From an uncultured Flavobacteriaceae bacterium (GTDB taxonomy: Bacteria; Bacteroidota; Bacteroidia; Flavobacteriales; Flavobacteriaceae): DNA of 64,000 bases. A program made the translations under genes and the position numbers. Below, in pieces: positions 1-64,000 of this stretch (the first letter of the stretch is position 1; each line of letters starts with the position of its first letter). A model generated the notes under the pieces. That model was not told the DNA's origin and did not search any database. It worked only from the letters and a program-made list of their open reading frames with translations. The stretch lies in contig CANMSA010000020.1 in assembly GCA_947500385.1 (NCBI GenBank), positions 1 to 64,000 of the forward strand, in the 5' to 3' direction.

Positions 1-27
1 GGTACGCTTGTTAACCGTAATCTTTGA
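1..27 (+). CDS. Possible C-terminal end of a truncated gene
   Basis: Reading the plus strand from base 1 gives eight codons (GTLVNRNL) and then a TGA stop. A strong terminator hairpin follows about 60 bases later, which is what the end of a gene would look like. The fragment is far too short to identify, and chance cannot be excluded. Confidence 0.25.
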   Translation, partial: GTLVNRNL

Positions 28-83
28 ATGTTTCATAAATAAGTCGATTTTGTGTCAACTTATTTCAGGACGGGACATTCAAA

Positions 84-121
84 TAAAAAAAGCCTTGACA
101 CTATTGTCAGGGCTTTTTTTA
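84..121. terminator. Bidirectional intrinsic terminator
   Basis: A 10-bp stem (AGCCTTGACA at 91-100 pairing with TGTCAGGGCT at 105-114) closes a 4-base loop. It is flanked by an A-run on the left and a T-run on the right, so it can stop transcription in both directions. It would end the gene entering from the left edge and the small minus-strand gene at 156-338. Confidence 0.85.
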
Positions 122-155
122 TTTTAAATGGCCAACCACGACCTTTAAAACTGCA

Positions 156-338
156 CTAAGAGTGCTCTTCTTTTGGCTTTAAGGCTTTGTTCAATGCTCT
201 TTGGGCCAAAAACAAACGGTATCCTACAAACAACATTGTAGCAAACCAAACGGTAAATAAAATGTATTCCATAACAGTGGGGGATTTTGGTGGAACATTT
301 AGGTTAAATTCAGTTTTGCTCTTCCATACTTGGGGCAT
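156..338 (-). CDS. Small single-pass membrane protein
   Basis: A 60-codon frame whose middle (about residues 23-45) is a hydrophobic segment rich in F, L, V and W, followed by a basic tail (RALNKALKPKE). A second in-frame ATG at 272 would give a 38-residue protein starting just before the membrane helix, and that may be the true start. It stands alone between a terminator and the divergent LETM1-related gene. I do not recognise the family. The amphipathic layout suggests an inner-membrane microprotein; no function is assigned. Confidence 0.5.
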   Translation of the reverse strand: MPQVWKSKTEFNLNVPPKSPTVMEYILFTVWFATMLFVGYRLFLAQRALNKALKPKEEHS

Positions 339-546
339 TTTAGAGCTGTAAAAAAATGATTGAACGATAAATATAGGGAATAGGTTTCTATTTTCCTACA
401 ATAAAACAAAAATAACGTCTTACAAAATACAATTTCGATTAATTTTTCATGGAAAAAGTGTCTCTTTTAAGAATCTTCCAAAAATGATCACAACATGGTG
501 TAAGTCTACTTATTTGCCTTATTTTTGCCCTCTTAAGCCCTGTGCT

Positions 547-1734
547 ATGAACCCTTCGGCAACTGGATGGATCGATAAATTTGGATCTTTGGTAAAGGTA
601 CGACCAGACGCCTATACCGATTTTAGAGATTTGTATGGCGGATTAAAAAAGTCGGGCTTCGTATATGGGGTAAATACCCAGATTCCCCGGTTCATTGAGG
701 CAGAGCACGTGTTATCTGAGGATGAAAAGGCGAAAATTAATTTACTGAACGCGCTGTACTATACGTATTTCTTGGAAAAAAAAGAGATAGACTTCCTGGT
801 TTTTCTGGAAGAGGTGTTTCAGTTTTACAGTGCATTAAAAATCAATCAGATTTCTTTCTTATCGGGCCTTTTTTCAGAAAAGAAAACTTCGAGCCAACTT
901 GAAAAACTGATTGACTCTCGCGTGTATCTCGAAGACAATGTAATCAGCAAGACTTTTAATAGCATCATTACCAATTCGTTGTTGTTTGTGGATATTTTGC
1001 TGTTCAAACAATATCTTCAGGAAAAAGAAACGATTTACCAACACGCACAATTGTTAGAGTATCTTGCCATAAATATTACCTATCACGCCCTCAACTCAAA
1101 AGAAAAGAACAAAAGCGACGAAAAACTGGCACAGTTATTCGCCTCTTCCCTAACCTTCATAGATAATGACCTGCAGCATTTTGATGGTTCCTACAGGAAT
1201 AAGTTGGTGCTTGCACGAAGTGTTTGGGAAAACAGATACTTTTTAGATATTGCGTGTTTGGCCGTATATGAAGATAATTCCTTGGAGTATCGTGAATCGG
1301 AATTCATTTTTGGTATCGGCAAAGATCTTGGTTTTGATCAAAAACAAATCTCAAGATCCTTAGAGGAGATTAGTTATTTCTTCAAAAAGAATGCCCGTAT
1401 TATTCCGTTTTTAAAAGACCAAAATCTGGCGGTCCAATTTTACGACAGTATGTCTAAGGTGGTAAACAAACTAATTCTTAGAAATAGCAGACGCTTACAA
1501 AAAGAACTGTCGGAAAGCAAAGAATTGGTCGCGCTTATTTCGAAAGCTACGGTAAAGGATTTAAGTTCGGAAGAGAGAAAAAAAGTACGTCACCAACTCC
1601 TCGATATTTTTAAGACCATCCCATCATTGGCTATTTTTATTTTGCCGGGCGGTGCTGTTTTGTTACCGATTTTTATTAAATTGATACCTAAATTACTACC
1701 CTCTTCTTTTGATGACAATCGAGTAGAAAAATAG
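547..1734 (+). CDS. LETM1-related protein (biofilm-associated family)
   Basis: The encoded protein is about 395 residues, mostly helical. Its last 60 residues carry a LETM1-like signature: a basic helix (SSEERKKVRHQLLDIF), then a hydrophobic stretch with LPGGAVLLPIFIKL and a PKLLPSSF ending. Flavobacterial proteins of this shape are annotated as LETM1-related, biofilm-associated proteins; in mitochondria the LETM1 core belongs to an inner-membrane cation/proton exchange factor. The ATG at 547 (MNPSATGWIDKF) is preferred because the upstream 21 residues from the ATG at 484 look like untranslated leader. It is a single-gene unit with no close partner. The biological role in bacteria is not established. 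Confidence 0.75.
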   Translation: MNPSATGWIDKFGSLVKVRPDAYTDFRDLYGGLKKSGFVYGVNTQIPRFIEAEHVLSEDEKAKINLLNALYYTYFLEKKEIDFLVFLEEVFQFYSALKINQISFLSGLFSEKKTSSQLEKLIDSRVYLEDNVISKTFNSIITNSLLFVDILLFKQYLQEKETIYQHAQLLEYLAINITYHALNSKEKNKSDEKLAQLFASSLTFIDNDLQHFDGSYRNKLVLARSVWENRYFLDIACLAVYEDNSLEYRESEFIFGIGKDLGFDQKQISRSLEEISYFFKKNARIIPFLKDQNLAVQFYDSMSKVVNKLILRNSRRLQKELSESKELVALISKATVKDLSSEERKKVRHQLLDIFKTIPSLAIFILPGGAVLLPIFIKLIPKLLPSSFDDNRVEK

Positions 1735-1814
1735 GTTTTATCTTACAAAATTTTCACCATAAGAAAAATCTATAACTAACATTAACTATCAGAAATCCAA
1801 TTTTTTAAGCACTC

Positions 1815-2570
1815 CTACTCCAACCAAAGCTTAAAATCCCGTACCCGCTCCCTACTCACGATGATTTCTTGTTCCGAAAAGCGGTTGAGTTTAATTTGAA
1901 GGCGAGAATTCGTATAGGACACAATGTCTTTTATATGATTGATGTTAATGTAAAATTTACGGCTTACCCTAAAAAATACTTTTGGCTGCAGTTCAGATTC
2001 AAGGTGCTCCAAGGTGGTTTCCAACAGGTAGTTTCGACCGTCGGTCGTGGCCGCATACGTCCCTTTATTTTCGCTATAAAAGCACTCGACCTCATCGGCA
2101 TTAATGATTTTAAGGTGCTGCCCTACCTTGGCCGTAAATCGCTTTTTATACTCGCGTTCAAGTGGGTTTACCAAGAGTTTTTTAATGTCCTCAAAATCCA
2201 AAGCTAGTTTTTTAGTTTCCGGCTTAAACTCCCTAAACTTACGTACCGCTACTTCCAAGTCTTCATCATCGATAGGCTTCAAAAGATAATCAATACTGTT
2301 CAGCTTAAAAGCCTGCAGGGCATATTCGTCGTAAGCAGTAGTAAAAATAATGGCACTGTTTACCTCTACCACTTCAAAGATTTCGAAAGAGAGGCCGTCT
2401 GACAATTGTATGTCCAAGAAGATTAGATCGGGATGGGGATTTCCTTGAAACCATTCGATCGCCTCTTCTACCGAGTGCAGCATTACCGATACGGCAACAT
2501 CAAGCTCTGACAAAAGTCTAGAAAGGCGCCTTGCGGCCGGTTTTTCATCTTCAATAATTATTGTGGTCAT
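1815..2570 (-). CDS. LytTR-family response regulator
   Basis: A 251-residue two-domain regulator. Residues 1-120 are a CheY-like receiver with acidic pocket E7/D8, phospho-acceptor D53 (in IFLDIQLSDG), T77 and K98 (LLKP). Residues about 140-251 form a LytTR DNA-binding domain (VGQHLKIINADEVECFYSE; FFRVSRKFYININHI). It is the last gene of the operon that begins with the DUF2141 gene at 6507 and contains the LytS-type kinase at 4111-5448, its likely partner. LytTR proteins bind two 9-bp direct repeats 12 bp apart, and matching sites lie upstream of this operon, inside it, and at 37.35-37.43 kb. I infer that it autoregulates and controls those promoters. Confidence 0.93.
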   Translation of the reverse strand: MTTIIIEDEKPAARRLSRLLSELDVAVSVMLHSVEEAIEWFQGNPHPDLIFLDIQLSDGLSFEIFEVVEVNSAIIFTTAYDEYALQAFKLNSIDYLLKPIDDEDLEVAVRKFREFKPETKKLALDFEDIKKLLVNPLEREYKKRFTAKVGQHLKIINADEVECFYSENKGTYAATTDGRNYLLETTLEHLESELQPKVFFRVSRKFYININHIKDIVSYTNSRLQIKLNRFSEQEIIVSRERVRDFKLWLE

Positions 2571-2625
2571 TGACGTATGGTTTTTAAGCGTTTGTTTTTG
2601 ATAAAAGATAATGAAGTTACAAATA

Positions 2626-2973
2626 TCATTGCCCCTCTTCTTCCATGTATTTCTTTATTTGCCGATTCTCCCATTCGTTCAAGAATTCAGGCTTAAAACT
2701 CTTGGTACCTGATTGATAAACAAAAACATAGAGCGCATGTACACCCAGACCTATTCCCCACAGTACCGGAGTAGCGATTACATTCCATTCAAACCAATTT
2801 ACAAAGCCAGGGGCATCGTTGCCATTTTCAAGCAGTATTTCAAGCAATCGCCATTTTAGGATGAGTAGCAAGCCATTGACTACTAAATATGCAGTTAAGT
2901 GCTTGTAAAAGGCCCTAAGGCCTTCTACACGCTTCTTCGCATTAAGAAACGAATTAGATTGTTGATTTTTCAT
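2626..2973 (-). CDS. 2TM-domain protein (copy 4 of the operon)
   Basis: A 115-residue protein with the full 2TM layout: an N-terminal basic helix (AKKRVEGLRAFYKH), a first membrane helix, a variable linker with NWFEWN, a second membrane helix containing WGIGLGVHAL, and a C-terminal WENRQIKKYMEEE tail. It is homologous to the three genes upstream and to the last 85 residues of the kinase at 4111-5448. It lies 21 bp after the previous 2TM gene and 55 bp before the LytTR regulator. The 2TM family (Pfam PF13239) has no established function. Proximity to a LytS/LytTR pair suggests a membrane sensing or interaction module. Confidence 0.88.
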   Translation of the reverse strand: MKNQQSNSFLNAKKRVEGLRAFYKHLTAYLVVNGLLLILKWRLLEILLENGNDAPGFVNWFEWNVIATPVLWGIGLGVHALYVFVYQSGTKSFKPEFLNEWENRQIKKYMEEEGQ

Positions 2974-2994
2974 TTTTTACTAGATTTTTTGATT

Positions 2995-3324
2995 TCAATG
3001 ATCTTCTTTCATATACTTTCGCATTTGCCGTTCTTCCCATTTTCGTCCGAACAAAGAACCCCCGCGAAGTGTTTTATACCCATGCACACCAAGTGCAATA
3101 CCCCAAATGATTGGAGTTCCATAGAGATTCCAATCAATCCAATCCAGGAAGGCCGGATCTCCTAGGACCCTTTTACTCAACAGGACGAACGTAAAATGGT
3201 CTTTTAAAAGCAGTAACAGGGTGTTGATGAGCAAATAGACCAACACATGATTGTAAAAACCTTTCAGCTGCGACACACGTGCCTTTGCTCTTTCATACTT
3301 TGATTTCTGTTCAGTTGTTGCCAT
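2995..3324 (-). CDS. 2TM-domain protein (copy 3)
   Basis: A 109-residue protein with the conserved elements KYERAKARVSQLKGFYNH, two membrane helices, WGIALGVHGYKT and the terminal WEERQMRKYMKED. The ATG shares one base with the stop codon of the preceding 2TM gene (TAATG), which indicates translational coupling. The linker between helices is longer than in copy 1 and carries WIDWNLYG, resembling copy 4, so copies 3 and 4 look like the closest pair. It is a predicted integral inner-membrane protein of unknown function. Confidence 0.88.
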   Translation of the reverse strand: MATTEQKSKYERAKARVSQLKGFYNHVLVYLLINTLLLLLKDHFTFVLLSKRVLGDPAFLDWIDWNLYGTPIIWGIALGVHGYKTLRGGSLFGRKWEERQMRKYMKEDH

Positions 3325-3692
3325 TAGTATCGTCTGTTAAATTTCTCTGCTTCCTTTTCGTCCTCTTCAATATACTTTTGAATCTGTCGTTGCTCCCAAT
3401 CTTTGCTAAACAGGCTGTATCCAAACACTTTTGCTGCATGAAATCCCAATCCTATACCCCACGCACCCCATACAAAAAAAGTACCCAAATCAAAGAACGC
3501 CTCATTGAAGCTTTCCCCGTTTTCCAGATTACCCATGATTTTACTTACCGTGATAAAAGTGTTTACAAGGATGTAAACCGTTAAATGCACATAAAACCCT
3601 TTTAACTCGTCGACCCGTTGCTTGGCCCTGGCCATCTTCTTATTTTCCGCAAGCTCTCTCATAACTGTTGTATTTTGTAATTCTATTCCCAT
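3324..3692 (-). CDS. 2TM-domain protein (copy 2)
   Basis: A 122-residue protein with a short N-terminal extension, then RAKQRVDELKGFYVH, two membrane helices, WGIGLGFHAAKVFG and WEQRQIQKYIEED, and a charged C-terminal extension of about 13 residues. It overlaps the end of copy 1 by 10 bases and the start of copy 3 by one base, so the genes are tightly coupled. An internal ATG (about residue 11) could also serve as start, but the overlap pattern is compatible with the longer form. Confidence 0.86.
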   Translation of the reverse strand: MGIELQNTTVMRELAENKKMARAKQRVDELKGFYVHLTVYILVNTFITVSKIMGNLENGESFNEAFFDLGTFFVWGAWGIGLGFHAAKVFGYSLFSKDWEQRQIQKYIEEDEKEAEKFNRRY

Positions 3693-3985
3693 TTATTACG
3701 TCCATTATCCTCTTCCATATACTCTCTTATTTTCCGCTCTTCCCATCCTTTTCCAAAAAAGGGATTTAACTCAAACGCTTTAATTGCATGAAAAACAAGT
3801 CCGATCCCCCAACCGAAGGCCGCCCACAGAAACCAAGCATAATGCCATTCGTTCACATAGTAATTCAATGCGGCCAAAAAAGATATTACAAACAAGTAAG
3901 AGATAAGGCTGGTATAAAACTTCTTTACTTCGGCTACCCGTTCTTTGGCCCTAAGGTATTTGTTATCGTTATCAAGAAAATTCAT
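3683..3985 (-). CDS. 2TM-domain protein (copy 1)
   Basis: A 100-residue protein with KYLRAKERVAEVKKFYTS, two membrane helices with a short linker, WGIGLVFHAIKAFE, and GKGWEERKIREYMEED. It is the separate 2TM protein most similar to the domain fused to the kinase (same short linker and the LNYY/LNYQ position). It is the first gene after a 125-bp gap that carries its own LytTR-type operator and -7-like box, so the 2TM set can probably be transcribed apart from the kinase. Confidence 0.88.
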   Translation of the reverse strand: MNFLDNDNKYLRAKERVAEVKKFYTSLISYLFVISFLAALNYYVNEWHYAWFLWAAFGWGIGLVFHAIKAFELNPFFGKGWEERKIREYMEEDNGRNKWE

Positions 3986-4012
3986 AATGTTTGTTTTTAG
4001 TATTGTACCCTA

Positions 4013-4083
4013 CAAATCTCTGAAAGAATCCGTCGTTTAAAAAAAAGGCTTTTCCGAACTGTTATTTTTGAGGGACGAATCGT
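4013..4083 (-). promoter_or_regulatory. LytTR-type operator and promoter inside the operon
   Basis: Read on the minus strand: half-site ACGATTCGT (4083-4075), 12-bp spacer, half-site ACAGTTCGG (4062-4054), 33 bp, then GAGATTTG (4020-4013), which fits the Bacteroidota -7 box except at its first base. The ATG of the first 2TM gene is 68 bp from the operator edge. The same spacing (12, then 33) recurs at three other places in this window, which makes chance unlikely. It should drive the 2TM genes and the LytTR regulator independently of the kinase. Confidence 0.8.
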
Positions 4084-4110
4084 AGGGCGGAAGTAAAACA
4101 ATGCACTGAG

Positions 4111-5448
4111 CTAGAAGTTTTCGTCTTCCATATACTGTCGCATCTTGCGTTCTTCCCACCGCTTTCCCCACAAAGGATGACGCCCGTAAGCCTCCATACC
4201 ATGAGCCGTAAGCCCTAGGCCCCAACCAATCATGGGAAAAAGAACCCACGGGAAGCTGGTTGACTGATAATTCAGATAGGCCAAAAAAGGTATCACGATG
4301 CAATAACTGATCAAATTCCCATAGAAACCCTTTATTTTTTCTACCCGTTCTTTGGCTTTTTGATAGCGCTTATCTTCAATAAATGTTTTTTGGGTCTCCA
4401 GCGCGGATACTTGTTTTTTAAGGATAGGCAAGTGCACGCTAAAGCTGGTATCGGATTTTTGTATGACCACCTCTTTATTGGAGAGAATATTGTATCGTTG
4501 CCTAATGTTCTGCAAACCCACCCCACTACTCTTTTTAACTACTTGCTTCTCTTGTAAATTGTTATGCACCACCAGCGCCCCGTTTTCTTCAAGAACCGAT
4601 ATATGCAAGGGTTTTGACTTTGTTACAATGTTGTGCTTCACGGCATTCTCTAGCAGTAACTGAAGTGATAGTGGAACTATTTTGGCTTCGGGATCATTGC
4701 TCTTTTCAGGGATATCCATCACAATACTTTCTTCGAATCGCATTTTGAGTAAGCGCACATAGGTTCTTGCAAATTCCAATTCCTCATCGACCGAGACCAG
4801 ATCTTTGTTTTTTTGCTCCAAAACGTAGCGATATACTTTGCTTAAAGAAGTGGTGAACTTTTGTGCCTGGTACGGATCTTCTTCAATTAAACTCGTCAAT
4901 ACATTTAAACTATTGAAGAGAAAATGTGGGTCGAGTTGATTTTTGAGCGCATCGAATTTGGCGGCGGCCGTGCCGGCAATAATTTTCTGCTCCTTTACCT
5001 TCGTTTCCTGTCGATGCTTGTAATACCAGACAGCGTAAAAAATGAGGGAGACCACCAAGGCTATCAAAGTAGAGATCCAATATTCCTCTATGCGCTCTTC
5101 CATCAAAAAATCGGCTACCGGTTTTTGATAATACCCTACGATTACAATAAATCGTGAAACAAAAACACCGAGAAGTGATAAAATCACGTTCCCGGCTATT
5201 CCAATAGAAAACCGCTTTAAAGTAAATAGATCTTGCTTGTAGTGCTTTATCAAATATTGAAACCATACGGCGTTTACCATGTAAAGGATTACCGAAAAGA
5301 TCATATTCTGCCAAAACTGGTTCCAAAGTATGCTTCGATCGAATCCTTCGGCAAATGATCCATTGTAATAATAAATCGCCAGAAAGATCAGATACACCAG
5401 TACCCCTATCAGTATGGCATTAAACAAATCTTTTTTTAATCGTTGCAT
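4111..5448 (-). CDS. LytS-type histidine kinase fused to a 2TM domain
   Basis: A 445-residue membrane protein. Residues 1-145 contain four predicted membrane helices. Residues about 165-245 are a His_kinase domain with LDPHFLFNSLNVL (H175 the likely phospho-acceptor), followed by a HATPase-like part with LLLENAVKHNI and GVGLQNIRQRY. From about residue 361 to the end there is a complete 2TM domain (RYQKAKERVEKIKGFYGN, WGLGLTAHG, WEERKMRQYMEDE) homologous to the four separate proteins downstream. It starts 5 bp after the preceding secreted-protein gene, in the same operon as the LytTR regulator at 1815-2570. I infer that the fused and free 2TM domains interact in the membrane and tune kinase activity. 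Confidence 0.92.
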   Translation of the reverse strand: MQRLKKDLFNAILIGVLVYLIFLAIYYYNGSFAEGFDRSILWNQFWQNMIFSVILYMVNAVWFQYLIKHYKQDLFTLKRFSIGIAGNVILSLLGVFVSRFIVIVGYYQKPVADFLMEERIEEYWISTLIALVVSLIFYAVWYYKHRQETKVKEQKIIAGTAAAKFDALKNQLDPHFLFNSLNVLTSLIEEDPYQAQKFTTSLSKVYRYVLEQKNKDLVSVDEELEFARTYVRLLKMRFEESIVMDIPEKSNDPEAKIVPLSLQLLLENAVKHNIVTKSKPLHISVLEENGALVVHNNLQEKQVVKKSSGVGLQNIRQRYNILSNKEVVIQKSDTSFSVHLPILKKQVSALETQKTFIEDKRYQKAKERVEKIKGFYGNLISYCIVIPFLAYLNYQSTSFPWVLFPMIGWGLGLTAHGMEAYGRHPLWGKRWEERKMRQYMEDENF

Positions 5449-5453
5449 CTATT

Positions 5454-6077
5454 TTATTTATTACAGTTCGCCAGTGTCGCCTCTGCCCTGTCCTTGCCCC
5501 AACTTGGGTGAAAATCGCTCTCAGGCTTAAAGTTAGCAAAAAGTTCAATGGAACGCTCCACATCTTTGCAGTATGGAGCAGTATCTTGCCCAAAGTAACT
5601 GGCCGACCCCATATCCCATTCCGCCTTTGAAAATACGACCCTGGGGTTCTCAGGAGCCAATTGCAATGCCTGGGCATACAGGGCAACGACTTTTCCTGAG
5701 AGCGACATCCCGTAGGTTGCCCCATCGAAGGCGATCCATGCCGTATGAATCATGGCTTGCTGCACCAATATTTCAGGGTTATCGGGTGAGATAGCCTTTG
5801 CCACATCTATAAATTCCTGTGCTTTGTCCAATTGCTGGCTTACTTTTGTCTTATCTTTTTCATTAAAGGATAAAATGGTGTTGATCTGTGCCACGTAATA
5901 ATGGGGCAACCAATTATCGAGTTCAACAGACCCAATGCGTTCAAACATATTCGAGGCTTCAACAGCCTTACCTTCGCCCCATAATTGAAATGCTTTTTGC
6001 ATCCCCTTCGAGTATTGGTCTTGCCCCCATGTAAGGGTCGTTATGAATAAAAGTGTAATTGCTGCCAGGTTTTTCAT
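5454..6077 (-). CDS. Secreted helical repeat (TPR-like) protein
   Basis: A 207-residue protein with a signal peptide (MKNLAAITLLFITTLTWGQ, cleavage after the G or Q). The mature part is rich in paired helices reminiscent of TPR units (AFQLWGEGKAVEASNMFERI; LYAQALQLAPENPRVVFSKAEW). Flavobacterial genomes often place such proteins beside LytS/LytTR genes, but I know of no assigned role. It sits 10 bp after the DUF2141 gene and 5 bp before the kinase, so the three are almost certainly co-transcribed. It is probably periplasmic or outer-membrane associated. Confidence 0.75.
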   Translation of the reverse strand: MKNLAAITLLFITTLTWGQDQYSKGMQKAFQLWGEGKAVEASNMFERIGSVELDNWLPHYYVAQINTILSFNEKDKTKVSQQLDKAQEFIDVAKAISPDNPEILVQQAMIHTAWIAFDGATYGMSLSGKVVALYAQALQLAPENPRVVFSKAEWDMGSASYFGQDTAPYCKDVERSIELFANFKPESDFHPSWGKDRAEATLANCNK

Positions 6078-6087
6078 AATCTTGCTA

Positions 6088-6507
6088 TTATAGTTTAATG
6101 ATTTGTTTGATTGTTTTTCCCTTCACTAGAAATTTTGCATCTCCCCATTTTGGCGGACCAAACTTGGCCGGGGCGTTATTGGAAGACCCGGTATCTTCGG
6201 TAGGTATCCCAAAAAGACTGTCCAGTTTTCCGTCATTGTCTTCGTCGTGATATAGCGAAATCGCATATGTACCGGTGGGCACATTCTCAAAAACCGCTGT
6301 TGCCCTGCCGTTTTTAATAGTCGCATGCGTACCCAACTTCACCTTTTTTAACCACTGATTTTCAGAAGCGTACAACCCTACCACTACCAATCCTTCATCA
6401 GAACCCAGGTTCATGACTTCCACTTCTATTCTTGTATGTTCGGTTTGCTGTGCGGATACGAAACCATGTATCGCTATGAATAGAACGAATAAAAAGAGAT
6501 GTTTCAT
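6088..6507 (-). CDS. DUF2141 secreted protein (operon leader gene)
   Basis: A 139-residue protein with a signal peptide (MKHLFLFVLFIAIHGFVSAQ) and a DUF2141 beta-sandwich-like body. Typical elements are the central FENVPTGTYAISLYHDEDNDGKLD and a late FGPPKWGDAKF. The acidic DEDNDGKLD loop resembles a metal-binding turn. A paralogue at 37517-37936 shows the same layout (FENVQPGTYAIMV, HDANDN, GPPTFDGAKFE). This is the first gene of the kinase/2TM/LytTR operon, and its promoter carries a LytTR-type operator. Function is unknown; the location points to an envelope role linked to the sensor. Confidence 0.87.
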   Translation of the reverse strand: MKHLFLFVLFIAIHGFVSAQQTEHTRIEVEVMNLGSDEGLVVVGLYASENQWLKKVKLGTHATIKNGRATAVFENVPTGTYAISLYHDEDNDGKLDSLFGIPTEDTGSSNNAPAKFGPPKWGDAKFLVKGKTIKQIIKL

Positions 6508-6531
6508 TGCTTTTTGTTTTGTTAGACGCTA

Positions 6532-6602
6532 CAAATTTGAACGAAACAAAGGAAGTTTCGAAAAGTGTACTACCGAACTGTCGGTTATTGGGGATGAATT
6601 GT
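6532..6602 (-). promoter_or_regulatory. LytTR-type operator and promoter of the kinase operon
   Basis: On the minus strand: ACAATTCAT (6602-6594), 12-bp spacer, ACAGTTCGG (6581-6573), 33 bp, CAAATTTG (6539-6532), then the DUF2141 ATG at 6507. The operator edge is 65 bp from the ATG, the same distance as at the TonB-receptor promoter at 37.3 kb. A TTTT run lies about 21 bp before the -7-like box, a weak -33 element consistent with dependence on an activator. The regulator encoded at the end of this operon is the obvious candidate. Confidence 0.82.
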
Positions 6603-6678
6603 AGGCTGTGCCACCCAAGTGCCTCCCGAGGGGGTACATCAACGTAAATACCAACTAAAATTGCAGTAATTTTACACT

Positions 6679-8232
6679 ATGACCCGAAACATTCAACTGC
6701 GTATTTCCCTGAAAGAAGCTGAACAAACAGGTATCCTTGCACAAAAAATTGCACAGCACTTAGGCATAGAAGTTCCGGATTTTGATTACAAAGTGCTTCG
6801 CAAATCGATCGACGCGCGAAAGCCCACGGTTTATTTTAACTACAAACTAGCGGTTTATGTGAATGAACCTGTTCCAAAAGACAATCAGTACACTTTTGAC
6901 TATCAAGATGTTTCCAATGCAAAGCCTATTCACATTATCGGTTTCGGTCCGGCAGGGATGTGGGCGGCGTTGCGTTGTCTGGAACTTGGATTCAAACCCA
7001 TCGTGGTTGAAAGAGGAAAAGAGGTAAGAGCGCGCCGGCGCGACTTAAAGGCAATCAATAGGGACCACTTTGTCGACCCGGATAGCAATTATTGTTTTGG
7101 AGAAGGGGGCGCAGGTACGTATTCCGATGGAAAACTGTACACCCGGAGCTTAAAACGCGGCGACGTAAGACGTGTTTTTGAAAGCTTGGTATATCATGGC
7201 GCTACGAACCAAATAGTCGTGGATGCACACCCGCATATCGGCACCAACAAACTACCCAAAATAGTTCAAAACATACGGGAAACCATTTTACAATATGGTG
7301 GCGAAGTACATTTCAATACTAAAGTAACAGATTTTATAATACACGATAATCGGTTAAAATCCATCGTACTGAACAATTCAATTGAAATGGATACGGAACG
7401 CACCATCCTCGCTACCGGACATTCCGCCAGAGACATTTTTCATTTATTGAACGATAAGGGAATCTTGTTGAAGGCCAAGTCGTTTGCAATGGGCGTTCGA
7501 GTAGAACATCCACAACAAATTATCGATTCAATCCAATATCATTGCACGGGAAGCCGCAACAATCTGCTCCCTGCAGCGGCGTATAGCCTTGTGCAACAGG
7601 TAAAGGGACGCGGTGTTTACTCCTTCTGCATGTGCCCGGGAGGGTTTATCGTCCCTGCCGCCACGGGGCCCGGCGAAGTAGTTGTAAATGGCATGTCCCC
7701 TTCCAAACGCAATAACCTGTATGCAAATTCGGGTATTGTAGTAGAAATCAACGCCGAAACGGATCTTCAGAACTACGAGCAGTATGGGGTATTGAAAGCC
7801 CTGCAATTCCAAAAAGACCTGGAACGACTTGCCTTTACTTCAGGGGGCAGGTCCCAAACCGCTCCGGGACAGCGACTCACCGATTTCGTTGAAGGAAGGG
7901 TATCGAACGACCTGAACCCCACCAGTTATCAACCAGGATTACGATCTGCCCCCTTACACTCCCTGCTCCCGAAATTAATCGGTGGTAGGCTACGGCAAGG
8001 ATTTAAGGCGTATGGAAAAAAGATGCACGGCTACTATACCACTGAAGCCAATATTGTGGGGGTCGAATCACGTACCTCGTCTCCCATTAACATCCCTAGA
8101 AACGAACACTTGGAACATCCCGAGATCAAAGGCCTCTTCCCATGCGGGGAAGGAGGTGGTTATGCCGGCGGAATTGTATCGGCGGCAATGGATGGAGAAC
8201 GCTGCGCGGAAGCTGCGGCAATCGGGCTCTAG
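6679..8232 (+). CDS. FAD-dependent dehydrogenase (COG2509 type)
   Basis: A 517-residue soluble flavoprotein. The N-terminal 90 residues form a small domain seen in this family. The dinucleotide-binding motif is HIIGFGPAGMWAA followed by an acidic strand end (PIVVERG). Later come GEGGAGTYSDGKL and a C-terminal FAD-contact region FPCGEGGGYAGGIVSAAMDG. These match the COG2509 uncharacterised dehydrogenases, often about 520 residues, whose substrate is unknown. It is monocistronic or the first gene of a plus-strand run, divergent from the kinase operon. The ATG at 6679 follows a short AT-rich leader. Confidence 0.85.
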   Translation: MTRNIQLRISLKEAEQTGILAQKIAQHLGIEVPDFDYKVLRKSIDARKPTVYFNYKLAVYVNEPVPKDNQYTFDYQDVSNAKPIHIIGFGPAGMWAALRCLELGFKPIVVERGKEVRARRRDLKAINRDHFVDPDSNYCFGEGGAGTYSDGKLYTRSLKRGDVRRVFESLVYHGATNQIVVDAHPHIGTNKLPKIVQNIRETILQYGGEVHFNTKVTDFIIHDNRLKSIVLNNSIEMDTERTILATGHSARDIFHLLNDKGILLKAKSFAMGVRVEHPQQIIDSIQYHCTGSRNNLLPAAAYSLVQQVKGRGVYSFCMCPGGFIVPAATGPGEVVVNGMSPSKRNNLYANSGIVVEINAETDLQNYEQYGVLKALQFQKDLERLAFTSGGRSQTAPGQRLTDFVEGRVSNDLNPTSYQPGLRSAPLHSLLPKLIGGRLRQGFKAYGKKMHGYYTTEANIVGVESRTSSPINIPRNEHLEHPEIKGLFPCGEGGGYAGGIVSAAMDGERCAEAAAIGL

Positions 8233-8305
8233 ACCCATGCGCAACAAAGGGGCTGCCCCACCTAGATAAAATACTTATCTTTAGGGAAATGTACCATTTT
8301 TCTTT

Positions 8306-9949
8306 ATGACCCGATTCAACACCCCCCTAGAAGCGTTCATGCATTGGGAAGCGACCGACCCGACGCGTATTTTTTTCAAACAACCGATTCAAGGCACTAT
8401 CAAAACCTTTACCTACGCAGAAGCGGGGTCAGAGGCACGGCGTATCGCAACTGCACTAGCCAATTACAAGCTACCGCATCAAAGCCATATTGCCCTTCTT
8501 TCAAAAAATTGCGCCCATTGGATCATTGCGGACTTGGCCATTATGATGGCAGGACATATCTCGGTACCCATCTATCCGACTTTAAATGCGCAATCTATTG
8601 AACAGATTCTGAACCTAAGCCATACGAAGCTCATTGTTATAGGCAAGTTAGATGACTTTGCCTCACAGGCTGCGGGAATTGGCAACATCCCTAGCATAAG
8701 TATTGGATTGTATGGGGAAGGGAAAGGCGATTTATGGGAAGACCTAATTGCCCGTCACGAGCCTATTGCCTCACCTCATCGGCAGCATCCGAATGACTTG
8801 GCCACTTTGATCTATACCTCGGGTACGACCGGTATTCCCAAGGGAGTTATGCATAGTGCCGGCAATTTTATGCGAAGTGCCTATCAGCTTGTTGAACTGG
8901 TCGAATTACCAGACCCCCCTAAATTGTTCTCTTATCTCCCTTTATCACATATTGCCGAGCGTGCGGGGGTTGAAATGAGGGGTATGGCCATGGGAGCCTG
9001 CTTATCATTTGCCGAATCACTGGACACTTTTGCCAAAGACCTTGAAAACACCCAACCCCATTCGTTTGGGGCGGTACCGCGGATCATGACCAAATTTCAA
9101 GAGAAAATACTGGAGAGCATTCCGCAAAAAAAATTGAATGTATTACTTAAAATTCCGCTAGTAAAAAGCTTGATTAAAAATAAATTACGCACCAAACTAG
9201 GACTAAGGGATGCAAAGATCATCGTGTGCGGTGCAGCTCCCATGGCACCTAGTCTGATTCGGTGGTATCGAAGGCTTGGAATTGAAGTGAACCAGATGTA
9301 TGGGATGACCGAAGATTGCATTGTTTCACACTCCAATTTACCAGGTGCAGATCGCATCGGTTCTGTGGGGAAGCCCTTGCCCAAAGTACAGGTCAAACTT
9401 TCTGCAGAGGGCGAAATTTGCATTAAAAACAATTGCCTTATGCTCGGGTATTTTGAAAATGAAGAAGCTACTGCAAATGCATTTACAACAGATGGGTTTC
9501 TCAAAACAGGTGATATTGGCGAGTATGACCATGAAGGGTACCTTACCATCACCGGCAGGGCGAAAGATCAGTTTAAAACCGACAAAGGCAAGTATATCTC
9601 TCCTGCTCCCATTGAATTGGAACTTACCAAGAATACCGATATCGACCAAGTGTGTATTGTTGGTACGGGCATTCCCCAACCGATTGCCCTGATAACCCCT
9701 TCCTTACTGGCCAAAGTGAAAGATAAGGATGCGTTTGCCAAGAGTTTGGCCAATACCCTTGTTGCCCTTAATCCTCAGTTGGAAAAACACGAAAAAATTG
9801 AAAAAATAGTGGTGATGAAAGAGGATTGGACGGTAGACAATGGCCTAATTACCCCAACACTCAAAGTAAAGCGCACCAGCATTGAAAAGATACATCAACC
9901 CCTTTACAAATCTTGGTTTGCCCAAGAGGATCCGGTAATTTTTGAATAG
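8306..9949 (+). CDS. AMP-binding long-chain acyl-CoA synthetase
   Basis: A 547-residue member of the ANL superfamily. The phosphate-binding loop is at residues 170-180 (YTSGTTGIPKG), with later motifs YGMTE and KTGDIGEYDHEGYLTITGRAKD. It shares features with FadD/FAA-type ligases, so it probably activates fatty acids to acyl-CoA through an acyl-adenylate. A TATCTTTA element at 8276-8283, about 22 bp before the ATG, could serve as its -7 box. The chain length preferred cannot be read from the sequence. Confidence 0.88.
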   Translation: MTRFNTPLEAFMHWEATDPTRIFFKQPIQGTIKTFTYAEAGSEARRIATALANYKLPHQSHIALLSKNCAHWIIADLAIMMAGHISVPIYPTLNAQSIEQILNLSHTKLIVIGKLDDFASQAAGIGNIPSISIGLYGEGKGDLWEDLIARHEPIASPHRQHPNDLATLIYTSGTTGIPKGVMHSAGNFMRSAYQLVELVELPDPPKLFSYLPLSHIAERAGVEMRGMAMGACLSFAESLDTFAKDLENTQPHSFGAVPRIMTKFQEKILESIPQKKLNVLLKIPLVKSLIKNKLRTKLGLRDAKIIVCGAAPMAPSLIRWYRRLGIEVNQMYGMTEDCIVSHSNLPGADRIGSVGKPLPKVQVKLSAEGEICIKNNCLMLGYFENEEATANAFTTDGFLKTGDIGEYDHEGYLTITGRAKDQFKTDKGKYISPAPIELELTKNTDIDQVCIVGTGIPQPIALITPSLLAKVKDKDAFAKSLANTLVALNPQLEKHEKIEKIVVMKEDWTVDNGLITPTLKVKRTSIEKIHQPLYKSWFAQEDPVIFE

Positions 9950-10007
9950 TTAGCGGCTTCCTCGATTACATTTAGTCGGTATGAAAGCAATATCCGATCT
10001 ATTGGGC

Positions 10008-10015
10008 TACCTTTG
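10008..10015 (+). promoter_or_regulatory. Probable -7 box (TACCTTTG) of the helicase gene
   Basis: An exact match to the Bacteroidota consensus TAnnTTTG, ending 17 bases before the ATG at 10033. No clean -33 TTTG is visible at the usual distance, so this is a moderate call. Confidence 0.5.
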
Positions 10016-10032
10016 TCACTTATCTAAAATAA

Positions 10033-11355
10033 ATGACATTTAAAGAACTCGGCATCGCCGAACCCCTGCTCAAGGCCCTTGAAAGTGAGGGATATACCAC
10101 CCCCACTCCTATTCAACAACAGGCGATACCCATTCTTCTCAACAAAAAAGATTTACTTGGAGTAGCGCAAACAGGTACCGGAAAGACCGCTGCCTTCGGG
10201 ATTCCCATCTTGCATCATTTGTACGTCGCAACATCCAAGCAACAGGGAAAACGGCGCATCAAAGCCTTGATCGTGACACCAACCCGTGAATTGGCCTTAC
10301 AGATCGGTGATAGTTTTACCGCCTATGGGAAACACACCGGGCTACGCAATACGGTCATTTTTGGAGGAGTGAAACAAGGGAAACAGGTAAATGCGCTTCG
10401 AAATGGCGTGGATATTCTAATCGCAACTCCGGGTAGACTGCTCGATCTTATGAATCAAGGATACATCTCTTTTCGAGATCTGGATTATGTGGTCTTGGAC
10501 GAAGCCGACCAGATGCTTGATATGGGCTTTATTCATGATATACGGAAAATAATAGCCAAACTCCCGCCCCAACGGCAGTCGCTCTTTTTTAGTGCAACAA
10601 TGCCCAAGGATATTGTAGAACTTTCCAGGAAAATGCTAGGCGATTTCGAAAGAGTCACGATCAAACCGCAGCAGGCCACGGCGGAAAAGGTAGAACAAGG
10701 GGTTTACTTTGTTAGCAAGCGGAACAAGGTAAAATTACTTGTGCATCTTTTAGAGGAACGCCCTCGAGCCTCGGTCTTGGTGTTTTCGCGTACCAAACAC
10801 GGTGCCAATAAAATAGTCAAGAAACTGGCACAGGCCGATATAAAATCTGCCGCCATTCATGGAAACAAATCACAAACGGCCCGGCAAAAAGCGTTGGGTG
10901 ATTTCAAAGACGGGAAACTGAAAGTATTGGTAGCAACGGATATTGCGGCAAGGGGAATCGATGTAGAAGAGCTTTCCCTTGTTATTAATTACGACCTGCC
11001 GAACGTGCCCGAAACCTACGTACACCGTATCGGGAGAACGGGAAGAGCAAGCGCCAGTGGTATTGCGCTTTCATTTTGTGACAAGGAGGAAAGACCCTAC
11101 CTAAGAAGTATTGAAAAACTGATCAAACAAGCCGTTCCACGGATGCCGGAACACCAGTTTGTAGATGCAGATGACGATCAGTCGGAAACTACCGAAGCGC
11201 CAAAAAAGCAACCGGCAAGAAATCCAAATAGGTCAAAGAATCGCAATCGCAACAGAAACCGTAATAGAAACAAAAATGCGAATTACAAAAGTCGGCGGAA
11301 CAAGAACAGGAACAATACCAACAGCGGAAGCGGTGCCACTAAAAATGACTCTTAA
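10033..11355 (+). CDS. DEAD-box RNA helicase (RhlE-like)
   Basis: A 440-residue ATP-dependent RNA helicase. Residues 1-375 hold the two RecA-like domains with the Q motif ([11 protein letters not shown]), Walker A AQTGTGKT (residues 45-52), [12 protein letters not shown] in [13 protein letters not shown] in [17 protein letters not shown] and HRIGRTGRA. The last 60 residues are a low-complexity tail of alternating N and R plus K, S and G, typical of RhlE-type proteins and likely to bind RNA. The role is probably remodelling of rRNA or mRNA structure, often important in the cold. The peptidase E gene follows after 32 bp. Confidence 0.93.
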
Positions 11356-11387
11356 AAAGTAGCATTCGATCCTTTCAAAATACCATT

Positions 11388-12083
11388 ATGAACAAACAGT
11401 TATTTATCTATGGGAGCGGCAGACATACGCGACCGTTTTTAGATTACATCGCCAAGTTAACCGGTAAACCCCGACCAACTATGTGCTTTATACCCACGGC
11501 CAGTGGGGACGATGAGGGGTATATAACCTCGTTCTACGAAGTATGTTCCGAACTAAATGTACACCCTCATGTGCTTAAAGTTTGGATAAGTTCATATAGC
11601 CAACAGGAAACCTATACCGAAATAATAGAAAAAATGGACGCCATAATCGTAGGAGGCGGCAATACCCTGAACATGTTGGCCATTTGGAAGGCCCAGGGCA
11701 TAGACCTTCTCCTAAAAAAGGCCTATGACAAGGGGGTGGTAATGGGGGGTGGTAGTGCCGGCTCACTATGCTGGTTCAATGCCGGTACGACCGATTCGCG
11801 TCCAAAAGAGCTTAGCATTGTGAAAGGAATGCGATTTATCGATAAAAGCCATTGCCCCCACTACAATTCGGAGAAATCAAGAAGGCCCTTATACCATAAA
11901 AACATTCTGCAAGGTTCCCTTTCAGAGGGCTATGCCTGCGATGATAGGGCTGCAATTCATTTTATAAATGGGGAGGTTCAACAAGGGGTTTCACTCGATT
12001 CTGAAAACCATGCCTATTACGTATTTGAAAAAAATGGCGAAATTGCGGAAGAACGAATACCAAGCATTGTAATTGGCCCTTAA
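11388..12083 (+). CDS. Peptidase E-like protein (S51 family)
   Basis: A 231-residue protein with the S51 fold signature: FIPTASGD near residue 35, the oxyanion-type loop VGGGNT at 88-93, and the nucleophile elbow GGGSAGS at 120-126 with S123 as likely catalytic serine. Family members are alpha-aspartyl dipeptidases or the related cyanophycinases. No cyanophycin synthetase is nearby, so a dipeptidase role is more likely, though the exact substrate is not shown. It lies between the helicase and the fatty acid transporter with short spacings (32 and 12 bp). Confidence 0.85.
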   Translation: MNKQLFIYGSGRHTRPFLDYIAKLTGKPRPTMCFIPTASGDDEGYITSFYEVCSELNVHPHVLKVWISSYSQQETYTEIIEKMDAIIVGGGNTLNMLAIWKAQGIDLLLKKAYDKGVVMGGGSAGSLCWFNAGTTDSRPKELSIVKGMRFIDKSHCPHYNSEKSRRPLYHKNILQGSLSEGYACDDRAAIHFINGEVQQGVSLDSENHAYYVFEKNGEIAEERIPSIVIGP

Positions 12084-12095
12084 AATACTTTTAAA

Positions 12096-13496
12096 ATGAT
12101 TGGAAAACTTGGGGAAAAATCTACGGAGCTTTTTCGTAAGTACATGCCCGATGCCTTTGTATTCGCCATTCTATTGACATTATTAGTGGCCTTGGGAGCC
12201 CTCATATGGGTAGGTGCCTCTCCTATGAAAGTGATATCATCTTGGTACGATGGCTTTTTTGACCTTTTGGCTTTCGGCATGCAAATCGTACTCATTATTA
12301 TTACCGGATTTGCAATTGCACTTTCCCCCATCATCAATAAAGGCATCGACCGGCTCACGACTTATATCAGTACTCCGCGTCAGGTATACTTCTTCGTTGT
12401 GATGATCGGTATGGCGTTGTGCCTGGTTAGTTTTGGTTGGTTGGTTATTACGGCGGTATTGGCTCGCGAACTGGCGGCACGGGTAAAAGGCATTCACTAT
12501 CCGTTTTTGATCGCCTGTGTTTATTTTTCGATGAATAGTTGGGTTTTAGGGCTCTCTTCCTCGATTCCCTTACTATTAAATACCGATCAAAACTTTTTAA
12601 TAGAAGCGGGTATTTTGGAAACGGTCATCCCAACCGCCTATACCCTTGGCTCTTATTTGAATATCACAATGATTCTTTTAGTAGTCGTTGGTGCCCCGAT
12701 CCTGATGCTCCTACTGGCGCCAAAATACCAAAACCTTCAGGAGTTGAGCGACTTAACCGAAAAAACTTCTGCGACCGATGCCTTGAGCATTACCGATGAA
12801 GCGGCCCAGATGTCTATGGAAGAAAGCACCGTTTCAGATACTTTAAATAATAGTAGTATTCTTCAGGGAATCATTATCCTAATGGGAGGCTCTTATATCG
12901 TGTACCACTTTCTAACACGGGGACTCGATTTGAACTTCAATATCATGATTTTCATTTTTTTGATCTTAGGACTCTTACTACATAAAACTCCGATTCGATA
13001 TGTAATTGCCATGAAAAGGGCGAGCGCCAATATTTCGGGGGTTTTATTCCAATACCCCTTTTACGCGGGTATTATGGGGATTATGCTATATACGGGTTTG
13101 GGTGAAAAGCTTTCGGCAATGCTGGCTTCTGTGGCTACGATTGACTCGTATCCCTTTTTCGCTTATCTCACCGGCGGCTTTGTGAATTTTGCAATTCCTT
13201 CTGCAGGTGGAGAATTTGCCGTGGTCGGACCGGGAATGATCCAGGCCGTGAAGGAAATCGGTGCCGGTCTTCCCGAAAGTGAGGTCACTGCTATGATGGC
13301 TCGGGCTTCCTTATCGATTGCATATGGGGAAAGCTTGAGCAATATGTTGCAGCCTTTTTATTTATTACTGGTACTTCCCATTATGGGCAAGGGGGTAAAA
13401 GTACGGGCGAGAGACGTTATGGGATACTTATTCGTGCCCTTTCTATTGTTCTTTATCATACAGGCGTTGCTGGTGGTCTTTATACCGCTTCCCTAA
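12096..13496 (+). CDS. Short-chain fatty acid transporter (AtoE family)
   Basis: A 466-residue polytopic inner-membrane protein with about eleven hydrophobic segments. It begins MIGKLGEKSTELFRKYMPDAFVFA and has the family stretch FVNFAIPSAGGEFAVVGPG in the C-terminal half, as in AtoE/TIGR00366 transporters of short-chain fatty acids. A polar cytoplasmic loop at about residues 215-255 is rich in S, T, D and E. Placement near an acyl-CoA synthetase is consistent with fatty-acid uptake, but the two are not adjacent. Its last four bases overlap the convergent VOC gene. Confidence 0.85.
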   Translation: MIGKLGEKSTELFRKYMPDAFVFAILLTLLVALGALIWVGASPMKVISSWYDGFFDLLAFGMQIVLIIITGFAIALSPIINKGIDRLTTYISTPRQVYFFVVMIGMALCLVSFGWLVITAVLARELAARVKGIHYPFLIACVYFSMNSWVLGLSSSIPLLLNTDQNFLIEAGILETVIPTAYTLGSYLNITMILLVVVGAPILMLLLAPKYQNLQELSDLTEKTSATDALSITDEAAQMSMEESTVSDTLNNSSILQGIIILMGGSYIVYHFLTRGLDLNFNIMIFIFLILGLLLHKTPIRYVIAMKRASANISGVLFQYPFYAGIMGIMLYTGLGEKLSAMLASVATIDSYPFFAYLTGGFVNFAIPSAGGEFAVVGPGMIQAVKEIGAGLPESEVTAMMARASLSIAYGESLSNMLQPFYLLLVLPIMGKGVKVRARDVMGYLFVPFLLFFIIQALLVVFIPLP

Positions 13497-13873
13497 ACAT
13501 CTCGGTAGAAGGTAAGCCCATTTTGAAAAGGGTCATAAAATGCAAACTCCAGGGTGCCCCAGGCCGTTTCTCGCAACAGGGTATGCCCATGAAAAACTTC
13601 TTTATCGGCATACTCCTCATACAGACTTTCGATATGCTGCGCGACGATTCGTAACATAGGACGATCCATCTTGGCCTCCCATTCCTTGGCATCATGCCAT
13701 TGCAGGTGTATTTCAATACCATCTCGAAGCACTCCTGCATAAGTGGGTTGTTTGGAATCATCGGCAAAGCCAATTTTAAAACCGAGGCGATTCACATAAA
13801 AATCCAACGCTTCTACCACATCTTTTACAGGCAGTACGGGATGAATTTGATGAAGGTATCCTTTTGGTCGCAT
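13493..13873 (-). CDS. VOC-family (glyoxalase/bleomycin resistance-like) protein
   Basis: A 126-residue protein with paired beta-alpha-beta-beta-beta units of the vicinal oxygen chelate fold: HQIHPVLPVKDVVEALDFYVNRLGFKIGFA at the start, GIEIHLQWHD in the middle and GTLEFAFYDPFQNGLTFYRD at the end. The last segment resembles bleomycin-resistance-like proteins that act as dimers. The substrate is unknown. It is a single gene, convergent with the fatty acid transporter. Confidence 0.8.
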   Translation of the reverse strand: MRPKGYLHQIHPVLPVKDVVEALDFYVNRLGFKIGFADDSKQPTYAGVLRDGIEIHLQWHDAKEWEAKMDRPMLRIVAQHIESLYEEYADKEVFHGHTLLRETAWGTLEFAFYDPFQNGLTFYRDV

Positions 13874-13977
13874 TACTTAAAGATAGTAATACTATTTAAA
13901 TGTAGGATACGCCAATTGCAAGCGCTTGCACGTACCGAAAATCATTTTAGTATCTTGTTCGTTAGAAATAGCACCCT

Positions 13978-14937
13978 ATGAAGTCTAGAAGGAAGTTTAT
14001 TAAAAAAAGCTGTTGGGGATTGGCAGCCATGAACATTGCCCCACAGTTTCTTTTAGGAAAACACACCCGTACAAATACATTAAAAATGCCTGAATTAAAG
14101 ATATCACTGGCCCAATGGTCCCTACATAGGGCCTTTGAGAAAGGAACACTCAAAGCCGTCAATTTCGCGCAAGAAACAAAAGAATCCTACGGTATCAACG
14201 CCGTGGAGTATGTAAACCAGTTTTATACCGCTCAGGCCACCAAGGAATCTTTTTGGAACGAAATGGCGCGGAAAGCCTCGGATTATGGCGTAGCCAACAT
14301 ACTGATGATGGTAGACGAAGAGTTGCAGCTCGGCGCTATTGATCAAAAAAAACGTTTGAAAAGTGTTGAAGCGCATTATAAATGGGTACATGCTGCCAAA
14401 CTATTGGGTTGCCACTCCATTCGTGTGAATGCCTTTGGAACCGGAAGCCCGGATCAGCTTGAAGCTTCCCTGGTGGACGGTTTGGGGAAATTGACGGAAT
14501 ACGCGGCGCAGGAAAACATTCACGTGCTTTTGGAGAACCATGGGCTGCATACTTCAAATGCCCACTTTATGGTCGGTATCATTCAACAGGTGAACAATCC
14601 CTTTTTAGGTACCTTGCCCGATTTTGGTAATTGGTGTTTAAATGCGGAATGGGGAAGTACGGATCCGGAAAAAAAGTGTACCAATAGTTTTGACCCAACG
14701 GAAGGTTTGAAAGCCTTTTTACCATATGCCAAAGGGGTAAGTGCAAAGTCATACACCTTTGATACCGAAGGCAAGGAAACACAGTTAGATTTCCATACGT
14801 TACTAAAAATTGTAAAAACGAGTTCGTTCGATGGGCATATCGGAATAGAGTACGAAGGGGAGCAGCTATCGGAAGTAGATGGTATCAAAGCGACCAAAAA
14901 GTTACTCGAAAAAACATGGGGTACCCTCAAATACTAG
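13978..14937 (+). CDS. TIM-barrel sugar isomerase/epimerase, Tat-exported
   Basis: A 319-residue protein. The N-terminus has a twin-arginine signal (SRRKFIKKS) followed by a weakly hydrophobic segment, so export through Tat is likely. The mature part is an AP-endonuclease-2-like TIM barrel: LSLAQWSLHRAF-like start (ISLAQWSLHRA), HSIRVNAFG, VLLENHGLHT, LPDFGNWC and GHIGIEYEGE, with conserved E, D and H positions that bind metal in xylose isomerase-like enzymes. The sugar substrate is not evident. It stands alone between the divergent VOC gene and the convergent cyclase. Confidence 0.82.
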   Translation: MKSRRKFIKKSCWGLAAMNIAPQFLLGKHTRTNTLKMPELKISLAQWSLHRAFEKGTLKAVNFAQETKESYGINAVEYVNQFYTAQATKESFWNEMARKASDYGVANILMMVDEELQLGAIDQKKRLKSVEAHYKWVHAAKLLGCHSIRVNAFGTGSPDQLEASLVDGLGKLTEYAAQENIHVLLENHGLHTSNAHFMVGIIQQVNNPFLGTLPDFGNWCLNAEWGSTDPEKKCTNSFDPTEGLKAFLPYAKGVSAKSYTFDTEGKETQLDFHTLLKIVKTSSFDGHIGIEYEGEQLSEVDGIKATKKLLEKTWGTLKY

Positions 14938-14939
14938 TC

Positions 14940-16031
14940 TTAAAGGACCACACTGTGTAATCGTATCGCTTCCTTTTTACCTCTTAAGGTGAGCTTGCCG
15001 ATTTCAGTAATTGCGATGGGATCTTCTTTTTGCAATTCTTTTAATAAAGCTCCCGAGATAAGTGCACTGGCATTGTAGGTATTGCATTCATCTTGAATGC
15101 GGGCCGTGGTATTCAAAACATCCCCCGTATATATAATGTCTTTCTTAATGATTCCAATCTCCCCAGTGGTCACTTCACCAATATGATAACCGGCCTTGAA
15201 TTCGGGCACCAACCCGTAGTTTGCCATATACCGCTCTTTCTTTTTTGAAATGCTTCTTGAAATTTTCTCAAAACATCTAATGCAGTTATTGGCCTTGACT
15301 CCCTCCCGCACCGACCAAGAAACCACAATTTCATCCCCTACGTACTGATAAATCTCTCCGGCCGTCTCCAAAATAGGATTGGTCATGTCGGCATAGTAAT
15401 CCTTTAATAATTCAAAATACTTCGCATGCCCTAGTTTTTCCGCTATCGATGTGGAGGATTTCATATCGAGAAACATGAAAATGCGTATCTCGGTCCTGGG
15501 TCGATGATATCTGCCAAATAAAAAGTTATACAATACTCCGTCACCTACATACTGATTAATCTCAGAAAAGAACAAGGCCAAGTTCAGGGCGACGGTTACA
15601 TATAAAATCACACTCCAAAAAGCGAAACTGTCCACAAATATTTTTAAATCTGCTATAGCAATTTCCCAACTGTTTACTTCTTCGCTCAAAAAACTACTTG
15701 ACAGTGAAATCAGCAAAATAAAAGTGATGGTAAAGCCCACATAAAAGATGGTCTTTAAAACTATTTTCTTCCAAAGGGGGCTACGATCAAACATTCTTCG
15801 TAACCAAACTACTTCGATCCACCCCTGCAAGGTGCCTATAAGCAGACTCCCAATTATGGCAACTAAAAATCCATCTTCAAAATTGTATCGATTGCCCGTG
15901 GAGGGATATCTGGTAGAATTTGGTCCCAAAATACCATACTCAACAATGACGAAGAGTAATCCAAAAACCAACCATATAATCGTAAAGGGAACGATCTGTT
16001 TTAGATATCGTATATGTCTTGGGTGTAACAT
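14940..16031 (-). CDS. Membrane-bound class III adenylate cyclase
   Basis: A 363-residue protein. Residues 1-160 contain four predicted membrane helices, followed by a linker and a class III cyclase catalytic domain (about 180-363). The two metal aspartates are in MFLDMKSSTSIAEKLG and YQYVGDEIVVSW. The base-selecting K (FKAGYHIGEV) and the Asp of YTGDVLNTTARIQ, with the transition-state Asn and Arg, fit an ATP-using enzyme. It probably makes cAMP. It is convergent with the isomerase gene and has about 400 bp of non-coding DNA behind its start. Confidence 0.87.
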   Translation of the reverse strand: MLHPRHIRYLKQIVPFTIIWLVFGLLFVIVEYGILGPNSTRYPSTGNRYNFEDGFLVAIIGSLLIGTLQGWIEVVWLRRMFDRSPLWKKIVLKTIFYVGFTITFILLISLSSSFLSEEVNSWEIAIADLKIFVDSFAFWSVILYVTVALNLALFFSEINQYVGDGVLYNFLFGRYHRPRTEIRIFMFLDMKSSTSIAEKLGHAKYFELLKDYYADMTNPILETAGEIYQYVGDEIVVSWSVREGVKANNCIRCFEKISRSISKKKERYMANYGLVPEFKAGYHIGEVTTGEIGIIKKDIIYTGDVLNTTARIQDECNTYNASALISGALLKELQKEDPIAITEIGKLTLRGKKEAIRLHSVVL

Positions 16032-16308
16032 TTGGCTTTAAAAGTAAGTAATATAATAGAGGATTATCCATATCCGCATTGCAAATTATGGGACGTTTCC
16101 ACTCCCCCATATAATAAGGTATACAATAGATCATACCGCCTTGATGAAAGGTATTTTAAAACAGCGAAGGCCAAAAAAAAATCAACTAAACTGTAACTAT
16201 TAAAAAAAACACAAGTCTTTAGTATGAGCATGAAAAAAATACAAGTTCTTTTAAATTATTGAATTACAGGTATTTAAAGTACTACCGAATACGAATAGCA
16301 CTCTAAGA
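16032..16308. other. AT-rich intergenic region without a recognisable gene
   Basis: The stretch from the cyclase start to the promoter of the microprotein array is AT-rich, with several A and T runs. I found only trivial reading frames (for example a 12-codon frame starting at about 16224). It presumably holds the cyclase promoter on the minus strand. No hairpin or repeat stood out. Confidence 0.5.
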
Positions 16309-16339
16309 TTGTTAAAATTTATATAAAATAGTACCTTTT
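16309..16339 (+). promoter_or_regulatory. Probable promoter of the 37-aa microprotein array
   Basis: TTG at 16309-16311, a 20-bp spacer, and TACCTTTT at 16332-16339 give a good fit to the Bacteroidota -33/-7 pattern (TTTG, 19-21 bp, TAnnTTTG) with one mismatch in the -7 box. Transcription would start near 16346, leaving a 5' leader of about 90 bases before the first ATG at 16436. Confidence 0.55.
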
Positions 16340-16435
16340 TATGCATAGTACTGTAACAAAACAAAACTTTCGTCGTCTAGTAAGTGTAAGTCAATTAAAA
16401 AACAACAATATAAACCGAATAAAAACTAAAAAATT

Positions 16436-16549
16436 ATGAAAGCAACTATCACAAAAACAGCCACAGAATCTAAAGCAGGACACTATTTTTCTTCTTTTAG
16501 AAATAGCAAAAGAGTACAATGGGCAGGTTACAGAAACTTTAATCGGTAA
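16436..16549 (+). CDS. 37-aa microprotein, copy 1
   Basis: A 37-codon frame beginning MKATITKTATESK and ending QWAGYRNFNR with a TAA stop. The product is strongly basic (eight K/R against one E), contains several aromatic residues, and has no membrane helix, signal peptide or cysteine. It is one of four consecutive frames of identical length. The ATG follows an A-rich leader, as is usual in this phylum. I do not recognise the family. Possible roles include an RNA- or membrane-binding peptide, an antimicrobial peptide or a stress microprotein; the sequence does not decide. Confidence 0.75.
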   Translation: MKATITKTATESKAGHYFSSFRNSKRVQWAGYRNFNR

Positions 16550-16597
16550 TCGCAATTAGTAAAAAACAACTATCAACAACATCAAAAAACAAAAATC

Positions 16598-16711
16598 ATG
16601 AAAGCATCCATCACAAAAACAGCCACAGAATCTAAAACAGGACACTATTTTTCTTCTTTTAGAAATAGCAAAAGAGTACAATGGGCAGGTTACAGAAACT
16701 TTAATCGGTAA
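16598..16711 (+). CDS. 37-aa microprotein, copy 2
   Basis: This differs from copy 1 at only two residues (T4S and A14T). It is preceded by a 48-base spacer that matches the next spacer at all but one position. The near-identity of both coding and spacer DNA shows a recent tandem duplication of a 162-bp unit. It should be on the same transcript as copies 1, 3 and 4. No function is recognised. Confidence 0.77.
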   Translation: MKASITKTATESKTGHYFSSFRNSKRVQWAGYRNFNR

Positions 16712-16759
16712 TCACAATTAGTAAAAAACAACTATCAACAACATCAAAAAACAAAAATC

Positions 16760-16873
16760 ATGAAAGCATCCATCACAAAAACAGCCACAGAATCTAAAAC
16801 AGGACAATACTTTTCTTCCTTTAGAAGCAGTAAAAGGGCACAATGGGCCCAGTATCGGAACTTTAATCGCTAG
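16760..16873 (+). CDS. 37-aa microprotein, copy 3
   Basis: It has the same 37-codon length but more nucleotide differences from copy 2. Eight codons change synonymously (for example TCT to TCC, AGA to CGG, CGG to CGC) and four change residues (H16Q, N23S, V27A, G31Q). This excess of silent changes is the mark of selection on the peptide. The stop is TAG rather than TAA. The core TESK, YFSSFR, SKR and YRNFNR are kept. Confidence 0.78.
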   Translation: MKASITKTATESKTGQYFSSFRSSKRAQWAQYRNFNR

Positions 16874-16914
16874 TCGCGATTTGTATTTCACATCAATCAT
16901 CAAAAAAGAACGTC

Positions 16915-17028
16915 ATGAACACCTTCATCAATCAATACCCAACGGAATCTAAAAAATTCATGTTCCTTTCAAAGCTCAGGGACAGCAAAAGATTCCGCAC
17001 AACAGAGCAGACCTTCAGCCTTCAATAA
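16915..17028 (+). CDS. 37-aa microprotein, diverged copy 4
   Basis: It is again exactly 37 codons, starting MNTFINQYPTESKK and ending TFSLQ. Only T10-E11-S12-K13, S19, R22 and S24-K25-R26 align with copies 1-3. The aromatic C-terminus is replaced by a polar one. Conserved length and motif positions argue that it is an old paralogue and not chance. It follows copy 3 after 41 bases and is itself followed by a strong terminator. Confidence 0.62.
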   Translation: MNTFINQYPTESKKFMFLSKLRDSKRFRTTEQTFSLQ

Positions 17029-17050
17029 AGGCTACCTAAACACAAGACTA

Positions 17051-17086
17051 AAAAGGGATACACTTCATCAATGTATCCCTTTTTTA
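17051..17086 (+). terminator. Intrinsic terminator of the microprotein array
   Basis: A 9-bp stem AGGGATACA/TGTATCCCT, extended to 12 bp by flanking A/T pairs, with a 9-base loop and a T-run. It lies 22 bases after the stop of copy 4 and so closes a transcript starting near 16346. Confidence 0.88.
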
Positions 17087-17204
17087 TTATTTTTTGTTCA
17101 TACAAAGGAAGAGCCCTCTCTACTATTAACGGCGCTGAACCCCGCGAACAACCGGAAGCAATTATTAAAAAAGTATCTTAGGGTTTTGAAAGCAATACAG
17201 CCCT

Positions 17205-17810
17205 ATGAGTTGGATACAAATGATTAATTACGAGGCGGCCAAAGGCAGACTAAAAAGCATCTATGAACGGGTAAAAGGTCCTGACAATAAGGTCGATAAC
17301 GTGCTGCGGTTACATAGTTTGCGGCCACATACCTTACAAGGCCATATGACTCTTTATAAAAGTGTTTTGCACCATAGCGGCAACACTTTACCGAAATGGT
17401 ATCTAGAGGCGTTGGGTGTATATGTAAGCTCTTTAAACCAATGCTCTTACTGTGTCGACCATCATTTTGAGGGCTTGAAACGCCTTTTAAACGACGATGG
17501 GAAAGCCGCTACCTTCTTAAAAAAAGTGAACGATCCACAACAGTCCGCATTTTTCGACGCCCGGTTAGATCGCGGAATGGACTATGCCAAAAAGTTGACC
17601 CGTAACCCTCATCGTATGGTTCGGTCCGATTTTCAGGAGTTATTGGACCATGGTTTTACCGAAGGCGAAATTCTTGAAATTAATCAGGTAACCAGTTACT
17701 TTAATTACGTGAACCGAAGTGTACTGGGGCTTGGAATTACCACAAAAGGAGATATTTTGGGCCTTTCGCCCAATGAAAGTGAGGATCCCGAAAACTGGAA
17801 CCATCAATGA
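17205..17810 (+). CDS. Peroxidase-related AhpD-like protein
   Basis: A 201-residue all-helical protein of the carboxymuconolactone decarboxylase/AhpD superfamily. The redox motif is NQCSYCVDHHFEG (CxxC followed by H three residues on), as in alkylhydroperoxidase-like enzymes that reduce peroxides through the cysteine pair. The length matches the uncharacterised peroxidase-related family (about 180-200 residues). It is followed 13 bp later by a haloacid-dehalogenase-type gene, so the two are likely co-transcribed. Confidence 0.83.
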   Translation: MSWIQMINYEAAKGRLKSIYERVKGPDNKVDNVLRLHSLRPHTLQGHMTLYKSVLHHSGNTLPKWYLEALGVYVSSLNQCSYCVDHHFEGLKRLLNDDGKAATFLKKVNDPQQSAFFDARLDRGMDYAKKLTRNPHRMVRSDFQELLDHGFTEGEILEINQVTSYFNYVNRSVLGLGITTKGDILGLSPNESEDPENWNHQ

Positions 17811-17823
17811 ATAAACCAATGCT

Positions 17824-18495
17824 ATGAAACCCACACTTGCTTTTGACGTGTACGGTACCCTTATCGATACTTCAGGTGTATTTCAGAAACTCGAACCGCT
17901 CATAGGTGCCGATGCCCTCCCTTTTATGAATGAATGGCGCAACAAACAGCTCGAATATTCTTTTCGTAGGGCTGCCATGAATAGGTACGTTGATTTTTCC
18001 ACTGTTACCCGAGAGGCCTTGAATTATTGTTGCCAGTTTTTTAACAAGCCTTTGCAAAAATCTCAAATTCGGTCACTTATGGAGGCTTACAAAGTATTGC
18101 CCGCTTATGATGATGCAAATATGGTATTGAAGAAGTTAGCAAACGAAACATTTGCCAAATACGCTTTTTCAAACGGAAGCTCAGAAGCCGTGTCGGCACT
18201 TTTACAGCATGCACGGTTAACGCCATTTTTTGACGGAGTCGTCAGTGTTGAGGAAACAAACATGTTCAAACCAAGCCCGCTGGTGTACGAGCACTTTTGC
18301 TCGCGAACAAACTCCAAAAAAGAAGACAGTTGGTTGGTTTCGGGAAACCCGTTTGACGTAATGGGTGCCCTTTCATATGGCATGAAGGCCGTTTGGGTAC
18401 AACGATCGCCTGCCGATGTTTTCGACCCTTGGGGCATCTCCCCTACTGCAACCGTTGCCAGCTTAGCCGAATTACCCTCGGTTTTAAAACAGTAA
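17824..18495 (+). CDS. HAD-family hydrolase, haloacid dehalogenase type II
   Basis: A 223-residue HAD protein. The nucleophile D8 is in LAFDVYGTLID. A helical cap follows (about residues 15-95). Motif II is AFSNGSSEAV, the motif III lysine is in VSVEETNMFKPSP, and the acidic motif is near WLVSGNPFDVMGA. The arrangement matches L-2-haloacid dehalogenase-like enzymes, although the real substrate is uncertain. It is paired with the AhpD-like gene upstream. Confidence 0.85.
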   Translation: MKPTLAFDVYGTLIDTSGVFQKLEPLIGADALPFMNEWRNKQLEYSFRRAAMNRYVDFSTVTREALNYCCQFFNKPLQKSQIRSLMEAYKVLPAYDDANMVLKKLANETFAKYAFSNGSSEAVSALLQHARLTPFFDGVVSVEETNMFKPSPLVYEHFCSRTNSKKEDSWLVSGNPFDVMGALSYGMKAVWVQRSPADVFDPWGISPTATVASLAELPSVLKQ

Positions 18496-18528
18496 ATACC
18501 GAAATATGGCAATTGAAGCGCCCGCTTT

Positions 18529-18930
18529 TTATCCGTCGTCCTTTATCAGTTCATCGGTCAGTGTTCTCGTAACACTATCAAAACTATAATCAAAAGTATA
18601 GTTTCCCGGTTTCAAAAGCGTTTCACCCACATAGTCGATCGGACCCCAGCCGTATGCATCCCCTGCTATTGTAATTCTTACGATTCCGTATCGGTACGAA
18701 CTTTCAAAGGTCTTATACTCCGTTTTGACCCCTGGAGCGATATCACCAAAATTAACATTATTGTAGGTAGCATCTTCGAATGTAACAGCACTTGAATTTG
18801 ACAGTCTAATTTGCACCTCTGTAGCAGTAGCTAAGGGGGAAGTCTTCTCTTCTTTGGAACAAGACAATAGCATAACGAACATGAAACAAACGGACAACAC
18901 CTTAGGTTGTGACAAAAGCCTTCTCATCAT
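18529..18930 (-). CDS. Small lipoprotein of unknown function
   Basis: A 133-residue protein with a lipoprotein signal: a basic start (MMRRLLSQPK), a hydrophobic stretch and a lipobox ending LLSC followed by SKEEK. The mature part looks like a beta-sandwich (VQIRLSNSSAVTFED, YGIVRITIAGD, LLKPGNYTFDYSF). I do not recognise the family. It is probably anchored in the outer or inner membrane facing the periplasm. About 220 bp of sequence with no visible gene separates it from the next upstream gene. Confidence 0.75.
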   Translation of the reverse strand: MMRRLLSQPKVLSVCFMFVMLLSCSKEEKTSPLATATEVQIRLSNSSAVTFEDATYNNVNFGDIAPGVKTEYKTFESSYRYGIVRITIAGDAYGWGPIDYVGETLLKPGNYTFDYSFDSVTRTLTDELIKDDG

Positions 18931-19154
18931 ACAAGTTTATATTGTTTATCATAAGATGGGGCTAGGAAGCAATGGTTGCGCGGTCTTGATGTTCCGATCT
19001 CGGTAAGTGAAGATTTGACAGCAACCAACCATCCAAACACGCAATCTTGTGTTTGGCCATTACACTTCTTCAAAAATTGCAGCGGTTATTTCTTTGTAAT
19101 ACACTGCAAAATGATTGGGGATTTATGGAAAAGATACGGACTTTAAATTATATT

Positions 19155-19664
19155 TCATTTCTGTAAACGGTTGCGAAGTATTTTTACCCAGAAATTCCAT
19201 TCAGATTTCTTTTTCACTTTCGAGAAATGGTTTTCCAATTTATCAAAGCCATCTTCTATTAGTGCATTATGGAGAGAGCGTATAACAAAAATCCACTGCC
19301 AAGTACCCTTCCCCGAGGTGCTCATATCGATGGTGTGTCTGATTTCCGTTTGACCGTTCGCTAATTCCAACAGTTCCAACTTATGGATGCCCTTGAAACC
19401 AATTGGTTTGGAAAATCGAAATTGGACTATATCATCGGGGGCGTACTTCTCAACGGAATAGCGTATAGGGCCGTGACCTCCTTTTGCCCCGATTTGTATC
19501 CCCTCTTTAAACCGCATCGCGGGCCATTGCTCTTTGGGCCAAATTTGATCGTTATCGGTAGCGAGGGTCGCAAGTAGTTCGGCTATCCTGTTTTTAGGTT
19601 GATCAATGATGCGTTTATGGATGTTGAGGACTTTCACCAGGTATGACGGATGTACTATGGGCAA
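19155..19664 (-). CDS. SRPBCC-like (START/polyketide cyclase fold) protein
   Basis: A 169-residue soluble protein. The pattern of strands and a long C-terminal helix (WQWIFVIRSLHNALIEDGFDKLENHF), together with DIVQFRFSKPIGFKGIHKLELLEL and TEIRHTIDMSTSG, fits the helix-grip SRPBCC fold, which binds small hydrophobic ligands. Annotation beyond the fold is not possible. It is a single gene. Confidence 0.65.
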   Translation of the reverse strand: MPIVHPSYLVKVLNIHKRIIDQPKNRIAELLATLATDNDQIWPKEQWPAMRFKEGIQIGAKGGHGPIRYSVEKYAPDDIVQFRFSKPIGFKGIHKLELLELANGQTEIRHTIDMSTSGKGTWQWIFVIRSLHNALIEDGFDKLENHFSKVKKKSEWNFWVKILRNRLQK

Positions 19665-19819
19665 GTAAGCCCTATAAAACTACTACTATATTTGGAATTT
19701 TTTAGGTTACTTGAATGGCAGTACGTTTTAAAAGGAATACCTCCCTTCGGTATTTGCACCCCACTTCTGTCAAACAGGATGTTCGGACAGCTATCTCTTT
19801 TACTACCCCACATACTATC

Positions 19820-20086
19820 TCAAAAGATACTTTTGATAATCCAAATAAGAAAAAAAGCAAGTAGAAAAGCACCCATATAGCGTGTATTTTCTTGTTTTTT
19901 AGCTTCTTTGGCCTCTTGTTGAATTTTTGATTTGATATACTGCAACTCCGTTGGCGTTAACTCTTTAAATTTTTTTGTTGTTTTCTTTGAAGTAGCATCG
20001 AGTACATCTTTCCATTTGCGAATGTTTCGATTTTTAAGTTGTGACCTATTAAGTTTTAGTATTGCGTTTGCCCAAGCTCTCGGCAT
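19820..20086 (-). CDS. Small tail-anchored membrane protein
   Basis: An 88-residue protein with a long basic, lysine-rich helical N-terminal part (KNRNIRKWKDVLDATSKKTTKKF) and a single C-terminal membrane segment (YMGAFLLAFFLIWIIKSIF). I recognise no family. The charge pattern suggests that the soluble part stays in the cytoplasm. Confidence 0.55.
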   Translation of the reverse strand: MPRAWANAILKLNRSQLKNRNIRKWKDVLDATSKKTTKKFKELTPTELQYIKSKIQQEAKEAKKQENTRYMGAFLLAFFLIWIIKSIF

Positions 20087-20199
20087 ATTGATTCTTTGTA
20101 AGATTGGTAGTAAAAAGAATCCATATGTTACATTTAACCAAAAGAGTGAGGGTTACCAAACAATTGAAAGGCTGTTTTATAATACAACATAATACGTGG

Positions 20200-20550
20200 T
20201 CAAGGCACTTCGGTATAACCGACCAAAAGCTTGCTATCACTTTCAAAACCAATCCCGATCTCGGTCGTTTTTTCAGTATTGCCCCATCTTAGTCTATAAA
20301 CGTTGGATTCATATGAAATAAGCAAACGCAACCGTGGTGATGCGCTGCCATTTGCATCCAAATAAGTAATTTCAAAAGTTCCTTCAAATCTTCTTTTCGT
20401 ATTCAATTCGGTCAATCGAATTCCTATATCGCTTCCGTTTGCCACTTTACCATCTTTGCCATAAACCCACTCAGCACTAATTCCCTCCATGGTTTCTGTA
20501 TACACTACACAACCTACATTAAGATCCATATACTTGACTTTTTCAAACAC
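20200..20550 (-). CDS. Hypothetical beta-rich protein
   Basis: A 116-residue protein. An alternative start at the eighth codon (20529, MDLNVGCVVYTETM) is plausible. Alternating hydrophobic residues (FEGTFEITYLD, RLRLLISYESNVYRLRW) predict a small beta-barrel or sandwich. There is no signal peptide and no recognisable family. It is isolated, with about 90 bp before the next gene. Confidence 0.55.
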   Translation of the reverse strand: MFEKVKYMDLNVGCVVYTETMEGISAEWVYGKDGKVANGSDIGIRLTELNTKRRFEGTFEITYLDANGSASPRLRLLISYESNVYRLRWGNTEKTTEIGIGFESDSKLLVGYTEVP

Positions 20551-20637
20551 AACGCCTCACATACCAGTGTATCTTCAATACAAAAATAGCGGATAGCACC
20601 CCGTAGCAGTTCGCTTTTCACGAAAGCTACCAATTGT

Positions 20638-22491
20638 TTAGATTTCTTCCACAAATTCTAAAAAAACCTTTTTATGACGTTCAAGGTCGACCACAGGAGC
20701 AAGTGCAACCCGTGCAATATAATCTTTGTCGCCTTCTTTGGTAGTTCCTTGAGTAGAGGTTGCCGGAATCGTCCAATAACACCCTTTCAGCTGCCCATAG
20801 CTCACACAGTACTTGCTCTCATCAGGTATTTCGGCAATCATTAACTTGATTAGTTTGAGGTTCAGCGCTCTTTTGTAGGCTTCTTTTTCTTCGGCCGTGT
20901 TCCCTTTTGTTGGCAGGTCCAAAGAAAAAACGGATGGCGTAAACCCTTGTTCCGCCAAGGCGGTTGATACAAAGTTGATTTTCGCCGCTGGCAACGTATT
21001 GCCGATAAAGTCTACAAATTCGCGGGTATTGGCATAGGCCTGCTTAATTCGTGCATTCATAGAGGGCAATTGTTTGGCCAATACTGTCATTTGAAGATTG
21101 GTTGCCCCATTATCGCAAAGGCTAAGATGCAGTGCTATTTTTTCCATCAATGCCGCGGCTTTTTTGTTCGCTATGCAATAACCGGCCGTACACAAACCGC
21201 CACTCGGAAATTTCGAACCGCTGACATACGAAATGCTGCGCACTGTAGACAGTATGTCGCCTTCGCCCAAAAAATGCGTATTGGGGCAAAATGTTTGATC
21301 CAAAATAAACACCGGATCGATCGCGGTTTCCCCTGCCGCCGTTTTCCGCTCCTTTTGCAATGCCTGCTTTAATTGTTGTAGGTCCGGAACTTCGACCCTA
21401 GGATTTGTCGGAATTTCAGCGATGATATAGGGTACGGCATCTTCTCGTGCGACTTTTTCCAAAACAAGGTCAATACTCCGCGCCATATCATTCGCACCAT
21501 CTACCGGCAAATCTACTATTTCGATAGCATCGCTGCAGGCAGCAACACGCCTTGCTTGATCATTTGTGCCGCCATAACAATTGGGAGGCACTATGAATTT
21601 GATGTCCTTTCCTTTGTGATTCTGAATTGCATCATGTACAAGCCCCATCATAATGGCGTATTGCATTGACAGTCCACTAGACGCCACCAACGGCTTTGTA
21701 TCCACTGCGGTTATTGATTTGATTGCATTGAAGACCGCGGTCTTATTTGTTTCAACGCTCTCGCCATCATCTTCAAAAGTGCTTCCCATCACCAAAGAGT
21801 TGAGGGCCGCAAGACAATGGGATGGTGTCATGGCAATGGTCTCCCTTCTTCGCACATGTTGAATTTGCGAGACATCATTAGCATGCTGGTCAGCCCCTAT
21901 CAATAACACACTTCCAAAGTGGGGATGAACATTCACCAAATAGTCTACATTCTCAGGAAAATTTGTTACAGCTATCGCGTCTTTTTCGGAAACCAAAATC
22001 GTACTGCCGTTAAAAGGAGGAATAGCTGCCCCCTTTTCAATTTGTTTCAATTCAAACCGGTACCCATACACTTGGCGTAGTACATCTGCCTCAAAAGATG
22101 GCGGCAAGGTATCCGAATGAAGTATCTGGGTAGCTTTTTGGGCCAGCAGGTTTTTTCTTAGAATTGCCAAAATAGCAATCGTCTTTGACGAAAAACTGAT
22201 TACATTTTCGGGCTTTAGCCCATTATCATGTGCAATTGTCCATTCCAACACACACGATAAGGGATGCCCCAACCGAATATAGTCGTACGCAGTAGGTAAC
22301 TTTCCCAATGCTTTCTTTGAAGCATCATTGGCATTGAACAAGGCTGCAAAATGATCTAAAAACTGTGTTTTTGCCTGCTCTTCATTATATACATCCAACC
22401 GATGCGTAGTGAGTCGTAACCAGCCATCGGGCATATTCTTTAGTACCTTCTCAATATAATCGCGTCTGTTACCCGCTCCCATGTTACCCAT
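20638..22491 (-). CDS. PLP-dependent transferase, Cys/Met metabolism type
   Basis: A 617-residue protein. The C-terminal half resembles fold-type I enzymes of the cystathionine synthase/lyase group: FILDQTFCPNTHFLG with the cofactor aspartate, and SYVSGSKFPSGGLCTAGY with the likely Schiff-base lysine in GSK. The first 200 residues are an extra region that ordinary family members (about 400 residues) lack. It contains SCVLEWTIAHDNGL and a stretch resembling a second degenerate aminotransferase-like fold. The substrate is not known. Confidence 0.78.
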   Translation of the reverse strand: MGNMGAGNRRDYIEKVLKNMPDGWLRLTTHRLDVYNEEQAKTQFLDHFAALFNANDASKKALGKLPTAYDYIRLGHPLSCVLEWTIAHDNGLKPENVISFSSKTIAILAILRKNLLAQKATQILHSDTLPPSFEADVLRQVYGYRFELKQIEKGAAIPPFNGSTILVSEKDAIAVTNFPENVDYLVNVHPHFGSVLLIGADQHANDVSQIQHVRRRETIAMTPSHCLAALNSLVMGSTFEDDGESVETNKTAVFNAIKSITAVDTKPLVASSGLSMQYAIMMGLVHDAIQNHKGKDIKFIVPPNCYGGTNDQARRVAACSDAIEIVDLPVDGANDMARSIDLVLEKVAREDAVPYIIAEIPTNPRVEVPDLQQLKQALQKERKTAAGETAIDPVFILDQTFCPNTHFLGEGDILSTVRSISYVSGSKFPSGGLCTAGYCIANKKAAALMEKIALHLSLCDNGATNLQMTVLAKQLPSMNARIKQAYANTREFVDFIGNTLPAAKINFVSTALAEQGFTPSVFSLDLPTKGNTAEEKEAYKRALNLKLIKLMIAEIPDESKYCVSYGQLKGCYWTIPATSTQGTTKEGDKDYIARVALAPVVDLERHKKVFLEFVEEI

Positions 22492-22587
22492 CTTTTAATC
22501 GCCACCAAAGGTACGCCAATTTGCTTTTTTATGTGTTTTGAAATGTGTTGCTTATTTCCTTTAAAAGGTAGTTTTAAAACAGCCGAA

Positions 22588-23430
22588 TCAAAACTTTTGA
22601 TAAACCCCTACATTTAGCGCAGCCTGTTTGGCAACATTGTTTCCAAAAAAAGCACCGCCCAAGCCAAGGGTCACTCCAAATTTATCCGTAATCTCACCAA
22701 TGCCCTTAAAACCAAAGGCACCATACTCCTGGTCGTTTACATACAATCCTGTAAAGGTATTTTGTGGCGGCAACACAATGTTTCCATTTTCAAGTGATTT
22801 TACGATATCTATAAAACCGATCAGCCAAATACGATTGGTAATTTTACGCCCCACTTCTCCCCCGATCTTAAAATTGGAACTATATTCGTTGCTTCGAATA
22901 TTGGCCCCCACGAAGGCCTGCACATAGGTTTTTTCAAAACTTCTTCCCGCTAAAAGAAGCGGTGTAAACGTAAAGGCATCGTATCCAGTTCTAATTCCTG
23001 AATTTTCGTCGTAAGAACCGGTATTCGCCTCAATGGAAAACTGCCCGGAAAGAAGCCACTCTTTTTTGTAAAAGTTATGCCTTATGCCTATTTCCAAGTT
23101 TCCCAATCCCGTTTCGTTGAAATCTTCGGAACAATCTCCTTCACAATCGATCAACGGATTTTCAAAATCGTTGATCTTAATTATTTTCAAAGGAAGGTTG
23201 ACGATCAAACTGGTTTTATCGGATATGCCGTATTCCCCATACAATTGAATGGTATTGTCCGAGATTTCGCTGAAGGTACTCGTCTCCGGATCGCCAAACA
23301 AACTGCTATAATTTGGGATGGTGGTGTAGGTCAATTGGGTATACAGTTCCCCTTTTTCCTTTGTCCAAGGACCCTGTGCGACCGTAGCAAGGCTAAAAAG
23401 CAACGATAAAATGGTAAAACTTTTTTTCAT
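22588..23430 (-). CDS. Outer-membrane beta-barrel protein
   Basis: A 280-residue protein with a signal peptide (MKKSFTILSLLFSLATVAQ) and regularly alternating amphipathic strands ending in an aromatic residue (NVGVYQKF), as in outer-membrane barrels. A short Cys pair (DCEGDC) sits in a predicted loop. Related proteins are annotated as transporter-like or alpha-amylase-operon type barrels, but no specific ligand is evident. It is monocistronic. Confidence 0.78.
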   Translation of the reverse strand: MKKSFTILSLLFSLATVAQGPWTKEKGELYTQLTYTTIPNYSSLFGDPETSTFSEISDNTIQLYGEYGISDKTSLIVNLPLKIIKINDFENPLIDCEGDCSEDFNETGLGNLEIGIRHNFYKKEWLLSGQFSIEANTGSYDENSGIRTGYDAFTFTPLLLAGRSFEKTYVQAFVGANIRSNEYSSNFKIGGEVGRKITNRIWLIGFIDIVKSLENGNIVLPPQNTFTGLYVNDQEYGAFGFKGIGEITDKFGVTLGLGGAFFGNNVAKQAALNVGVYQKF

Positions 23431-23551
23431 AATAACATATTGATATGCCCCCTTAGTTGTACAAACCTATAAAAACTAACAAAGCTCTTCGTTCATAATT
23501 AAGGGGGTCTTCCTCTCGTAACAAGATTTTTCAACCACCCATACCATCTCT

Positions 23552-24082
23552 TTACCTCAAACGCCCATAATACATTAAATCGACCAACTTACCGGCCGTG
23601 GTAATATAGTCCATTCGAATGGTACCTTCCCATTCGAAACCGCACTTTTCAGCCACTATTTGAGCGGCTTTGTTCGTATGATAGGTTCTGAGATATATTT
23701 TTTTGAAGTCAAAATTTTCAAAGCAATAAGCAACAAATAGTTTCATGGCTTTTGTCGTAAGTCCTTTACCCGCAAATTCGGCATCCGTATAGCAGCCTAT
23801 TTCAGTTTTGGGAATGGTCCAATCTACATTTTTCAAGTCAATGAACACTACAAAGTTACTGGTAGATAGGTCAACCAACACATAGGGGTAATACTCCCGG
23901 TTTTTTCTTTTGGCATCCATTTCGCGAAGAAAATTTTCGGTAGCCTCTTTGTTTGGAGTTTTAGAAACGGTTCCCGTAAAAAAATCCTCAAGCCTTTTTC
24001 GGTTCTTATCCACCAATTCATAGTAGCGGTCGAGGTCGGCTATTTCTAGCGGTCTAATCATATAATTTTCAAAGGTGATCAT
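23552..24082 (-). CDS. GNAT-family N-acetyltransferase (RimJ/RimL-like)
   Basis: A 176-residue protein when started at the ATG at 24082 (MITFENYMIRPL). A longer frame exists upstream, but its first 43 residues look non-coding. The RimL-like pattern includes YMIRPLEIADLDRYYELV, the acetyl-CoA loop region AEFAGKGLTTKAMKLF and KAAQIVAEKCGFEWEGTIR. It probably acetylates a small molecule or a ribosomal protein N-terminus. Confidence 0.83.
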   Translation of the reverse strand: MITFENYMIRPLEIADLDRYYELVDKNRKRLEDFFTGTVSKTPNKEATENFLREMDAKRKNREYYPYVLVDLSTSNFVVFIDLKNVDWTIPKTEIGCYTDAEFAGKGLTTKAMKLFVAYCFENFDFKKIYLRTYHTNKAAQIVAEKCGFEWEGTIRMDYITTAGKLVDLMYYGRLR

Positions 24083-24325
24083 GCTACTATTCTTAAGGGC
24101 TTTTGATAGAACGTTTCTAAAGGTTACCCGAATATTTCTAAAACATTTTGGGCGTGGGCGTGAAGTTACCAATAATTTCGAAAGACCGTATCTTGGGAAA
24201 ATCACGAACACTGTATTCCAGGTTGTAGTACTCGAGGTATTTTGGGTTTTCTTGTTGTTATTTTATATCAGCTGACAACCTGGTGTGCCCTGCCATTGCA
24301 TGTTTCGAAGCGGAAAGCTTCCGTA

Positions 24326-25198
24326 CTATTCTTTTAACAGGTCGGCGGTTTTAAATTCAACACTTTTTTCTGCTAGGTATTTCCAAATTTCATCCGTATT
24401 AGCGGAATCATGCAATGCTGAAAATTCTTTTTGGGATAGACAAAAGGTAAGAAACCCGTCGATCATAACTTCGGGTATATCAAAACCCTCAGCAATTGCT
24501 TGTTTTGAAAAGGTCGCCACGATTTTTTTTTCCATGGCCATGTTTTGATCACGGGCCACCCTATCTTCGAGCAGTTTGGTTGTACCGCTGAGCCTATTGA
24601 TTGTTTTATCAACATTCACCATCACACCTATCGTCAAAAAACCTAGTACATTTTTCTTCAATTTCTCCTCCAAGGTCATCAATCGGGCATATTCGCCCCT
24701 ATCGGCCATCAACAGTAGCCTTTCGCTCTGCGTTAGGAGTGTCATCTCTGCACTGGGCAGGTTCAATGTCCCTGCACTAATCAAGGGGTCTATGTGAATA
24801 CGGTTGAGATCCTGTTCTATTTTACCGGTTAGATTATATGGGGTAACAGTTACTTCGTTTAAGCTAATAATGTTTTCGATTAGATGTACTACAAGCGTTT
24901 TTTCCAGAAAGACCTCGGGCGTAATCACGATTTCTTTCGTTATATATTGTACGGCCATAAATCGGACGGAATCTCGCAACTTTGCCTCGATGGTGAAGTT
25001 GCCGAGGGAATCTGAAATTGTTGCCTTTTTGGACCGTACATTAATAATGAGTACGTCGGAAACATCGTTGTGAAGGCTCACAATACGGCCTTTGATGAGT
25101 TGCGTGCTTTTCTGATTAAGGTTCGGGGTGGTTTGCGCGTAACCGTTGGTGAGCAATACTGTAGAAATTGAAACAAACACTAGTAGTTTTATCCCCAT
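24326..25198 (-). CDS. Exported protein with carboxypeptidase-regulatory-like domain
   Basis: A 290-residue protein with a signal peptide (MGIKLLVFVSISTVLLTNGYAQ), then a CarboxypepD_reg-like segment (LIKGRIVSLHNDVSDVLIINVRSKKATISDSLGNFTIEAKLRD is spread over residues 35-78) of the sort found at the N-terminus of TonB-dependent receptors. The rest is helical, with no barrel. Similar stand-alone proteins are common in Flavobacteriia. Location is likely periplasmic or outer membrane. Function is unknown. Confidence 0.75.
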   Translation of the reverse strand: MGIKLLVFVSISTVLLTNGYAQTTPNLNQKSTQLIKGRIVSLHNDVSDVLIINVRSKKATISDSLGNFTIEAKLRDSVRFMAVQYITKEIVITPEVFLEKTLVVHLIENIISLNEVTVTPYNLTGKIEQDLNRIHIDPLISAGTLNLPSAEMTLLTQSERLLLMADRGEYARLMTLEEKLKKNVLGFLTIGVMVNVDKTINRLSGTTKLLEDRVARDQNMAMEKKIVATFSKQAIAEGFDIPEVMIDGFLTFCLSQKEFSALHDSANTDEIWKYLAEKSVEFKTADLLKE

Positions 25199-25352
25199 AA
25201 AAAGCTGATTATGAGTACTAAAAATACCTTTTCCTATCTCGGAATTCGTTAAAGAACAGGTAATTTTATCTAAACAAAAAGATAAAAAACAGCCTTAGTG
25301 CATTCTGATCATATGGCATTTTGATGCAGTAACCGTTTAGTAGCGACGCTTT

Positions 25353-25730
25353 CTACTTTTTTTCTTTGCGCAAAATTTTCTCCATTTTACGACCTCTTGC
25401 CAATTCATCAATGAGTTTTTCCATACGTCTACATTGTTTGTAACACTCAAACTCATCGGCTATTTCCTCAATTCGATACCCACAAACAACTCCTTTTATC
25501 AAGTGTGCGTTTGGATGTATGCTGGCTTTCTTAAAAAAAGCACCAAAAGTTGCCTTTTCCTTAATGAGGGTCTCCAAGGTATCTTGATCAAAACCGGTAA
25601 ACCATTTAATTACTTGGTTGAGCTCGTCTTGTGTTCTCCCATTTTTTTCCAACCTATTCAAGTAAAGCGGATAAATGGATGCAAATATCATATTGGCCAC
25701 CTTTTCATTTTTTTCAGCTGTAACTTTCAT
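25353..25730 (-). CDS. DUF2200 family protein
   Basis: A 125-residue soluble protein matching the DUF2200 pattern: an opening KVANMIFASIYPLYLNR, then GRTQDELNQVIKWFTGFD, NAHLIKGVVCGYRIEEI and a terminal DELARGRKMEKILR. Family members are widespread in bacteria, but their function is not known. It stands alone, with about 160 bp of unassigned DNA on its upstream side. Confidence 0.85.
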   Translation of the reverse strand: MKVTAEKNEKVANMIFASIYPLYLNRLEKNGRTQDELNQVIKWFTGFDQDTLETLIKEKATFGAFFKKASIHPNAHLIKGVVCGYRIEEIADEFECYKQCRRMEKLIDELARGRKMEKILRKEKK

Positions 25731-25891
25731 TTTTAATGGATTTTGAGTTGATTGCTATCGCTAGTTCATACATGTGCAGTACGGTATTTGGAATCATACA
25801 CTTGTTGATTCGTCAATGATCGTTGTTTTAGCACGAAAATTTCATTCAAAACGTTATAACCGTTGTTCCTACTACCTCTTGTTATCTACCT

Positions 25892-26359
25892 TTAATTTTC
25901 TTCTATTTTCTTATCCACAATGTTCGCCGTTACTGTGGGGGAATCAATTCCCATATGTTTCCACATTAACGTATCGGGGGTTTTTATAGGAGTAAACATC
26001 TGAATTTGCCTTAAAACCCAACCTGTTTCAAAAACATCGGATCCGTCTTTTCCAATTAATTTTTTCGTATTGGGACCAAGCCCGTTTTAAATATTCAAAT
26101 CATGGTACTTCTTGCTGTTCCTATAGAGCTGCAAAAATTCAGCCCTACCTCTTACTTTTTGAAAATCAGGAATAGGTTGGTTGCCCAAATTTGTAATTGT
26201 TATTTTGATCCTGACGGCATCAAGCGAATCTGTATGCCTTTCCGCATAGGCATAAAACGTTCTACTGTTCTCAATCTGTGTCGAGTCTCTTTTATAGCTG
26301 TCGTCAAGTTCAAACTCTATTTTTTCATTTGGTTGCGCGCATAAGTGTCCAATTAGTCA
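25892..26359 (-). pseudogene. Broken gene: no start codon and one internal stop
   Basis: The minus strand encodes a continuous, protein-like sequence of about 153 codons in one frame, interrupted by a single in-frame TAA at 26087-26089. The upstream part ends YRNSKKYHDLNI, and the part after the stop reads NGLGPNTKKLIGKDGSDV and ends DKKIEEN at 25892. At the 5' end the frame opens with LIGHLCAQ, which looks like the end of a signal peptide, but no ATG is in frame. Short frames with ATG (26372, 26360) are in another frame. It lies just after the hydrolase gene, in the same direction. The family is not recognised; it appears to be an exported protein that has decayed. Confidence 0.7.
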
Positions 26360-26387
26360 TCGTTTTTCCCATTGAATTAACTTCTAT

Positions 26388-27251
26388 TTACTTTTCATCT
26401 ACGATCTTCAAAAAAGAAAGCACGGACTTTTCAAATGCGTCCTTAGCTTTTTTGTTCCCTTCCTCCGTTCCACCAAGCCATACGCTTTTCGGATCGAATA
26501 CATGTCCGGTATGCTCATATGCGTCATGTCTATACCAATGTTGGAAATCATTATTTTTTAAACGCTGTATCACTTCATCGCACATAGATGTAGCCGGCCA
26601 CATTTTGTCTTCTGCTCCTGAGGACAAGAGTACAGCCCCACTAATTTTTTCTACTGGTATTGTAGCTTTTTCTACAAATGCTTTCTGCTGTAAAGACAAT
26701 TCATACAACTCAACATACTTTTTGTCCGAAATTGAGTCATACGGCACATACGGTAGTGGTTGTCCTTGATAGGACCAGCTGCTTGAATTTGCGGCACTCC
26801 AATCAGCATTAATGCCTTGCCATACTACATTACTTGGCACTACTGCAATGACTCCCTTGATTTTAGGATATCTAGATGCTAAAAGTAACGCTAACTCCCC
26901 TCCTTTCGACTTTCCGATTACAACTAATTTCTTCCCCTTTATTTCGGGTCTATTTGAATAACTTTCGATTGCTTGCTCGAAATATTCAAGGGGTATGTCC
27001 GATAAATTTTGCGGGGTGTTCTTCGTTTTAAAATAGGCGACTGCCATACAAGGGTAACCTAATTTTGTTAATTCGTTGTGCACATAATCATTAGAGGGAT
27101 ACCCCCCTTCCGAACCTCCCAATGATATCATGGCAATGTTCTTTTCTTGTCCTTTAGTAGGATAATAGGTTGTATCGATGACAAATTTTTGAGCAAACAC
27201 TAAAGAATGTCCCGCCAAAAAAAGAAGTAAACCAAAAATGACTTTGTTCAT
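26388..27251 (-). CDS. Exported alpha/beta hydrolase, BAAT-like
   Basis: A 287-residue protein with a signal peptide (MNKVIFGLLLFLAGHSLVFAQ). The fold is alpha/beta hydrolase with an elbow GKSKGGELALLLASRYP (serine in GKSKG), the acid region SSGAEDKMWPA, and a late histidine in YEHTGHVFDP. This matches the acyl-CoA thioester hydrolase/bile acid-CoA acyltransferase C-terminal domain, also present in exported bacterial esterases. The substrate is unknown. The decayed gene at 25892-26359 follows directly. Confidence 0.82.
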   Translation of the reverse strand: MNKVIFGLLLFLAGHSLVFAQKFVIDTTYYPTKGQEKNIAMISLGGSEGGYPSNDYVHNELTKLGYPCMAVAYFKTKNTPQNLSDIPLEYFEQAIESYSNRPEIKGKKLVVIGKSKGGELALLLASRYPKIKGVIAVVPSNVVWQGINADWSAANSSSWSYQGQPLPYVPYDSISDKKYVELYELSLQQKAFVEKATIPVEKISGAVLLSSGAEDKMWPATSMCDEVIQRLKNNDFQHWYRHDAYEHTGHVFDPKSVWLGGTEEGNKKAKDAFEKSVLSFLKIVDEK

Positions 27252-27412
27252 AATTTTAAACTTTGATTCAAGGTGAAGTCTGGGCTAAGACTCGTTACGG
27301 AAATATCCGCAGGTTGTTTCAAGCGTAATGTGAAGTTACTAATTATTGCTTAAGATTTTCCCGAGGACAATCTGTATCAATTAATTCTTAGGCTTTGTTG
27401 TGGCTATTCTTG

Positions 27413-28315
27413 TCACAGCCATTGAGAATTAATTCCCATATTGCTTAGTTCATCGACTACATTTTCCTTGGCGTAGCACAATACAACTTTTTTTAAGTTC
27501 GGAAACTGTTTTGCATCCTCAGAACTCTCTATATCCCAGTACTCTTCCCAGCCCTCGTTGAATCTTAAAAGTTGCCTGTAAACATGATTTCCTCCATCTT
27601 GATATATTTCGGTTATTTCGGAAGCATATTTTTTGGGAATAGGTAAATCCTTAAAATACTGGGTTACTTCCGGTATGGGATCATAGCCTTCTTTCTCAAG
27701 GTCAATATCCCTCTTAGAATACCATAGAACAAATTCAAATAAATCAAATTTGGGTTGAATAAGTTCTTTGTTATACATCAATTCCTGAATCACGGATAAC
27801 TTAAAGCCAAAATCCGAAAATACGATCAATTCTTCACTTGATTCCTTTATCACATACTTATCTTCAGGTATTCTCTTAATTGTTGAACCCTTAAAGGCGG
27901 TTATTTCAATAGCTTCAATATTGTTGTCAACAGAATCGAACCAAACACTAATGTCATTTAAAACTAAAGCCCCAGACGAATCTCCATCAAAAAGTTTGAT
28001 TCTTTTGTTTTTATTGTTCTTGTAGTAATTTATGATTTCTTCATTATCAAAATAAAATTGTCCTTTGAAAATCCGTTCAGGACTAAAAGCAAAATCTTCT
28101 TTTCTTAATTCAAGTAGTAAACTTTCTACAGCTTCACCGTTTTTTGAATAAGCAAGAATTCCCAAATCATCCCAAGTGTAGATGGTGTTATGCTTTGTTT
28201 TTGTTTTTCTTTTAGTAACTGAAAATAGTTTGCTTAAAATCCCAATTTCAATAGGGAAACACAGCGAGACATCGTTGATGTTGAAATTTCCCTCGGATAG
28301 CGCTAATCTTATCAT
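27413..28315 (-). CDS. Uncharacterised protein of a DUF6892/DUF7738-like type
   Basis: A 300-residue soluble protein without a signal peptide. The first 145 residues (FNINDVSLCFPIEIGILSKLF, YTWDDLGILAYSKNGEAVESL, SGALVLNDISVWFD) resemble a domain I recall as DUF7738. The second half (LIVFSDFGFKLSVIQELMY, EITEIYQDGGNHVYRQLLR) resembles DUF6892. Such proteins often occur near polymorphic toxin or immunity genes, but none is visible here. Assignment rests on memory of the families and is uncertain. The gene is AT-rich compared with its neighbours to the right. Confidence 0.6.
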   Translation of the reverse strand: MIRLALSEGNFNINDVSLCFPIEIGILSKLFSVTKRKTKTKHNTIYTWDDLGILAYSKNGEAVESLLLELRKEDFAFSPERIFKGQFYFDNEEIINYYKNNKNKRIKLFDGDSSGALVLNDISVWFDSVDNNIEAIEITAFKGSTIKRIPEDKYVIKESSEELIVFSDFGFKLSVIQELMYNKELIQPKFDLFEFVLWYSKRDIDLEKEGYDPIPEVTQYFKDLPIPKKYASEITEIYQDGGNHVYRQLLRFNEGWEEYWDIESSEDAKQFPNLKKVVLCYAKENVVDELSNMGINSQWL

Positions 28316-28425
28316 GTTATTTTGTCAAATTTGCTACGACAATAAGACAAACGTACCCCGGTACATTTAGTTCTTTTTGGGGGATGCCTTTTTTCACCTT
28401 TCTTGATTCCTTAAAAATATTCAAA

Positions 28426-28462
28426 AAAGAAACCCTGACGCTACAGGCCAGGGTTTCTTTTT
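28426..28462 (-). terminator. Intrinsic terminator of the Cox-like operon
   Basis: An inverted repeat AGAAACCCTG/CAGGGTTTCT with A/T runs on both sides, 13 bases beyond the stop of the FAD-subunit gene. It can act on both strands, but its position fits the end of the minus-strand operon. Confidence 0.85.
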
Positions 28463-28474
28463 TCTTGGTACTGC

Positions 28475-29281
28475 TTACAAAGCCTCCAAAGCCCTTTTTA
28501 CATATACTTTGGCCAAATGGGAACGGTATTCCTCATCGGCAAAATGGTCGCTCATTATATCGTCTACGCCGTCTACCGCATGTACTGCGCAGCTGCTGCC
28601 CCCGTCATAAGCGTTTTCGGCCACAGTAGCGCGGTAAGGAACCCCTGCCACCCCGGTGACGCCGATCTTTACACCATCGCCATCTTTAACGGCAGCAACC
28701 CCGACCACCGCAAAACGGGAAGCGGACTGAAAGAACTTTTGGTATGTGCCTTTGGTTACCTTGGGAAACCGGACGGCGGTAATGATTTCATCTTCCCCCA
28801 AAGCCGTAGTAAACAAGCCTTGAAAAAAATCGGTCGCGGCAATCGTTCTACTACCACTTTTTCCTTGTACTACAATAGTCGCATCACAGGCCAACACCGT
28901 TGCCGGATAATCGGATGCCGGATCGGCATGCGCCAAACTGCCTCCCAAAGTACCTCTATTTCGTACCTGAATATCCCCAATGCATTTGGCCGCTTGAGCC
29001 AAGACGTTTACATGTTCTTTAACCAAAGGATTGATCGTAAGCTCATGGTGGGTGCAGTTTGCTCCCACAACTAGTTCATTGCCCTCTTCGGTAATGGTAT
29101 TTATTTCGGCGATACCGCGAATATCGATCAATACCTCGGGCGTGGCCAATCGCAATTTCATTGCCGGAATTAAACTATGCCCCCCAGAAACGATCTTGGC
29201 ATCAAAGCCATGTTTTTCTAAAAGGTCGATGGCTTCCCCTACCGAGGATGCCTTTATATACTCAAATTTTGCTGGTATCAT
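28475..29281 (-). CDS. FAD-binding subunit of a Cox-like molybdenum hydroxylase
   Basis: A 268-residue medium subunit (CoxM/xanthine dehydrogenase FAD subunit). The two FAD motifs are visible: SGGHSLIPAMKLRLATPEVL and GTLGGSLAHADPASDYPA. The C-terminal CO_deh_flav_C region follows. It passes electrons from the iron-sulfur subunit to an acceptor. It is third in the order small-large-medium, 35 bp after the large subunit, and precedes a terminator. Form II enzymes of this group are poorly characterised; CO oxidation should not be assumed. Confidence 0.9.
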   Translation of the reverse strand: MIPAKFEYIKASSVGEAIDLLEKHGFDAKIVSGGHSLIPAMKLRLATPEVLIDIRGIAEINTITEEGNELVVGANCTHHELTINPLVKEHVNVLAQAAKCIGDIQVRNRGTLGGSLAHADPASDYPATVLACDATIVVQGKSGSRTIAATDFFQGLFTTALGEDEIITAVRFPKVTKGTYQKFFQSASRFAVVGVAAVKDGDGVKIGVTGVAGVPYRATVAENAYDGGSSCAVHAVDGVDDIMSDHFADEEYRSHLAKVYVKRALEAL

Positions 29282-29316
29282 ATTCCTATTTCTTTAAGAT
29301 CTTTTCTAGATTACTT

Positions 29317-31677
29317 CTAATTTTGCATTGCTTTCCACACGCGTTGTGGTGTCAATGGCATCTGAATATCGGTGACCCCTAGGTGGGCCAATGCATCGAC
29401 CACGGCATTCACCACGGCCGGTGTAGAGCCAATTGCTCCCGCCTCCCCGGCTCCCTTCACCCCTAGCGGGTTGTGCGGGCAAGGTGTAACGGTACGATCT
29501 GTTTCGATCATCGGAATATCATCGGCCCGTGGCATGGCATAGTCCATATAGGAACCGGATACCATTTGTCCCGATTCATCGTAGACTACTTCTTCCAATA
29601 GAGCTTGGCCAACGCCTTGCACCACGCCCCCCTGTATTTGTCCGTCAACGATCATCGGGTTCATTACGTTCCCCACATCATCACAGGCGACGAAACGCTT
29701 CAAAGTGACCTTGCCCGTATCGGCATCGACCTCCACGACCGCAATATGGGTTCCAAAGGGATAGGTAAAATTGGTAGGGTCGTAAAAGCTGGAAAAATCC
29801 AAACCTGGTTCCAGGCCTTCGGGATAATCGTGCGGTACATAGGCAGTTAAGGAGACATCCCCGAACGAAATAGATTTATCGGTGCCTTTGACCGTCCATT
29901 TTCCTTCCGCATATTCCAAGTCTTCCTCGGCGGCTTCCAGTTTATGGGCAGCGATTTTCGCGCCCTTTTCCAATATTTTTTCAACACTCTTGATAATGGC
30001 ACTCCCCCCTACCGATAGGCTTCGAGAACCATAGGTTCCCATACCGAAGGCCACCTGATCGGTATCTCCATGTTCGATTTCCACATCGTCCATCGCGATA
30101 CCCAGCTTATCGGCCACAAACTGCGCAAAAACTGTTTCATGCCCTTGACCATGGGAGTGTGACCCCGTAAAGACCGATACTTTTCCCGTAGGCTGCACCC
30201 GCACGGCCCCTACTTCATAGAGTCCGGCCCTGGCGCCCAAAGAACCTACCACGGCAGAAGGGGCAATTCCGCAGCCTTCGATATAGGTAGAAATTCCCAC
30301 ACCGAGTAGTTTTCCATTTTTACGAGCGGCTTCCTGTTCCTTGCGAAAGTCTTGGTAACCCACCATTTCGAGGCCTCTTTTTAATACTTCGGGATAATTA
30401 CCACTATCGTATTGCAGCGCCACCTGGGTTTGATAGCCTGGTTCGTTCACCCCATCGAACGGCGGAATAAAGTTTTTAAATCGCAGCTCCGCGGGATCCA
30501 TATCCATCTCCTTCGCCGCTTTGGAGATGATGCGTTCCAAGAGATAGGTCGCCTCGGGGCGCCCAGCACCTCTATAAGCGTCAACGGCCACCGTATGCGT
30601 AAAAGGTGCCGTAACGTTCAAATGGATCAAGGGGGTGGTATAGACCCCTTGAAACAAAGTGCCGTGCAAATAGGTAGGCACTGCCGGTGCAAAGGTAGAT
30701 AGATAGGCTCCCATGGCACAATACTCATCCGTGAGATGGGCTACTATTTTTCCTTCTTTGTCAAAGCCCATCTTAGACTTGACTACATGATCTCGGCCGT
30801 GGGCATCGGTCAAGAATGCTTCCGTACGATCCGAAGTCCATTTTATTGGGCGTCCTATTTCCTTGGAAGCCCAGGTAAGCAACGCCTCTTCAGTATAATG
30901 ATATATCTTACTTCCGAAACCACCCCCTACATCGTAAGAGACCACCCGCACTTTGTGTTCGGGTATTCCCAATACGAAGGCACAGAGCAGCAGACGAATC
31001 AAATGCGGGTTTTGGGTGCTGGTATACAGCGTCCATTTTCCGGCATTCACGTCATAATCGGCAATATAGCTTCGGGGTTCTATCGCATTCGGGGCCAATC
31101 GCTGGTTGCGAAATTCCATTTCGGTCACATGATGTGCCGAGTTCAATGCCGCCTCTACCGCCGCTCGATCGTTCCCGATACACCAATCAAAGGAAGCATT
31201 GTCGGGCCAATCTTCATGCACCAGGGGCGCACCGGGCTCCATCGCCTTTCGAGCGTCGGTTACCGCGGGGAGCGACTCATAATCTACTTGTACCAGCTCC
31301 GCGGCATCACGGGCTTGTTCCAACGTTTCAGCAATCACAATGGCCACCGCTTCGCCCACATGCTTGATCTTGTCCTTGGCCAACAAAGGGTGCAAGGGTT
31401 CCCGCATCGTTTCCCCATTTTTAAAATCTACCTGCCAACCGCAAGGTACTCCGAAAGTACCACAACTGTCAGCGCCCGTGTAGATGGCTACTACGCCTTC
31501 CGATTTGCTGGCTTCCGAAATATCGATACTCCGAATATTGGCATGGGCATACGGGCTCCGAACAAAAGCCGAATGGGTCATCTTGGGCAACTTAATATCA
31601 TCGGTATAACGGCCGGCTCCTTTTAGAAAACGGGCATCTTCCCTTCTTTTTACTGGTTTTCCTATAAACGTTTCCAT
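29317..31677 (-). CDS. Molybdopterin-binding large subunit, form II CoxL-like
   Basis: A 786-residue catalytic subunit of the xanthine oxidase superfamily: an N-terminal Ald_Xan_dh_C domain (GKPVKRREDARFLKGAGRYTDD), then the Mo-cofactor domain with GGGFGSKIY, AYRGAGR at residues 367-373, GSHSHGQGHETVFAQ and GVKGAGEAGAIGS carrying the conserved catalytic Glu. The active-site loop AYRGAGR defines form II enzymes; true CO dehydrogenases (form I) have AYxCSFR. The substrate may therefore be a purine, aldehyde or N-heterocycle. It is co-transcribed with the small and medium subunits and probably matured by the CoxD/E-like pair upstream. Confidence 0.93.
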   Translation of the reverse strand: METFIGKPVKRREDARFLKGAGRYTDDIKLPKMTHSAFVRSPYAHANIRSIDISEASKSEGVVAIYTGADSCGTFGVPCGWQVDFKNGETMREPLHPLLAKDKIKHVGEAVAIVIAETLEQARDAAELVQVDYESLPAVTDARKAMEPGAPLVHEDWPDNASFDWCIGNDRAAVEAALNSAHHVTEMEFRNQRLAPNAIEPRSYIADYDVNAGKWTLYTSTQNPHLIRLLLCAFVLGIPEHKVRVVSYDVGGGFGSKIYHYTEEALLTWASKEIGRPIKWTSDRTEAFLTDAHGRDHVVKSKMGFDKEGKIVAHLTDEYCAMGAYLSTFAPAVPTYLHGTLFQGVYTTPLIHLNVTAPFTHTVAVDAYRGAGRPEATYLLERIISKAAKEMDMDPAELRFKNFIPPFDGVNEPGYQTQVALQYDSGNYPEVLKRGLEMVGYQDFRKEQEAARKNGKLLGVGISTYIEGCGIAPSAVVGSLGARAGLYEVGAVRVQPTGKVSVFTGSHSHGQGHETVFAQFVADKLGIAMDDVEIEHGDTDQVAFGMGTYGSRSLSVGGSAIIKSVEKILEKGAKIAAHKLEAAEEDLEYAEGKWTVKGTDKSISFGDVSLTAYVPHDYPEGLEPGLDFSSFYDPTNFTYPFGTHIAVVEVDADTGKVTLKRFVACDDVGNVMNPMIVDGQIQGGVVQGVGQALLEEVVYDESGQMVSGSYMDYAMPRADDIPMIETDRTVTPCPHNPLGVKGAGEAGAIGSTPAVVNAVVDALAHLGVTDIQMPLTPQRVWKAMQN

Positions 31678-31680
31678 GCT

Positions 31681-32145
31681 TTATCCTTTCATTTGCTCAG
31701 CGGCATGCTGAATTGATTTAACTATATTGTGATATCCGGTACATCTGCAGAAGTTCCCTTCCAACCCATGTCGAATTTCCGTTTCGGTCGGGTCGGGGTT
31801 GTTTTTTAAAATATCGACCGCCGTCATCACCATCCCCGGAGTACAAAAACCACATTGCAATCCGTGATTTTCCTTGAAAGCGGCCTGTATCGGATGCATT
31901 TCATCACCATTGGCCAGCCCCTCTATGGTGGTAATCTCACCCCCATCGGCTTGTACCGCCAACACCGTGCAAGACTTTACGGCGGCGCCATCCAAAGTTA
32001 CCGTACAGGCACCACAACCGCTGGTATCACAGCCGATATGGGTTCCCGTAAGGTCTAGATTTTCTCTTAAAAATTGGGCCAAACTGACCCTTGGTTCAAT
32101 ATCATGGGTATGGATCTTGCCATTGACCGTTATTGAAATGTTCAT
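31681..32145 (-). CDS. [2Fe-2S] small subunit of a Cox-like hydroxylase
   Basis: A 154-residue protein with two iron-sulfur clusters: C39, C44, C47 and C59 ([16 protein letters not shown]) for the plant-type cluster, and C98, C101, C133 and C135 ([21 protein letters not shown]) for the second. It links the molybdenum site to FAD. It is the first structural gene of the minus-strand set and ends 3 bp before the large subunit start. The 240 bp upstream, before the VWA gene, contain no visible gene and may hold a promoter. Confidence 0.93.
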
Positions 32146-32387
32146 ATGCGTTTATTTTAAATTATATGATGATTCTTCACTATCACGTACCTTGAATGGG
32201 TTCCTTTCGCATGTTTTTATCTGGTATGGAATCGCATTCGGCCTTTACCCATTAATGCGCGGAGATGGTGCCAGGAAAAAGCCCTTGAAGATAAAAATTA
32301 ACACTGACAATTCTAAAATTTTAAAGGGATTTTTTTAACTAAAATGCATTATTCAATACCTAAAAAAACCAATATGACAATGAAACA

Positions 32388-33566
32388 CTAGTTAAGCTGC
32401 GTTTTTAATAGATTTCTCTTTTTTCGAAACTGATACAAGACCTCCTTTAAACTTTCAAAATTATGGGCCGAAGCCAAGACATCTATAAACGGAAGCGCCG
32501 TTTTCATTCCCAGAGCTTCCGGTTCAAAATCTGGATTCCCGGCCAGTGGGTTTAACCAAATTACTTTCTTGGACTTTTTGTAGAGATGTTTCATCGCTTT
32601 TTTCATTTGAGCTGCATCTCCGGTGTCCCAACCATCACTCAAAATAAGCACAATGGTTTTTTTATCGAGCATTCCGTACCCATAGTCTCGGGTGAAATCA
32701 TGCAAGCAACTACCAATAGTAGTGCCACCCGACCATTGCGGTACCCGGTCGGAAATCATATCAAAGGCCTGATCAAAGGCATGATTGTCCAACAAAGGAC
32801 TTACCCGATGTAGGGCCGTACTAAAAACAAAGGTTTCAATTTTGTCATACGCATTTTGAAACGCATAGATCAAATGCACCAAAAAGCGACTATAAAGATC
32901 CATGGATCTGCTTACATCGCACAGCAATACCACCTTTAGCTTTTTATCCTTTCGTTTACTGAAATGAAGTTCCTGTATGCTTCCCCCATTTCGCATACTA
33001 TCCCTGATGGTTTTTTTTAAGTCCAACCGGTTTCTTTTTTTGGAACGTATCCGAAGCCGACTTTTTTGATGTGCCATTCTCCGGGCCATTTTCTGTAGCA
33101 AGCGCATCATGAGATGCATCTCTTCCTCACTAAGATCCACAAAGTCTTTTTTGGTCAGTACTTCGATCCCACTAAAAGAAGACACTTCTTTTTCCTCTTC
33201 GGACGGATGCAAATTAAGCCAGTCTTTGAGTGATTCGAACTGTGCCTGTCTTTTTTGACTATCCGATTGCTGCGGGCGTCGTTCCTCAACGTCTTTTAAT
33301 TTAGCGTCGGTCGCCCTCGATAATTGCTGCCTAAATTCGACATACAAGTCATCAAAAACGCTTTGTTGGTGCCGGTTTTTGGTCAAGACGGCCTTTAATG
33401 CCCTTTTAAAGTAAATTTCTTTTTGAATGGGCAAATAGGTCATGGCGCGCAAGGCATCGGCTTCTTCCGTAGCGGTTACCGGAAATCCTTTCGTCCGTAA
33501 AAACCTGCATAGCAATACGATGTTGGACGAAAGTTCGGTTGGTCTTTTGACGAGGGTATTGGACAT
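32388..33566 (-). CDS. VWA-domain protein, CoxE-like
   Basis: A 392-residue protein with a long helical, charged N-terminal half and a von Willebrand A domain. The metal-ion-dependent adhesion site is DVSRS at residues 217-221 (VVLLCDVSRSMDLYS), with later ILSDGWDTGD. VWA proteins of this form (CoxE) pair with a MoxR-type AAA+ ATPase (CoxD) to insert the sulfur/metal site of CO dehydrogenase-type enzymes. The AAA+ partner lies upstream, separated by a broken four-helix-bundle gene. Confidence 0.88.
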   Translation of the reverse strand: MSNTLVKRPTELSSNIVLLCRFLRTKGFPVTATEEADALRAMTYLPIQKEIYFKRALKAVLTKNRHQQSVFDDLYVEFRQQLSRATDAKLKDVEERRPQQSDSQKRQAQFESLKDWLNLHPSEEEKEVSSFSGIEVLTKKDFVDLSEEEMHLMMRLLQKMARRMAHQKSRLRIRSKKRNRLDLKKTIRDSMRNGGSIQELHFSKRKDKKLKVVLLCDVSRSMDLYSRFLVHLIYAFQNAYDKIETFVFSTALHRVSPLLDNHAFDQAFDMISDRVPQWSGGTTIGSCLHDFTRDYGYGMLDKKTIVLILSDGWDTGDAAQMKKAMKHLYKKSKKVIWLNPLAGNPDFEPEALGMKTALPFIDVLASAHNFESLKEVLYQFRKKRNLLKTQLN

Positions 33567-33604
33567 GAATATATTTGCTGTTGTTCGGTGCTCGGTGTTT
33601 AAGG

Positions 33605-33954
33605 CTATATCTTGTTTCTGAATGCAATCATCATGTTCATTCGTTTATAGGAAGCATCATACAGCTTTTGGAAAGCTTCATCGTTTATATAATTTCGATT
33701 TCTCGCCTTATACAAACACCTTACTACTTCGGCCAACGACCTAATCGAATATCCCATAAACTTTCTGAACTCTGGTTTGAATTGTAGGATAGATCCTTCC
33801 GAAATATTCAATGCTACGGAATCTGCAGCCCTGCAAAGCTGAGATGATAGATTAAGAGTTCTTTCTTCGGGAAATTGGACGCTATTGTATTCATCTCTTC
33901 TCCTATCACCATTGCCTCTTGCCATATCAACAATTTCTCAAACTTGAATTTCAT
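33605..33954 (-). pseudogene. Four-helix-bundle protein gene with a frameshift
   Basis: Starting at the ATG at 33954, the minus strand reads MKFKFEKLLIWQEAMVIG and continues to NTIASNFPKK, the usual beginning of the 23S rRNA-intervening-sequence/four-helix-bundle family. At about 33861-33870 the homologous sequence jumps to the next frame, where EERTLNLSSQLCRAADSV and ISEG continue to the stop at 33605. One missing base in an AAG/GAA-rich run explains this. The gene is either inactivated or carries a sequencing error. It is inserted between the CoxD-like and CoxE-like genes, where it is not normally found. Confidence 0.8.
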
Positions 33955-34068
33955 TTTTTTTACCACGTTTTATTTAAAGACTTTCATCCTCAAGAACCAG
34001 ACCTTATCACTTTAGACATCGAACACCGAGCATCCAACATCCGACCTTTAAAAATCCTTAACCTCCAA

Positions 34069-34962
34069 CTAACCGATTCGCGAGGTAACCCCTGTTTTTT
34101 CAAAAAGTTCGGAAAGCGCGTCCTGGGTGTGTCGCATGTCTTGCCAGTCTTTGAGCACCACCCCCAGGGTATCTTCTACAATTTGCTTATCTAAATGGGT
34201 CAAATGCAAGCTGGCCAAGGCCCGTGCCCAATCGATCGTTTCGGAAATACCAGGGGTTTTTTCCAATTTCATCTCCCGTAATTCCCGCATAAATGCACAA
34301 ATTTGCTCCCCTAATTTGGCATCGGCTTCCGGAACCTTTGACCGTACGATGGCCAATTCTTTTTCGAAATCTGGATAATCGATCCATAGGTACAAACATC
34401 TTCTTCGCAAGGCTTCCGACAGTTCGCGTGTACGATTGCCGGTAAGAATGATCTGTGGTTTGCTTTTGGCCTGTATGGTTCCTATTTCAGGGATGGTCAC
34501 CTGCCAATCAGAAAGCACCTCGAGTAAAAAACTCTCAAATTCCTCATCGGCCCGATCTACCTCATCGATCAGTAAGACCGATTTATCTTCCTTTAAAATC
34601 GCTTGCAATACGGGTCTTTTAAGAAGAAACTTCTCGGAAAAAATGGTTGCTTCCAACGCTGCCAGGTCTTGTTCTTTTTGCTCTTGCATTTTCAAGAACA
34701 ATAACTGATGCTGGTAATTCCACTCATAAAGCGCGTGGGTACTGTCAAGCCCTTCATAACACTGTAAACGAATAAGGTCCTTGGTCATCGACTTTGCCAT
34801 CACCTTGGCGATTTCGGTCTTGCCCACTCCAGCCGGGCCTTCGATCAAAAGCGGTTTTTCCAATTTCATTGCCAAAAACAATGACATAGCTATCGATCCA
34901 TCATCAATATATCCCTGCTCCCGGAGCATCTTTTTAAGCTGTGGTACTTCTTCGGTATTCAT
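34069..34962 (-). CDS. MoxR-type AAA+ ATPase, CoxD-like
   Basis: A 297-residue ATPase when started at the ATG at 34962 (MNTEEVPQLKKML). The 35 residues encoded further upstream lack family similarity. Walker A is GPAGVGKT (residues 42-49), Walker B is SVLLIDEVDRADEEFE, and sensor 1 is IILTGNRTRELSEALRRRCLYLWI. It works with the VWA protein at 32388-33566 in maturation of the molybdenum hydroxylase. It is the first gene of the cox-like set on the minus strand. Confidence 0.9.
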   Translation of the reverse strand: MNTEEVPQLKKMLREQGYIDDGSIAMSLFLAMKLEKPLLIEGPAGVGKTEIAKVMAKSMTKDLIRLQCYEGLDSTHALYEWNYQHQLLFLKMQEQKEQDLAALEATIFSEKFLLKRPVLQAILKEDKSVLLIDEVDRADEEFESFLLEVLSDWQVTIPEIGTIQAKSKPQIILTGNRTRELSEALRRRCLYLWIDYPDFEKELAIVRSKVPEADAKLGEQICAFMRELREMKLEKTPGISETIDWARALASLHLTHLDKQIVEDTLGVVLKDWQDMRHTQDALSELFEKTGVTSRIG

Positions 34963-35125
34963 ACATATACGTCCTAGATCGTTTAAGATACCCAAAATAG
35001 GCAATGGGAACAAATCTGAAGGTTGGCTTGAATGAGTGGAGGCATGCCAAAGCACTATTTCAACCAAAATGCCGGTACGAAGCTATCGAACCGGCCGGTT
35101 TTGTATGGAGGTACAAAATGCTCGT

Positions 35126-37285
35126 TTAGAGGTTGTCTAACTGATTGCTTTTCTTGTCTTGACTGATGGTCCAAAAGAACCCTACGAACACGAAGGTATC
35201 GGCCGTGGGACGTATGGCACGCCTATCAAAAATACCGTCGGTATTTGGGGTGTCGGCATATTGGTAGCCGTTTACATTTCGAAAGCCGGGAGCATTGCTC
35301 ACCGAAAAATAAAGGATTTTTTGTTGTGAAATCAGATAGGCCCAGTTGAGACTTAGGTTATTATACGCCCTTGTCTTTTCTGCCAAAAAAGCCGTTGTAT
35401 TCGGATTGTCATATGGCCGGCCAGCAGCGAAGGTGTAGGATAGGCCTACCTGAGAACGCCAGTCGGTAATGAAATACTTGGTCACCAATGAGAAATTATG
35501 TTTGGGGGCAAAATTGGGCGTGGCCCTTTCCCGAAAATTTAGGTAGTCCCGCTCGGTATCCAAATAGGAATAGGAAATCCAGTAATCGAGGTTTTTTATG
35601 CTTTTATTATCTCTCCAGAAAAGATCGAGTCCGGTCGCATAGCCGTTCCCCAGGTTGGTAAATTCAGAGTCGAATTGTGCATTTTGAGTATTGAACTTTA
35701 CCAGATTATCATAGTCTTTATAGTACGCTTCCGCCCGAAAGGTTTTCCCATCTCCCAAGAACTGATAGTTCAAAATATAATGCGAGGTTTTCTCGGTATC
35801 GAGGCTTTGGTCAAATCTGCTGAAGGTGGTCAGAGGGTTTTGGTAAAAATCACCATAAGCAAGCGAGAATTGCCCTTTTTCGCTGCTTTTATAGGCCAAG
35901 GATACCCGTGGAGCGATGGTAACGTTATCTAATAAGCTGGAGTATTCGGCCCTCGCCCCTACTTTCATAGCGAACTGGTTGCTAAAAAATATATCGGCTT
36001 CCGTATAGGCAGCGCTTAGGTTATCAATTGCACCTGTTTCTGAAGTAAACCCATCGACCGTTTCCAAAGTATCTTCGTAATCCGTGATAAAGTGCTCTAT
36101 CCCAAAATCAAGCTTAAAACGGTTGCTAAAGCTCTTTCCAATTTTTAATTTTAAATGCGAGGCCGTCTCTTGGGTCTCAATGGCATTGGTGTTTATGCCT
36201 ATTTTGTTTTTATCCCAAGCGATACTGGCTCCTGTATTCAGTGTCCATTCATTTTCAAAAAAATGCTTGTACGATGAGTTTACATAGAGGTTGTTGTTCT
36301 TGAGGGCAAAATCGACAAACTCGTCAAAATTAATGTCCTCTTGGGCGATATCGAGGTTCGCATGGTTGAAACCCGTGTAAAACTTAAAGATGCCCTTTTC
36401 TTTTTTACTCCGAAAAACGGCTTCACCTGAAATAGATTCATAGGGTTTGTTCCAGCGTGCGCCTTGATCGTTCGGAATCAATTCCTGATAGGGTGCCAGA
36501 TTGATATAGGAGGTGTTGACACTCAACGACTCATCACCCCAAATTTCCGTATGCCCTACTCCCCCACCAACGGACATGATCGAAATATCCGTTTTTTCCT
36601 GATCGGGAACATCGGTCGTGTTCAATAGCAATACACTAGAGAGTGCCTGCCCATATTCTGCCGAATACCCGCCAGTACTAAAAGTGATGCCTTTAAAGAG
36701 GAACGGCGAAAAACGTCCCCTGGTAGGTATGTTGTTCGCGGTTGCATTAAAGGGTTGAAAAACCCGAAGTCCGTCTATAAAAACCTGTGTTTCGCCAGCG
36801 CCCCCTCCCCGAACGAATAAGCGCCCGTCTTCATTCACGGTGCTTGTTCCCGGCAAGGTTTGCAAAGCGGCCACAAAATCTCCCGCTGCACCTGCAGTGG
36901 TCACAATATCCAAAGGCTTTAGCACCGACACCTTGGAATTATCGCCAGCCTCAAAAGTACCGGCCGTCAAAGTGACCCCGGTAAGTTGGTTGATGGCCTC
37001 TAACAATTCTATTTTTAAATCTTTTAGGTACGACACATCGCCGGCCTGCATATAGGTCTCATAGGAAATCATGGAAACGACCAGATTCTGGGTGCCGGTT
37101 TCGGTGGTTTCAAAAGTAAAGGTACCATCCTCACCGGTAGAAGCACCATCATAGGTACCTTCTAAATAGACGTTTGCTCCTTGAATGGGATTGGAACCAT
37201 CGGTAACCGTTCCGGAAACAATGGTTTGGGAAAAAAGACCAAAGGAAGAAAAAAGAGTGGTAAATAATAAAAACTGTTTTAGCAT
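35126..37285 (-). CDS. TonB-dependent receptor with carboxypeptidase-like domain
   Basis: About 719 residues from the ATG at 37285 (MLKQFLLFTTLFSSFGLFSQ is the signal peptide). A CarboxypepD_reg-like domain (TIVSGTVTDGSNPIQGANVYLEG) comes first, then a plug (DIVTTAGAAGDFVAALQTLPGT, RLFVRGGGAGETQVFIDGL) and an outer-membrane barrel. No SusD-like lipoprotein is adjacent, so a glycan-uptake role is not indicated. The start at 37285 is favoured over an ATG at 37396, because that longer frame would run through the LytTR-type operator at 37351-37380. Control by the LytTR regulator of the 2TM operon is inferred. Confidence 0.9.
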   Translation of the reverse strand: MLKQFLLFTTLFSSFGLFSQTIVSGTVTDGSNPIQGANVYLEGTYDGASTGEDGTFTFETTETGTQNLVVSMISYETYMQAGDVSYLKDLKIELLEAINQLTGVTLTAGTFEAGDNSKVSVLKPLDIVTTAGAAGDFVAALQTLPGTSTVNEDGRLFVRGGGAGETQVFIDGLRVFQPFNATANNIPTRGRFSPFLFKGITFSTGGYSAEYGQALSSVLLLNTTDVPDQEKTDISIMSVGGGVGHTEIWGDESLSVNTSYINLAPYQELIPNDQGARWNKPYESISGEAVFRSKKEKGIFKFYTGFNHANLDIAQEDINFDEFVDFALKNNNLYVNSSYKHFFENEWTLNTGASIAWDKNKIGINTNAIETQETASHLKLKIGKSFSNRFKLDFGIEHFITDYEDTLETVDGFTSETGAIDNLSAAYTEADIFFSNQFAMKVGARAEYSSLLDNVTIAPRVSLAYKSSEKGQFSLAYGDFYQNPLTTFSRFDQSLDTEKTSHYILNYQFLGDGKTFRAEAYYKDYDNLVKFNTQNAQFDSEFTNLGNGYATGLDLFWRDNKSIKNLDYWISYSYLDTERDYLNFRERATPNFAPKHNFSLVTKYFITDWRSQVGLSYTFAAGRPYDNPNTTAFLAEKTRAYNNLSLNWAYLISQQKILYFSVSNAPGFRNVNGYQYADTPNTDGIFDRRAIRPTADTFVFVGFFWTISQDKKSNQLDNL

Positions 37286-37309
37286 GACTGTTCGTTTAGT
37301 TTGATGGGG

Positions 37310-37380
37310 CAAATTTGGGAGGTATCGTCCTGTTTGCATAATCAAGCTTACCGAACCGTCGAATTTACCGACTGAAATGC
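37310..37380 (-). promoter_or_regulatory. LytTR-type operator and promoter of the TonB receptor
   Basis: On the minus strand: GCATTTCAG (37380-37372), 12-bp spacer, ACGGTTCGG (37359-37351), 33 bp, CAAATTTG (37317-37310), and the ATG at 37285. The operator edge is 65 bp from the ATG, exactly as in the promoter at 6532-6602, and both have the same CAAATTTG box. Confidence 0.78.
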
Positions 37381-37397
37381 AACTAAAAAATAGCATT

Positions 37398-37468
37398 ACA
37401 ATTCAGGCATGAAAAAGTACAGTTCGGTCGATCCAATTTTAATTGTCGGTACTACCATCGCATCTTTG
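37398..37468 (+). promoter_or_regulatory. LytTR-type operator and promoter of the second DUF2141 gene
   Basis: On the plus strand: ACAATTCAG (37398-37406), 12-bp spacer, ACAGTTCGG (37419-37427), 33 bp, CATCTTTG (37461-37468), and the ATG at 37517. It lies 17 bp from the divergent operator for the TonB receptor, so both genes are likely switched together. Confidence 0.8.
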
Positions 37469-37516
37469 AGGCATCATTCACAACCGCTGATATAAACGCA
37501 GCATAAAACTTTACAA

Positions 37517-37936
37517 ATGAAAAAACTAGCATTTATTTTAGGATTAGCAGCAATGAGTTTCACCACTTTCACCAGCGCCCAAGAAGGCGTTACGGTAACC
37601 GTAGTAGTAGAAAATGTACTTTCTGATGGTGGTACCATTCTTGGAGGATTACATACCAATGAAACCTTTATGAAAGGAAGCGGTATCCTCAACGCTTCGG
37701 CCCCCGCCAAGGAGGGTGAAGTTCGTTTCACTTTTGAAAATGTACAACCGGGCACCTATGCCATAATGGTTATGCACGACGCCAATGACAATATGCGAAT
37801 GGATATGGAGGCCAACGGAATGCCCAAAGAGAGCTATGGAATGAGTGGAAATGAAATGGCCATGGGACCACCAACCTTTGATGGCGCAAAATTCGAAATT
37901 GCGAACGAAGACAAGGAGTTCAGAATACGGTTCTAA
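37517..37936 (+). CDS. DUF2141 secreted protein (second copy)
   Basis: A 139-residue protein with a signal peptide (MKKLAFILGLAAMSFTTFTSAQ). The body has VTVTVVVENVLSDGGTILGGL, FENVQPGTYAIMVMHDANDN and GPPTFDGAKFEI, the hallmarks of DUF2141. It is paralogous to the gene at 6088-6507 and of equal length, but the acidic turn is HDANDNMRMD. It shares a divergent LytTR-controlled region with the TonB-dependent receptor. The stop is followed by a terminator. Confidence 0.88.
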   Translation: MKKLAFILGLAAMSFTTFTSAQEGVTVTVVVENVLSDGGTILGGLHTNETFMKGSGILNASAPAKEGEVRFTFENVQPGTYAIMVMHDANDNMRMDMEANGMPKESYGMSGNEMAMGPPTFDGAKFEIANEDKEFRIRF

Positions 37937-37984
37937 TTTGAGGTCTTTAAAATAAGTTTGCCTCCTGAACTGGTTAAAAATAAC

Positions 37985-38013
37985 AAAGCCTTCACATTCG
38001 TGAGGGTTTTTTT
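37985..38013 (+). terminator. Terminator after the second DUF2141 gene
   Basis: Stem CCTTCAC/GTGAGGG (one G-T pair) with a 4-base loop, followed by seven T, about 50 bases after the stop codon. The rest of the non-coding stretch from 37937 to 38277 holds this hairpin, the opposing one at 38145-38189 and AT-rich filler. I see no gene in it. Confidence 0.8.
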
Positions 38014-38144
38014 GTTGGGTGAACCTATGATTGTCTTTAAAAAGGTTAGTATTTATTTTAAGGGTACAAAGCCGTTCTTTTAAATTCTAAATTGAATTAC
38101 CGCCTGTCATGTATCAGCATACCTGAAAAGTTCCAGTATTCATG

Positions 38145-38189
38145 AAATCAAAAAATGAAAGCTGCCCAAAATACTTCGGGCAGCTTTCA
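38145..38189 (-). terminator. Terminator for the lanthipeptide-like gene
   Basis: A perfect 12-bp stem TGAAAGCTGCCC/GGGCAGCTTTCA (38156-38167 with 38178-38189). On the minus strand it is followed by a T-run. It lies about 90 bases beyond the stop of the precursor gene at 38278. Confidence 0.82.
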
Positions 38190-38277
38190 ATGCTCATAAA
38201 GGGTAGATTCCTTTTTAAATAAGATGTATGAATCAACTTCCTGATGTAAAAAAGGAATGACTCTCAACCACGCTCAC

Positions 38278-38493
38278 TTATCTACAAACACATACAGATC
38301 TTCCTGCCAATGTAGGTGCGGGAACGGTCGTATTTCCGCAATACTGAGAGGTATCGTTGGTAGTTGCCGTTGGTCTTGCACAGTCCTCGTCCCATGTAAA
38401 ATCATTCCCGGTACCTCCTACAATTGACTGTAAATTTAAACTTGAAATTGTCTTTTTATTCAAAGACAAACCATTTAGATGCTTTTTTTTCAT
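38278..38493 (-). CDS. Lanthipeptide-like precursor with GG leader
   Basis: A 71-residue peptide. The leader has the Bacteroidota class I lanthipeptide pattern (LSLNKKTISSLNL) and a double-glycine cleavage site (SIVGG). The core of about 43 residues is rich in Thr and Ser and has four Cys (EDC, QYC, VCVC), so rings between Cys and dehydrated Ser/Thr are conceivable. No LanB/LanC, protease or ABC exporter gene is visible in the window, so the maturation enzymes must be elsewhere or the peptide is unmodified. It lies 133 bp downstream of the LytS-type kinase gene, in the same direction. Confidence 0.78.
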   Translation of the reverse strand: MKKKHLNGLSLNKKTISSLNLQSIVGGTGNDFTWDEDCARPTATTNDTSQYCGNTTVPAPTLAGRSVCVCR

Positions 38494-38626
38494 ACTTCAT
38501 CATTTTTTAAAGGTGAATAATCCCTTTAAATTAATGTAAACTCATATGGCACATAAGAGATTATGTACGAAGCGCATCATTCAATGTATTAAGTTGTGAA
38601 ATGAGCATTCAAACCGGGTTTAGCTT

Positions 38627-40534
38627 CTAATACGTATAACAAGGAATTGAAAAAACTACGCGCGTTCCCCTTAATTTTGAGTCAATTTCTTTCAGGTTTA
38701 TCAAGTTGATAAGTCGGTTGCCCTTCTTATGGTAAAGGGCCAATCGTTCTTGCACGATTTTGAGGGATAACGATTGGTGATCTCCATTGAAACTGTTCCT
38801 ATTTGTTTTGAAGCCAACCCCATTATCAGAAATGACACACTCCAAAACACCCGTATTCCCTTTTTTGATCGCTACTTTGATAGTTCCGCGTTCTTTGGCG
38901 TTTCTGATACCATGAATTACCGCATTTTCCAAAAACGGTTGAATGAGCATTGGTGGAATGTTCACATACTCCTTTTCTAAATCAGGATCCAACGATATCT
39001 CGTAATCAAATTTCTCCGAAAAGTCAGATTGTAGTTGCAGATAACTGTTCAACGCTTCGATTTCACTGTCCAGGGTAACAAAGTCTTCCCTAGAGTTCTC
39101 AAGGGTTAATCGAAGTAATTTTGCCAATTTTATGATATATGCCTTTGCTTTTTCCGCTTTGCCATCTACCAACATAGATGCGGTGGTCAGCGCGTTAAAT
39201 AGAAAATGTGGGTTCATTTGTGATCTTAGAAGGCGCTGTTCCAATGATACGAGTTTGAACTTTTCTTTTAGTCTGCTCTGTTTGTAAACCAACAATCCAA
39301 TTCCTAACAATAATAAACCCGCAGCTATTGCACTATAGCTGATAAAACGTTGTTGCTTTAAGATGGTCGCGGCTGTTTCCGCTTCTCTTTTTAAACTGCT
39401 GATTTCCTCTTCCTTCTTTTTGGTGTCAAAGGCCAGTTCCAATTTTTCTAATTGTTGGGACAATTGTATTTGGTGAAAGTCTTCCTCGAAGGCCATTTTC
39501 TCTTTCAATACGCTGCTAGCACTTTTAAAGTCCTTCTTTTTTTCATATCCCAATACCAGATTGTCATAGGCCGTTCTTAAAATATCCCTGTCGTTTCTGT
39601 CCTGTATGTTGTTTCGCAGGCTATCAATTACATAATTCAAATTTTTAACGGCCTTTGAAACTCGGTTTTCAAAAATATCCACGTAGCTATCATTTGTTAT
39701 CTGATACAAATCGGTATTATCGGGCGTCGAATTTTTATCGATTATGAAATCTTCAAAAGCTACTTTTGATTGCCTATAGTAGTATAGTGTAGAATCCTGA
39801 TTTTTGCCCCTGAAGTGATCTGCAAGATTTCCGTAGATATAGGGTAGGTTATTTTTGTATTCCGTATTAAGGCTTCTTTTCAGTGCCTTCTTTAAATAGA
39901 AGGTTGCTGAATCCGGTTCGTTGAGATACCCCTCTAGATACAAAACCCCAACCTTCGTGAGGTTCGTGATCTCAGCTTGTGGTGATTTTATGAATAAGCT
40001 ATCGCCAAGATTTCTTTTTAAGTATAACAAGGCCTGTTCATTATTGCCCAGGGAAAGTTTGTTGTTTGCAATGGTATTGGTAATGTATGATTTGAGCCGA
40101 ACCGGATAATTTTCGGCTATTTTCAGTGCACTCAGCATGTTTTTGGTAGATTCTTCGAAGCGCTCTTCTAGCCGCGCAATATAGCCAAGCGCGTAATACG
40201 CTTGCACGAGGCTTTTTTCTTCATTTGGATGTTGAGTCTTGAGATTCTGAAACACATCTATCGCCTTATTTGCATATAACTTTGCTGAATCATGTTCTTT
40301 TATTACTGCCTTTCGATAACCCAAATAGGCATAATATTTTACCCAGCCCAATAGCTGATCGTCTGATTTCAGTATTTGCTTAAACTTTTCAAGATTTTCC
40401 TCATTTAAAGGCTTGATAGCAAATGAATCTGCCTCTTGTTGTGTATATTTAATTTCTTGGCTGCAAACGCAAAACGGAATACAGCATAAAAGAAAGCGGA
40501 TAACGATGTTCGTTGCTAATTTTAAATGTATCAT
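38627..40534 (-). CDS. Sensor histidine kinase with periplasmic TPR region
   Basis: About 635 residues from the ATG at 40534 (MIHLKLATNIVIRF begins a signal peptide ending VCSQ). A helical TPR-like region spans about residues 30-370. One membrane helix follows (FISYSAIAAGLLLLGIGLLV), then a His_kinase domain with LRSQMNPHFLFNALTTAS and an ATPase part (IPPMLIQPFLENAVIHGI; GVGFKTNR). The layout is typical of Bacteroidota LytS-like sensors. Its cognate regulator is transcribed divergently from 40560. The 22 extra codons upstream of 40534 would overlap that gene and are rejected. Confidence 0.9.
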   Translation of the reverse strand: MIHLKLATNIVIRFLLCCIPFCVCSQEIKYTQQEADSFAIKPLNEENLEKFKQILKSDDQLLGWVKYYAYLGYRKAVIKEHDSAKLYANKAIDVFQNLKTQHPNEEKSLVQAYYALGYIARLEERFEESTKNMLSALKIAENYPVRLKSYITNTIANNKLSLGNNEQALLYLKRNLGDSLFIKSPQAEITNLTKVGVLYLEGYLNEPDSATFYLKKALKRSLNTEYKNNLPYIYGNLADHFRGKNQDSTLYYYRQSKVAFEDFIIDKNSTPDNTDLYQITNDSYVDIFENRVSKAVKNLNYVIDSLRNNIQDRNDRDILRTAYDNLVLGYEKKKDFKSASSVLKEKMAFEEDFHQIQLSQQLEKLELAFDTKKKEEEISSLKREAETAATILKQQRFISYSAIAAGLLLLGIGLLVYKQSRLKEKFKLVSLEQRLLRSQMNPHFLFNALTTASMLVDGKAEKAKAYIIKLAKLLRLTLENSREDFVTLDSEIEALNSYLQLQSDFSEKFDYEISLDPDLEKEYVNIPPMLIQPFLENAVIHGIRNAKERGTIKVAIKKGNTGVLECVISDNGVGFKTNRNSFNGDHQSLSLKIVQERLALYHKKGNRLINLINLKEIDSKLRGTRVVFSIPCYTY

Positions 40535-40559
40535 ACATATCAAAGCTAGAGAAAAATAA

Positions 40560-41309
40560 ATGAGGCAAAAAACCAAAGCACTTATAATCGAAGATGACAA
40601 AGTAGCTTCAGATTACCTGGAAAACTTACTACGCGCTAAAGTTCCCCATGTAGAAGTGATGGGTACTTGCGAAACCGTGCCAGAATCGATTGATGCGATT
40701 TTGAAATACCAACCCGATTTGGTTTTAATGGACATCGTCTTGAAAGATGGCCAGGCATTTGATGTTTTGGATACGATAGATACCAGTCTTTTCGAAATAA
40801 TCTTTATCACGGCGCATGGGCATTTTATGAAAACTGCCTTTGATTATTTTGCATTTACCTATTTGACCAAGCCTTACGAAGATGATGACGTACTGCGCGC
40901 AATTAGTCAATTTAGACTTAAAAAGCAACGTCAGTTTGACCATAATCGGCTCGAAATTCTCAAAGACTTTATACAAACGAAAGGCACTAAATTTTTAATA
41001 CATGCGGGTATAGAACAGATCGCCGTAGACTTGAAAGAAATTATTCACTGTAAGTCTGAAGGTAATTACACCCAATTTTTCCTGTATTCAGGCAAAACCA
41101 TACTCGCCTCAAACCCGCTGAAATATTACGAAAACATATTGTCGTTTAAAGGTTTTTATAGACTCAATAGATTTTCCTTGGTCAATGTAGAACACGTAAA
41201 ATCGATATACAAAAAAGAGGCGGTTATTCTCAGCGATGATACACGTATCGGTCTCACGGCAAGAAATAAAGAAAAACTATCCCAGCTGGTAAATAGGCTC
41301 AACTCCTAG
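40560..41309 (+). CDS. LytTR-family response regulator (second system)
   Basis: A 249-residue regulator. In the receiver domain D12/D13 and D58 (LVLMDIVLKDG) form the acidic pocket, T84 is in IFITAHG and K104 is in YLTKPY. The LytTR domain covers about residues 140-249 (IHCKSEGNYTQFFL; FYRLNRFSLVNVEHV). It is divergent from its kinase with only 25 bp between the starts. I found no operator of the ACAGTTCGG type next to it, so it probably recognises a different site from the regulator at 1815. Confidence 0.92.
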   Translation: MRQKTKALIIEDDKVASDYLENLLRAKVPHVEVMGTCETVPESIDAILKYQPDLVLMDIVLKDGQAFDVLDTIDTSLFEIIFITAHGHFMKTAFDYFAFTYLTKPYEDDDVLRAISQFRLKKQRQFDHNRLEILKDFIQTKGTKFLIHAGIEQIAVDLKEIIHCKSEGNYTQFFLYSGKTILASNPLKYYENILSFKGFYRLNRFSLVNVEHVKSIYKKEAVILSDDTRIGLTARNKEKLSQLVNRLNS

Positions 41310-41475
41310 AGAGGGGACCTTTTTATTCGTGGTCCATTCCCTAGCAGTGATGTTTGGATACCCACAATGCAAGTCCTGTATTGTTTACAAAAACGAAACG
41401 GCTCTTTTAGAAACCAGTTCTCACTATATCTTCTTTTGGTTTTAATCCGTACCGCTAGGCCGATACAATGCTCCC

Positions 41476-41543
41476 AAAACCATCAGTTTATAGAATATAT
41501 AATCGAAAAACCATAAGTTTTATTGATGGTTTTAGTAATTTTG
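41476..41543 (+). promoter_or_regulatory. Probable autoregulatory site and promoter of oxyR
   Basis: AAAACCAT occurs at 41476-41483 and 41507-41514. Its inverse ATGGTTTT lies at 41526-41533 (11-bp spacer). TAATTTTG at 41536-41543 fits the -7 box, 19 bases before the oxyR ATG. Overlap of the inverted repeat with the promoter is typical of LysR-type autoregulation. Confidence 0.6.
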
Positions 41544-41562
41544 TTTTTTGTAATAAGAAGAC

Positions 41563-42501
41563 ATGACAATTACCCAATTACAATATGTACTGGCCGTCGC
41601 AGAATACAAAAATTTCACCTTGGCGGCTCAAAAGAGCTTTGTTACACAGCCTACTCTAAGTATGCAAGTACAAAAGTTGGAAGATGAACTAAATGTCCTG
41701 ATTTTTGACCGTAGCAAAAAACCCATAGGGATTACCGAAGTAGGGAAAAAAATCATTGCACAGGCAAAAAACATTGTCAACGAAGCGGGTCGGATCAAGG
41801 ATATAGTAGACCAGGAAAAGGGTTTCATTGGGGGGGATTTTACCTTGGGAATTATCCCGACGGTGATGCCGACGCTGCTTCCAATGTTTTTAAAGACTTT
41901 TATTAACAAATACCCTAAGGTAAACCTCATCATCAAGGAACAAGGTACTGAAAGTATGATCCGGAATATTCATGACGGCCATTTGGATGCAGCGATTGCG
42001 GCGACCCCTTTGGAAATAGAGTATATTAAGGAACGGCCCTTGTATTACGAACCGTTTGTTGGATATGTACCCAAGAGCCACCGTTTGGGCAATATCGATA
42101 AGTTAAATCCTGCCGATCTAGAAATCAATGACGTATTGTTATTACAAGATGGGCATTGCTTTCGGGATGGGGTCATTAATCTTTGTAAGGCGCCCAAAAA
42201 CTTTCATGAAGATCATTTTCAATTGCAGAGCGGTAGCTTTGAAACCATGGTGAATTTGGCCAATGAGGGCTTGGGTATGACCCTGCTCCCTTTTTTAAAT
42301 ACCCTGGAACTTGATATCGAAAAAAGAAAGAATCTGAAACACTTCAATGAACCTAGCCCAGCTAGGGAAGTTAGTTTGATCTATCATAAAAACGAACTGA
42401 AGATACAGATTATCGAAGCGCTCAAAGATGTAATATCCTCGGTGGTGCGAGGTGCCATCGCCTTTCAAGATGTAAAAATTATTAGCCCTTTGAGCAAATA
42501 G
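41563..42501 (+). CDS. oxyR: OxyR hydrogen-peroxide-sensing LysR regulator
   Basis: A 312-residue LysR-type regulator. The winged-helix domain is at the N-terminus (QLQYVLAVAEYKNFTLAAQ; TQPTLSMQVQKLEDEL). Redox cysteines C199 and C208 lie in LLLQDGHCFRDGVINLC, matching the position and spacing of the E. coli OxyR pair that forms a disulfide on oxidation. It should activate peroxide-defence genes. The upstream inverted repeat is a candidate for self-control. No catalase or peroxiredoxin gene is adjacent. Confidence 0.93.
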   Translation: MTITQLQYVLAVAEYKNFTLAAQKSFVTQPTLSMQVQKLEDELNVLIFDRSKKPIGITEVGKKIIAQAKNIVNEAGRIKDIVDQEKGFIGGDFTLGIIPTVMPTLLPMFLKTFINKYPKVNLIIKEQGTESMIRNIHDGHLDAAIAATPLEIEYIKERPLYYEPFVGYVPKSHRLGNIDKLNPADLEINDVLLLQDGHCFRDGVINLCKAPKNFHEDHFQLQSGSFETMVNLANEGLGMTLLPFLNTLELDIEKRKNLKHFNEPSPAREVSLIYHKNELKIQIIEALKDVISSVVRGAIAFQDVKIISPLSK

Positions 42502-42502
42502 C

Positions 42503-42919
42503 CTATTCGGCCTTTCTTTTATACTTTAAACGACACTCTTCGGTACATCCTACATAATCAAGAATTAACTCGGCGTTTGATAGCGTCATGCGATAAGTAG
42601 CTTTTTTTACCTCCTCAACTTCTGAAGAATAGGTGAGCAGAAGTTCATCATCTTTAACCCGATAGGTACCTTGGTGATCAAGCCTCTTGTCCCCGTTGTT
42701 TGTATACGTATAGTTACCATCCAATTCAAACTGATAGGTATTTGTGTCTTCCGCAGCCGTCCACTCCACAGGGCTTCCCGGGCTGATTTTCGTTTCTGAC
42801 AATTCCCAACTGCCTACGATTTTAGTCGAACTTAAGGGGGTTTGTTGGGTTGCTTTGTTCGTTCCTTCACTATTGCATGATATACAAACGAGGACCAACG
42901 CAAGAAAGAGGTATTTCAT
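42503..42919 (-). CDS. Lipocalin-like lipoprotein
   Basis: A 138-residue lipoprotein (MKYLFLALVLVCISC, lipobox ending at C15). The mature part shows the small-barrel pattern IVGSWELSETKI, YQFELDGNYTYT, GTYRVKDDELLLTY, similar to lipocalin-like domains common in this phylum. Two Cys near the end (CTEEC) could form a disulfide. It is convergent with oxyR, with one base between the stops. Ligand unknown. Confidence 0.78.
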   Translation of the reverse strand: MKYLFLALVLVCISCNSEGTNKATQQTPLSSTKIVGSWELSETKISPGSPVEWTAAEDTNTYQFELDGNYTYTNNGDKRLDHQGTYRVKDDELLLTYSSEVEEVKKATYRMTLSNAELILDYVGCTEECRLKYKRKAE

Positions 42920-42998
42920 CTTTGGGGTATGTGTATGCTAATTTAAAAGGACCGAGCCTAACAAAAACGTTAGGAGGTACCAATGTGATATCTGTTAC

Positions 42999-43033
42999 AA
43001 AAAAAAGCCCTTGACGTTTGGGTCAAGGGCTTT
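42999..43033 (-). terminator. Intrinsic terminator for the small gene at 43037
   Basis: A 12-bp stem AAAGCCCTTGAC/GTCAAGGGCTTT with a 6-base loop and a run of T on the minus strand. It directly follows the stop codon of the 65-residue gene. Confidence 0.9.
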
Positions 43034-43036
43034 CGA

Positions 43037-43234
43037 TTATGCTTTCAAGTAAAGTAAACTTTCTTGTAATTCCGGTTTATCGGTTAGAAATTGCTTCAAC
43101 CATTGTTTTAGCTCTTCCACTTCTTCAGGCAGCAATATAGAAATTGCTTTTTTCACTTCTTTACAAAATAATCTTGTATCGAAACTAACTTTTTGTAACA
43201 CGGTTTTCGTGTACTCCAGCATAGCTTTAGCCAT
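43037..43234 (-). CDS. Small helical conserved protein
   Basis: A 65-residue protein beginning MAKAMLEYTKTVLQKVSFD, with two amphipathic helices (CKEVKKAISILLPEEVEELKQWLKQFL). There is no signal or membrane segment. I have the impression that similar short proteins occur across Flavobacteriia, but know no function. It is monocistronic with its own terminator. Confidence 0.7.
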   Translation of the reverse strand: MAKAMLEYTKTVLQKVSFDTRLFCKEVKKAISILLPEEVEELKQWLKQFLTDKPELQESLLYLKA

Positions 43235-43347
43235 ATATCAATATTGTTTAATTAGGTTGTCTACCCAAGTTAACTAAAAAATGCCGCTTTTATTGTGGCC
43301 GCCTAGTTAAAAAATGTCTAATTTCGTGTTAAACAGCCTATATATCG

Positions 43348-44652
43348 ATGGTACGGGCCCTTACTTTTTTTCAAATTTTACCCAAAAAAACCTTTTTTGT
43401 GATTTTGGGCGTTTTATTGTGTACGGGCTGTGCTTCCACAAAAAATAGGAAGTTCGAAAAAAAATTACGTCAGAAATTATCATCCGATGCTGCAAAAAAT
43501 CAGTTCACAGGGGTAACGGTCGTAGACGCTTCCAATGGGAAAACGCTTTTTGATTTTAACGGTCAGAAGTATTTTACGCCCGCCAGCAATGTCAAAATTG
43601 CTACGCTCTACACCGCACTCCAATTACTACCGCAAAAAATTCCTTCCCTGCGGTATACCCTTCAGGGTGACACTTTATATATGGAAGGCATGGGAGATCC
43701 CACGCAATTGCACCCCTATTTTCAGGATAGTACCGTTGTACAGTTTTTAAAAACGCAGAAACACATCGCTCTAAACCTTTCCAATTTTAAGGGGGGGCGC
43801 TTTGGATCCGGTTGGGCTTGGGATGACTACAGCTATGGGTATCACCCGGAACGAGGCGGGCTTCCATTGTATGGCAATGTGGTTACCCTTCTTAACCAAG
43901 GAACGACCAGGGTATCGCCCGTTTACTTTAAGGATAGTGTATTGAACGGTACCTTTTCAACCAATCGTGACGAGGAACGGAATCGCTTTTATTTTTCTTT
44001 GGACCGCACGGATACGATCACGATCCCCTTTAAGACAAGCACCGCGCTAACCCGCAAATTTCTCGAGAAACTTAGCACTAGAACCGTTCGGCCAATATCC
44101 AGACTGCCCGAGGGTCATAAAAAGATCCTATACAGCGTTGCTTCCGATTCGGTCTATAAAAGAATGATGGTCGTTAGCGATAACTTTTTGGCCGAGCAAT
44201 TGTTGGTGCTAGCGTCGGCTACGTTATCAGATACCTTGGAGGGCCGTTTGGCACGGGAGCATATCCTAAAAGAATATCTTTCGGATTTGGAACAAGCACC
44301 ACGATGGGTAGATGGTTCTGGCCTTTCACGTTACAACCTCTTCTCTCCTCGCAGCCTCACACAGATTCTACAAAAACTCTATGCAACGGTTCCCAAAGAA
44401 CGGCTGTTTGCGTTTTTTCCCATGGGCGGCGTTTCTGGCACACTGCAAGACTGGTATGGAGGTGATCAACGGCCCTATATCTACGCAAAATCAGGAAGCC
44501 TGGGCAATAACTATTGTCTCAGCGGTTACATGTTGACCCGTTCGGGCAAAACCTTGATCTTTAGTTTTATGAACAATCACTTTCGGCTACCTACGACACA
44601 AGTGAAACAACAAATGCAACTTATTTTGGAAAGCATGCGGGACCATTATTGA
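43348..44652 (+). CDS. D-alanyl-D-alanine carboxypeptidase/endopeptidase (PBP4 type)
   Basis: A 434-residue lipoprotein (LLCTGC, lipid on C28) of the S13 family. Catalytic motifs are SNVK at residues 80-83 (nucleophile S80 and K83), SDN in VVSDNFLAEQLL, and KSG in YAKSGSLGNNY. It would trim D-Ala from stem peptides or cut cross-links in the periplasm. It stands alone, followed by about 270 bp of regulatory-looking DNA before the capsule locus. Confidence 0.88.
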   Translation: MVRALTFFQILPKKTFFVILGVLLCTGCASTKNRKFEKKLRQKLSSDAAKNQFTGVTVVDASNGKTLFDFNGQKYFTPASNVKIATLYTALQLLPQKIPSLRYTLQGDTLYMEGMGDPTQLHPYFQDSTVVQFLKTQKHIALNLSNFKGGRFGSGWAWDDYSYGYHPERGGLPLYGNVVTLLNQGTTRVSPVYFKDSVLNGTFSTNRDEERNRFYFSLDRTDTITIPFKTSTALTRKFLEKLSTRTVRPISRLPEGHKKILYSVASDSVYKRMMVVSDNFLAEQLLVLASATLSDTLEGRLAREHILKEYLSDLEQAPRWVDGSGLSRYNLFSPRSLTQILQKLYATVPKERLFAFFPMGGVSGTLQDWYGGDQRPYIYAKSGSLGNNYCLSGYMLTRSGKTLIFSFMNNHFRLPTTQVKQQMQLILESMRDHY

Positions 44653-44794
44653 TGTTTTTCTGCGCTTGGAAACATTGCTCCTACCTATCCCCCCAAATAT
44701 GGGAAGTATGCCAACGCCAAGACCTATACTTCCTCTTAGAGTGACAACCTATACTATTTTGTAAAATATCCGTATTCGGCGGCCATAAAAGGTC

Positions 44795-44828
44795 GATGAA
44801 CTACAAATAATCGACGTTCATCTACAAA
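44795..44828. promoter_or_regulatory. Paired repeat upstream of the capsule locus
   Basis: CTACAAA occurs at 44801-44807 and again at 44822-44828, exactly 21 bp apart. An overlapping inverted repeat GATGAAC (44795-44801)/GTTCATC (44816-44822) is also present. A 21-bp period is what a dimeric regulator contacting one DNA face uses (LytTR operators have it). It lies about 95 bp before the sugar-transferase ATG. Function is inferred from geometry only. Confidence 0.4.
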
Positions 44829-44922
44829 ATGAGCGATTTCACAACAATAAATTTTAACAAGGTTTTTCTGTCTTTATATTCGTATTTATCTTATATAATC
44901 AATTATCCAAATCAAAATAATC

Positions 44923-46077
44923 ATGCCTACACCATTTTACTTATCGGGAAATCCCGTGATCGCAGAAGACTACTTTCGCCTTCAAGAATCGATATTTTTA
45001 AAAGAAAAACGTACCAAAAAGAAAATACTTACCCCTGCGATCGACGCAGCTAATATAGCCGAACTCAGCGAAGACTTACGAGACTTTGTATCAAAATATC
45101 TCATCCCCCTATCACTGAACAGGACCCACTTGTTCAATACCCGAAATATCACGGAACTACAAAACAACGCCCTGGCAACGGGAGAAGCGATCGTGAATTT
45201 CAAAAAAATGAACGACTATAGAAACATCAATAAGTTTCTGGAAACAGTTAACGAAAGTTTGGTGCCTGGCGGTCTTTTCATCAATAGTATTGAGACCCAT
45301 AGGGTGCGTAAGGATCGTATCCTTCAAAACATTCCCGCTATTCTCCGTTCGCCCTATTATACCCTCGATTTTCTATATCATCGTATCATACCCAAGTTGA
45401 AATTTGTACGTCGACTTTACTTTAAGCAGACCAAGGGGTACGGACGCGTCCTTACCCGATCGGAAGCCATCGGAAGGTTATATGCATGTGGCTTCGAAAT
45501 TGTAGAGGAGAAAAATATTGATGGACGATTACATTTTGTGGCAAAAAAAGTAAAAAAACCCAGTTATGATACCAACCCTACCTACGGCCCCCTCATTTAC
45601 TTAAGAAGGGTCGGCAAAGGAGGTAAAATCATTAAAGTGGCCAAGGTTCGTACCATGCATCCATACGCTGAATATCTTCAGCAATATGTTTTCAATAAAA
45701 ACAATCTGAAAGAAGGAGGAAAAATCAAAGATGATTTTAGAATATCACGCATAGGGCGCATCTTCAGAAAGTATTGGATCGATGAGCTCCCTATGCTTAT
45801 CAATGTGCTAAAACGCGACTTAAAATTAGTGGGGGTACGCCCAATAAGCGCTCATTACTTTAGTCTGTATCCGGAATCATTGCAACGCAAACGAACACAG
45901 TTCAAACCAGGCTTGCTTCCTCCATTCTATGCCGATATGCCCAAAACCTTAGATGATATTATACAATCTGAACTGGCCTATCTCAATTCGTATGAAAAGC
46001 AACCCTTTTTGACCGATGTAAAGTACCTACTGAAAATTCTGAAGAACATCGTGTTCGCCGGAAAACGCAGTGCCTAA
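44923..46077 (+). CDS. Sugar transferase with an unusual N-terminal domain
   Basis: A 384-residue protein. The C-terminal 180 residues are a bacterial sugar transferase (phosphoglycosyl transferase type): YLRRVGKGGKIIKVAKVRTMHPYAEY, ISRIGRIFRKYWIDELPMLINVLKRDLKLVGVRP, SLQRKRTQFKPGLLPP. These enzymes load the first sugar phosphate on undecaprenyl phosphate. The usual N-terminal membrane helix is absent; instead residues 60-200 resemble part of a SAM-methyltransferase fold (FLETVNESLVPGGLFINSIE). It is first in the plus-strand pair with Wzc. Confidence 0.82.
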   Translation: MPTPFYLSGNPVIAEDYFRLQESIFLKEKRTKKKILTPAIDAANIAELSEDLRDFVSKYLIPLSLNRTHLFNTRNITELQNNALATGEAIVNFKKMNDYRNINKFLETVNESLVPGGLFINSIETHRVRKDRILQNIPAILRSPYYTLDFLYHRIIPKLKFVRRLYFKQTKGYGRVLTRSEAIGRLYACGFEIVEEKNIDGRLHFVAKKVKKPSYDTNPTYGPLIYLRRVGKGGKIIKVAKVRTMHPYAEYLQQYVFNKNNLKEGGKIKDDFRISRIGRIFRKYWIDELPMLINVLKRDLKLVGVRPISAHYFSLYPESLQRKRTQFKPGLLPPFYADMPKTLDDIIQSELAYLNSYEKQPFLTDVKYLLKILKNIVFAGKRSA

Positions 46078-46159
46078 ATTTAATATACACGTGCGTTGTA
46101 AAAAGGCAATCATCAACACGACGCGCACGAGACAGTTTAACTATTGAAACGAAAGCCGA

Positions 46160-48502
46160 ATGGAACATGAAGAATATGATAATCAGGAACATTCGATTAT
46201 CAAGGACTTACTTGAAAAATACACCTATCACTGGAAGCTATTTTTCGTCATCTTCGTATTGAGTTTTACAGCGGCCTTCTTTTACCTGCGTTACACGCAA
46301 AAGACCTATAAGGTTTCTGCAAGTATTTTGATCAAAGTAGAAAAAAACGGCATCTTTTCCGAGTTATCCGCACTGGAAGACCTTTCTGTGTTTAAAAATG
46401 TAAACCACGAAGTAGAGAACGAAATCGAAATCTTAAAGTCACGACCACTCATGGAAAAAGTGGTCAAGGAATTGAACCTGAACATTCAATACCATACCAA
46501 AACCCAGTATACGAAACGAATGGTTGAGATTACCGAAGACGTACCTATCAAGGTCTCTTTTCTCGACGCCACCCAATACGAAAAAAGCGGCCGTTTTGTG
46601 GTGTCGCTCTTGTCCGATACCGAATTCGAACTACTTAGCCTAGATGGGAAACGCATTAAAAAAGGAATCGTAGGAGAACCCTTGGAAAGTGATTTAGGAG
46701 ATTTTGTGCTTCATTTGAACCACCCCTTGAATCCAGAGTACATCGGCCAACATCTTTACGTAACCCTTTTTTCGCTCGTCGATGCCGTAGAAAGCTACAA
46801 ATCCCGTATTCATGTAGGTATAAACGATCTTAAAAGTACCGTGGTACTTTTATCCATGAACTCCCGATCCAAAAAAAGGGCTAAGAATATCCTTTCTTCC
46901 CTGATCAAAGAATATAACAGAAGTATTATCATCGATAAGAATCAGATCATAGAAAATACCTCGGAGTTCATAAAACAACGATTGGACATCATTAACAAGG
47001 AACTGGCCGGACTCGAGAAAAACCTGGAATCCTTTAAAAAGAAAAACAACCTTACCGACCTACCGACAGAAGCCTCTATCTTTTTACAGAACGAATCTCA
47101 AAATGAGAAAATAATGATAGGGAATTCGGTACAACAAGAGTTGGTAAATCTGGTACTTGACTTCATCGACAACAAAAAGGGAGACTTGCTGCCTGCCACA
47201 CTGGGGTTCGAAGACCGCACCGTAGCGGAACTTATCGTTAAATACAATGATGTGGCCGTAGAACGGAATAGGATCGCCAGAAGTTCCGGCGGTAAAAACC
47301 CCGTTTTGATGATACTCAACGAAAAGCTGAAAGTACAGGAAGAAAGTCTACGTCAAAGCCTTAACAATCTTCAAACAACCCTCGATTCTGAATACGACGG
47401 CTATGATCAGCGAGACATCAACCTTCATGCAAAGCTTGGAAGTCTCCCTACGAAAGAACGTAAACTGCGCGATATTCAACGGCAACAACAAATAAAGGAG
47501 ACCTTGTTTCTATATCTTTTGGAAAAAAGCGAGGAAGCGGCCATTTCTTTGGCCGCTACCGCTACGAACGCAAAGATTATAGAAGCGCCTTTTACCTCTG
47601 CGGTACCCGTAAATCCGAAAAGCAACAAAACCTATCTCTCGGCTTTTTTGGCCGGACTGTTAATACCGATCGTTTTATTGCTCATTAAAGATACGCTAGA
47701 TACCAAGGTGAACGATATCAAAAGCCTACGAAGGGCATTGCCCCTGCCATTATTGGGAGATATTCCGAGCTCTAAACAACCCAGCAAAATCCTAGACTTG
47801 GACAGGGACCAATCGGATGTTGCCGAATCGTTTCGGCTATTGGACATTAACTTAAACTTTCTGCTATCACAAAATGCCCATGCACCCAAGACGATATTGA
47901 TTACTTCCACCCGTAAGGGGGAGGGCAAATCATTTGTGGCCTGTAACCTGGCCATTACCCTAGCGCGTTCTGAAAAGAGGGTGGCCTTGTTGGAAATGGA
48001 TCTTCGGTCCCCCATGATTCGAAGGCATTTGGGCATCAAAGCGAAAACAGGATTGACCAACTTCATCAAAGACCCCAACTTATCCCTTTCCGATATCACT
48101 ATAAAAATGGAAGGACTCCATAACCTGGATGTCATTACTTCAGGAACCACCCCTCCAAACCCAGCCGAGTTGTTAAAGAGTACCCGCGTGGATAAAATGT
48201 TCAAAGAACTAAAAGAAAACTATGATTACATTATCATTGATACCCCTCCGGTAAGTTTGGTGGCCGATACATTGTTACTTGGGGTCTATGCCGATTTATG
48301 CGCCTATATTGTGCGTTTCAACTATTCGGACAAACGCATGCTCGATTACGCAAAAAACCTGTATCAAGAAAAACGATTTAAGAGCATGGCCCTTCTTGTA
48401 AATGATGTGGATTACAAAAAGACGTATGGGTACGGGTATGGGTACGGATATGGATATGGATACGGGGAAAAAACTAAAAAATCGTTCTTCTCCCTTAATT
48501 AA
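46160..48502 (+). CDS. Polysaccharide co-polymerase with tyrosine kinase (Wzc type)
   Basis: A 780-residue inner-membrane protein. An N-terminal Wzz-like domain is framed by membrane helices (LFFVIFVLSFTAAFFYL and YLSAFLAGLLIPIVLLLI), with a long periplasmic coiled-coil region between. The C-terminal BY-kinase has Walker A STRKGEGKS, a Walker A'-type stretch VALLEMDLRSP and IIIDTPPVSLVADT. The tail ends in seven YG dipeptides, the autophosphorylated tyrosine cluster. It regulates chain length and export. No Wza-type exporter gene is adjacent; the partial outer-membrane protein at the right edge is unlikely to be one. Confidence 0.92.
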   Translation: MEHEEYDNQEHSIIKDLLEKYTYHWKLFFVIFVLSFTAAFFYLRYTQKTYKVSASILIKVEKNGIFSELSALEDLSVFKNVNHEVENEIEILKSRPLMEKVVKELNLNIQYHTKTQYTKRMVEITEDVPIKVSFLDATQYEKSGRFVVSLLSDTEFELLSLDGKRIKKGIVGEPLESDLGDFVLHLNHPLNPEYIGQHLYVTLFSLVDAVESYKSRIHVGINDLKSTVVLLSMNSRSKKRAKNILSSLIKEYNRSIIIDKNQIIENTSEFIKQRLDIINKELAGLEKNLESFKKKNNLTDLPTEASIFLQNESQNEKIMIGNSVQQELVNLVLDFIDNKKGDLLPATLGFEDRTVAELIVKYNDVAVERNRIARSSGGKNPVLMILNEKLKVQEESLRQSLNNLQTTLDSEYDGYDQRDINLHAKLGSLPTKERKLRDIQRQQQIKETLFLYLLEKSEEAAISLAATATNAKIIEAPFTSAVPVNPKSNKTYLSAFLAGLLIPIVLLLIKDTLDTKVNDIKSLRRALPLPLLGDIPSSKQPSKILDLDRDQSDVAESFRLLDINLNFLLSQNAHAPKTILITSTRKGEGKSFVACNLAITLARSEKRVALLEMDLRSPMIRRHLGIKAKTGLTNFIKDPNLSLSDITIKMEGLHNLDVITSGTTPPNPAELLKSTRVDKMFKELKENYDYIIIDTPPVSLVADTLLLGVYADLCAYIVRFNYSDKRMLDYAKNLYQEKRFKSMALLVNDVDYKKTYGYGYGYGYGYGYGEKTKKSFFSLN
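48425..48466 (+). repeat. Hexanucleotide repeat coding for the tyrosine tail
   Basis: Seven consecutive TAYGGN units encode alternating Tyr and Gly at the end of the Wzc-type kinase. Slippage in multiples of six would change the number of phosphorylatable tyrosines without breaking the frame. Confidence 0.85.
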
Positions 48503-48509
48503 AGCTCAC

Positions 48510-49433
48510 CTATCTAATCGCCAGAGGGCTAGGCACTTCCTTACGCAATAATTGTATCAATTTCTTGGTATGGGTCTTTCTACCTTCGGCATTTAAATGG
48601 TATACATTGTCAAAAAAAGATGCATTGGGATAGGTAAAGTCTTCTAGAGAAGTAATCAACCTTATTTTCATTTCTTTACGTAAACTTGCATCCAAGGATA
48701 CCAATGCATTTTTATTCTTGTTATACTCATCTTGTTCATAAGGGCTATAGGCATATATTACTTTGAACCCCTTTTGTTGCGCGTATTCATGAAAGGCATT
48801 CAGCACTTTAATTTCTTCTTCCTTATTTGCGTCAATGACATAGCGGCTTCCCCGAATTGCCGGGTTTTCCATCTTCAAATGTTTGATACCATCCCCGTAC
48901 TTATTGAAATCTGTTCTAGCATATGCCTCCCGATTCTTGGTTGCGTAGTTGGTAATCAGCTTTTTAAACATCATATGGCGGTACTCTAAAAACAAGCCAA
49001 CACCTTTTGAATGCTCCTCACAATAGTGCAGCGCCGAATGATGATAGTAGGAACTTAACAAATGTAAATCGTGCTCCCCTTCCCTATCCATGAAATACTC
49101 TAGTGACAAGAGCACTACGTCTCCTCTTTTTGCTACATGTTTCACTTCGTTTAGGATGAAATTCAATCCCAAATGTGCACGTAAACCCAGATTGGCTACC
49201 GGTATATGCAGGTGTTTTTCGAGTTGTTCACTATCGACCCCAAAAACCAAGTTGGAGCCTCCTGCCAATATCAATACAGGTTCCTGTATACTTTTTACCC
49301 GTTGGTGTTTATCGACCATCGCGGCCATAAATTCCGAACTGTTCTTACCGTCTTCCTCTAAAAAGAAAAAGAGCATCATAACCGCGGCGCAAATGCCTAA
49401 AAAAAAGCCTGTTTTGTAGATAAAGTTTCTCAT
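48510..49433 (-). CDS. SGNH/AlgX-like membrane-anchored protein paired with MBOAT
   Basis: About 307 residues from the ATG at 49433, which overlaps the MBOAT stop by one base (TAATG). One N-terminal membrane helix (TGFFLGICAAVMMLFFFL) is followed by an SGNH-like region: AGGSNLVFGVDSEQL with the block I Ser/Asn, and a late DNVYHLNAEGRKTH resembling the DxxH block. Such partners of MBOAT proteins complete O-acetyl transfer to polysaccharides. It is the last gene of the long minus-strand operon and is convergent with wzc. Confidence 0.78.
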   Translation of the reverse strand: MRNFIYKTGFFLGICAAVMMLFFFLEEDGKNSSEFMAAMVDKHQRVKSIQEPVLILAGGSNLVFGVDSEQLEKHLHIPVANLGLRAHLGLNFILNEVKHVAKRGDVVLLSLEYFMDREGEHDLHLLSSYYHHSALHYCEEHSKGVGLFLEYRHMMFKKLITNYATKNREAYARTDFNKYGDGIKHLKMENPAIRGSRYVIDANKEEEIKVLNAFHEYAQQKGFKVIYAYSPYEQDEYNKNKNALVSLDASLRKEMKIRLITSLEDFTYPNASFFDNVYHLNAEGRKTHTKKLIQLLRKEVPSPLAIR

Positions 49434-50869
49434 TAGAATTGAAAGTATATAAATTGTTGTTCTTGCCCGGCGTAATAAAAAATGGTAGCCAATAGCAAGC
49501 CATATGCGACCCACCTTGGATATATATGAAAGCTTGTTTTTATATTTTCGATGGCATATTCCCGTTTTCTACCCATCCATTCCACAAGCAGGAAAACAAG
49601 CAGTAATAGCAGCATTTTTTTGGGAAAAACCTCTGGGTACCGCAATAGTGACATCGAAAATATCTCGGCTAAATAGGACAGTGCATGGGCCATATTCTCG
49701 GCCCTAAAAAACACCCAGGCCAACATGGTCAATGCGAAGGTGCTACCCATTTGCAAGACCTCCTTGAAAGAGGGCAGCCAGCGGTCTTGCGCAACCATGT
49801 CCAAGTTTTTTCGATTGTTGCCCAACAGTAAAAGTGGAAGAAAGTAAACGGCATTCAATGCGCCCCAGACGATGAACGTCCAATTGGCGCCATGCCAAAA
49901 ACCGCTCACCAAAAAGATGGCGAAGGTGTTGCGTACTTTCATCCAAGTACCGCCCCTACTACCCCCCAATGGGATATACAAATAATCGCGAAACCAAGTG
50001 GATAAGGAAATATGCCATCGTCGCCAAAACTCGGCAATATCACGCGAGAAATATGGAAATGCAAAATTACGGTTCAGGTGAAAACCAAAAAGACGGGAGG
50101 TACCGATCGCGATGTCGGAATATCCAGAGAAGTCACAATAGATTTGAAAGGTAAAAAACAACGCTCCAAGTACCAAGGTACTTCCTGAAAACATTTCAGA
50201 GCCATTAAAAATGGTATTCGCATAGGTCGCACAGGTATCGGCAATCACGATTTTTTTGAAAAGTCCCCATAGAATTTGCCGAAGGCCATCGACCGCCTTA
50301 TCATGTTCAAACACACGGGGTTTTTTAAACTGTGGCAAAAGGTTCGTTGCCCGCTCGATAGGGCCTGCCACCAGCTGGGGAAAGAAACATACGAAAGCTG
50401 AAAAAGCCATAAAATCGTTGGTCGGTTCCAATTTGCGCCGATAGATATCAATGGAGTAACTCAGGGTCTGAAAAGTGTAAAAACTAATGCCTACCGGTAG
50501 TATAATATTTAAGGTATTGGCTTGTATCGAAGTACCAAAAAAGGAAAAGGCAGCGACAAAATTCTCCAAAAAGAAATTGTAGTACTTGAAAAATCCAAGG
50601 AGACCAAGATTGACTATAATGCTGGTCCACAATAACAATTTTCGCCGAAGTGGCAGTTCGCTTTTCCCCAATCCGATCCCTACGAAATAATCGACGATCG
50701 TACTAAAAACAATAAGTGAGAGAAACTTCCAATCCCACCAGCCATAAAAGACATAACTGGCAAGGACGACCACCAAATTTTGCAATCGCAGCTGCCGCTG
50801 CACAACAAACCAGTAGACCACAAAAACAAGGGGCAGAAAAATCGCAAAATCGAGAGAGTTAAAAATCAT
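49433..50869 (-). CDS. MBOAT O-acyltransferase (AlgI-like)
   Basis: A 478-residue polytopic membrane protein. Family signatures are MIFNSLDFAIFLPLVFVVYW, RRWHISLSTWFRDYLYIPLGG and SGFWHGANWTFIVWG with the catalytic His. It moves acyl groups (usually acetyl) across the inner membrane for transfer to an extracellular polysaccharide. It is coupled to the SGNH-like partner downstream and starts 3 bp after the deacetylase-like gene. Confidence 0.92.
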   Translation of the reverse strand: MIFNSLDFAIFLPLVFVVYWFVVQRQLRLQNLVVVLASYVFYGWWDWKFLSLIVFSTIVDYFVGIGLGKSELPLRRKLLLWTSIIVNLGLLGFFKYYNFFLENFVAAFSFFGTSIQANTLNIILPVGISFYTFQTLSYSIDIYRRKLEPTNDFMAFSAFVCFFPQLVAGPIERATNLLPQFKKPRVFEHDKAVDGLRQILWGLFKKIVIADTCATYANTIFNGSEMFSGSTLVLGALFFTFQIYCDFSGYSDIAIGTSRLFGFHLNRNFAFPYFSRDIAEFWRRWHISLSTWFRDYLYIPLGGSRGGTWMKVRNTFAIFLVSGFWHGANWTFIVWGALNAVYFLPLLLLGNNRKNLDMVAQDRWLPSFKEVLQMGSTFALTMLAWVFFRAENMAHALSYLAEIFSMSLLRYPEVFPKKMLLLLLVFLLVEWMGRKREYAIENIKTSFHIYPRWVAYGLLLATIFYYAGQEQQFIYFQF

Positions 50870-50872
50870 ACA

Positions 50873-51631
50873 TCAGGCTTTTACGAAAAAGTGTTGTTTT
50901 ACCACGTTTTTAATATTTTGTAAAACGAGTTCTTTCCCCCACCCTATGGGATTATTGTGCCAGCGTTGTGGATGAAACGTGAACATGGCATTCTCAGGAA
51001 ACAAACCGGCTTCGAGCGCACGTATGATATCATGCGTGGTATGAAACCGTTCTGTAAAACGGGTCTGTACCTTATCGCGTACGCTTGTGGCGTGCCCATC
51101 CCATTTACGCCCGGTATCGGTCAAATAAAAGGTACTATTATAATCTACATCAAAATAAGGTTCCCCAAGGATGTCGTAATCTTTATAATCATAGGTATTC
51201 CAGAGGTCCTTAGAATCATATTTTGACAAGGGACTCCCATGCATGCAGATAGTAGCTACGGGCACCAAAGATCGCAGGGCTTCCAAGTTTTTCACAAAAT
51301 CCCGTATTCCCCGTTCCATATTGCCCTTGCAGGTGGTCAAACATTCATAATGGTACCCTACTTCGTGCCCAAGATCCGCGATCTGATGGATGCAATCAAC
51401 GTCCCAACTTTCAGGAACAGCTCGAAAATAGTAGCTGCCCTTTATCCCGAACTCGGCCTGAATTTTAGCAAAGGTCAAGGAATTATGCGGCAGCAGATCT
51501 ACATCGTGCCGAAGTACGATACTCTTTCTTTTTGCTTCCAAAAGGTGCTGTTCGAATGTCTGAAAATTATAGGATTGCCAAATGAGGGTTTCCAATAAAG
51601 TGCGGTATGTTTTAATGGTAAAATCGGTCAT
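50873..51631 (-). CDS. Polysaccharide deacetylase-like protein
   Basis: A 252-residue protein with the NodB-type metal motifs IVLRHDVDLLPH near residue 40 and LGHEVGYHYE near residue 88, and a later FTFHPQRWHNNP. There is no signal peptide, so it may act in the cytoplasm on a precursor. Its ATG overlaps the stop of the DUF354 gene (4 bases). Within a capsule operon it may remove an acetyl group from an amino sugar, but related proteins can have other activities. Confidence 0.82.
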   Translation of the reverse strand: MTDFTIKTYRTLLETLIWQSYNFQTFEQHLLEAKRKSIVLRHDVDLLPHNSLTFAKIQAEFGIKGSYYFRAVPESWDVDCIHQIADLGHEVGYHYECLTTCKGNMERGIRDFVKNLEALRSLVPVATICMHGSPLSKYDSKDLWNTYDYKDYDILGEPYFDVDYNSTFYLTDTGRKWDGHATSVRDKVQTRFTERFHTTHDIIRALEAGLFPENAMFTFHPQRWHNNPIGWGKELVLQNIKNVVKQHFFVKA

Positions 51632-52695
51632 TTGAATTGGTATTGATAGTGGGGGTTCTTTACTAGGGTATTTTTACTATTGGGATAGTTTTCGACAAAC
51701 CACACCATCAATGCGGTCAGGTCTATTTTATCGGCAAGCATTTTTAAACGTCTTTTTCGGAAGGTATTTTTGAGATCTTTGGTCTTTTCTATTTCCAAAA
51801 TTTTGTCAAACACACCTTCCTCGCTTTGGAAATTGTAGACGAGGCCATACTTTTCCTGATCTTCGTTATAGGCTCTTCGAATCGTATTCACGTAAATTGC
51901 CGCAGTTCCCAGGACACCCGATTCAGCGGCCATAGTGGCCCCTTCGCCCACGAAAAACTCGGCTCCCGATAACACCTCGTGAATCTGCTCCGGGGCTATT
52001 TTAATCTTAAAGGGTTCGTATTTCGGTGGCAAAGCGCCTTCCGCTGTAATAAACACACGATACTTGCCCGCAAGGTAATCGATGATTTTTGCTTTTTCCT
52101 GTTCAGAAAACCCGTTTTGTCCCTTGTCGTGCGACGCATTCCATGAGACAAATCGTAAGATGACATACTTCTCATTTTCCTTTAGATCTAAAATTTCGGA
52201 CGCAGTTCCCCTTGGTTTAAAATAGTTGGGATGCAAATAGGCCAGTTCGTGATAGGATTGGTATCGAATCTGCTTATTTCCCAAATCCTCAAAGAGCACA
52301 TCGGGTGTGAGGACAGCGCTGGTGAAGGGCAAATAAATCTTCATTTGTTCCCAATTACCCGAATCTTCTAGGGACACATGGGGCTTGCGAAGCAAAAATG
52401 CGGCATGGGCGGCATAGGGTGACCCATGGCTTAAGAAAAGGTCTGGTTTGAATCGTAGGGCATGCACCCATTCCAAGAAGTCAAATTTTAGTAAACCGTA
52501 AAGCTTGCCAAATGTGGTATTGAACTTTTTCCCGAAAGAGATGAAATCAAACCCCTCTGCCTTGATCAATTCTACCTCAAACTCTTTTTGACGGCAGGTA
52601 AACAAAATTTGATGTCCCTTCTGAATCATTCGTTGTGCAAAATGTTTGAACAAATGCACATGGCCCGGATGGCCTATATCTATTAAAATTCGCAT
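51628..52695 (-). CDS. DUF354 glycosyltransferase/epimerase-fold protein
   Basis: A 355-residue protein beginning MRILIDIGHPGHVHLFKHFA, the typical DUF354 opening, with a GT-B-like fold and a C-terminal SGAEFFVGEGATMAAESGVLGTAAIYV that resembles the UDP-binding half of UDP-GlcNAc 2-epimerase. It probably uses a nucleotide sugar, but the reaction of the family is not settled. It is separated by one base from the FemAB-like gene. Confidence 0.83.
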   Translation of the reverse strand: MRILIDIGHPGHVHLFKHFAQRMIQKGHQILFTCRQKEFEVELIKAEGFDFISFGKKFNTTFGKLYGLLKFDFLEWVHALRFKPDLFLSHGSPYAAHAAFLLRKPHVSLEDSGNWEQMKIYLPFTSAVLTPDVLFEDLGNKQIRYQSYHELAYLHPNYFKPRGTASEILDLKENEKYVILRFVSWNASHDKGQNGFSEQEKAKIIDYLAGKYRVFITAEGALPPKYEPFKIKIAPEQIHEVLSGAEFFVGEGATMAAESGVLGTAAIYVNTIRRAYNEDQEKYGLVYNFQSEEGVFDKILEIEKTKDLKNTFRKRRLKMLADKIDLTALMVWFVENYPNSKNTLVKNPHYQYQFK

Positions 52696-52696
52696 G

Positions 52697-53695
52697 TTAG
52701 CTCTTTAAAATTTTTACGGCCGTCTTTCCGAGTTCGTATAAAAATGGTTTTGCCACGTAACAGTATCTTCCATGCTGTACCAGCTCCCCGCCAAATTTTG
52801 ATTTAAACTCCCGAACACCATAATCCTCCTCTGGTTTTCCTGCGCCCATAAAGTCAAAGCGCGCAATCCCATTTGCCGTAGCATATTCCATCGCGGCCCA
52901 GGTGGCCATGATACTAGGGTAGACATTTTTATACATCCTGTCTTTGCCGCACACGAACCATTCGTAGATGACTTTATCTTCCAATATCGGGGCAACGATA
53001 CCACCAATAATTTCTTTTTGATATTCAACCATTAGAAACTTTACACTGCTTGTTTTCCATAGTTCAACAAAAAAATCCAAGGTCGGTAGCGGTGTTTTCA
53101 CTTTGGTCTTATAGAGGTGGTGTAAAATGGTATAGAATTCGGCAATTTGCTCCACTGTGGACGCCTCCACGATTGAAGCACCCTCTTTGATGCTTTTTTT
53201 AACTTGCCGAAGCTTGCTGCTGCTCATTCGTTTTTTCATCGCCAACGGGTCGGTACAATCTAAGTGAAAATTTAAATGTGGGTGGTATACAAAACCGGCT
53301 TCCTCAAAGGCAGCGGAAAAATCGCTATAGTCGTTGAAGTTTCTAAACTCAATGTAGATTACATCATCCTTTAAGTCGGCAATCAACAAACGCAAAAGTT
53401 CAACAGCCTCTTCATGCACGATATCATTACTGAAAATAGGACCTCCGTAAATGATTGCACGGCTCGTAAAAGAAGCCTTTAGCCCTTTTTCTTTCTGGAT
53501 GATTCCGCTTAGGGAAGCAACGATATGGTCGTCGTTATGGGCTATCAACGTAAACGTTTCCAGGCCTACGCTATGGAAAAATTCCACGGCTCTAGGGGTT
53601 TGAAAAAAGTTCGCTGTATTTGATTGTAGGAGCTTCTCCCAATGGCTCGGAGCCACCTCCTTAAAATCTTTGTGTATGGTATATTCGGTTGTCAT
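52697..53695 (-). CDS. FemAB/GNAT-like acyl- or aminoacyl-transferase
   Basis: A 332-residue protein with two GNAT-like halves, as in FemAB proteins and the exosortase-linked family (HWEKLLQSNTANFFQTPRAVEFF; AMKKRMSSSKLRQVKKSIKEG; KEIIGGIVAPILEDKVIYEW; FDFMGAGKPEEDYGVREFKSKFGG). FemAB enzymes add amino acids to cell-wall precursors, and related proteins in polysaccharide loci may add an acyl or amino-acid group to a sugar. It overlaps the preceding glycosyltransferase by 4 bases. Confidence 0.8.
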   Translation of the reverse strand: MTTEYTIHKDFKEVAPSHWEKLLQSNTANFFQTPRAVEFFHSVGLETFTLIAHNDDHIVASLSGIIQKEKGLKASFTSRAIIYGGPIFSNDIVHEEAVELLRLLIADLKDDVIYIEFRNFNDYSDFSAAFEEAGFVYHPHLNFHLDCTDPLAMKKRMSSSKLRQVKKSIKEGASIVEASTVEQIAEFYTILHHLYKTKVKTPLPTLDFFVELWKTSSVKFLMVEYQKEIIGGIVAPILEDKVIYEWFVCGKDRMYKNVYPSIMATWAAMEYATANGIARFDFMGAGKPEEDYGVREFKSKFGGELVQHGRYCYVAKPFLYELGKTAVKILKS

Positions 53696-54615
53696 TGGTT
53701 TAAAATGGTTTTATAAATAGTAGTTAGTTTGGAAGCGATCACATTTGCACTTAAATGTGCAATGTTGGCTCTTCCGGTAGTTTTGTCCGAATGTGTAAGG
53801 GCCTCCCTTATCTTACTTGAAAAAGTGGTTGTATCAAAATTGGAAATATAGCATCCGGGCGTATCTGCCATAACTTCCTTAATGTCCCCTACGTCTACCG
53901 CTACGATCTTGCTATTACAGGCCATGGCCTCTTTGATCACATTGGGCGAACCTTCCCAAAGACTGGTCAGGAGCACCACATCGGAAGCATTGAAAAAATA
54001 GGGCATCAGCTCATTGGGCACATCCACCAGGGTATGCAATTCTATCGTCGGGTCGTTAAGAAGTTCAAAAGATGCCGATGCCAAGGGAAAATTCTTTTCC
54101 GGGCGCTTAGGGTTTGCCGCAAAAAGCAAGTGTTTTTTTCCTGGATCCCAGCCCGTTACCTCCAATGCCCTTGCTCTTGGAATGGGTTTGAACTTTTCAA
54201 AATCTACGCCGTTCGGCAGTATATTCGCTTCCATGATTTTGGAGGAGGCCTTCATGTCGGCAGATTTTACGATAACCCTTCTCCAGAAGATGGTTTGGAA
54301 TATTTTGATGAGTCTGCTCAACCAAGGGGATGCCTTTACATCGCTTCCCATGAGCGATACTACCAAAGGACGTGCGCCTGCGAGCGAGGCCGTCATCGCA
54401 CTTAAAGAATAATGTGCGTGTACCACGTCAAACGGTTTCGTTTTGAGAAATTTTCGCAAAATAAAAATATGGCCGAGATACCCTTTTAGTCCCTTCCCCT
54501 TTATAGTAAAAAAAGACACTTTATGTCCCAGCTTTTTCAGGGACGTTCCTTGATTGTATATGATCGGCGAAATGCCATTTTTGGTATTGCCGCTGCTTAC
54601 AAATAATATTTCCAT
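53692..54615 (-). CDS. Family 4-type glycosyltransferase, short form
   Basis: A 307-residue GT-B protein. The N-terminal half has FDVVHAHYSLSAMTASLAG and LVVSLMGSDVKASPWL. The C-terminal nucleotide-sugar half has LFAANPKRPEKNF, DVVLLTSLWEGSPNVIKEAMACNSKIVAVDVGD with the conserved Glu residues. It is shorter than typical members (about 370), mostly in the linker region. It should add one residue of the repeat unit. It lies 13 bp after the ATP-grasp gene. Confidence 0.87.
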   Translation of the reverse strand: MEILFVSSGNTKNGISPIIYNQGTSLKKLGHKVSFFTIKGKGLKGYLGHIFILRKFLKTKPFDVVHAHYSLSAMTASLAGARPLVVSLMGSDVKASPWLSRLIKIFQTIFWRRVIVKSADMKASSKIMEANILPNGVDFEKFKPIPRARALEVTGWDPGKKHLLFAANPKRPEKNFPLASASFELLNDPTIELHTLVDVPNELMPYFFNASDVVLLTSLWEGSPNVIKEAMACNSKIVAVDVGDIKEVMADTPGCYISNFDTTTFSSKIREALTHSDKTTGRANIAHLSANVIASKLTTIYKTILNQ

Positions 54616-54628
54616 AAGTAGGTATTCT

Positions 54629-55693
54629 TTAAATCAGTTGATGGGTTTTTGACCTATGTAAGTCGATAGGTTCTTGGGCGAGGTAATGCGCTATGCTATC
54701 GGCAAACACCTTCTCGATCTCAAAACGTTGGGAAACGAATACCCATGTCTTGTCTTTCTTGGTAAAAAAGCCTTTGGAGTATGGAATACCGGCCGTGCCA
54801 AAGTAAAGCGATTGAAATTCGATCAGGTAAAACTCCTTCCCATCATAGGCGATATCAATAGATAAATGAGGAACATTCAATTTGTTGAAAATATCGAGGG
54901 CGTAGTCAAAAAGGCCTTCAGGAGCTTCCGCCTCTTCCCCGTAAAAGTAGTTATCATACCCCCCGCCACTGGCCTTGATACCCCGACCATTTAGAATAGG
55001 TCTCTTAAAAATGTAGAGCTTCTCGCCAAACAGGTACACTTTCCAATCATTTACCAGCTCGGGAATGAATTCTTGAAGAATGAACTTTTCACGATAAACC
55101 GATTCTTTGATATAGCCCTTATGCCGTAGTGACCGAACATGGTCCTTTAAATCCATTTTATAATGACGGGTGCTGGCCTCTTTAACCTTTGCAAAAAGTT
55201 CCCGTTCATTGCGAACCAAAGCAACCCCGGTTCCCGAGGCTCCAGAAGCTGTTTTAAACACTACAGGGTATTTGATCGTCCCGAGCCTCATTTTCAAATC
55301 TTTCATGCATCCAAACACCATTGCATGCATATTGTTGGTAATCTCGGCGTAGTCGCGCATCATCTCCATAAAGGCCTTGTTATTGTTCATACGAAGGTGC
55401 TTAAAGGAAGGGATTACATTCGCCCCTGAAAGCTCTAACGCAAGGATGACATCCTCTATGTACGACTTATAATGGTAGCCGATATCTTCAGAAGAAGTAT
55501 AGATAATGGGGTGTCCTTCATAATCTTCGTTTCTAAAATCGATTTCATTTAGAAATTTAAAATCGATATCAAAACCTGCGTCTTGAAAATAGGTGCTCAG
55601 CTTTTGTTTGTCCATACCACTGCGGTATGGGGTGTCAAAATGTTTTGATCCAAATTTGCTTTTATAATCTATCAATGCTGTTATAGGTTTCAT
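54629..55693 (-). CDS. ATP-grasp enzyme
   Basis: A 354-residue protein with an ATP-grasp core: YPVVFKTASGASGTGVALVRNE (phosphate-binding region), YREKFILQEFIPELVNDWKVYLFGEKLYIFKRP, and LSIDIAYDGKEFYLIEFQSL carrying the metal-binding acidic residues. Such enzymes join a carboxylate to an amine or thiol through an acyl phosphate. Together with the asparagine-synthetase-like gene next to it (4-base overlap), it may attach an amino acid or amide to a uronic acid. The substrate is inferred only. Confidence 0.83.
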   Translation of the reverse strand: MKPITALIDYKSKFGSKHFDTPYRSGMDKQKLSTYFQDAGFDIDFKFLNEIDFRNEDYEGHPIIYTSSEDIGYHYKSYIEDVILALELSGANVIPSFKHLRMNNNKAFMEMMRDYAEITNNMHAMVFGCMKDLKMRLGTIKYPVVFKTASGASGTGVALVRNERELFAKVKEASTRHYKMDLKDHVRSLRHKGYIKESVYREKFILQEFIPELVNDWKVYLFGEKLYIFKRPILNGRGIKASGGGYDNYFYGEEAEAPEGLFDYALDIFNKLNVPHLSIDIAYDGKEFYLIEFQSLYFGTAGIPYSKGFFTKKDKTWVFVSQRFEIEKVFADSIAHYLAQEPIDLHRSKTHQLI

Positions 55694-57426
55694 ACGATCG
55701 GTTGTTTTTGTTGCTGTTGTTTTTTTTGAAGGTTATACAGTAATGAAAGCGACATGGCCAAAAGGTCCCTTTGCGACTCTGGTGTATAGGCCGTTAAGCG
55801 GTTCAATAACTTTGTTAATTCTTTTTGATCAAACAGGGTCGTTCCGGAAATGAGTTTTTCCATTGCACGGGAATTATGAAGTATTCCCGAAACAATGCCC
55901 AGATTGTCTAAATAGGTCTTCTGCAGTTTTCTTTTAAAACGTTTTTTGAAAAACGGAACAAATATCTGGTAACTGAAAAATGGGTTGCGCACGGCCCTAG
56001 GAGCGTATCCCTTCCCCGTTTGCTGTTTATATATGCGCCGATTGGTTTTTCTGATAATGTCGGCGTAGATCATTTGTCCCTTTCTACGTTTGAACGGGTG
56101 GTTCGTAAAAAAATCATTATTGGCACCGGCATAAGCCGTTTGCAAAAGTGTTTTTACAAAGTTGAAATCCAGGAAGGGGGTGCGTACTTTTAGATACTGC
56201 TGCTGTGCTACGATCCACTGTCCAAAAAATTTCCGAAAGACCTCTTCGAACACGAATACGTAAAACTGCTGGTTCAATGTATATTTTTTTGGCAAAGCTC
56301 TTTTGTATCGAAGTACATCTAGTACCAAAGCATCCAATTCTTCCTCAAAATCTTGCAGTCGCAGGGCTTTAAGTACCGGAGAAGTCCTTAGCCTTTCTTG
56401 AATAAGCTGTTCGTCCTCAGTACTAAAAATATCCGCAAGGGCCGCGGAAGTGACCGCTCCCCTAATATGCAGGGCCCGAAACAATTCACTACCACAGGCA
56501 CCTGAAAGCAGGTAATCGGCCTGTTCGCTTACTTTTTGGGCGTTGTAGCTAAAGTGAGCATATAACAACCCATTTCCGCACGAACCCGCTTTCGAGAACT
56601 TCTTGGCATGTTCAAAATAGTGTTCTTCTACATACTCCTTGCCCCCCAAATCGTCAAAACGATATGGGATTCCCAGTTCTTGAGCATTTTTAGAAGGGAT
56701 GGAAACATCGCTATTTTCAGGTCTTCCAAAAGAAAAAGTATCAAACGTTTGTTTATGGTGCATCGCACAACTCACCAGGGTTCTTCCATCAAAACCACCT
56801 GTAAAGGCAATAGCGAAATTGGCATCGGGAAAATAGTCCTTCGTGGTCTCCACAAAAAGATTGCTCAAATCGCTTACCACTTTTGTACCGCTGCTTGGTG
56901 TTTCAGTGAAAAATGAAGTAGTATCAAAATGCCGCTGAAAATGAAGTTTATCGGCGGTCAACAGCACATAATGATGACAAGGCATCAATACTACTTCTTT
57001 GTACTTTGTACCATTGAATAAGCCGTAATTGAATAGTAGATTTTCAAGAATAAAGCGCTTGTTTATGGTCAGTACCCCGGAATAATAGGTCTCGATCAGT
57101 TGAAGCGAAGAAGCGATCATCGTTTTATCTTCTGTGCTATACAACGGTAACATGTTAAAAAAGCTACTGAATACTTTTACTTTCCCATCTTTCAGTACCA
57201 GTGCATAAAAGTTTCCCTTTAATTTGGGAATATCGTCTTCTTTGGTTGAGAGTAATAAGGCCGTTGAACCGATATAATCGCCAAAAACAAGGATGGTGCG
57301 TTCCTCATCGTGGTTCTGTTCATAGCAGTCGTTCGTAATCAAGAACCAATCCTCGCTCAACATGGTACTATTGCATGGCAAATCGAGTATGTATTCCTTT
57401 TTATTTAAAATGACAAAATTGTTCAT
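55690..57426 (-). CDS. Asparagine-synthetase-like protein with altered ATP loop
   Basis: A 578-residue protein with the layout of asparagine synthetase B, but the N-terminal glutaminase-like half (residues 1-180) lacks Cys at position 2, so it cannot use glutamine in the normal way. The ATP-pyrophosphatase loop is TGGFDGR (209-215) in place of the usual SGG-x-DS. The C-terminal part is helical and basic. It probably activates a carboxylate by adenylation, perhaps with ammonia or an amine as acceptor. It sits between the membrane protein and the ATP-grasp gene. Confidence 0.78.
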   Translation of the reverse strand: MNNFVILNKKEYILDLPCNSTMLSEDWFLITNDCYEQNHDEERTILVFGDYIGSTALLLSTKEDDIPKLKGNFYALVLKDGKVKVFSSFFNMLPLYSTEDKTMIASSLQLIETYYSGVLTINKRFILENLLFNYGLFNGTKYKEVVLMPCHHYVLLTADKLHFQRHFDTTSFFTETPSSGTKVVSDLSNLFVETTKDYFPDANFAIAFTGGFDGRTLVSCAMHHKQTFDTFSFGRPENSDVSIPSKNAQELGIPYRFDDLGGKEYVEEHYFEHAKKFSKAGSCGNGLLYAHFSYNAQKVSEQADYLLSGACGSELFRALHIRGAVTSAALADIFSTEDEQLIQERLRTSPVLKALRLQDFEEELDALVLDVLRYKRALPKKYTLNQQFYVFVFEEVFRKFFGQWIVAQQQYLKVRTPFLDFNFVKTLLQTAYAGANNDFFTNHPFKRRKGQMIYADIIRKTNRRIYKQQTGKGYAPRAVRNPFFSYQIFVPFFKKRFKRKLQKTYLDNLGIVSGILHNSRAMEKLISGTTLFDQKELTKLLNRLTAYTPESQRDLLAMSLSLLYNLQKKQQQQKQPIV

Positions 57427-57431
57427 CGTGT

Positions 57432-58841
57432 TTATATTAGTCCTCTGTTAGATAGTTTGAATACATTCCATAGCAGGATGGCGAAAAAAATAAAAGATAA
57501 ATAGGTGATCCAATGCCGTTGTTTCCTTGTATAATCGGCCACAATGCCGTCCGACATAAAAACGATCAAAAAAGGAAGTGACAACACTTGAAAACGGTCT
57601 TGAAAAGAAATACCCGATACTGCCAAAATCATGATATAGATCACCGCAAAACTACCGGCAAAAATGGCTCCTACCTTGCGCTGTTTTATGAACCGGAAAA
57701 GCCCTATAAACACAAAGAAATACATCACGTTCCGTATAATCTCGTTTTGAAAATGAGCGTAGATTCCCAGTTGCCTTTCCTCAAAGTCTAACAAAGAGGG
57801 AAAGGGAGTAATAATGGCCCCCGCAACCAATAATGGGGCTACGATTGCCGCTGTATAGTTGATACCGCGATCTTTTGAAGCTTTATCCAATTCAGAACCG
57901 AATTGTTCGCTGCTTGCTTCGATCGCCGCTTCGATATGTTTGTCCATAGAAAGTTCATAGGTAACCCAGAGGCTACCCGCAATGAGTACCATGGTGATGA
58001 AACCTGCAAAAAGGCGGTAGTTTTTATTTTTGGTTCGATAGAATACGATTTGTAGCAGCACGCACCCCAAGAGAAGGGGCACCAATACGGTACGGAAATA
58101 AAATATAGAACCCAGTAAGCACAGGACCAGTAGGGTATTGGGAATCCTAAACTGGGGAGTCCTGATCACCCTTGTGGTGTAGTATCCGATATTGGCAATT
58201 AAAAAAATAAGCAAGGTCTCCTTTAGGAAAATACCACTGAACCATAACAGGGGCGGCATTAACATGGTAATTATACCTGCAATACGGGCTTGTTTTTCGC
58301 CATATGCGAATTGGGTAATCTGGTATATTCTTAAAACGGTAATACTCCCTACGATGGCATTCAGTAGTTTAATGATGGTCGTGCTCTTGCCGAAAATGGA
58401 ATACAACGACCCAATGACTACTGAGAACCCATAGTCAGACTCATTCTTCCAAAAATGCGATAGGGATCGAAAGATGTTTTTTCCTTCCGCAATGGCATCT
58501 GCAACGATCACCCCCGAATAGTGATAGTTCCACGCGTCGGAGGCAGCCAATTCAAATGGAAGATTTGCAGGGTCGTACCACATGGTCAGCAGGTACATCG
58601 CGGCTATGGCCAACAGTCGATAAAAAAAGCTGTGAAACAATAACCGAGTCTTAAAATCCTTGGCGTTCTTCCAAGCATTCGTATAGCCTAGAACTCCGAT
58701 AAAAAAGAATAAGATGATCGTAAACCCCACCAAGATAATGGGTAATGGCATGGTGTATTGCGGAAAAAACAATATATGGCTCACCATGGTGATAATGGCG
58801 AAGAACAGCGCTATTTCGGTATGTTTTTTACTCCAAACCAT
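57432..58841 (-). CDS. Polytopic membrane protein, possible polymerase or GT-C
   Basis: About 469 residues from the ATG at 58841 (MVWSKKHTEIALFF); an earlier ATG at 58868 would overlap the preceding gene by 41 bases. Ten to twelve membrane helices are visible, with a larger loop after helix 3 (DPANLPFELAASDAWNYHYSG) containing a D and H/Y cluster, as in GT-C enzymes. A Wzy polymerase role would fit the operon, which otherwise lacks one. The sequence does not prove it. Confidence 0.68.
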   Translation of the reverse strand: MVWSKKHTEIALFFAIITMVSHILFFPQYTMPLPIILVGFTIILFFFIGVLGYTNAWKNAKDFKTRLLFHSFFYRLLAIAAMYLLTMWYDPANLPFELAASDAWNYHYSGVIVADAIAEGKNIFRSLSHFWKNESDYGFSVVIGSLYSIFGKSTTIIKLLNAIVGSITVLRIYQITQFAYGEKQARIAGIITMLMPPLLWFSGIFLKETLLIFLIANIGYYTTRVIRTPQFRIPNTLLVLCLLGSIFYFRTVLVPLLLGCVLLQIVFYRTKNKNYRLFAGFITMVLIAGSLWVTYELSMDKHIEAAIEASSEQFGSELDKASKDRGINYTAAIVAPLLVAGAIITPFPSLLDFEERQLGIYAHFQNEIIRNVMYFFVFIGLFRFIKQRKVGAIFAGSFAVIYIMILAVSGISFQDRFQVLSLPFLIVFMSDGIVADYTRKQRHWITYLSFIFFAILLWNVFKLSNRGLI

Positions 58842-59922
58842 AGCTCCTCCTATATTTATGCTGTACAACCCCTATTTCATAGTGATCCAAGAACGCTTTT
58901 TGTGCTCCTTTGCCCAATGCTTTTTTATGGGCCATGGGCATTTTTAAAAATACTTCGATCGTTCTTTTGAAAGAGGTTACCTGTAAGCTCTCTGAAATTA
59001 GTCCATTGCGGTCGTTCACGATATCGGGCATTCCGCCGACCGGGGTCGTTATGACCGGGACTCCCATTGAAAGTGCTTCCAACGCTACAATGGGCATTCC
59101 TTCTTGTCTTGAGCTAATGATCAACGCATCTGCCTGCGTTAGAAAATCGGCGGCATTTTCCATAGGGCCCGCCATAAAAAGATTGGGACTATTGATTTCC
59201 GCTAGCTCCAAGGCAAGGTCTGCTTGGATTTGTCCGCCAACTTGCACGCACATAAGGCCCGGATAGGTTGGCGCCAATGATCGTAAGGACAGCGCCAGCA
59301 ATTTGTAATTTTTATGCCCACAGATGTTCCCGATGGCCAATAAACGGTTACCCTCTTTCGGGGGTTTGGGAAAGCTGTTCCAAAAACGCTTTATAGCACC
59401 GGCATCCCGCTGTGGGAAATGCGGATTGATACCATTCCCTATTACTTGAAAACGTAGTTTCGGAAAGGCTTTGTTCATATCTTTTAGGATTGTTTCTGCA
59501 AGGCAAATATGCAATATGCGGTTGCTTAAAAACCGTAACTTATCAATGCGTCTCAGTGTTTTTTCCCAATTTTGAAAACTACTATGAATCGTATGCACAT
59601 AGGTCGTATTTCTTCTAAAAAATGATAATGCGAATACATAGTAAAACGGATTGTGCAGGTGGGCATGTACCACCCTGGGCCGCCACCTACTAATTTGTTT
59701 GTAAAATTGAAAAAACTGTTTCACGCTATATTTTTTACGCCATTTTAGTTGCACCATTTTTATGGCCGGGGCTACCCTATTAAGGTAGTGTTGATGGTCA
59801 TCCGTTTTCGCGAGTATCATCAATCCCACCGCATAGTGCTTGGCCTGCTCATTCGCGAGTTGCACTACAAAATGCTCCGCACCGCCAACATTCAAGGTCG
59901 TTATGACATGAACAATATCCAC
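58828..59922 (-). CDS. Family 4 glycosyltransferase
   Basis: A 364-residue GT4-type enzyme: an N-terminal VITTLNVGGAEHFVVQLANE, VVHAHLHNPFYYVFA, and a C-terminal ADALIISSRQEGMPIVALEALSMGVPVITTPVGGMPDIV with the EX7E pair. It transfers a sugar from a nucleotide sugar, with retention of configuration. Its ATG directly abuts the stop of the FkbM gene. Confidence 0.92.
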   Translation of the reverse strand: MDIVHVITTLNVGGAEHFVVQLANEQAKHYAVGLMILAKTDDHQHYLNRVAPAIKMVQLKWRKKYSVKQFFQFYKQISRWRPRVVHAHLHNPFYYVFALSFFRRNTTYVHTIHSSFQNWEKTLRRIDKLRFLSNRILHICLAETILKDMNKAFPKLRFQVIGNGINPHFPQRDAGAIKRFWNSFPKPPKEGNRLLAIGNICGHKNYKLLALSLRSLAPTYPGLMCVQVGGQIQADLALELAEINSPNLFMAGPMENAADFLTQADALIISSRQEGMPIVALEALSMGVPVITTPVGGMPDIVNDRNGLISESLQVTSFKRTIEVFLKMPMAHKKALGKGAQKAFLDHYEIGVVQHKYRRSYGLE

Positions 59923-60753
59923 TTACCGCCTCGTTCCGTAAATCCAACTGTCTACGACCTGATGCCCGGTACTATTGTAAAAGACATCAAAGTTGTTTTC
60001 TTCAAGAAAACGGGCCATTTTTTGTTTTATCTGCCGGTCATCGTCGAAGAGGAAATCATGGCAGGAAACGGCAATATGTTTCGTAATTTTAATCGCTTTC
60101 CGCATTCCATCGATCATTGGAAGTTCCGACCCTTCTATATTCGCCTTCAGAAAATCAATGCGTTCTATATTTTTTTCGACCACCAAATGATCCAGTGTTA
60201 TGCCGTCTACCTCGATGCCCTTTGCCGTTTTATTGACCGCATCCACTTGGTAGGTATCGGACTCTTCGATCCATACTTTCTGGTTGCTATCTGTAATGGC
60301 GACATTGAGATTCTCGGAGTTTCGTATGCTATTCTTTGAGCAGAGCTCCTCAAGTTTCTCATGACTTGCCCTGCTCGCCTCTATAGAATATATTTTACCT
60401 TCGGCTTTTACCTGTTCATTAAAAAAGAGGGTTTCGGTACCGATTCCGGCACCTACATCTATAATTACATCCCCTTGTTGCGGTATATAGTGTTTACAGG
60501 CAATTCGCTTGATTCCCTTATACAGTTTCGACTTGCTGAAATAGAAATAGGGCTTTTTCACCATATAGAGATGACTGCCATTGCTCTTCAACCAGTACAT
60601 ATCATATTTATCATCGTATTCCACCGTGTTTTTGGCCCCCATGAGGGAACTGCTCACTGCCCCTAAAAACCGAGCTTTTGATTTTTTTCCCGGAATTAGG
60701 AACAAAACTGAATTGATGAAAACCTCTGCGAGCTTCCTAACTATTTTTTTCAT
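59923..60753 (-). CDS. FkbM-family methyltransferase
   Basis: A 276-residue protein with the SAM-binding motif GDVIIDVGAGIGTETLFF, an acidic strand end (IYSIEASRASHEKLEEL), and the FkbM-typical KANIEGSELPMIDG near the C-terminus. The N-terminal 50 residues are hydrophobic and basic. It likely O-methylates a sugar of the repeat unit. Confidence 0.88.
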   Translation of the reverse strand: MKKIVRKLAEVFINSVLFLIPGKKSKARFLGAVSSSLMGAKNTVEYDDKYDMYWLKSNGSHLYMVKKPYFYFSKSKLYKGIKRIACKHYIPQQGDVIIDVGAGIGTETLFFNEQVKAEGKIYSIEASRASHEKLEELCSKNSIRNSENLNVAITDSNQKVWIEESDTYQVDAVNKTAKGIEVDGITLDHLVVEKNIERIDFLKANIEGSELPMIDGMRKAIKITKHIAVSCHDFLFDDDRQIKQKMARFLEENNFDVFYNSTGHQVVDSWIYGTRR

Positions 60754-60775
60754 TGTATTGTTTGATTAAATTGAT

Positions 60776-62218
60776 TTATTGATTTGAAAATTTTCCTTGT
60801 AATACTTTTTTGATTTCAAAGAGTTCTCGAAACTTCATGAAATAAGATCCCAATAAATAGCCCATGCCGCCAACAGCCATACCCACTATTAGTTGCCCCA
60901 GCAGGCTAGGGACCAACAGGCAGATGGTATAACTGACCATACCGGCAGCACCACTGACCAGGAAATAGGGGGCAATATCCCGTAGTTGTTTTAGGGCCGT
61001 ATACTGCACATATTTTCCGGTATAATAGGAATTGATAAAAAAGCTTAGCAAGGATACCAACACATAGCCGGTAGTCATGGCCACGACTCCCCATTGATAG
61101 GTGAGTAGAATGGCGAGAATGGTAAGGCTGTTCTTAACCATTTCTAGCTTTAAAAAAAGATCAGATCTGCCTTTGGCATTTAAAAAATTGAGGTTGATGT
61201 ATTGGATCGGGTGAAATATGATGTCCAAGGCAAGGATCTGCAGTAATACGACCGTCGGAAGCCATTTCTGAGTAAGCAATACCAAAATTAAGGGCTTGGC
61301 AAAAAACAACAACCAAACGATTACCGGGCAAAGAATAAAACCGCTTAGCCGAATACTTCGCACCAATAAGTTTCTGGCCTTTTCGTCATCATCGATTACT
61401 TTGACCATCAAGGGAAACGTGACACTTTGGAGAATGTTCCCGATCAAGGTACTGGGTACTTGTTTAAAAAGCGAGGCCCGGGTAAAGTGCCCCAATTCTT
61501 CCGCCCTGTAAATTTTACCGATGACGATAAGGTATAGATTTTGAAAAAATATTTTTAAGAGCTCCGAGAGCATCAATTTGGATCCGAAGCCAAAGAGGGC
61601 CCGAAAAGAAGATTGGCTAAATACTGGGCTGGGAACCCATCTGTTCAGTACCCAATACAAGAAAGCCACAATGAGGCTTCTGGTGAGATAATGGGCTACC
61701 AACGCCCATACCCCATATCCATTCAGAGCTGCATAAATTCCTACACCTCCACTAATTACGGAAGCAGTTATATGCGCGATCGCCTGGGTTTTAAAATCGA
61801 TGGCCTTGGCCATCCGGGCTTTGTGTACCACGGTCGTCGATAGAATAACAATATTGATGGAAACTACCTTTACCAGATCGACCAAGAGCGGTTCTTCGTA
61901 AAACCGGGCAATGGCCCCCGAACAGGCGAACAGTATAAGATACAACAGTATGCCAACGCTTATATTGAAGAATAGTATGGTCGAAAAATCGCGTTGTCCC
62001 GCGTCTTTCTTTTGCACCAAAGCAGTGTAAAAGCCGCTGTCGACCAAGGATTGAGAAATAGCCATGAAAATGCTGATCATGCCGATAAGGCCGAAGTCTT
62101 CGGGCATTAGAAGGCGCGCCAAAATAATCCCTATGGTAAACTGTATAAGGAGCGTTGAAAATTTATCAATGCTACTCCAAAGTAATCCCTTCTTTGCCTT
62201 GTGTTCTAGTGCCCCCAC
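60776..62218 (-). CDS. Lipid-linked oligosaccharide flippase (Wzx/WzxC-like)
   Basis: A 480-residue protein with about twelve to fourteen membrane helices. It opens with KAKKGLLWSSIDKFSTLLIQFTIG and ILARLLMPEDFGLIGMISIFMAISQSLVDSGFYTALVQKK, a strong match to WzxC-like flippases of the polysaccharide transporter family. It moves the undecaprenyl-linked unit to the periplasmic face for polymerisation. It lies 22 bp before the FkbM gene. Confidence 0.92.
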   Translation of the reverse strand: MGALEHKAKKGLLWSSIDKFSTLLIQFTIGIILARLLMPEDFGLIGMISIFMAISQSLVDSGFYTALVQKKDAGQRDFSTILFFNISVGILLYLILFACSGAIARFYEEPLLVDLVKVVSINIVILSTTVVHKARMAKAIDFKTQAIAHITASVISGGVGIYAALNGYGVWALVAHYLTRSLIVAFLYWVLNRWVPSPVFSQSSFRALFGFGSKLMLSELLKIFFQNLYLIVIGKIYRAEELGHFTRASLFKQVPSTLIGNILQSVTFPLMVKVIDDDEKARNLLVRSIRLSGFILCPVIVWLLFFAKPLILVLLTQKWLPTVVLLQILALDIIFHPIQYINLNFLNAKGRSDLFLKLEMVKNSLTILAILLTYQWGVVAMTTGYVLVSLLSFFINSYYTGKYVQYTALKQLRDIAPYFLVSGAAGMVSYTICLLVPSLLGQLIVGMAVGGMGYLLGSYFMKFRELFEIKKVLQGKFSNQ

Positions 62219-62251
62219 TGCTATCTATTCTTTTTTTTGGTTTTTGTTTTA

Positions 62252-63223
62252 TTAAGATGCCCTATACAATTTCTTATCCGGTTTCATAAGCGGATGGTAG
62301 TCCCCTTGAAGTGGGGAGACCTTCGCGTTTCGAATGTCATGGACAATCTCAATGGATTGTTTGGATTCTAGTAATCCAAAGCCCTTCCCTTTCAATATCG
62401 CCTCATAGCTTTTGATATGGAGTTCGGTAAAGCCCTCGCTAAACTCTATTTCCTCTCCATCCAATTCAATCGACCGATAGGTTCTTTGCCCTTGTACCTT
62501 AATAGCATCCGGAATATTGTTGTAATCGATCGATAGGAACCAACGCACCCTGGCTTTCTCAAATTCCAAGTAGCCTGAAGCGCTTTCGGTGTTTAAAAGG
62601 TGTACTTTATTTGAAGTTACCTTCCCAAAGATCCAAGAAAGCATGTCATAAAAATGAACGCCGATGTTGGTGGCGATTCCGCCCGATTTAGAAGTATCCC
62701 CTTTCCAAGAGTTATGGTACCAATTACCACGAGAGGTCAAATAGGTAAGATCAATATCATAGACCTTGTCTTTAGGACCTTCGGCCACTTTTTTCTTTAA
62801 GGCAATAATGCTTGGGTGAAGCCGCAATTGTAGAATAGTACTCACCTTTACATCTGTTTCCTTTTCTATTTCGACCAAGGGATCAATATTCCACGGATTT
62901 ACGACCAGTGGTTTCTCACAAATCGCGTTGGTACCCCTGCGAAGTGCCATTCGGATATGGGCATCATGTAAATAGTTGGGGGTGCAAATGCTCACATAGT
63001 CGAGTTGCACATTGTCCCTTCTTTTAATTTTTTCAATATGCCGATCGAAGCGTTCAAACTCGGTAAAAAAATGAGCGTTCGGAAAGTAACGATCCATAAT
63101 CCCAACACTGTCCGATTTATCGAGTGCGGCAATCAATTTATTGTTGGTTACTTTGATCGCTTCTATGTGTCTTGGGGCGATATATCCGCCTACTCCAATG
63201 ATAGCAAAGTTCTTTTTGTTCAT
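62252..63223 (-). CDS. Gfo/Idh/MocA oxidoreductase, WbpB/WlbA-like
   Basis: About 323 residues from the ATG at 63223 (MNKKNFAIIGVGGYIAPRHIEAI). The Rossmann motif is GVGGYIAPRH, the family lysine lies in ICEKPLVVNPWNI, and the second half carries GNWYHNSWKGDTSKSGGIATNIGVHFYDML. This resembles WbpB/WlbA, which oxidises UDP-GlcNAc-uronate to the 3-keto sugar. With the WbpD-like gene upstream, it points to a 2,3-diacetamido uronic acid. WbpA and WbpE homologues are not in the window and may lie past the right edge. Confidence 0.87.
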   Translation of the reverse strand: MNKKNFAIIGVGGYIAPRHIEAIKVTNNKLIAALDKSDSVGIMDRYFPNAHFFTEFERFDRHIEKIKRRDNVQLDYVSICTPNYLHDAHIRMALRRGTNAICEKPLVVNPWNIDPLVEIEKETDVKVSTILQLRLHPSIIALKKKVAEGPKDKVYDIDLTYLTSRGNWYHNSWKGDTSKSGGIATNIGVHFYDMLSWIFGKVTSNKVHLLNTESASGYLEFEKARVRWFLSIDYNNIPDAIKVQGQRTYRSIELDGEEIEFSEGFTELHIKSYEAILKGKGFGLLESKQSIEIVHDIRNAKVSPLQGDYHPLMKPDKKLYRAS

Positions 63224-63227
63224 GGTC

Positions 63228-63836
63228 TTATAATTTGATGACTTGATCATTTAATAATTCGTACGTATCATTACTTTCTTCACAAACAGCTAATTGGTCT
63301 TCATTAAAATTCAAGCGGCAACCGTACTCGCTCATCCAACCTATTTGGCGTGCGGGGTTTCCAACCACTAGGGCATAAGGTTTCACGGTTTTGGTAATAA
63401 CGGCGCCTGCCCCGATAAATGCATAGGCACCAATATCATGACCACAGACGATTGTGGCATTCGCCCCGATCGTAGCTCCTTTCCCGACATAGGTTCGCGA
63501 GTATTGGCCACGCCGGTTTACGGCGCTTCTAGGGTTTACTACATTCGTGAATACGCAAGAAGGTCCAAGAAAAACATCATCGTCACAGGTGACCCCGGTG
63601 TAGATCGATACGTTGTTTTGTACTTTCACATTGTTTCCCAAAACAACTTCAGGGGAAATCACCACGTTTTGGCCAATATTACAGCGTTCCTTAATATGGC
63701 AACCACTCATGATATGGGAGAAATGCCAAATTTTAGTGCCCTTCTCAATCGTACAATTGTCATCTATGACCGCGGTTTCATGTGAAAAATAGGTGTCTTG
63801 ATTTTTGGTCGGTACTTGTAGTTTAATTGTTGTCAT
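63228..63836 (-). CDS. Left-handed beta-helix N-acetyltransferase, WbpD-like
   Basis: About 202 residues from the ATG at 63836, which overlaps the stop of the upstream gene by 4 bases (ATGA); an ATG two codons earlier is the alternative. Hexapeptide repeats fill residues 18-165 ([58 protein letters not shown] split by turns). The pattern fits WbpD-type enzymes that acetylate the 3-amino group of a UDP-amino-uronic acid. Confidence 0.87.
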
Positions 63837-64000
63837 ATCCATTTGATTAAGGTTATTGAATGTTGAAGGTGGTTTGCATTGCCGGAAGTGGCACTGTCTA
63901 TCGAAAATTTGCCCATTGTCTGTAAATTAATTCTGAGCTCATGGTTGATTTTAATATTGAAGCCAAAACCAAAATTCAAGGTTTTCGCTAGTTCCCTTCC
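63833..64000 (-). CDS. C-terminal end of an outer-membrane barrel protein
   Basis: The minus strand encodes 55 codons and a TGA stop, running off the window edge without a start. Alternating strands ([38 protein letters not shown]) look like the last strands of an outer-membrane beta-barrel. Its stop overlaps the ATG of the WbpD-like gene by 4 bases, so it belongs to the same operon. It could be a capsule-linked barrel; the rest of the gene is outside the window. Confidence 0.6.

Follow-up and report, generated by a model that had tools for sequence, protein, structure and literature searches.

The window, that is, the whole stretch of 64,000 nucleotides analysed here from an uncultured member of the Flavobacteriaceae, carries four successive open reading frames of 37 codons between positions 16436 and 17028, as the first-pass annotation had claimed. 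The regulatory unit begins 5' of the range given in that annotation, at about 16311, and the features are the following.

16311..16316, + strand: GTTAAA element, conserved in arrays, on the 5' side of the operator (upstream alignments)
16330..16351, + strand: putative PadR-type operator AGTACCTTTTTATGCATAGTAC, half palindrome AGTAC...GTAC, like the sites before DUF4870-PadR-PspC operons and the top matrix match of the window
16352..16379, + strand: ECF-sigma-like core promoter TGTAAC-N16-CGTCTA (motif searches, upstream alignments)
16380..16435, + strand: 5' leader, A-rich and unstructured (minimum free energy 0)
16436..16549, + strand: microprotein copy 1 (A-type, 37 aa, net charge +7; ORF calls, copy alignment, codon statistics)
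16598..16711, + strand: microprotein copy 2 (A-type, 37 aa; same evidence)
16760..16873, + strand: microprotein copy 3 (A-type, 37 aa; same evidence)
16915..17028, + strand: microprotein copy 4 (terminal B-type, 37 aa, net charge +4; alignment, codon statistics)
17050..17084, + strand: intrinsic terminator hairpin (-15.2 kcal/mol, z -6.2)

Copies 1 to 3 stand on an exact 162-bp period, as noted earlier, and TRF reports a single array with this period at 16429-16848. Copies 1 and 2 differ by two replacement codons and no silent ones, and for copies 2 and 3 our recount agrees with the eight silent and four replacement codons given before. Copy 4 is only 30% identical to copy 1, and the alignment bears out that it nevertheless keeps the TESK and SKR positions. 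The array had also been described as lying between a promoter-like element and a strong terminator. The promoter was found and has an ECF-like form, and the terminator has perfect 13-bp arms followed by a T-rich stretch. Rfam (gathering threshold) and ARAGORN gave no match over the window. Elsewhere in the window there is a 12-bp tandem repeat (TATGGGTACGGA, 3.5 copies, 48425-48466), as well as a 71-aa ORF on the minus strand (38278-38493) with a double-Gly leader-like stretch, LNLQSIVGG, and then a Thr/Cys-containing tail, which presumably resembles a Bacteroidota RiPP-type precursor.

Spread and coding nature of the family

With a single copy as the query (E ≤ 0.01), relatives were found in 14 of 99 genomes, namely, the source genome, all nine of its genus mates, and four other genera, and the family is thus present in 10 of the 10 genomes of the genus. 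A 29-member profile found it in at least 60 of 397 genomes and at least 39 of 237 genera drawn from the Flavobacteriaceae, and in at least 3 of 196 genomes drawn from the order, all three of them Flavobacteriaceae; the 60 and the 3 are lower bounds, as scoring covered a subset of the first-look candidates. Named genera with matches include Maribacter, Ulvibacterium, Arenibacter, Pricia, Croceitalea, Muriicola, Zeaxanthinibacter, and Euzebyella. The search for relatives yielded 79 retained loci, and once identical or contained DNA had been removed, 108 distinct arrays were left from 174. These hold 293 copies, 250 of them 37 aa long, with up to six copies counted in one array. Many arrays consist of A-type copies followed by a single divergent B-type copy, and in the arrays listed a divergent copy commonly stands last. 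The source genome (6.03 Mb) has a second array (G000:C6:136089-136556). In seven of eight genomes with two arrays, the mean identity between copies is higher within an array than between arrays, in two of them by about 0.01 or less, and the exception is G003 (arrays L039 and L040). This within-array likeness hints at local duplication or conversion.

There is no conserved neighbour gene, as the best neighbour cluster occurs near 16 of the 108 arrays, and this is what would be expected of a regulon controlled in trans. In the window, a membrane adenylate/guanylate cyclase gene (14940-16031, minus strand) is divergent from the array; relatives of this gene are found near 13 of the 108 arrays, and the cyclase-adjacent position is perhaps the ancestral site. 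A tblastn search with copy 3 against phages and plasmids gave no match, viral contigs contained no relative of A3, and the PHROGs matches of the A/B-type were at chance level (best E 0.042), and on these grounds a phage or plasmid origin was rejected. Pfam and NCBIfam contained no family above cut-off for the members tested.

The proposal that this is a real, amplified microprotein family agrees with the 293 copies in 108 arrays, their near-fixed length, and the way in which their codons vary. For 204 A-type sequences, the entropies at the three codon positions were 0.53, 0.57, and 1.14, so variation is concentrated in third positions. The dN/dS-style comparison of homologues that had been proposed gave a pooled pN/pS of 0.29 for the A-type (204 sequences) versus 0.65 for the B-type (36 sequences), which suggests that B-type copies are weakly constrained. 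These statistics cover the 37-aa copies (250 of 293) and pairs with a pS below 0.6, and the zero in-frame stops in this set are a consequence of choosing open frames and carry no evidence. Stops or frameshifts in relatives would speak against a protein family. In a stop-tolerant search an internal stop was present in 1 of 72 matches (G008:C40:27905-28006), and this copy (L063, 5897-6010) is a degraded A-type copy directly before an intact B-type copy, so the family reading stands.

It could be argued that the array is instead a repeated structured non-coding RNA with incidental ORFs, an explanation that we regard as extremely improbable. The whole 711-nt region does fold better than shuffled sequences (z -5.0, 20 shuffles), copy 4 has a z of -1.9, and the 48-nt spacer also exceeds its shuffles, yet at just -0.9 kcal/mol. 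However, the terminator alone can account for the value of the region, copies 1, 2, and 3 have z scores of +1.4, +1.0, and +0.3, respectively, and the leader is unfolded. Based on the Rfam result, the folding of shuffled sequences, and the codon-position pattern, the structured-RNA reading was rejected. By the sequence tests available, the arrays are genes.

The composite promoter and the peptides behind it

The block upstream of the arrays is nearly invariant. It consists of GTTAAA, then AGTACC, a T-rich stretch and CATAGTAC, followed by TGTAACAAAA, variable bases, and CGTCTA. The sequence AGTACTGTAACAAA stands exactly upstream of 72 of the 108 arrays and with at most two mismatches upstream of 83; 10 more have three or four mismatches and 15 have no match, some of the arrays without a match being cut by contig ends. 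The predicted operator abuts the -35 element of the array promoter. We take TGTAAC-N16-CGTCTA to be the form of an ECF-sigma promoter. An AAC-type -35 element is combined with a CGTC -10 element, and the spacer is N16 in 107 of 111 distinct sites, where the pattern allowed 15 to 18. The accessible text of PMC9723704 describes ECF promoters of flavobacteria as having a CGT -10 box. When the ECF core was searched alone in six genomes, it gave 21 sites versus 3 for the control, and because several of these sites adjoin unrelated genes, the core without the operator is unspecific. Pairs of TGTAAC-N16-CGTCTA motifs that stand close together without a PadR-type operator were seen in three genomes (L188, L191, L179, L185, L193, and L196); those in G000 and G002 adjoin FabH and CoA-binding genes, and none of the pairs has a clear product.

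The composite pattern GTACTGTAAC-N15/18-CGTC occurs in 169 of the 397 family genomes and 118 of the 237 genera, with 1 to 3 sites per genome and 197 sites in total versus 32 for the reversed control (hand count). The exact composite promoter is missing in 13 of the 60 A-type genomes. In a draw from the class, the pattern was present in 7 of 247 genomes. Besides the source genome these comprise one more member of the family and five others, and these five have spacers of 15, 17, or 18 and are fewer than the matches of the reversed control there. We read 111 distinct sites (110 loci out of the 197 sites, mostly from genomes without A-type arrays). Ninety-seven of them stand ahead of at least one microprotein, mostly a tandem 28-aa type plus a 44-aa type, by a count whose microprotein profiles were trained on the same sites. 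Four operator loci outside the A-type searches (L220, L225, L227, and L235) likewise have a composite promoter followed by tandem ORFs of 27 to 31 aa. In L220 one short ORF of this kind and one 44-aa ORF were seen, and L225 has an extra, A/B-like third ORF, its genome (G360) having one weak A-type match.

The S-type comprises 149 copies, 122 of which are 28 aa long, with codon-position entropies of 0.76, 0.71, and 1.13 and the consensus MRTLNxNQLT...SKSxxWNSKRRYR (12 sequences). The D-type has 54 copies, 45 of them 43 to 44 aa long, which commonly end in WKGTKRYAH. A C-type of about 39 aa (METLYPHQxRPRIYF.IG.GWNTDR) is found in 30 of the 108 A/B arrays, among them L034, L037, and L096, and precedes the first copy in 26. 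When the S- and A-types were compared by hhalign, the probability was 15% (E 0.0018) over 17 C-terminal columns, and the D-type gave an E of 0.08, so homology of the A-, S-, and D-types is suggestive only. Protein searches with a single type miss the others, since the peptides diverge and the switch is conserved. Fourteen of the sites read precede no microprotein. Four of these carry the complete upstream signature, L314 has part of it, and most others have none. The four full-signature sites (two in L279, one each in L312 and L313) precede an exported acidic repeat protein with repeats like IELIEIEEEVELGFDTSKYLPxNFNALKGK.

The operator in common with the padR operon

A search of six genomes with the operator pattern turned up 14 sites, and its reversed control none; 10 of the sites are at arrays and 4 precede a DUF4870-(DUF4440)-PadR-PspC-DUF2807 operon. 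In the source genome, PadR and PspC are encoded about 52 kb from the array on the same contig, and the operon contains the Pfam domains PF03551, PF04024, PF22571, PF22744, and PF10988, with the HAAS domain PF22564 at 23.4 bits, under its cut-off of 27. The arrangement is that of the HAAS-PadR phage-shock (PSP) systems in the accessible text of PMC11237479, and based on its domains and on that description, as far as it goes, the module of the source genome is a HAAS-PadR PSP system.

In the family draw, a strict form of the operator was present in 112 of the 397 genomes versus 24 for the reversed pattern (hand count), that is, in 44 of the 60 genomes with A-type arrays and 68 of the 337 without. 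Thirty operator loci were fetched, and these comprise 18 DUF4870-PadR promoters, 9 microprotein promoters, and 3 that are neither (L217, L218, and L233); L230 is the opposite strand of the G034 array promoter. A matrix was built from the PSP-operon operators (18 of 22 loci, leaving out 4 without orientation by the text rule). With this matrix the array site ranks first in the window at 22.9 bits, the next of the 127,956 positions having 7.6 bits, and this second value is exceeded by 80 of 82 A-type and 87 of 91 S-type promoter sites. In a sample of 60 genomes, chosen by the analyst as 20 per group, a site above 7.6 bits lies just upstream of DUF4870 in 58 (all 20 with the S-type, and 19 of 20 each in the A-type group and the group without a composite promoter), and PadR was found in all 60, in the stretch upstream of PspC. 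No such match was obtained for L396 or for L414, whose contig stops short of DUF4870. The PSP sites of G004 and G033 were missed by the stricter pattern and recovered by the matrix.

The occurrence in 58 of 60 genomes indicates that this is the module's own operator, and such a near-constant feature of the PadR operon is consistent with autoregulation. As it is also present in 19 of the 20 genomes without a composite promoter, the module does not require the microproteins. At the level of sequence, the array promoter thus has the same operator class as the padR operon, as would be expected for a member of a PSP/HAAS-PadR regulon. The left half of the operator differs, being AGTACCTTT at the array and AGTACTTTG at the PSP operon. 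GTTAAA or GTTAAT is also found ahead of the PSP-operon operator, and a TATATTTG-like box follows closely downstream of this operator. As the operator adjoins the -35 element at the arrays and this box at the padR operon, both positions fit repression by occlusion. PspC is present in 220 of 239 genomes, and the composite promoter occurs in 99 of the 220 with PspC versus 2 of the 19 without, a loose co-occurrence confounded by small or incomplete genomes and based on hand-transcribed genome lists; the association is weak because PspC is so common. PadR repressors are described for Listeria in PMC6624303, whose available text gives no operator sequence, and for Zobellia a PadR induced by polysaccharide and adjoining other genes appears in the available text of PMC5613140.

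A second input is suggested by direct repeats. Twenty-five arrays have a spacer of at least 100 nt (27 spacers), and many of these spacers hold ACARYTNNG-N12/13-ACARYTNNG and then a TAnnTTTG-like box; in the window array no such repeat was seen. We assume a resemblance of these 9-bp repeats to LytTR/AgrA sites, and as in AgrA/LytTR direct-repeat promoters, the ACARYTNNG units are spaced by 12 to 13 bp. A loose scan with at most two mismatches listed 37 arrays, among them clear chance matches inside ORFs. In four genomes the exact pattern gave five sites versus four for the reversed control, so the numbers alone prove nothing, and it is the position of the sites that speaks for the repeat. Three are inside the PSP operon, in the interval from PspC to DUF2807 (G000, G009, and G040), and two precede DUF2141-like genes (Pfam confirmed in the window, identified by eye in G009). 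In the window, the repeat and TTTG box (37398-37427) stand before a gene for a DUF2141 secreted protein (37517-37936), and the situation in G009 (L250) is similar.

Candidate actions of the peptides and related systems

Because the start signals of the array match the switch of a membrane-stress sensor, the array is probably an overlooked output of that response. Our main reading, to which we give a probability of roughly 0.6, is that it encodes, as one small operon, basic microproteins that contain Trp, and that it is an output of the HAAS-PadR-PspC-Toastrack PSP (envelope-stress) module. We infer that PadR binds to and represses both sites, that an ECF sigma factor reads the promoter, and that stress is the inducer. 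In the unstressed cell, the PadR repressor would sit on the operator abutting the -35 element and block the ECF-sigma promoter. Membrane damage sensed by PspC/HAAS would release PadR, and with an active ECF sigma factor the array would then be transcribed as a single short mRNA, the near-identical copies allowing a rapid burst of 37-aa cationic peptides. These may act on the inner face of the damaged membrane, and the membrane as target is the least certain part of the proposal.

The peptides themselves allow more than one action. The A-type has a mean net charge of +6.4, and a tryptophan followed by basic residues near the C terminus (a loose motif) is found in 255 of 304 A-type, 146 of 149 S-type, and 44 of 54 D-type sequences. 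This would fit action at the membrane surface or on RNA or the ribosome. The microproteins have no hydrophobic segment, and in the five segments tested for an amphipathic helix the moments were not above those of shuffles. A type I toxin would be a hydrophobic membrane peptide with an antisense RNA; the peptides here are basic and hydrophilic. RiPP precursors, which have linked maturation or export genes and a variable core, fit poorly, as no neighbour cluster goes beyond 16 of the 108 arrays and the C terminus is conserved. PDB sequences gave chance matches to the A2 profile (best E 0.071) and the AlphaFold2 model, with two low-confidence helices (pLDDT 68, pTM 0.27), is too weak, so that a known fold was rejected. 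The helix moments and this model neither favour nor contradict the binding to RNA, ribosomes, or membranes that the first-pass annotation had proposed from charge and aromatic residues.

It is possible, although we doubt it, that the targets bound by the basic microproteins during stress are rRNA, ribosomes, or mRNA, for hibernation or translation control, and that the peptides are regulated by the envelope response while mechanically outside it. The charge, the tryptophan and basic residues common to the A-, S-, and D-types, and the absence of a membrane segment would agree with this, and a multicopy dosage suits an abundant target. On the other hand, there is no homology to ribosome factors in Pfam or NCBIfam or, with the A2 profile, in PDB sequences, and the regulation points toward envelope stress. 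Peptides that are small, diverge quickly, and are restricted to a lineage are typical of regulators, and the operator is common to the arrays and the PSP operon, so the microproteins may alternatively be feedback regulators that tune the response by binding to the ECF sigma factor or to the PadR/HAAS/PspC machinery. We consider this unlikely, as several copies per array and a second array argue for dosage, and in the genomes examined closely the arrays do not adjoin the PSP operon. Still less probable is that they are secreted or released as cationic antimicrobial or signal peptides. They are cationic, contain Trp, and are 28 to 37 aa long, and a marine-biofilm Ribo-seq survey, which according to its available text retained expressed small peptides with a net charge above 2 and had Flavobacteriaceae among its main sources (PMC11683478), can be counted in favour. 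However, there is no evident leader and, across the 108 arrays, no conserved neighbour for processing, export, or immunity, and the tandem copies are nearly identical, with constraint along the whole length.

The output of the PSP module thus remains our preferred reading for the array. A broader version has, in our estimation, about an even chance of being correct, namely, that the Flavobacteriaceae have an undescribed envelope-stress output in which a single PadR/ECF promoter module, present in about half of the sampled genera, governs tandem operons that encode lineage-specific cationic microproteins. The promoter would persist as the peptides turn over (28-aa MRTL...WNSKRRYR, 37-aa MKAS...WAQYRNFNR, 39-aa METLYPHQ..., and 44-aa ...WKGTKRYAH), and the peptides would supply the effector arm that is missing from HAAS-PadR PSP systems in these bacteria. 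The searchable promoter yields a small regulon in which most sites read precede proteins under common gene-calling cut-offs, and reading promoters in this way can uncover microproteins that protein searches miss. It also makes HAAS-PadR function directly testable in a major marine family.

The ECF-sigma promoter of flavobacteria with which ours was compared is motif SM6 of F. psychrophilum (PMC9723704). The portion of that paper available is silent on a TGTAAC -35 element, on a PadR-type operator next to it, and on microprotein targets, and neither PadR nor PspC occurs in its text. Similarly, the available portion of the paper on the HAAS-PadR-PspC-Toastrack system (PMC11237479) names no microprotein output or operator sequence, DUF4870 is absent from its text, and the arrays described here are unlinked to the PSP operon in the genomes examined. 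Full-text literature searches recovered no recognised description of these microproteins or of the operator. To our knowledge, few effectors of PSP systems are known outside Proteobacteria and Firmicutes. Small stress effectors of the LiaIH/PspG type are membrane or coiled-coil proteins that are induced by envelope stress via a PSP-like regulator. The microproteins resemble them as small proteins under a PSP-like regulator, with a presumed induction by envelope stress, and differ from them in having no family match and in being soluble-looking, cationic, only 28 to 45 aa long, and encoded in tandem arrays.
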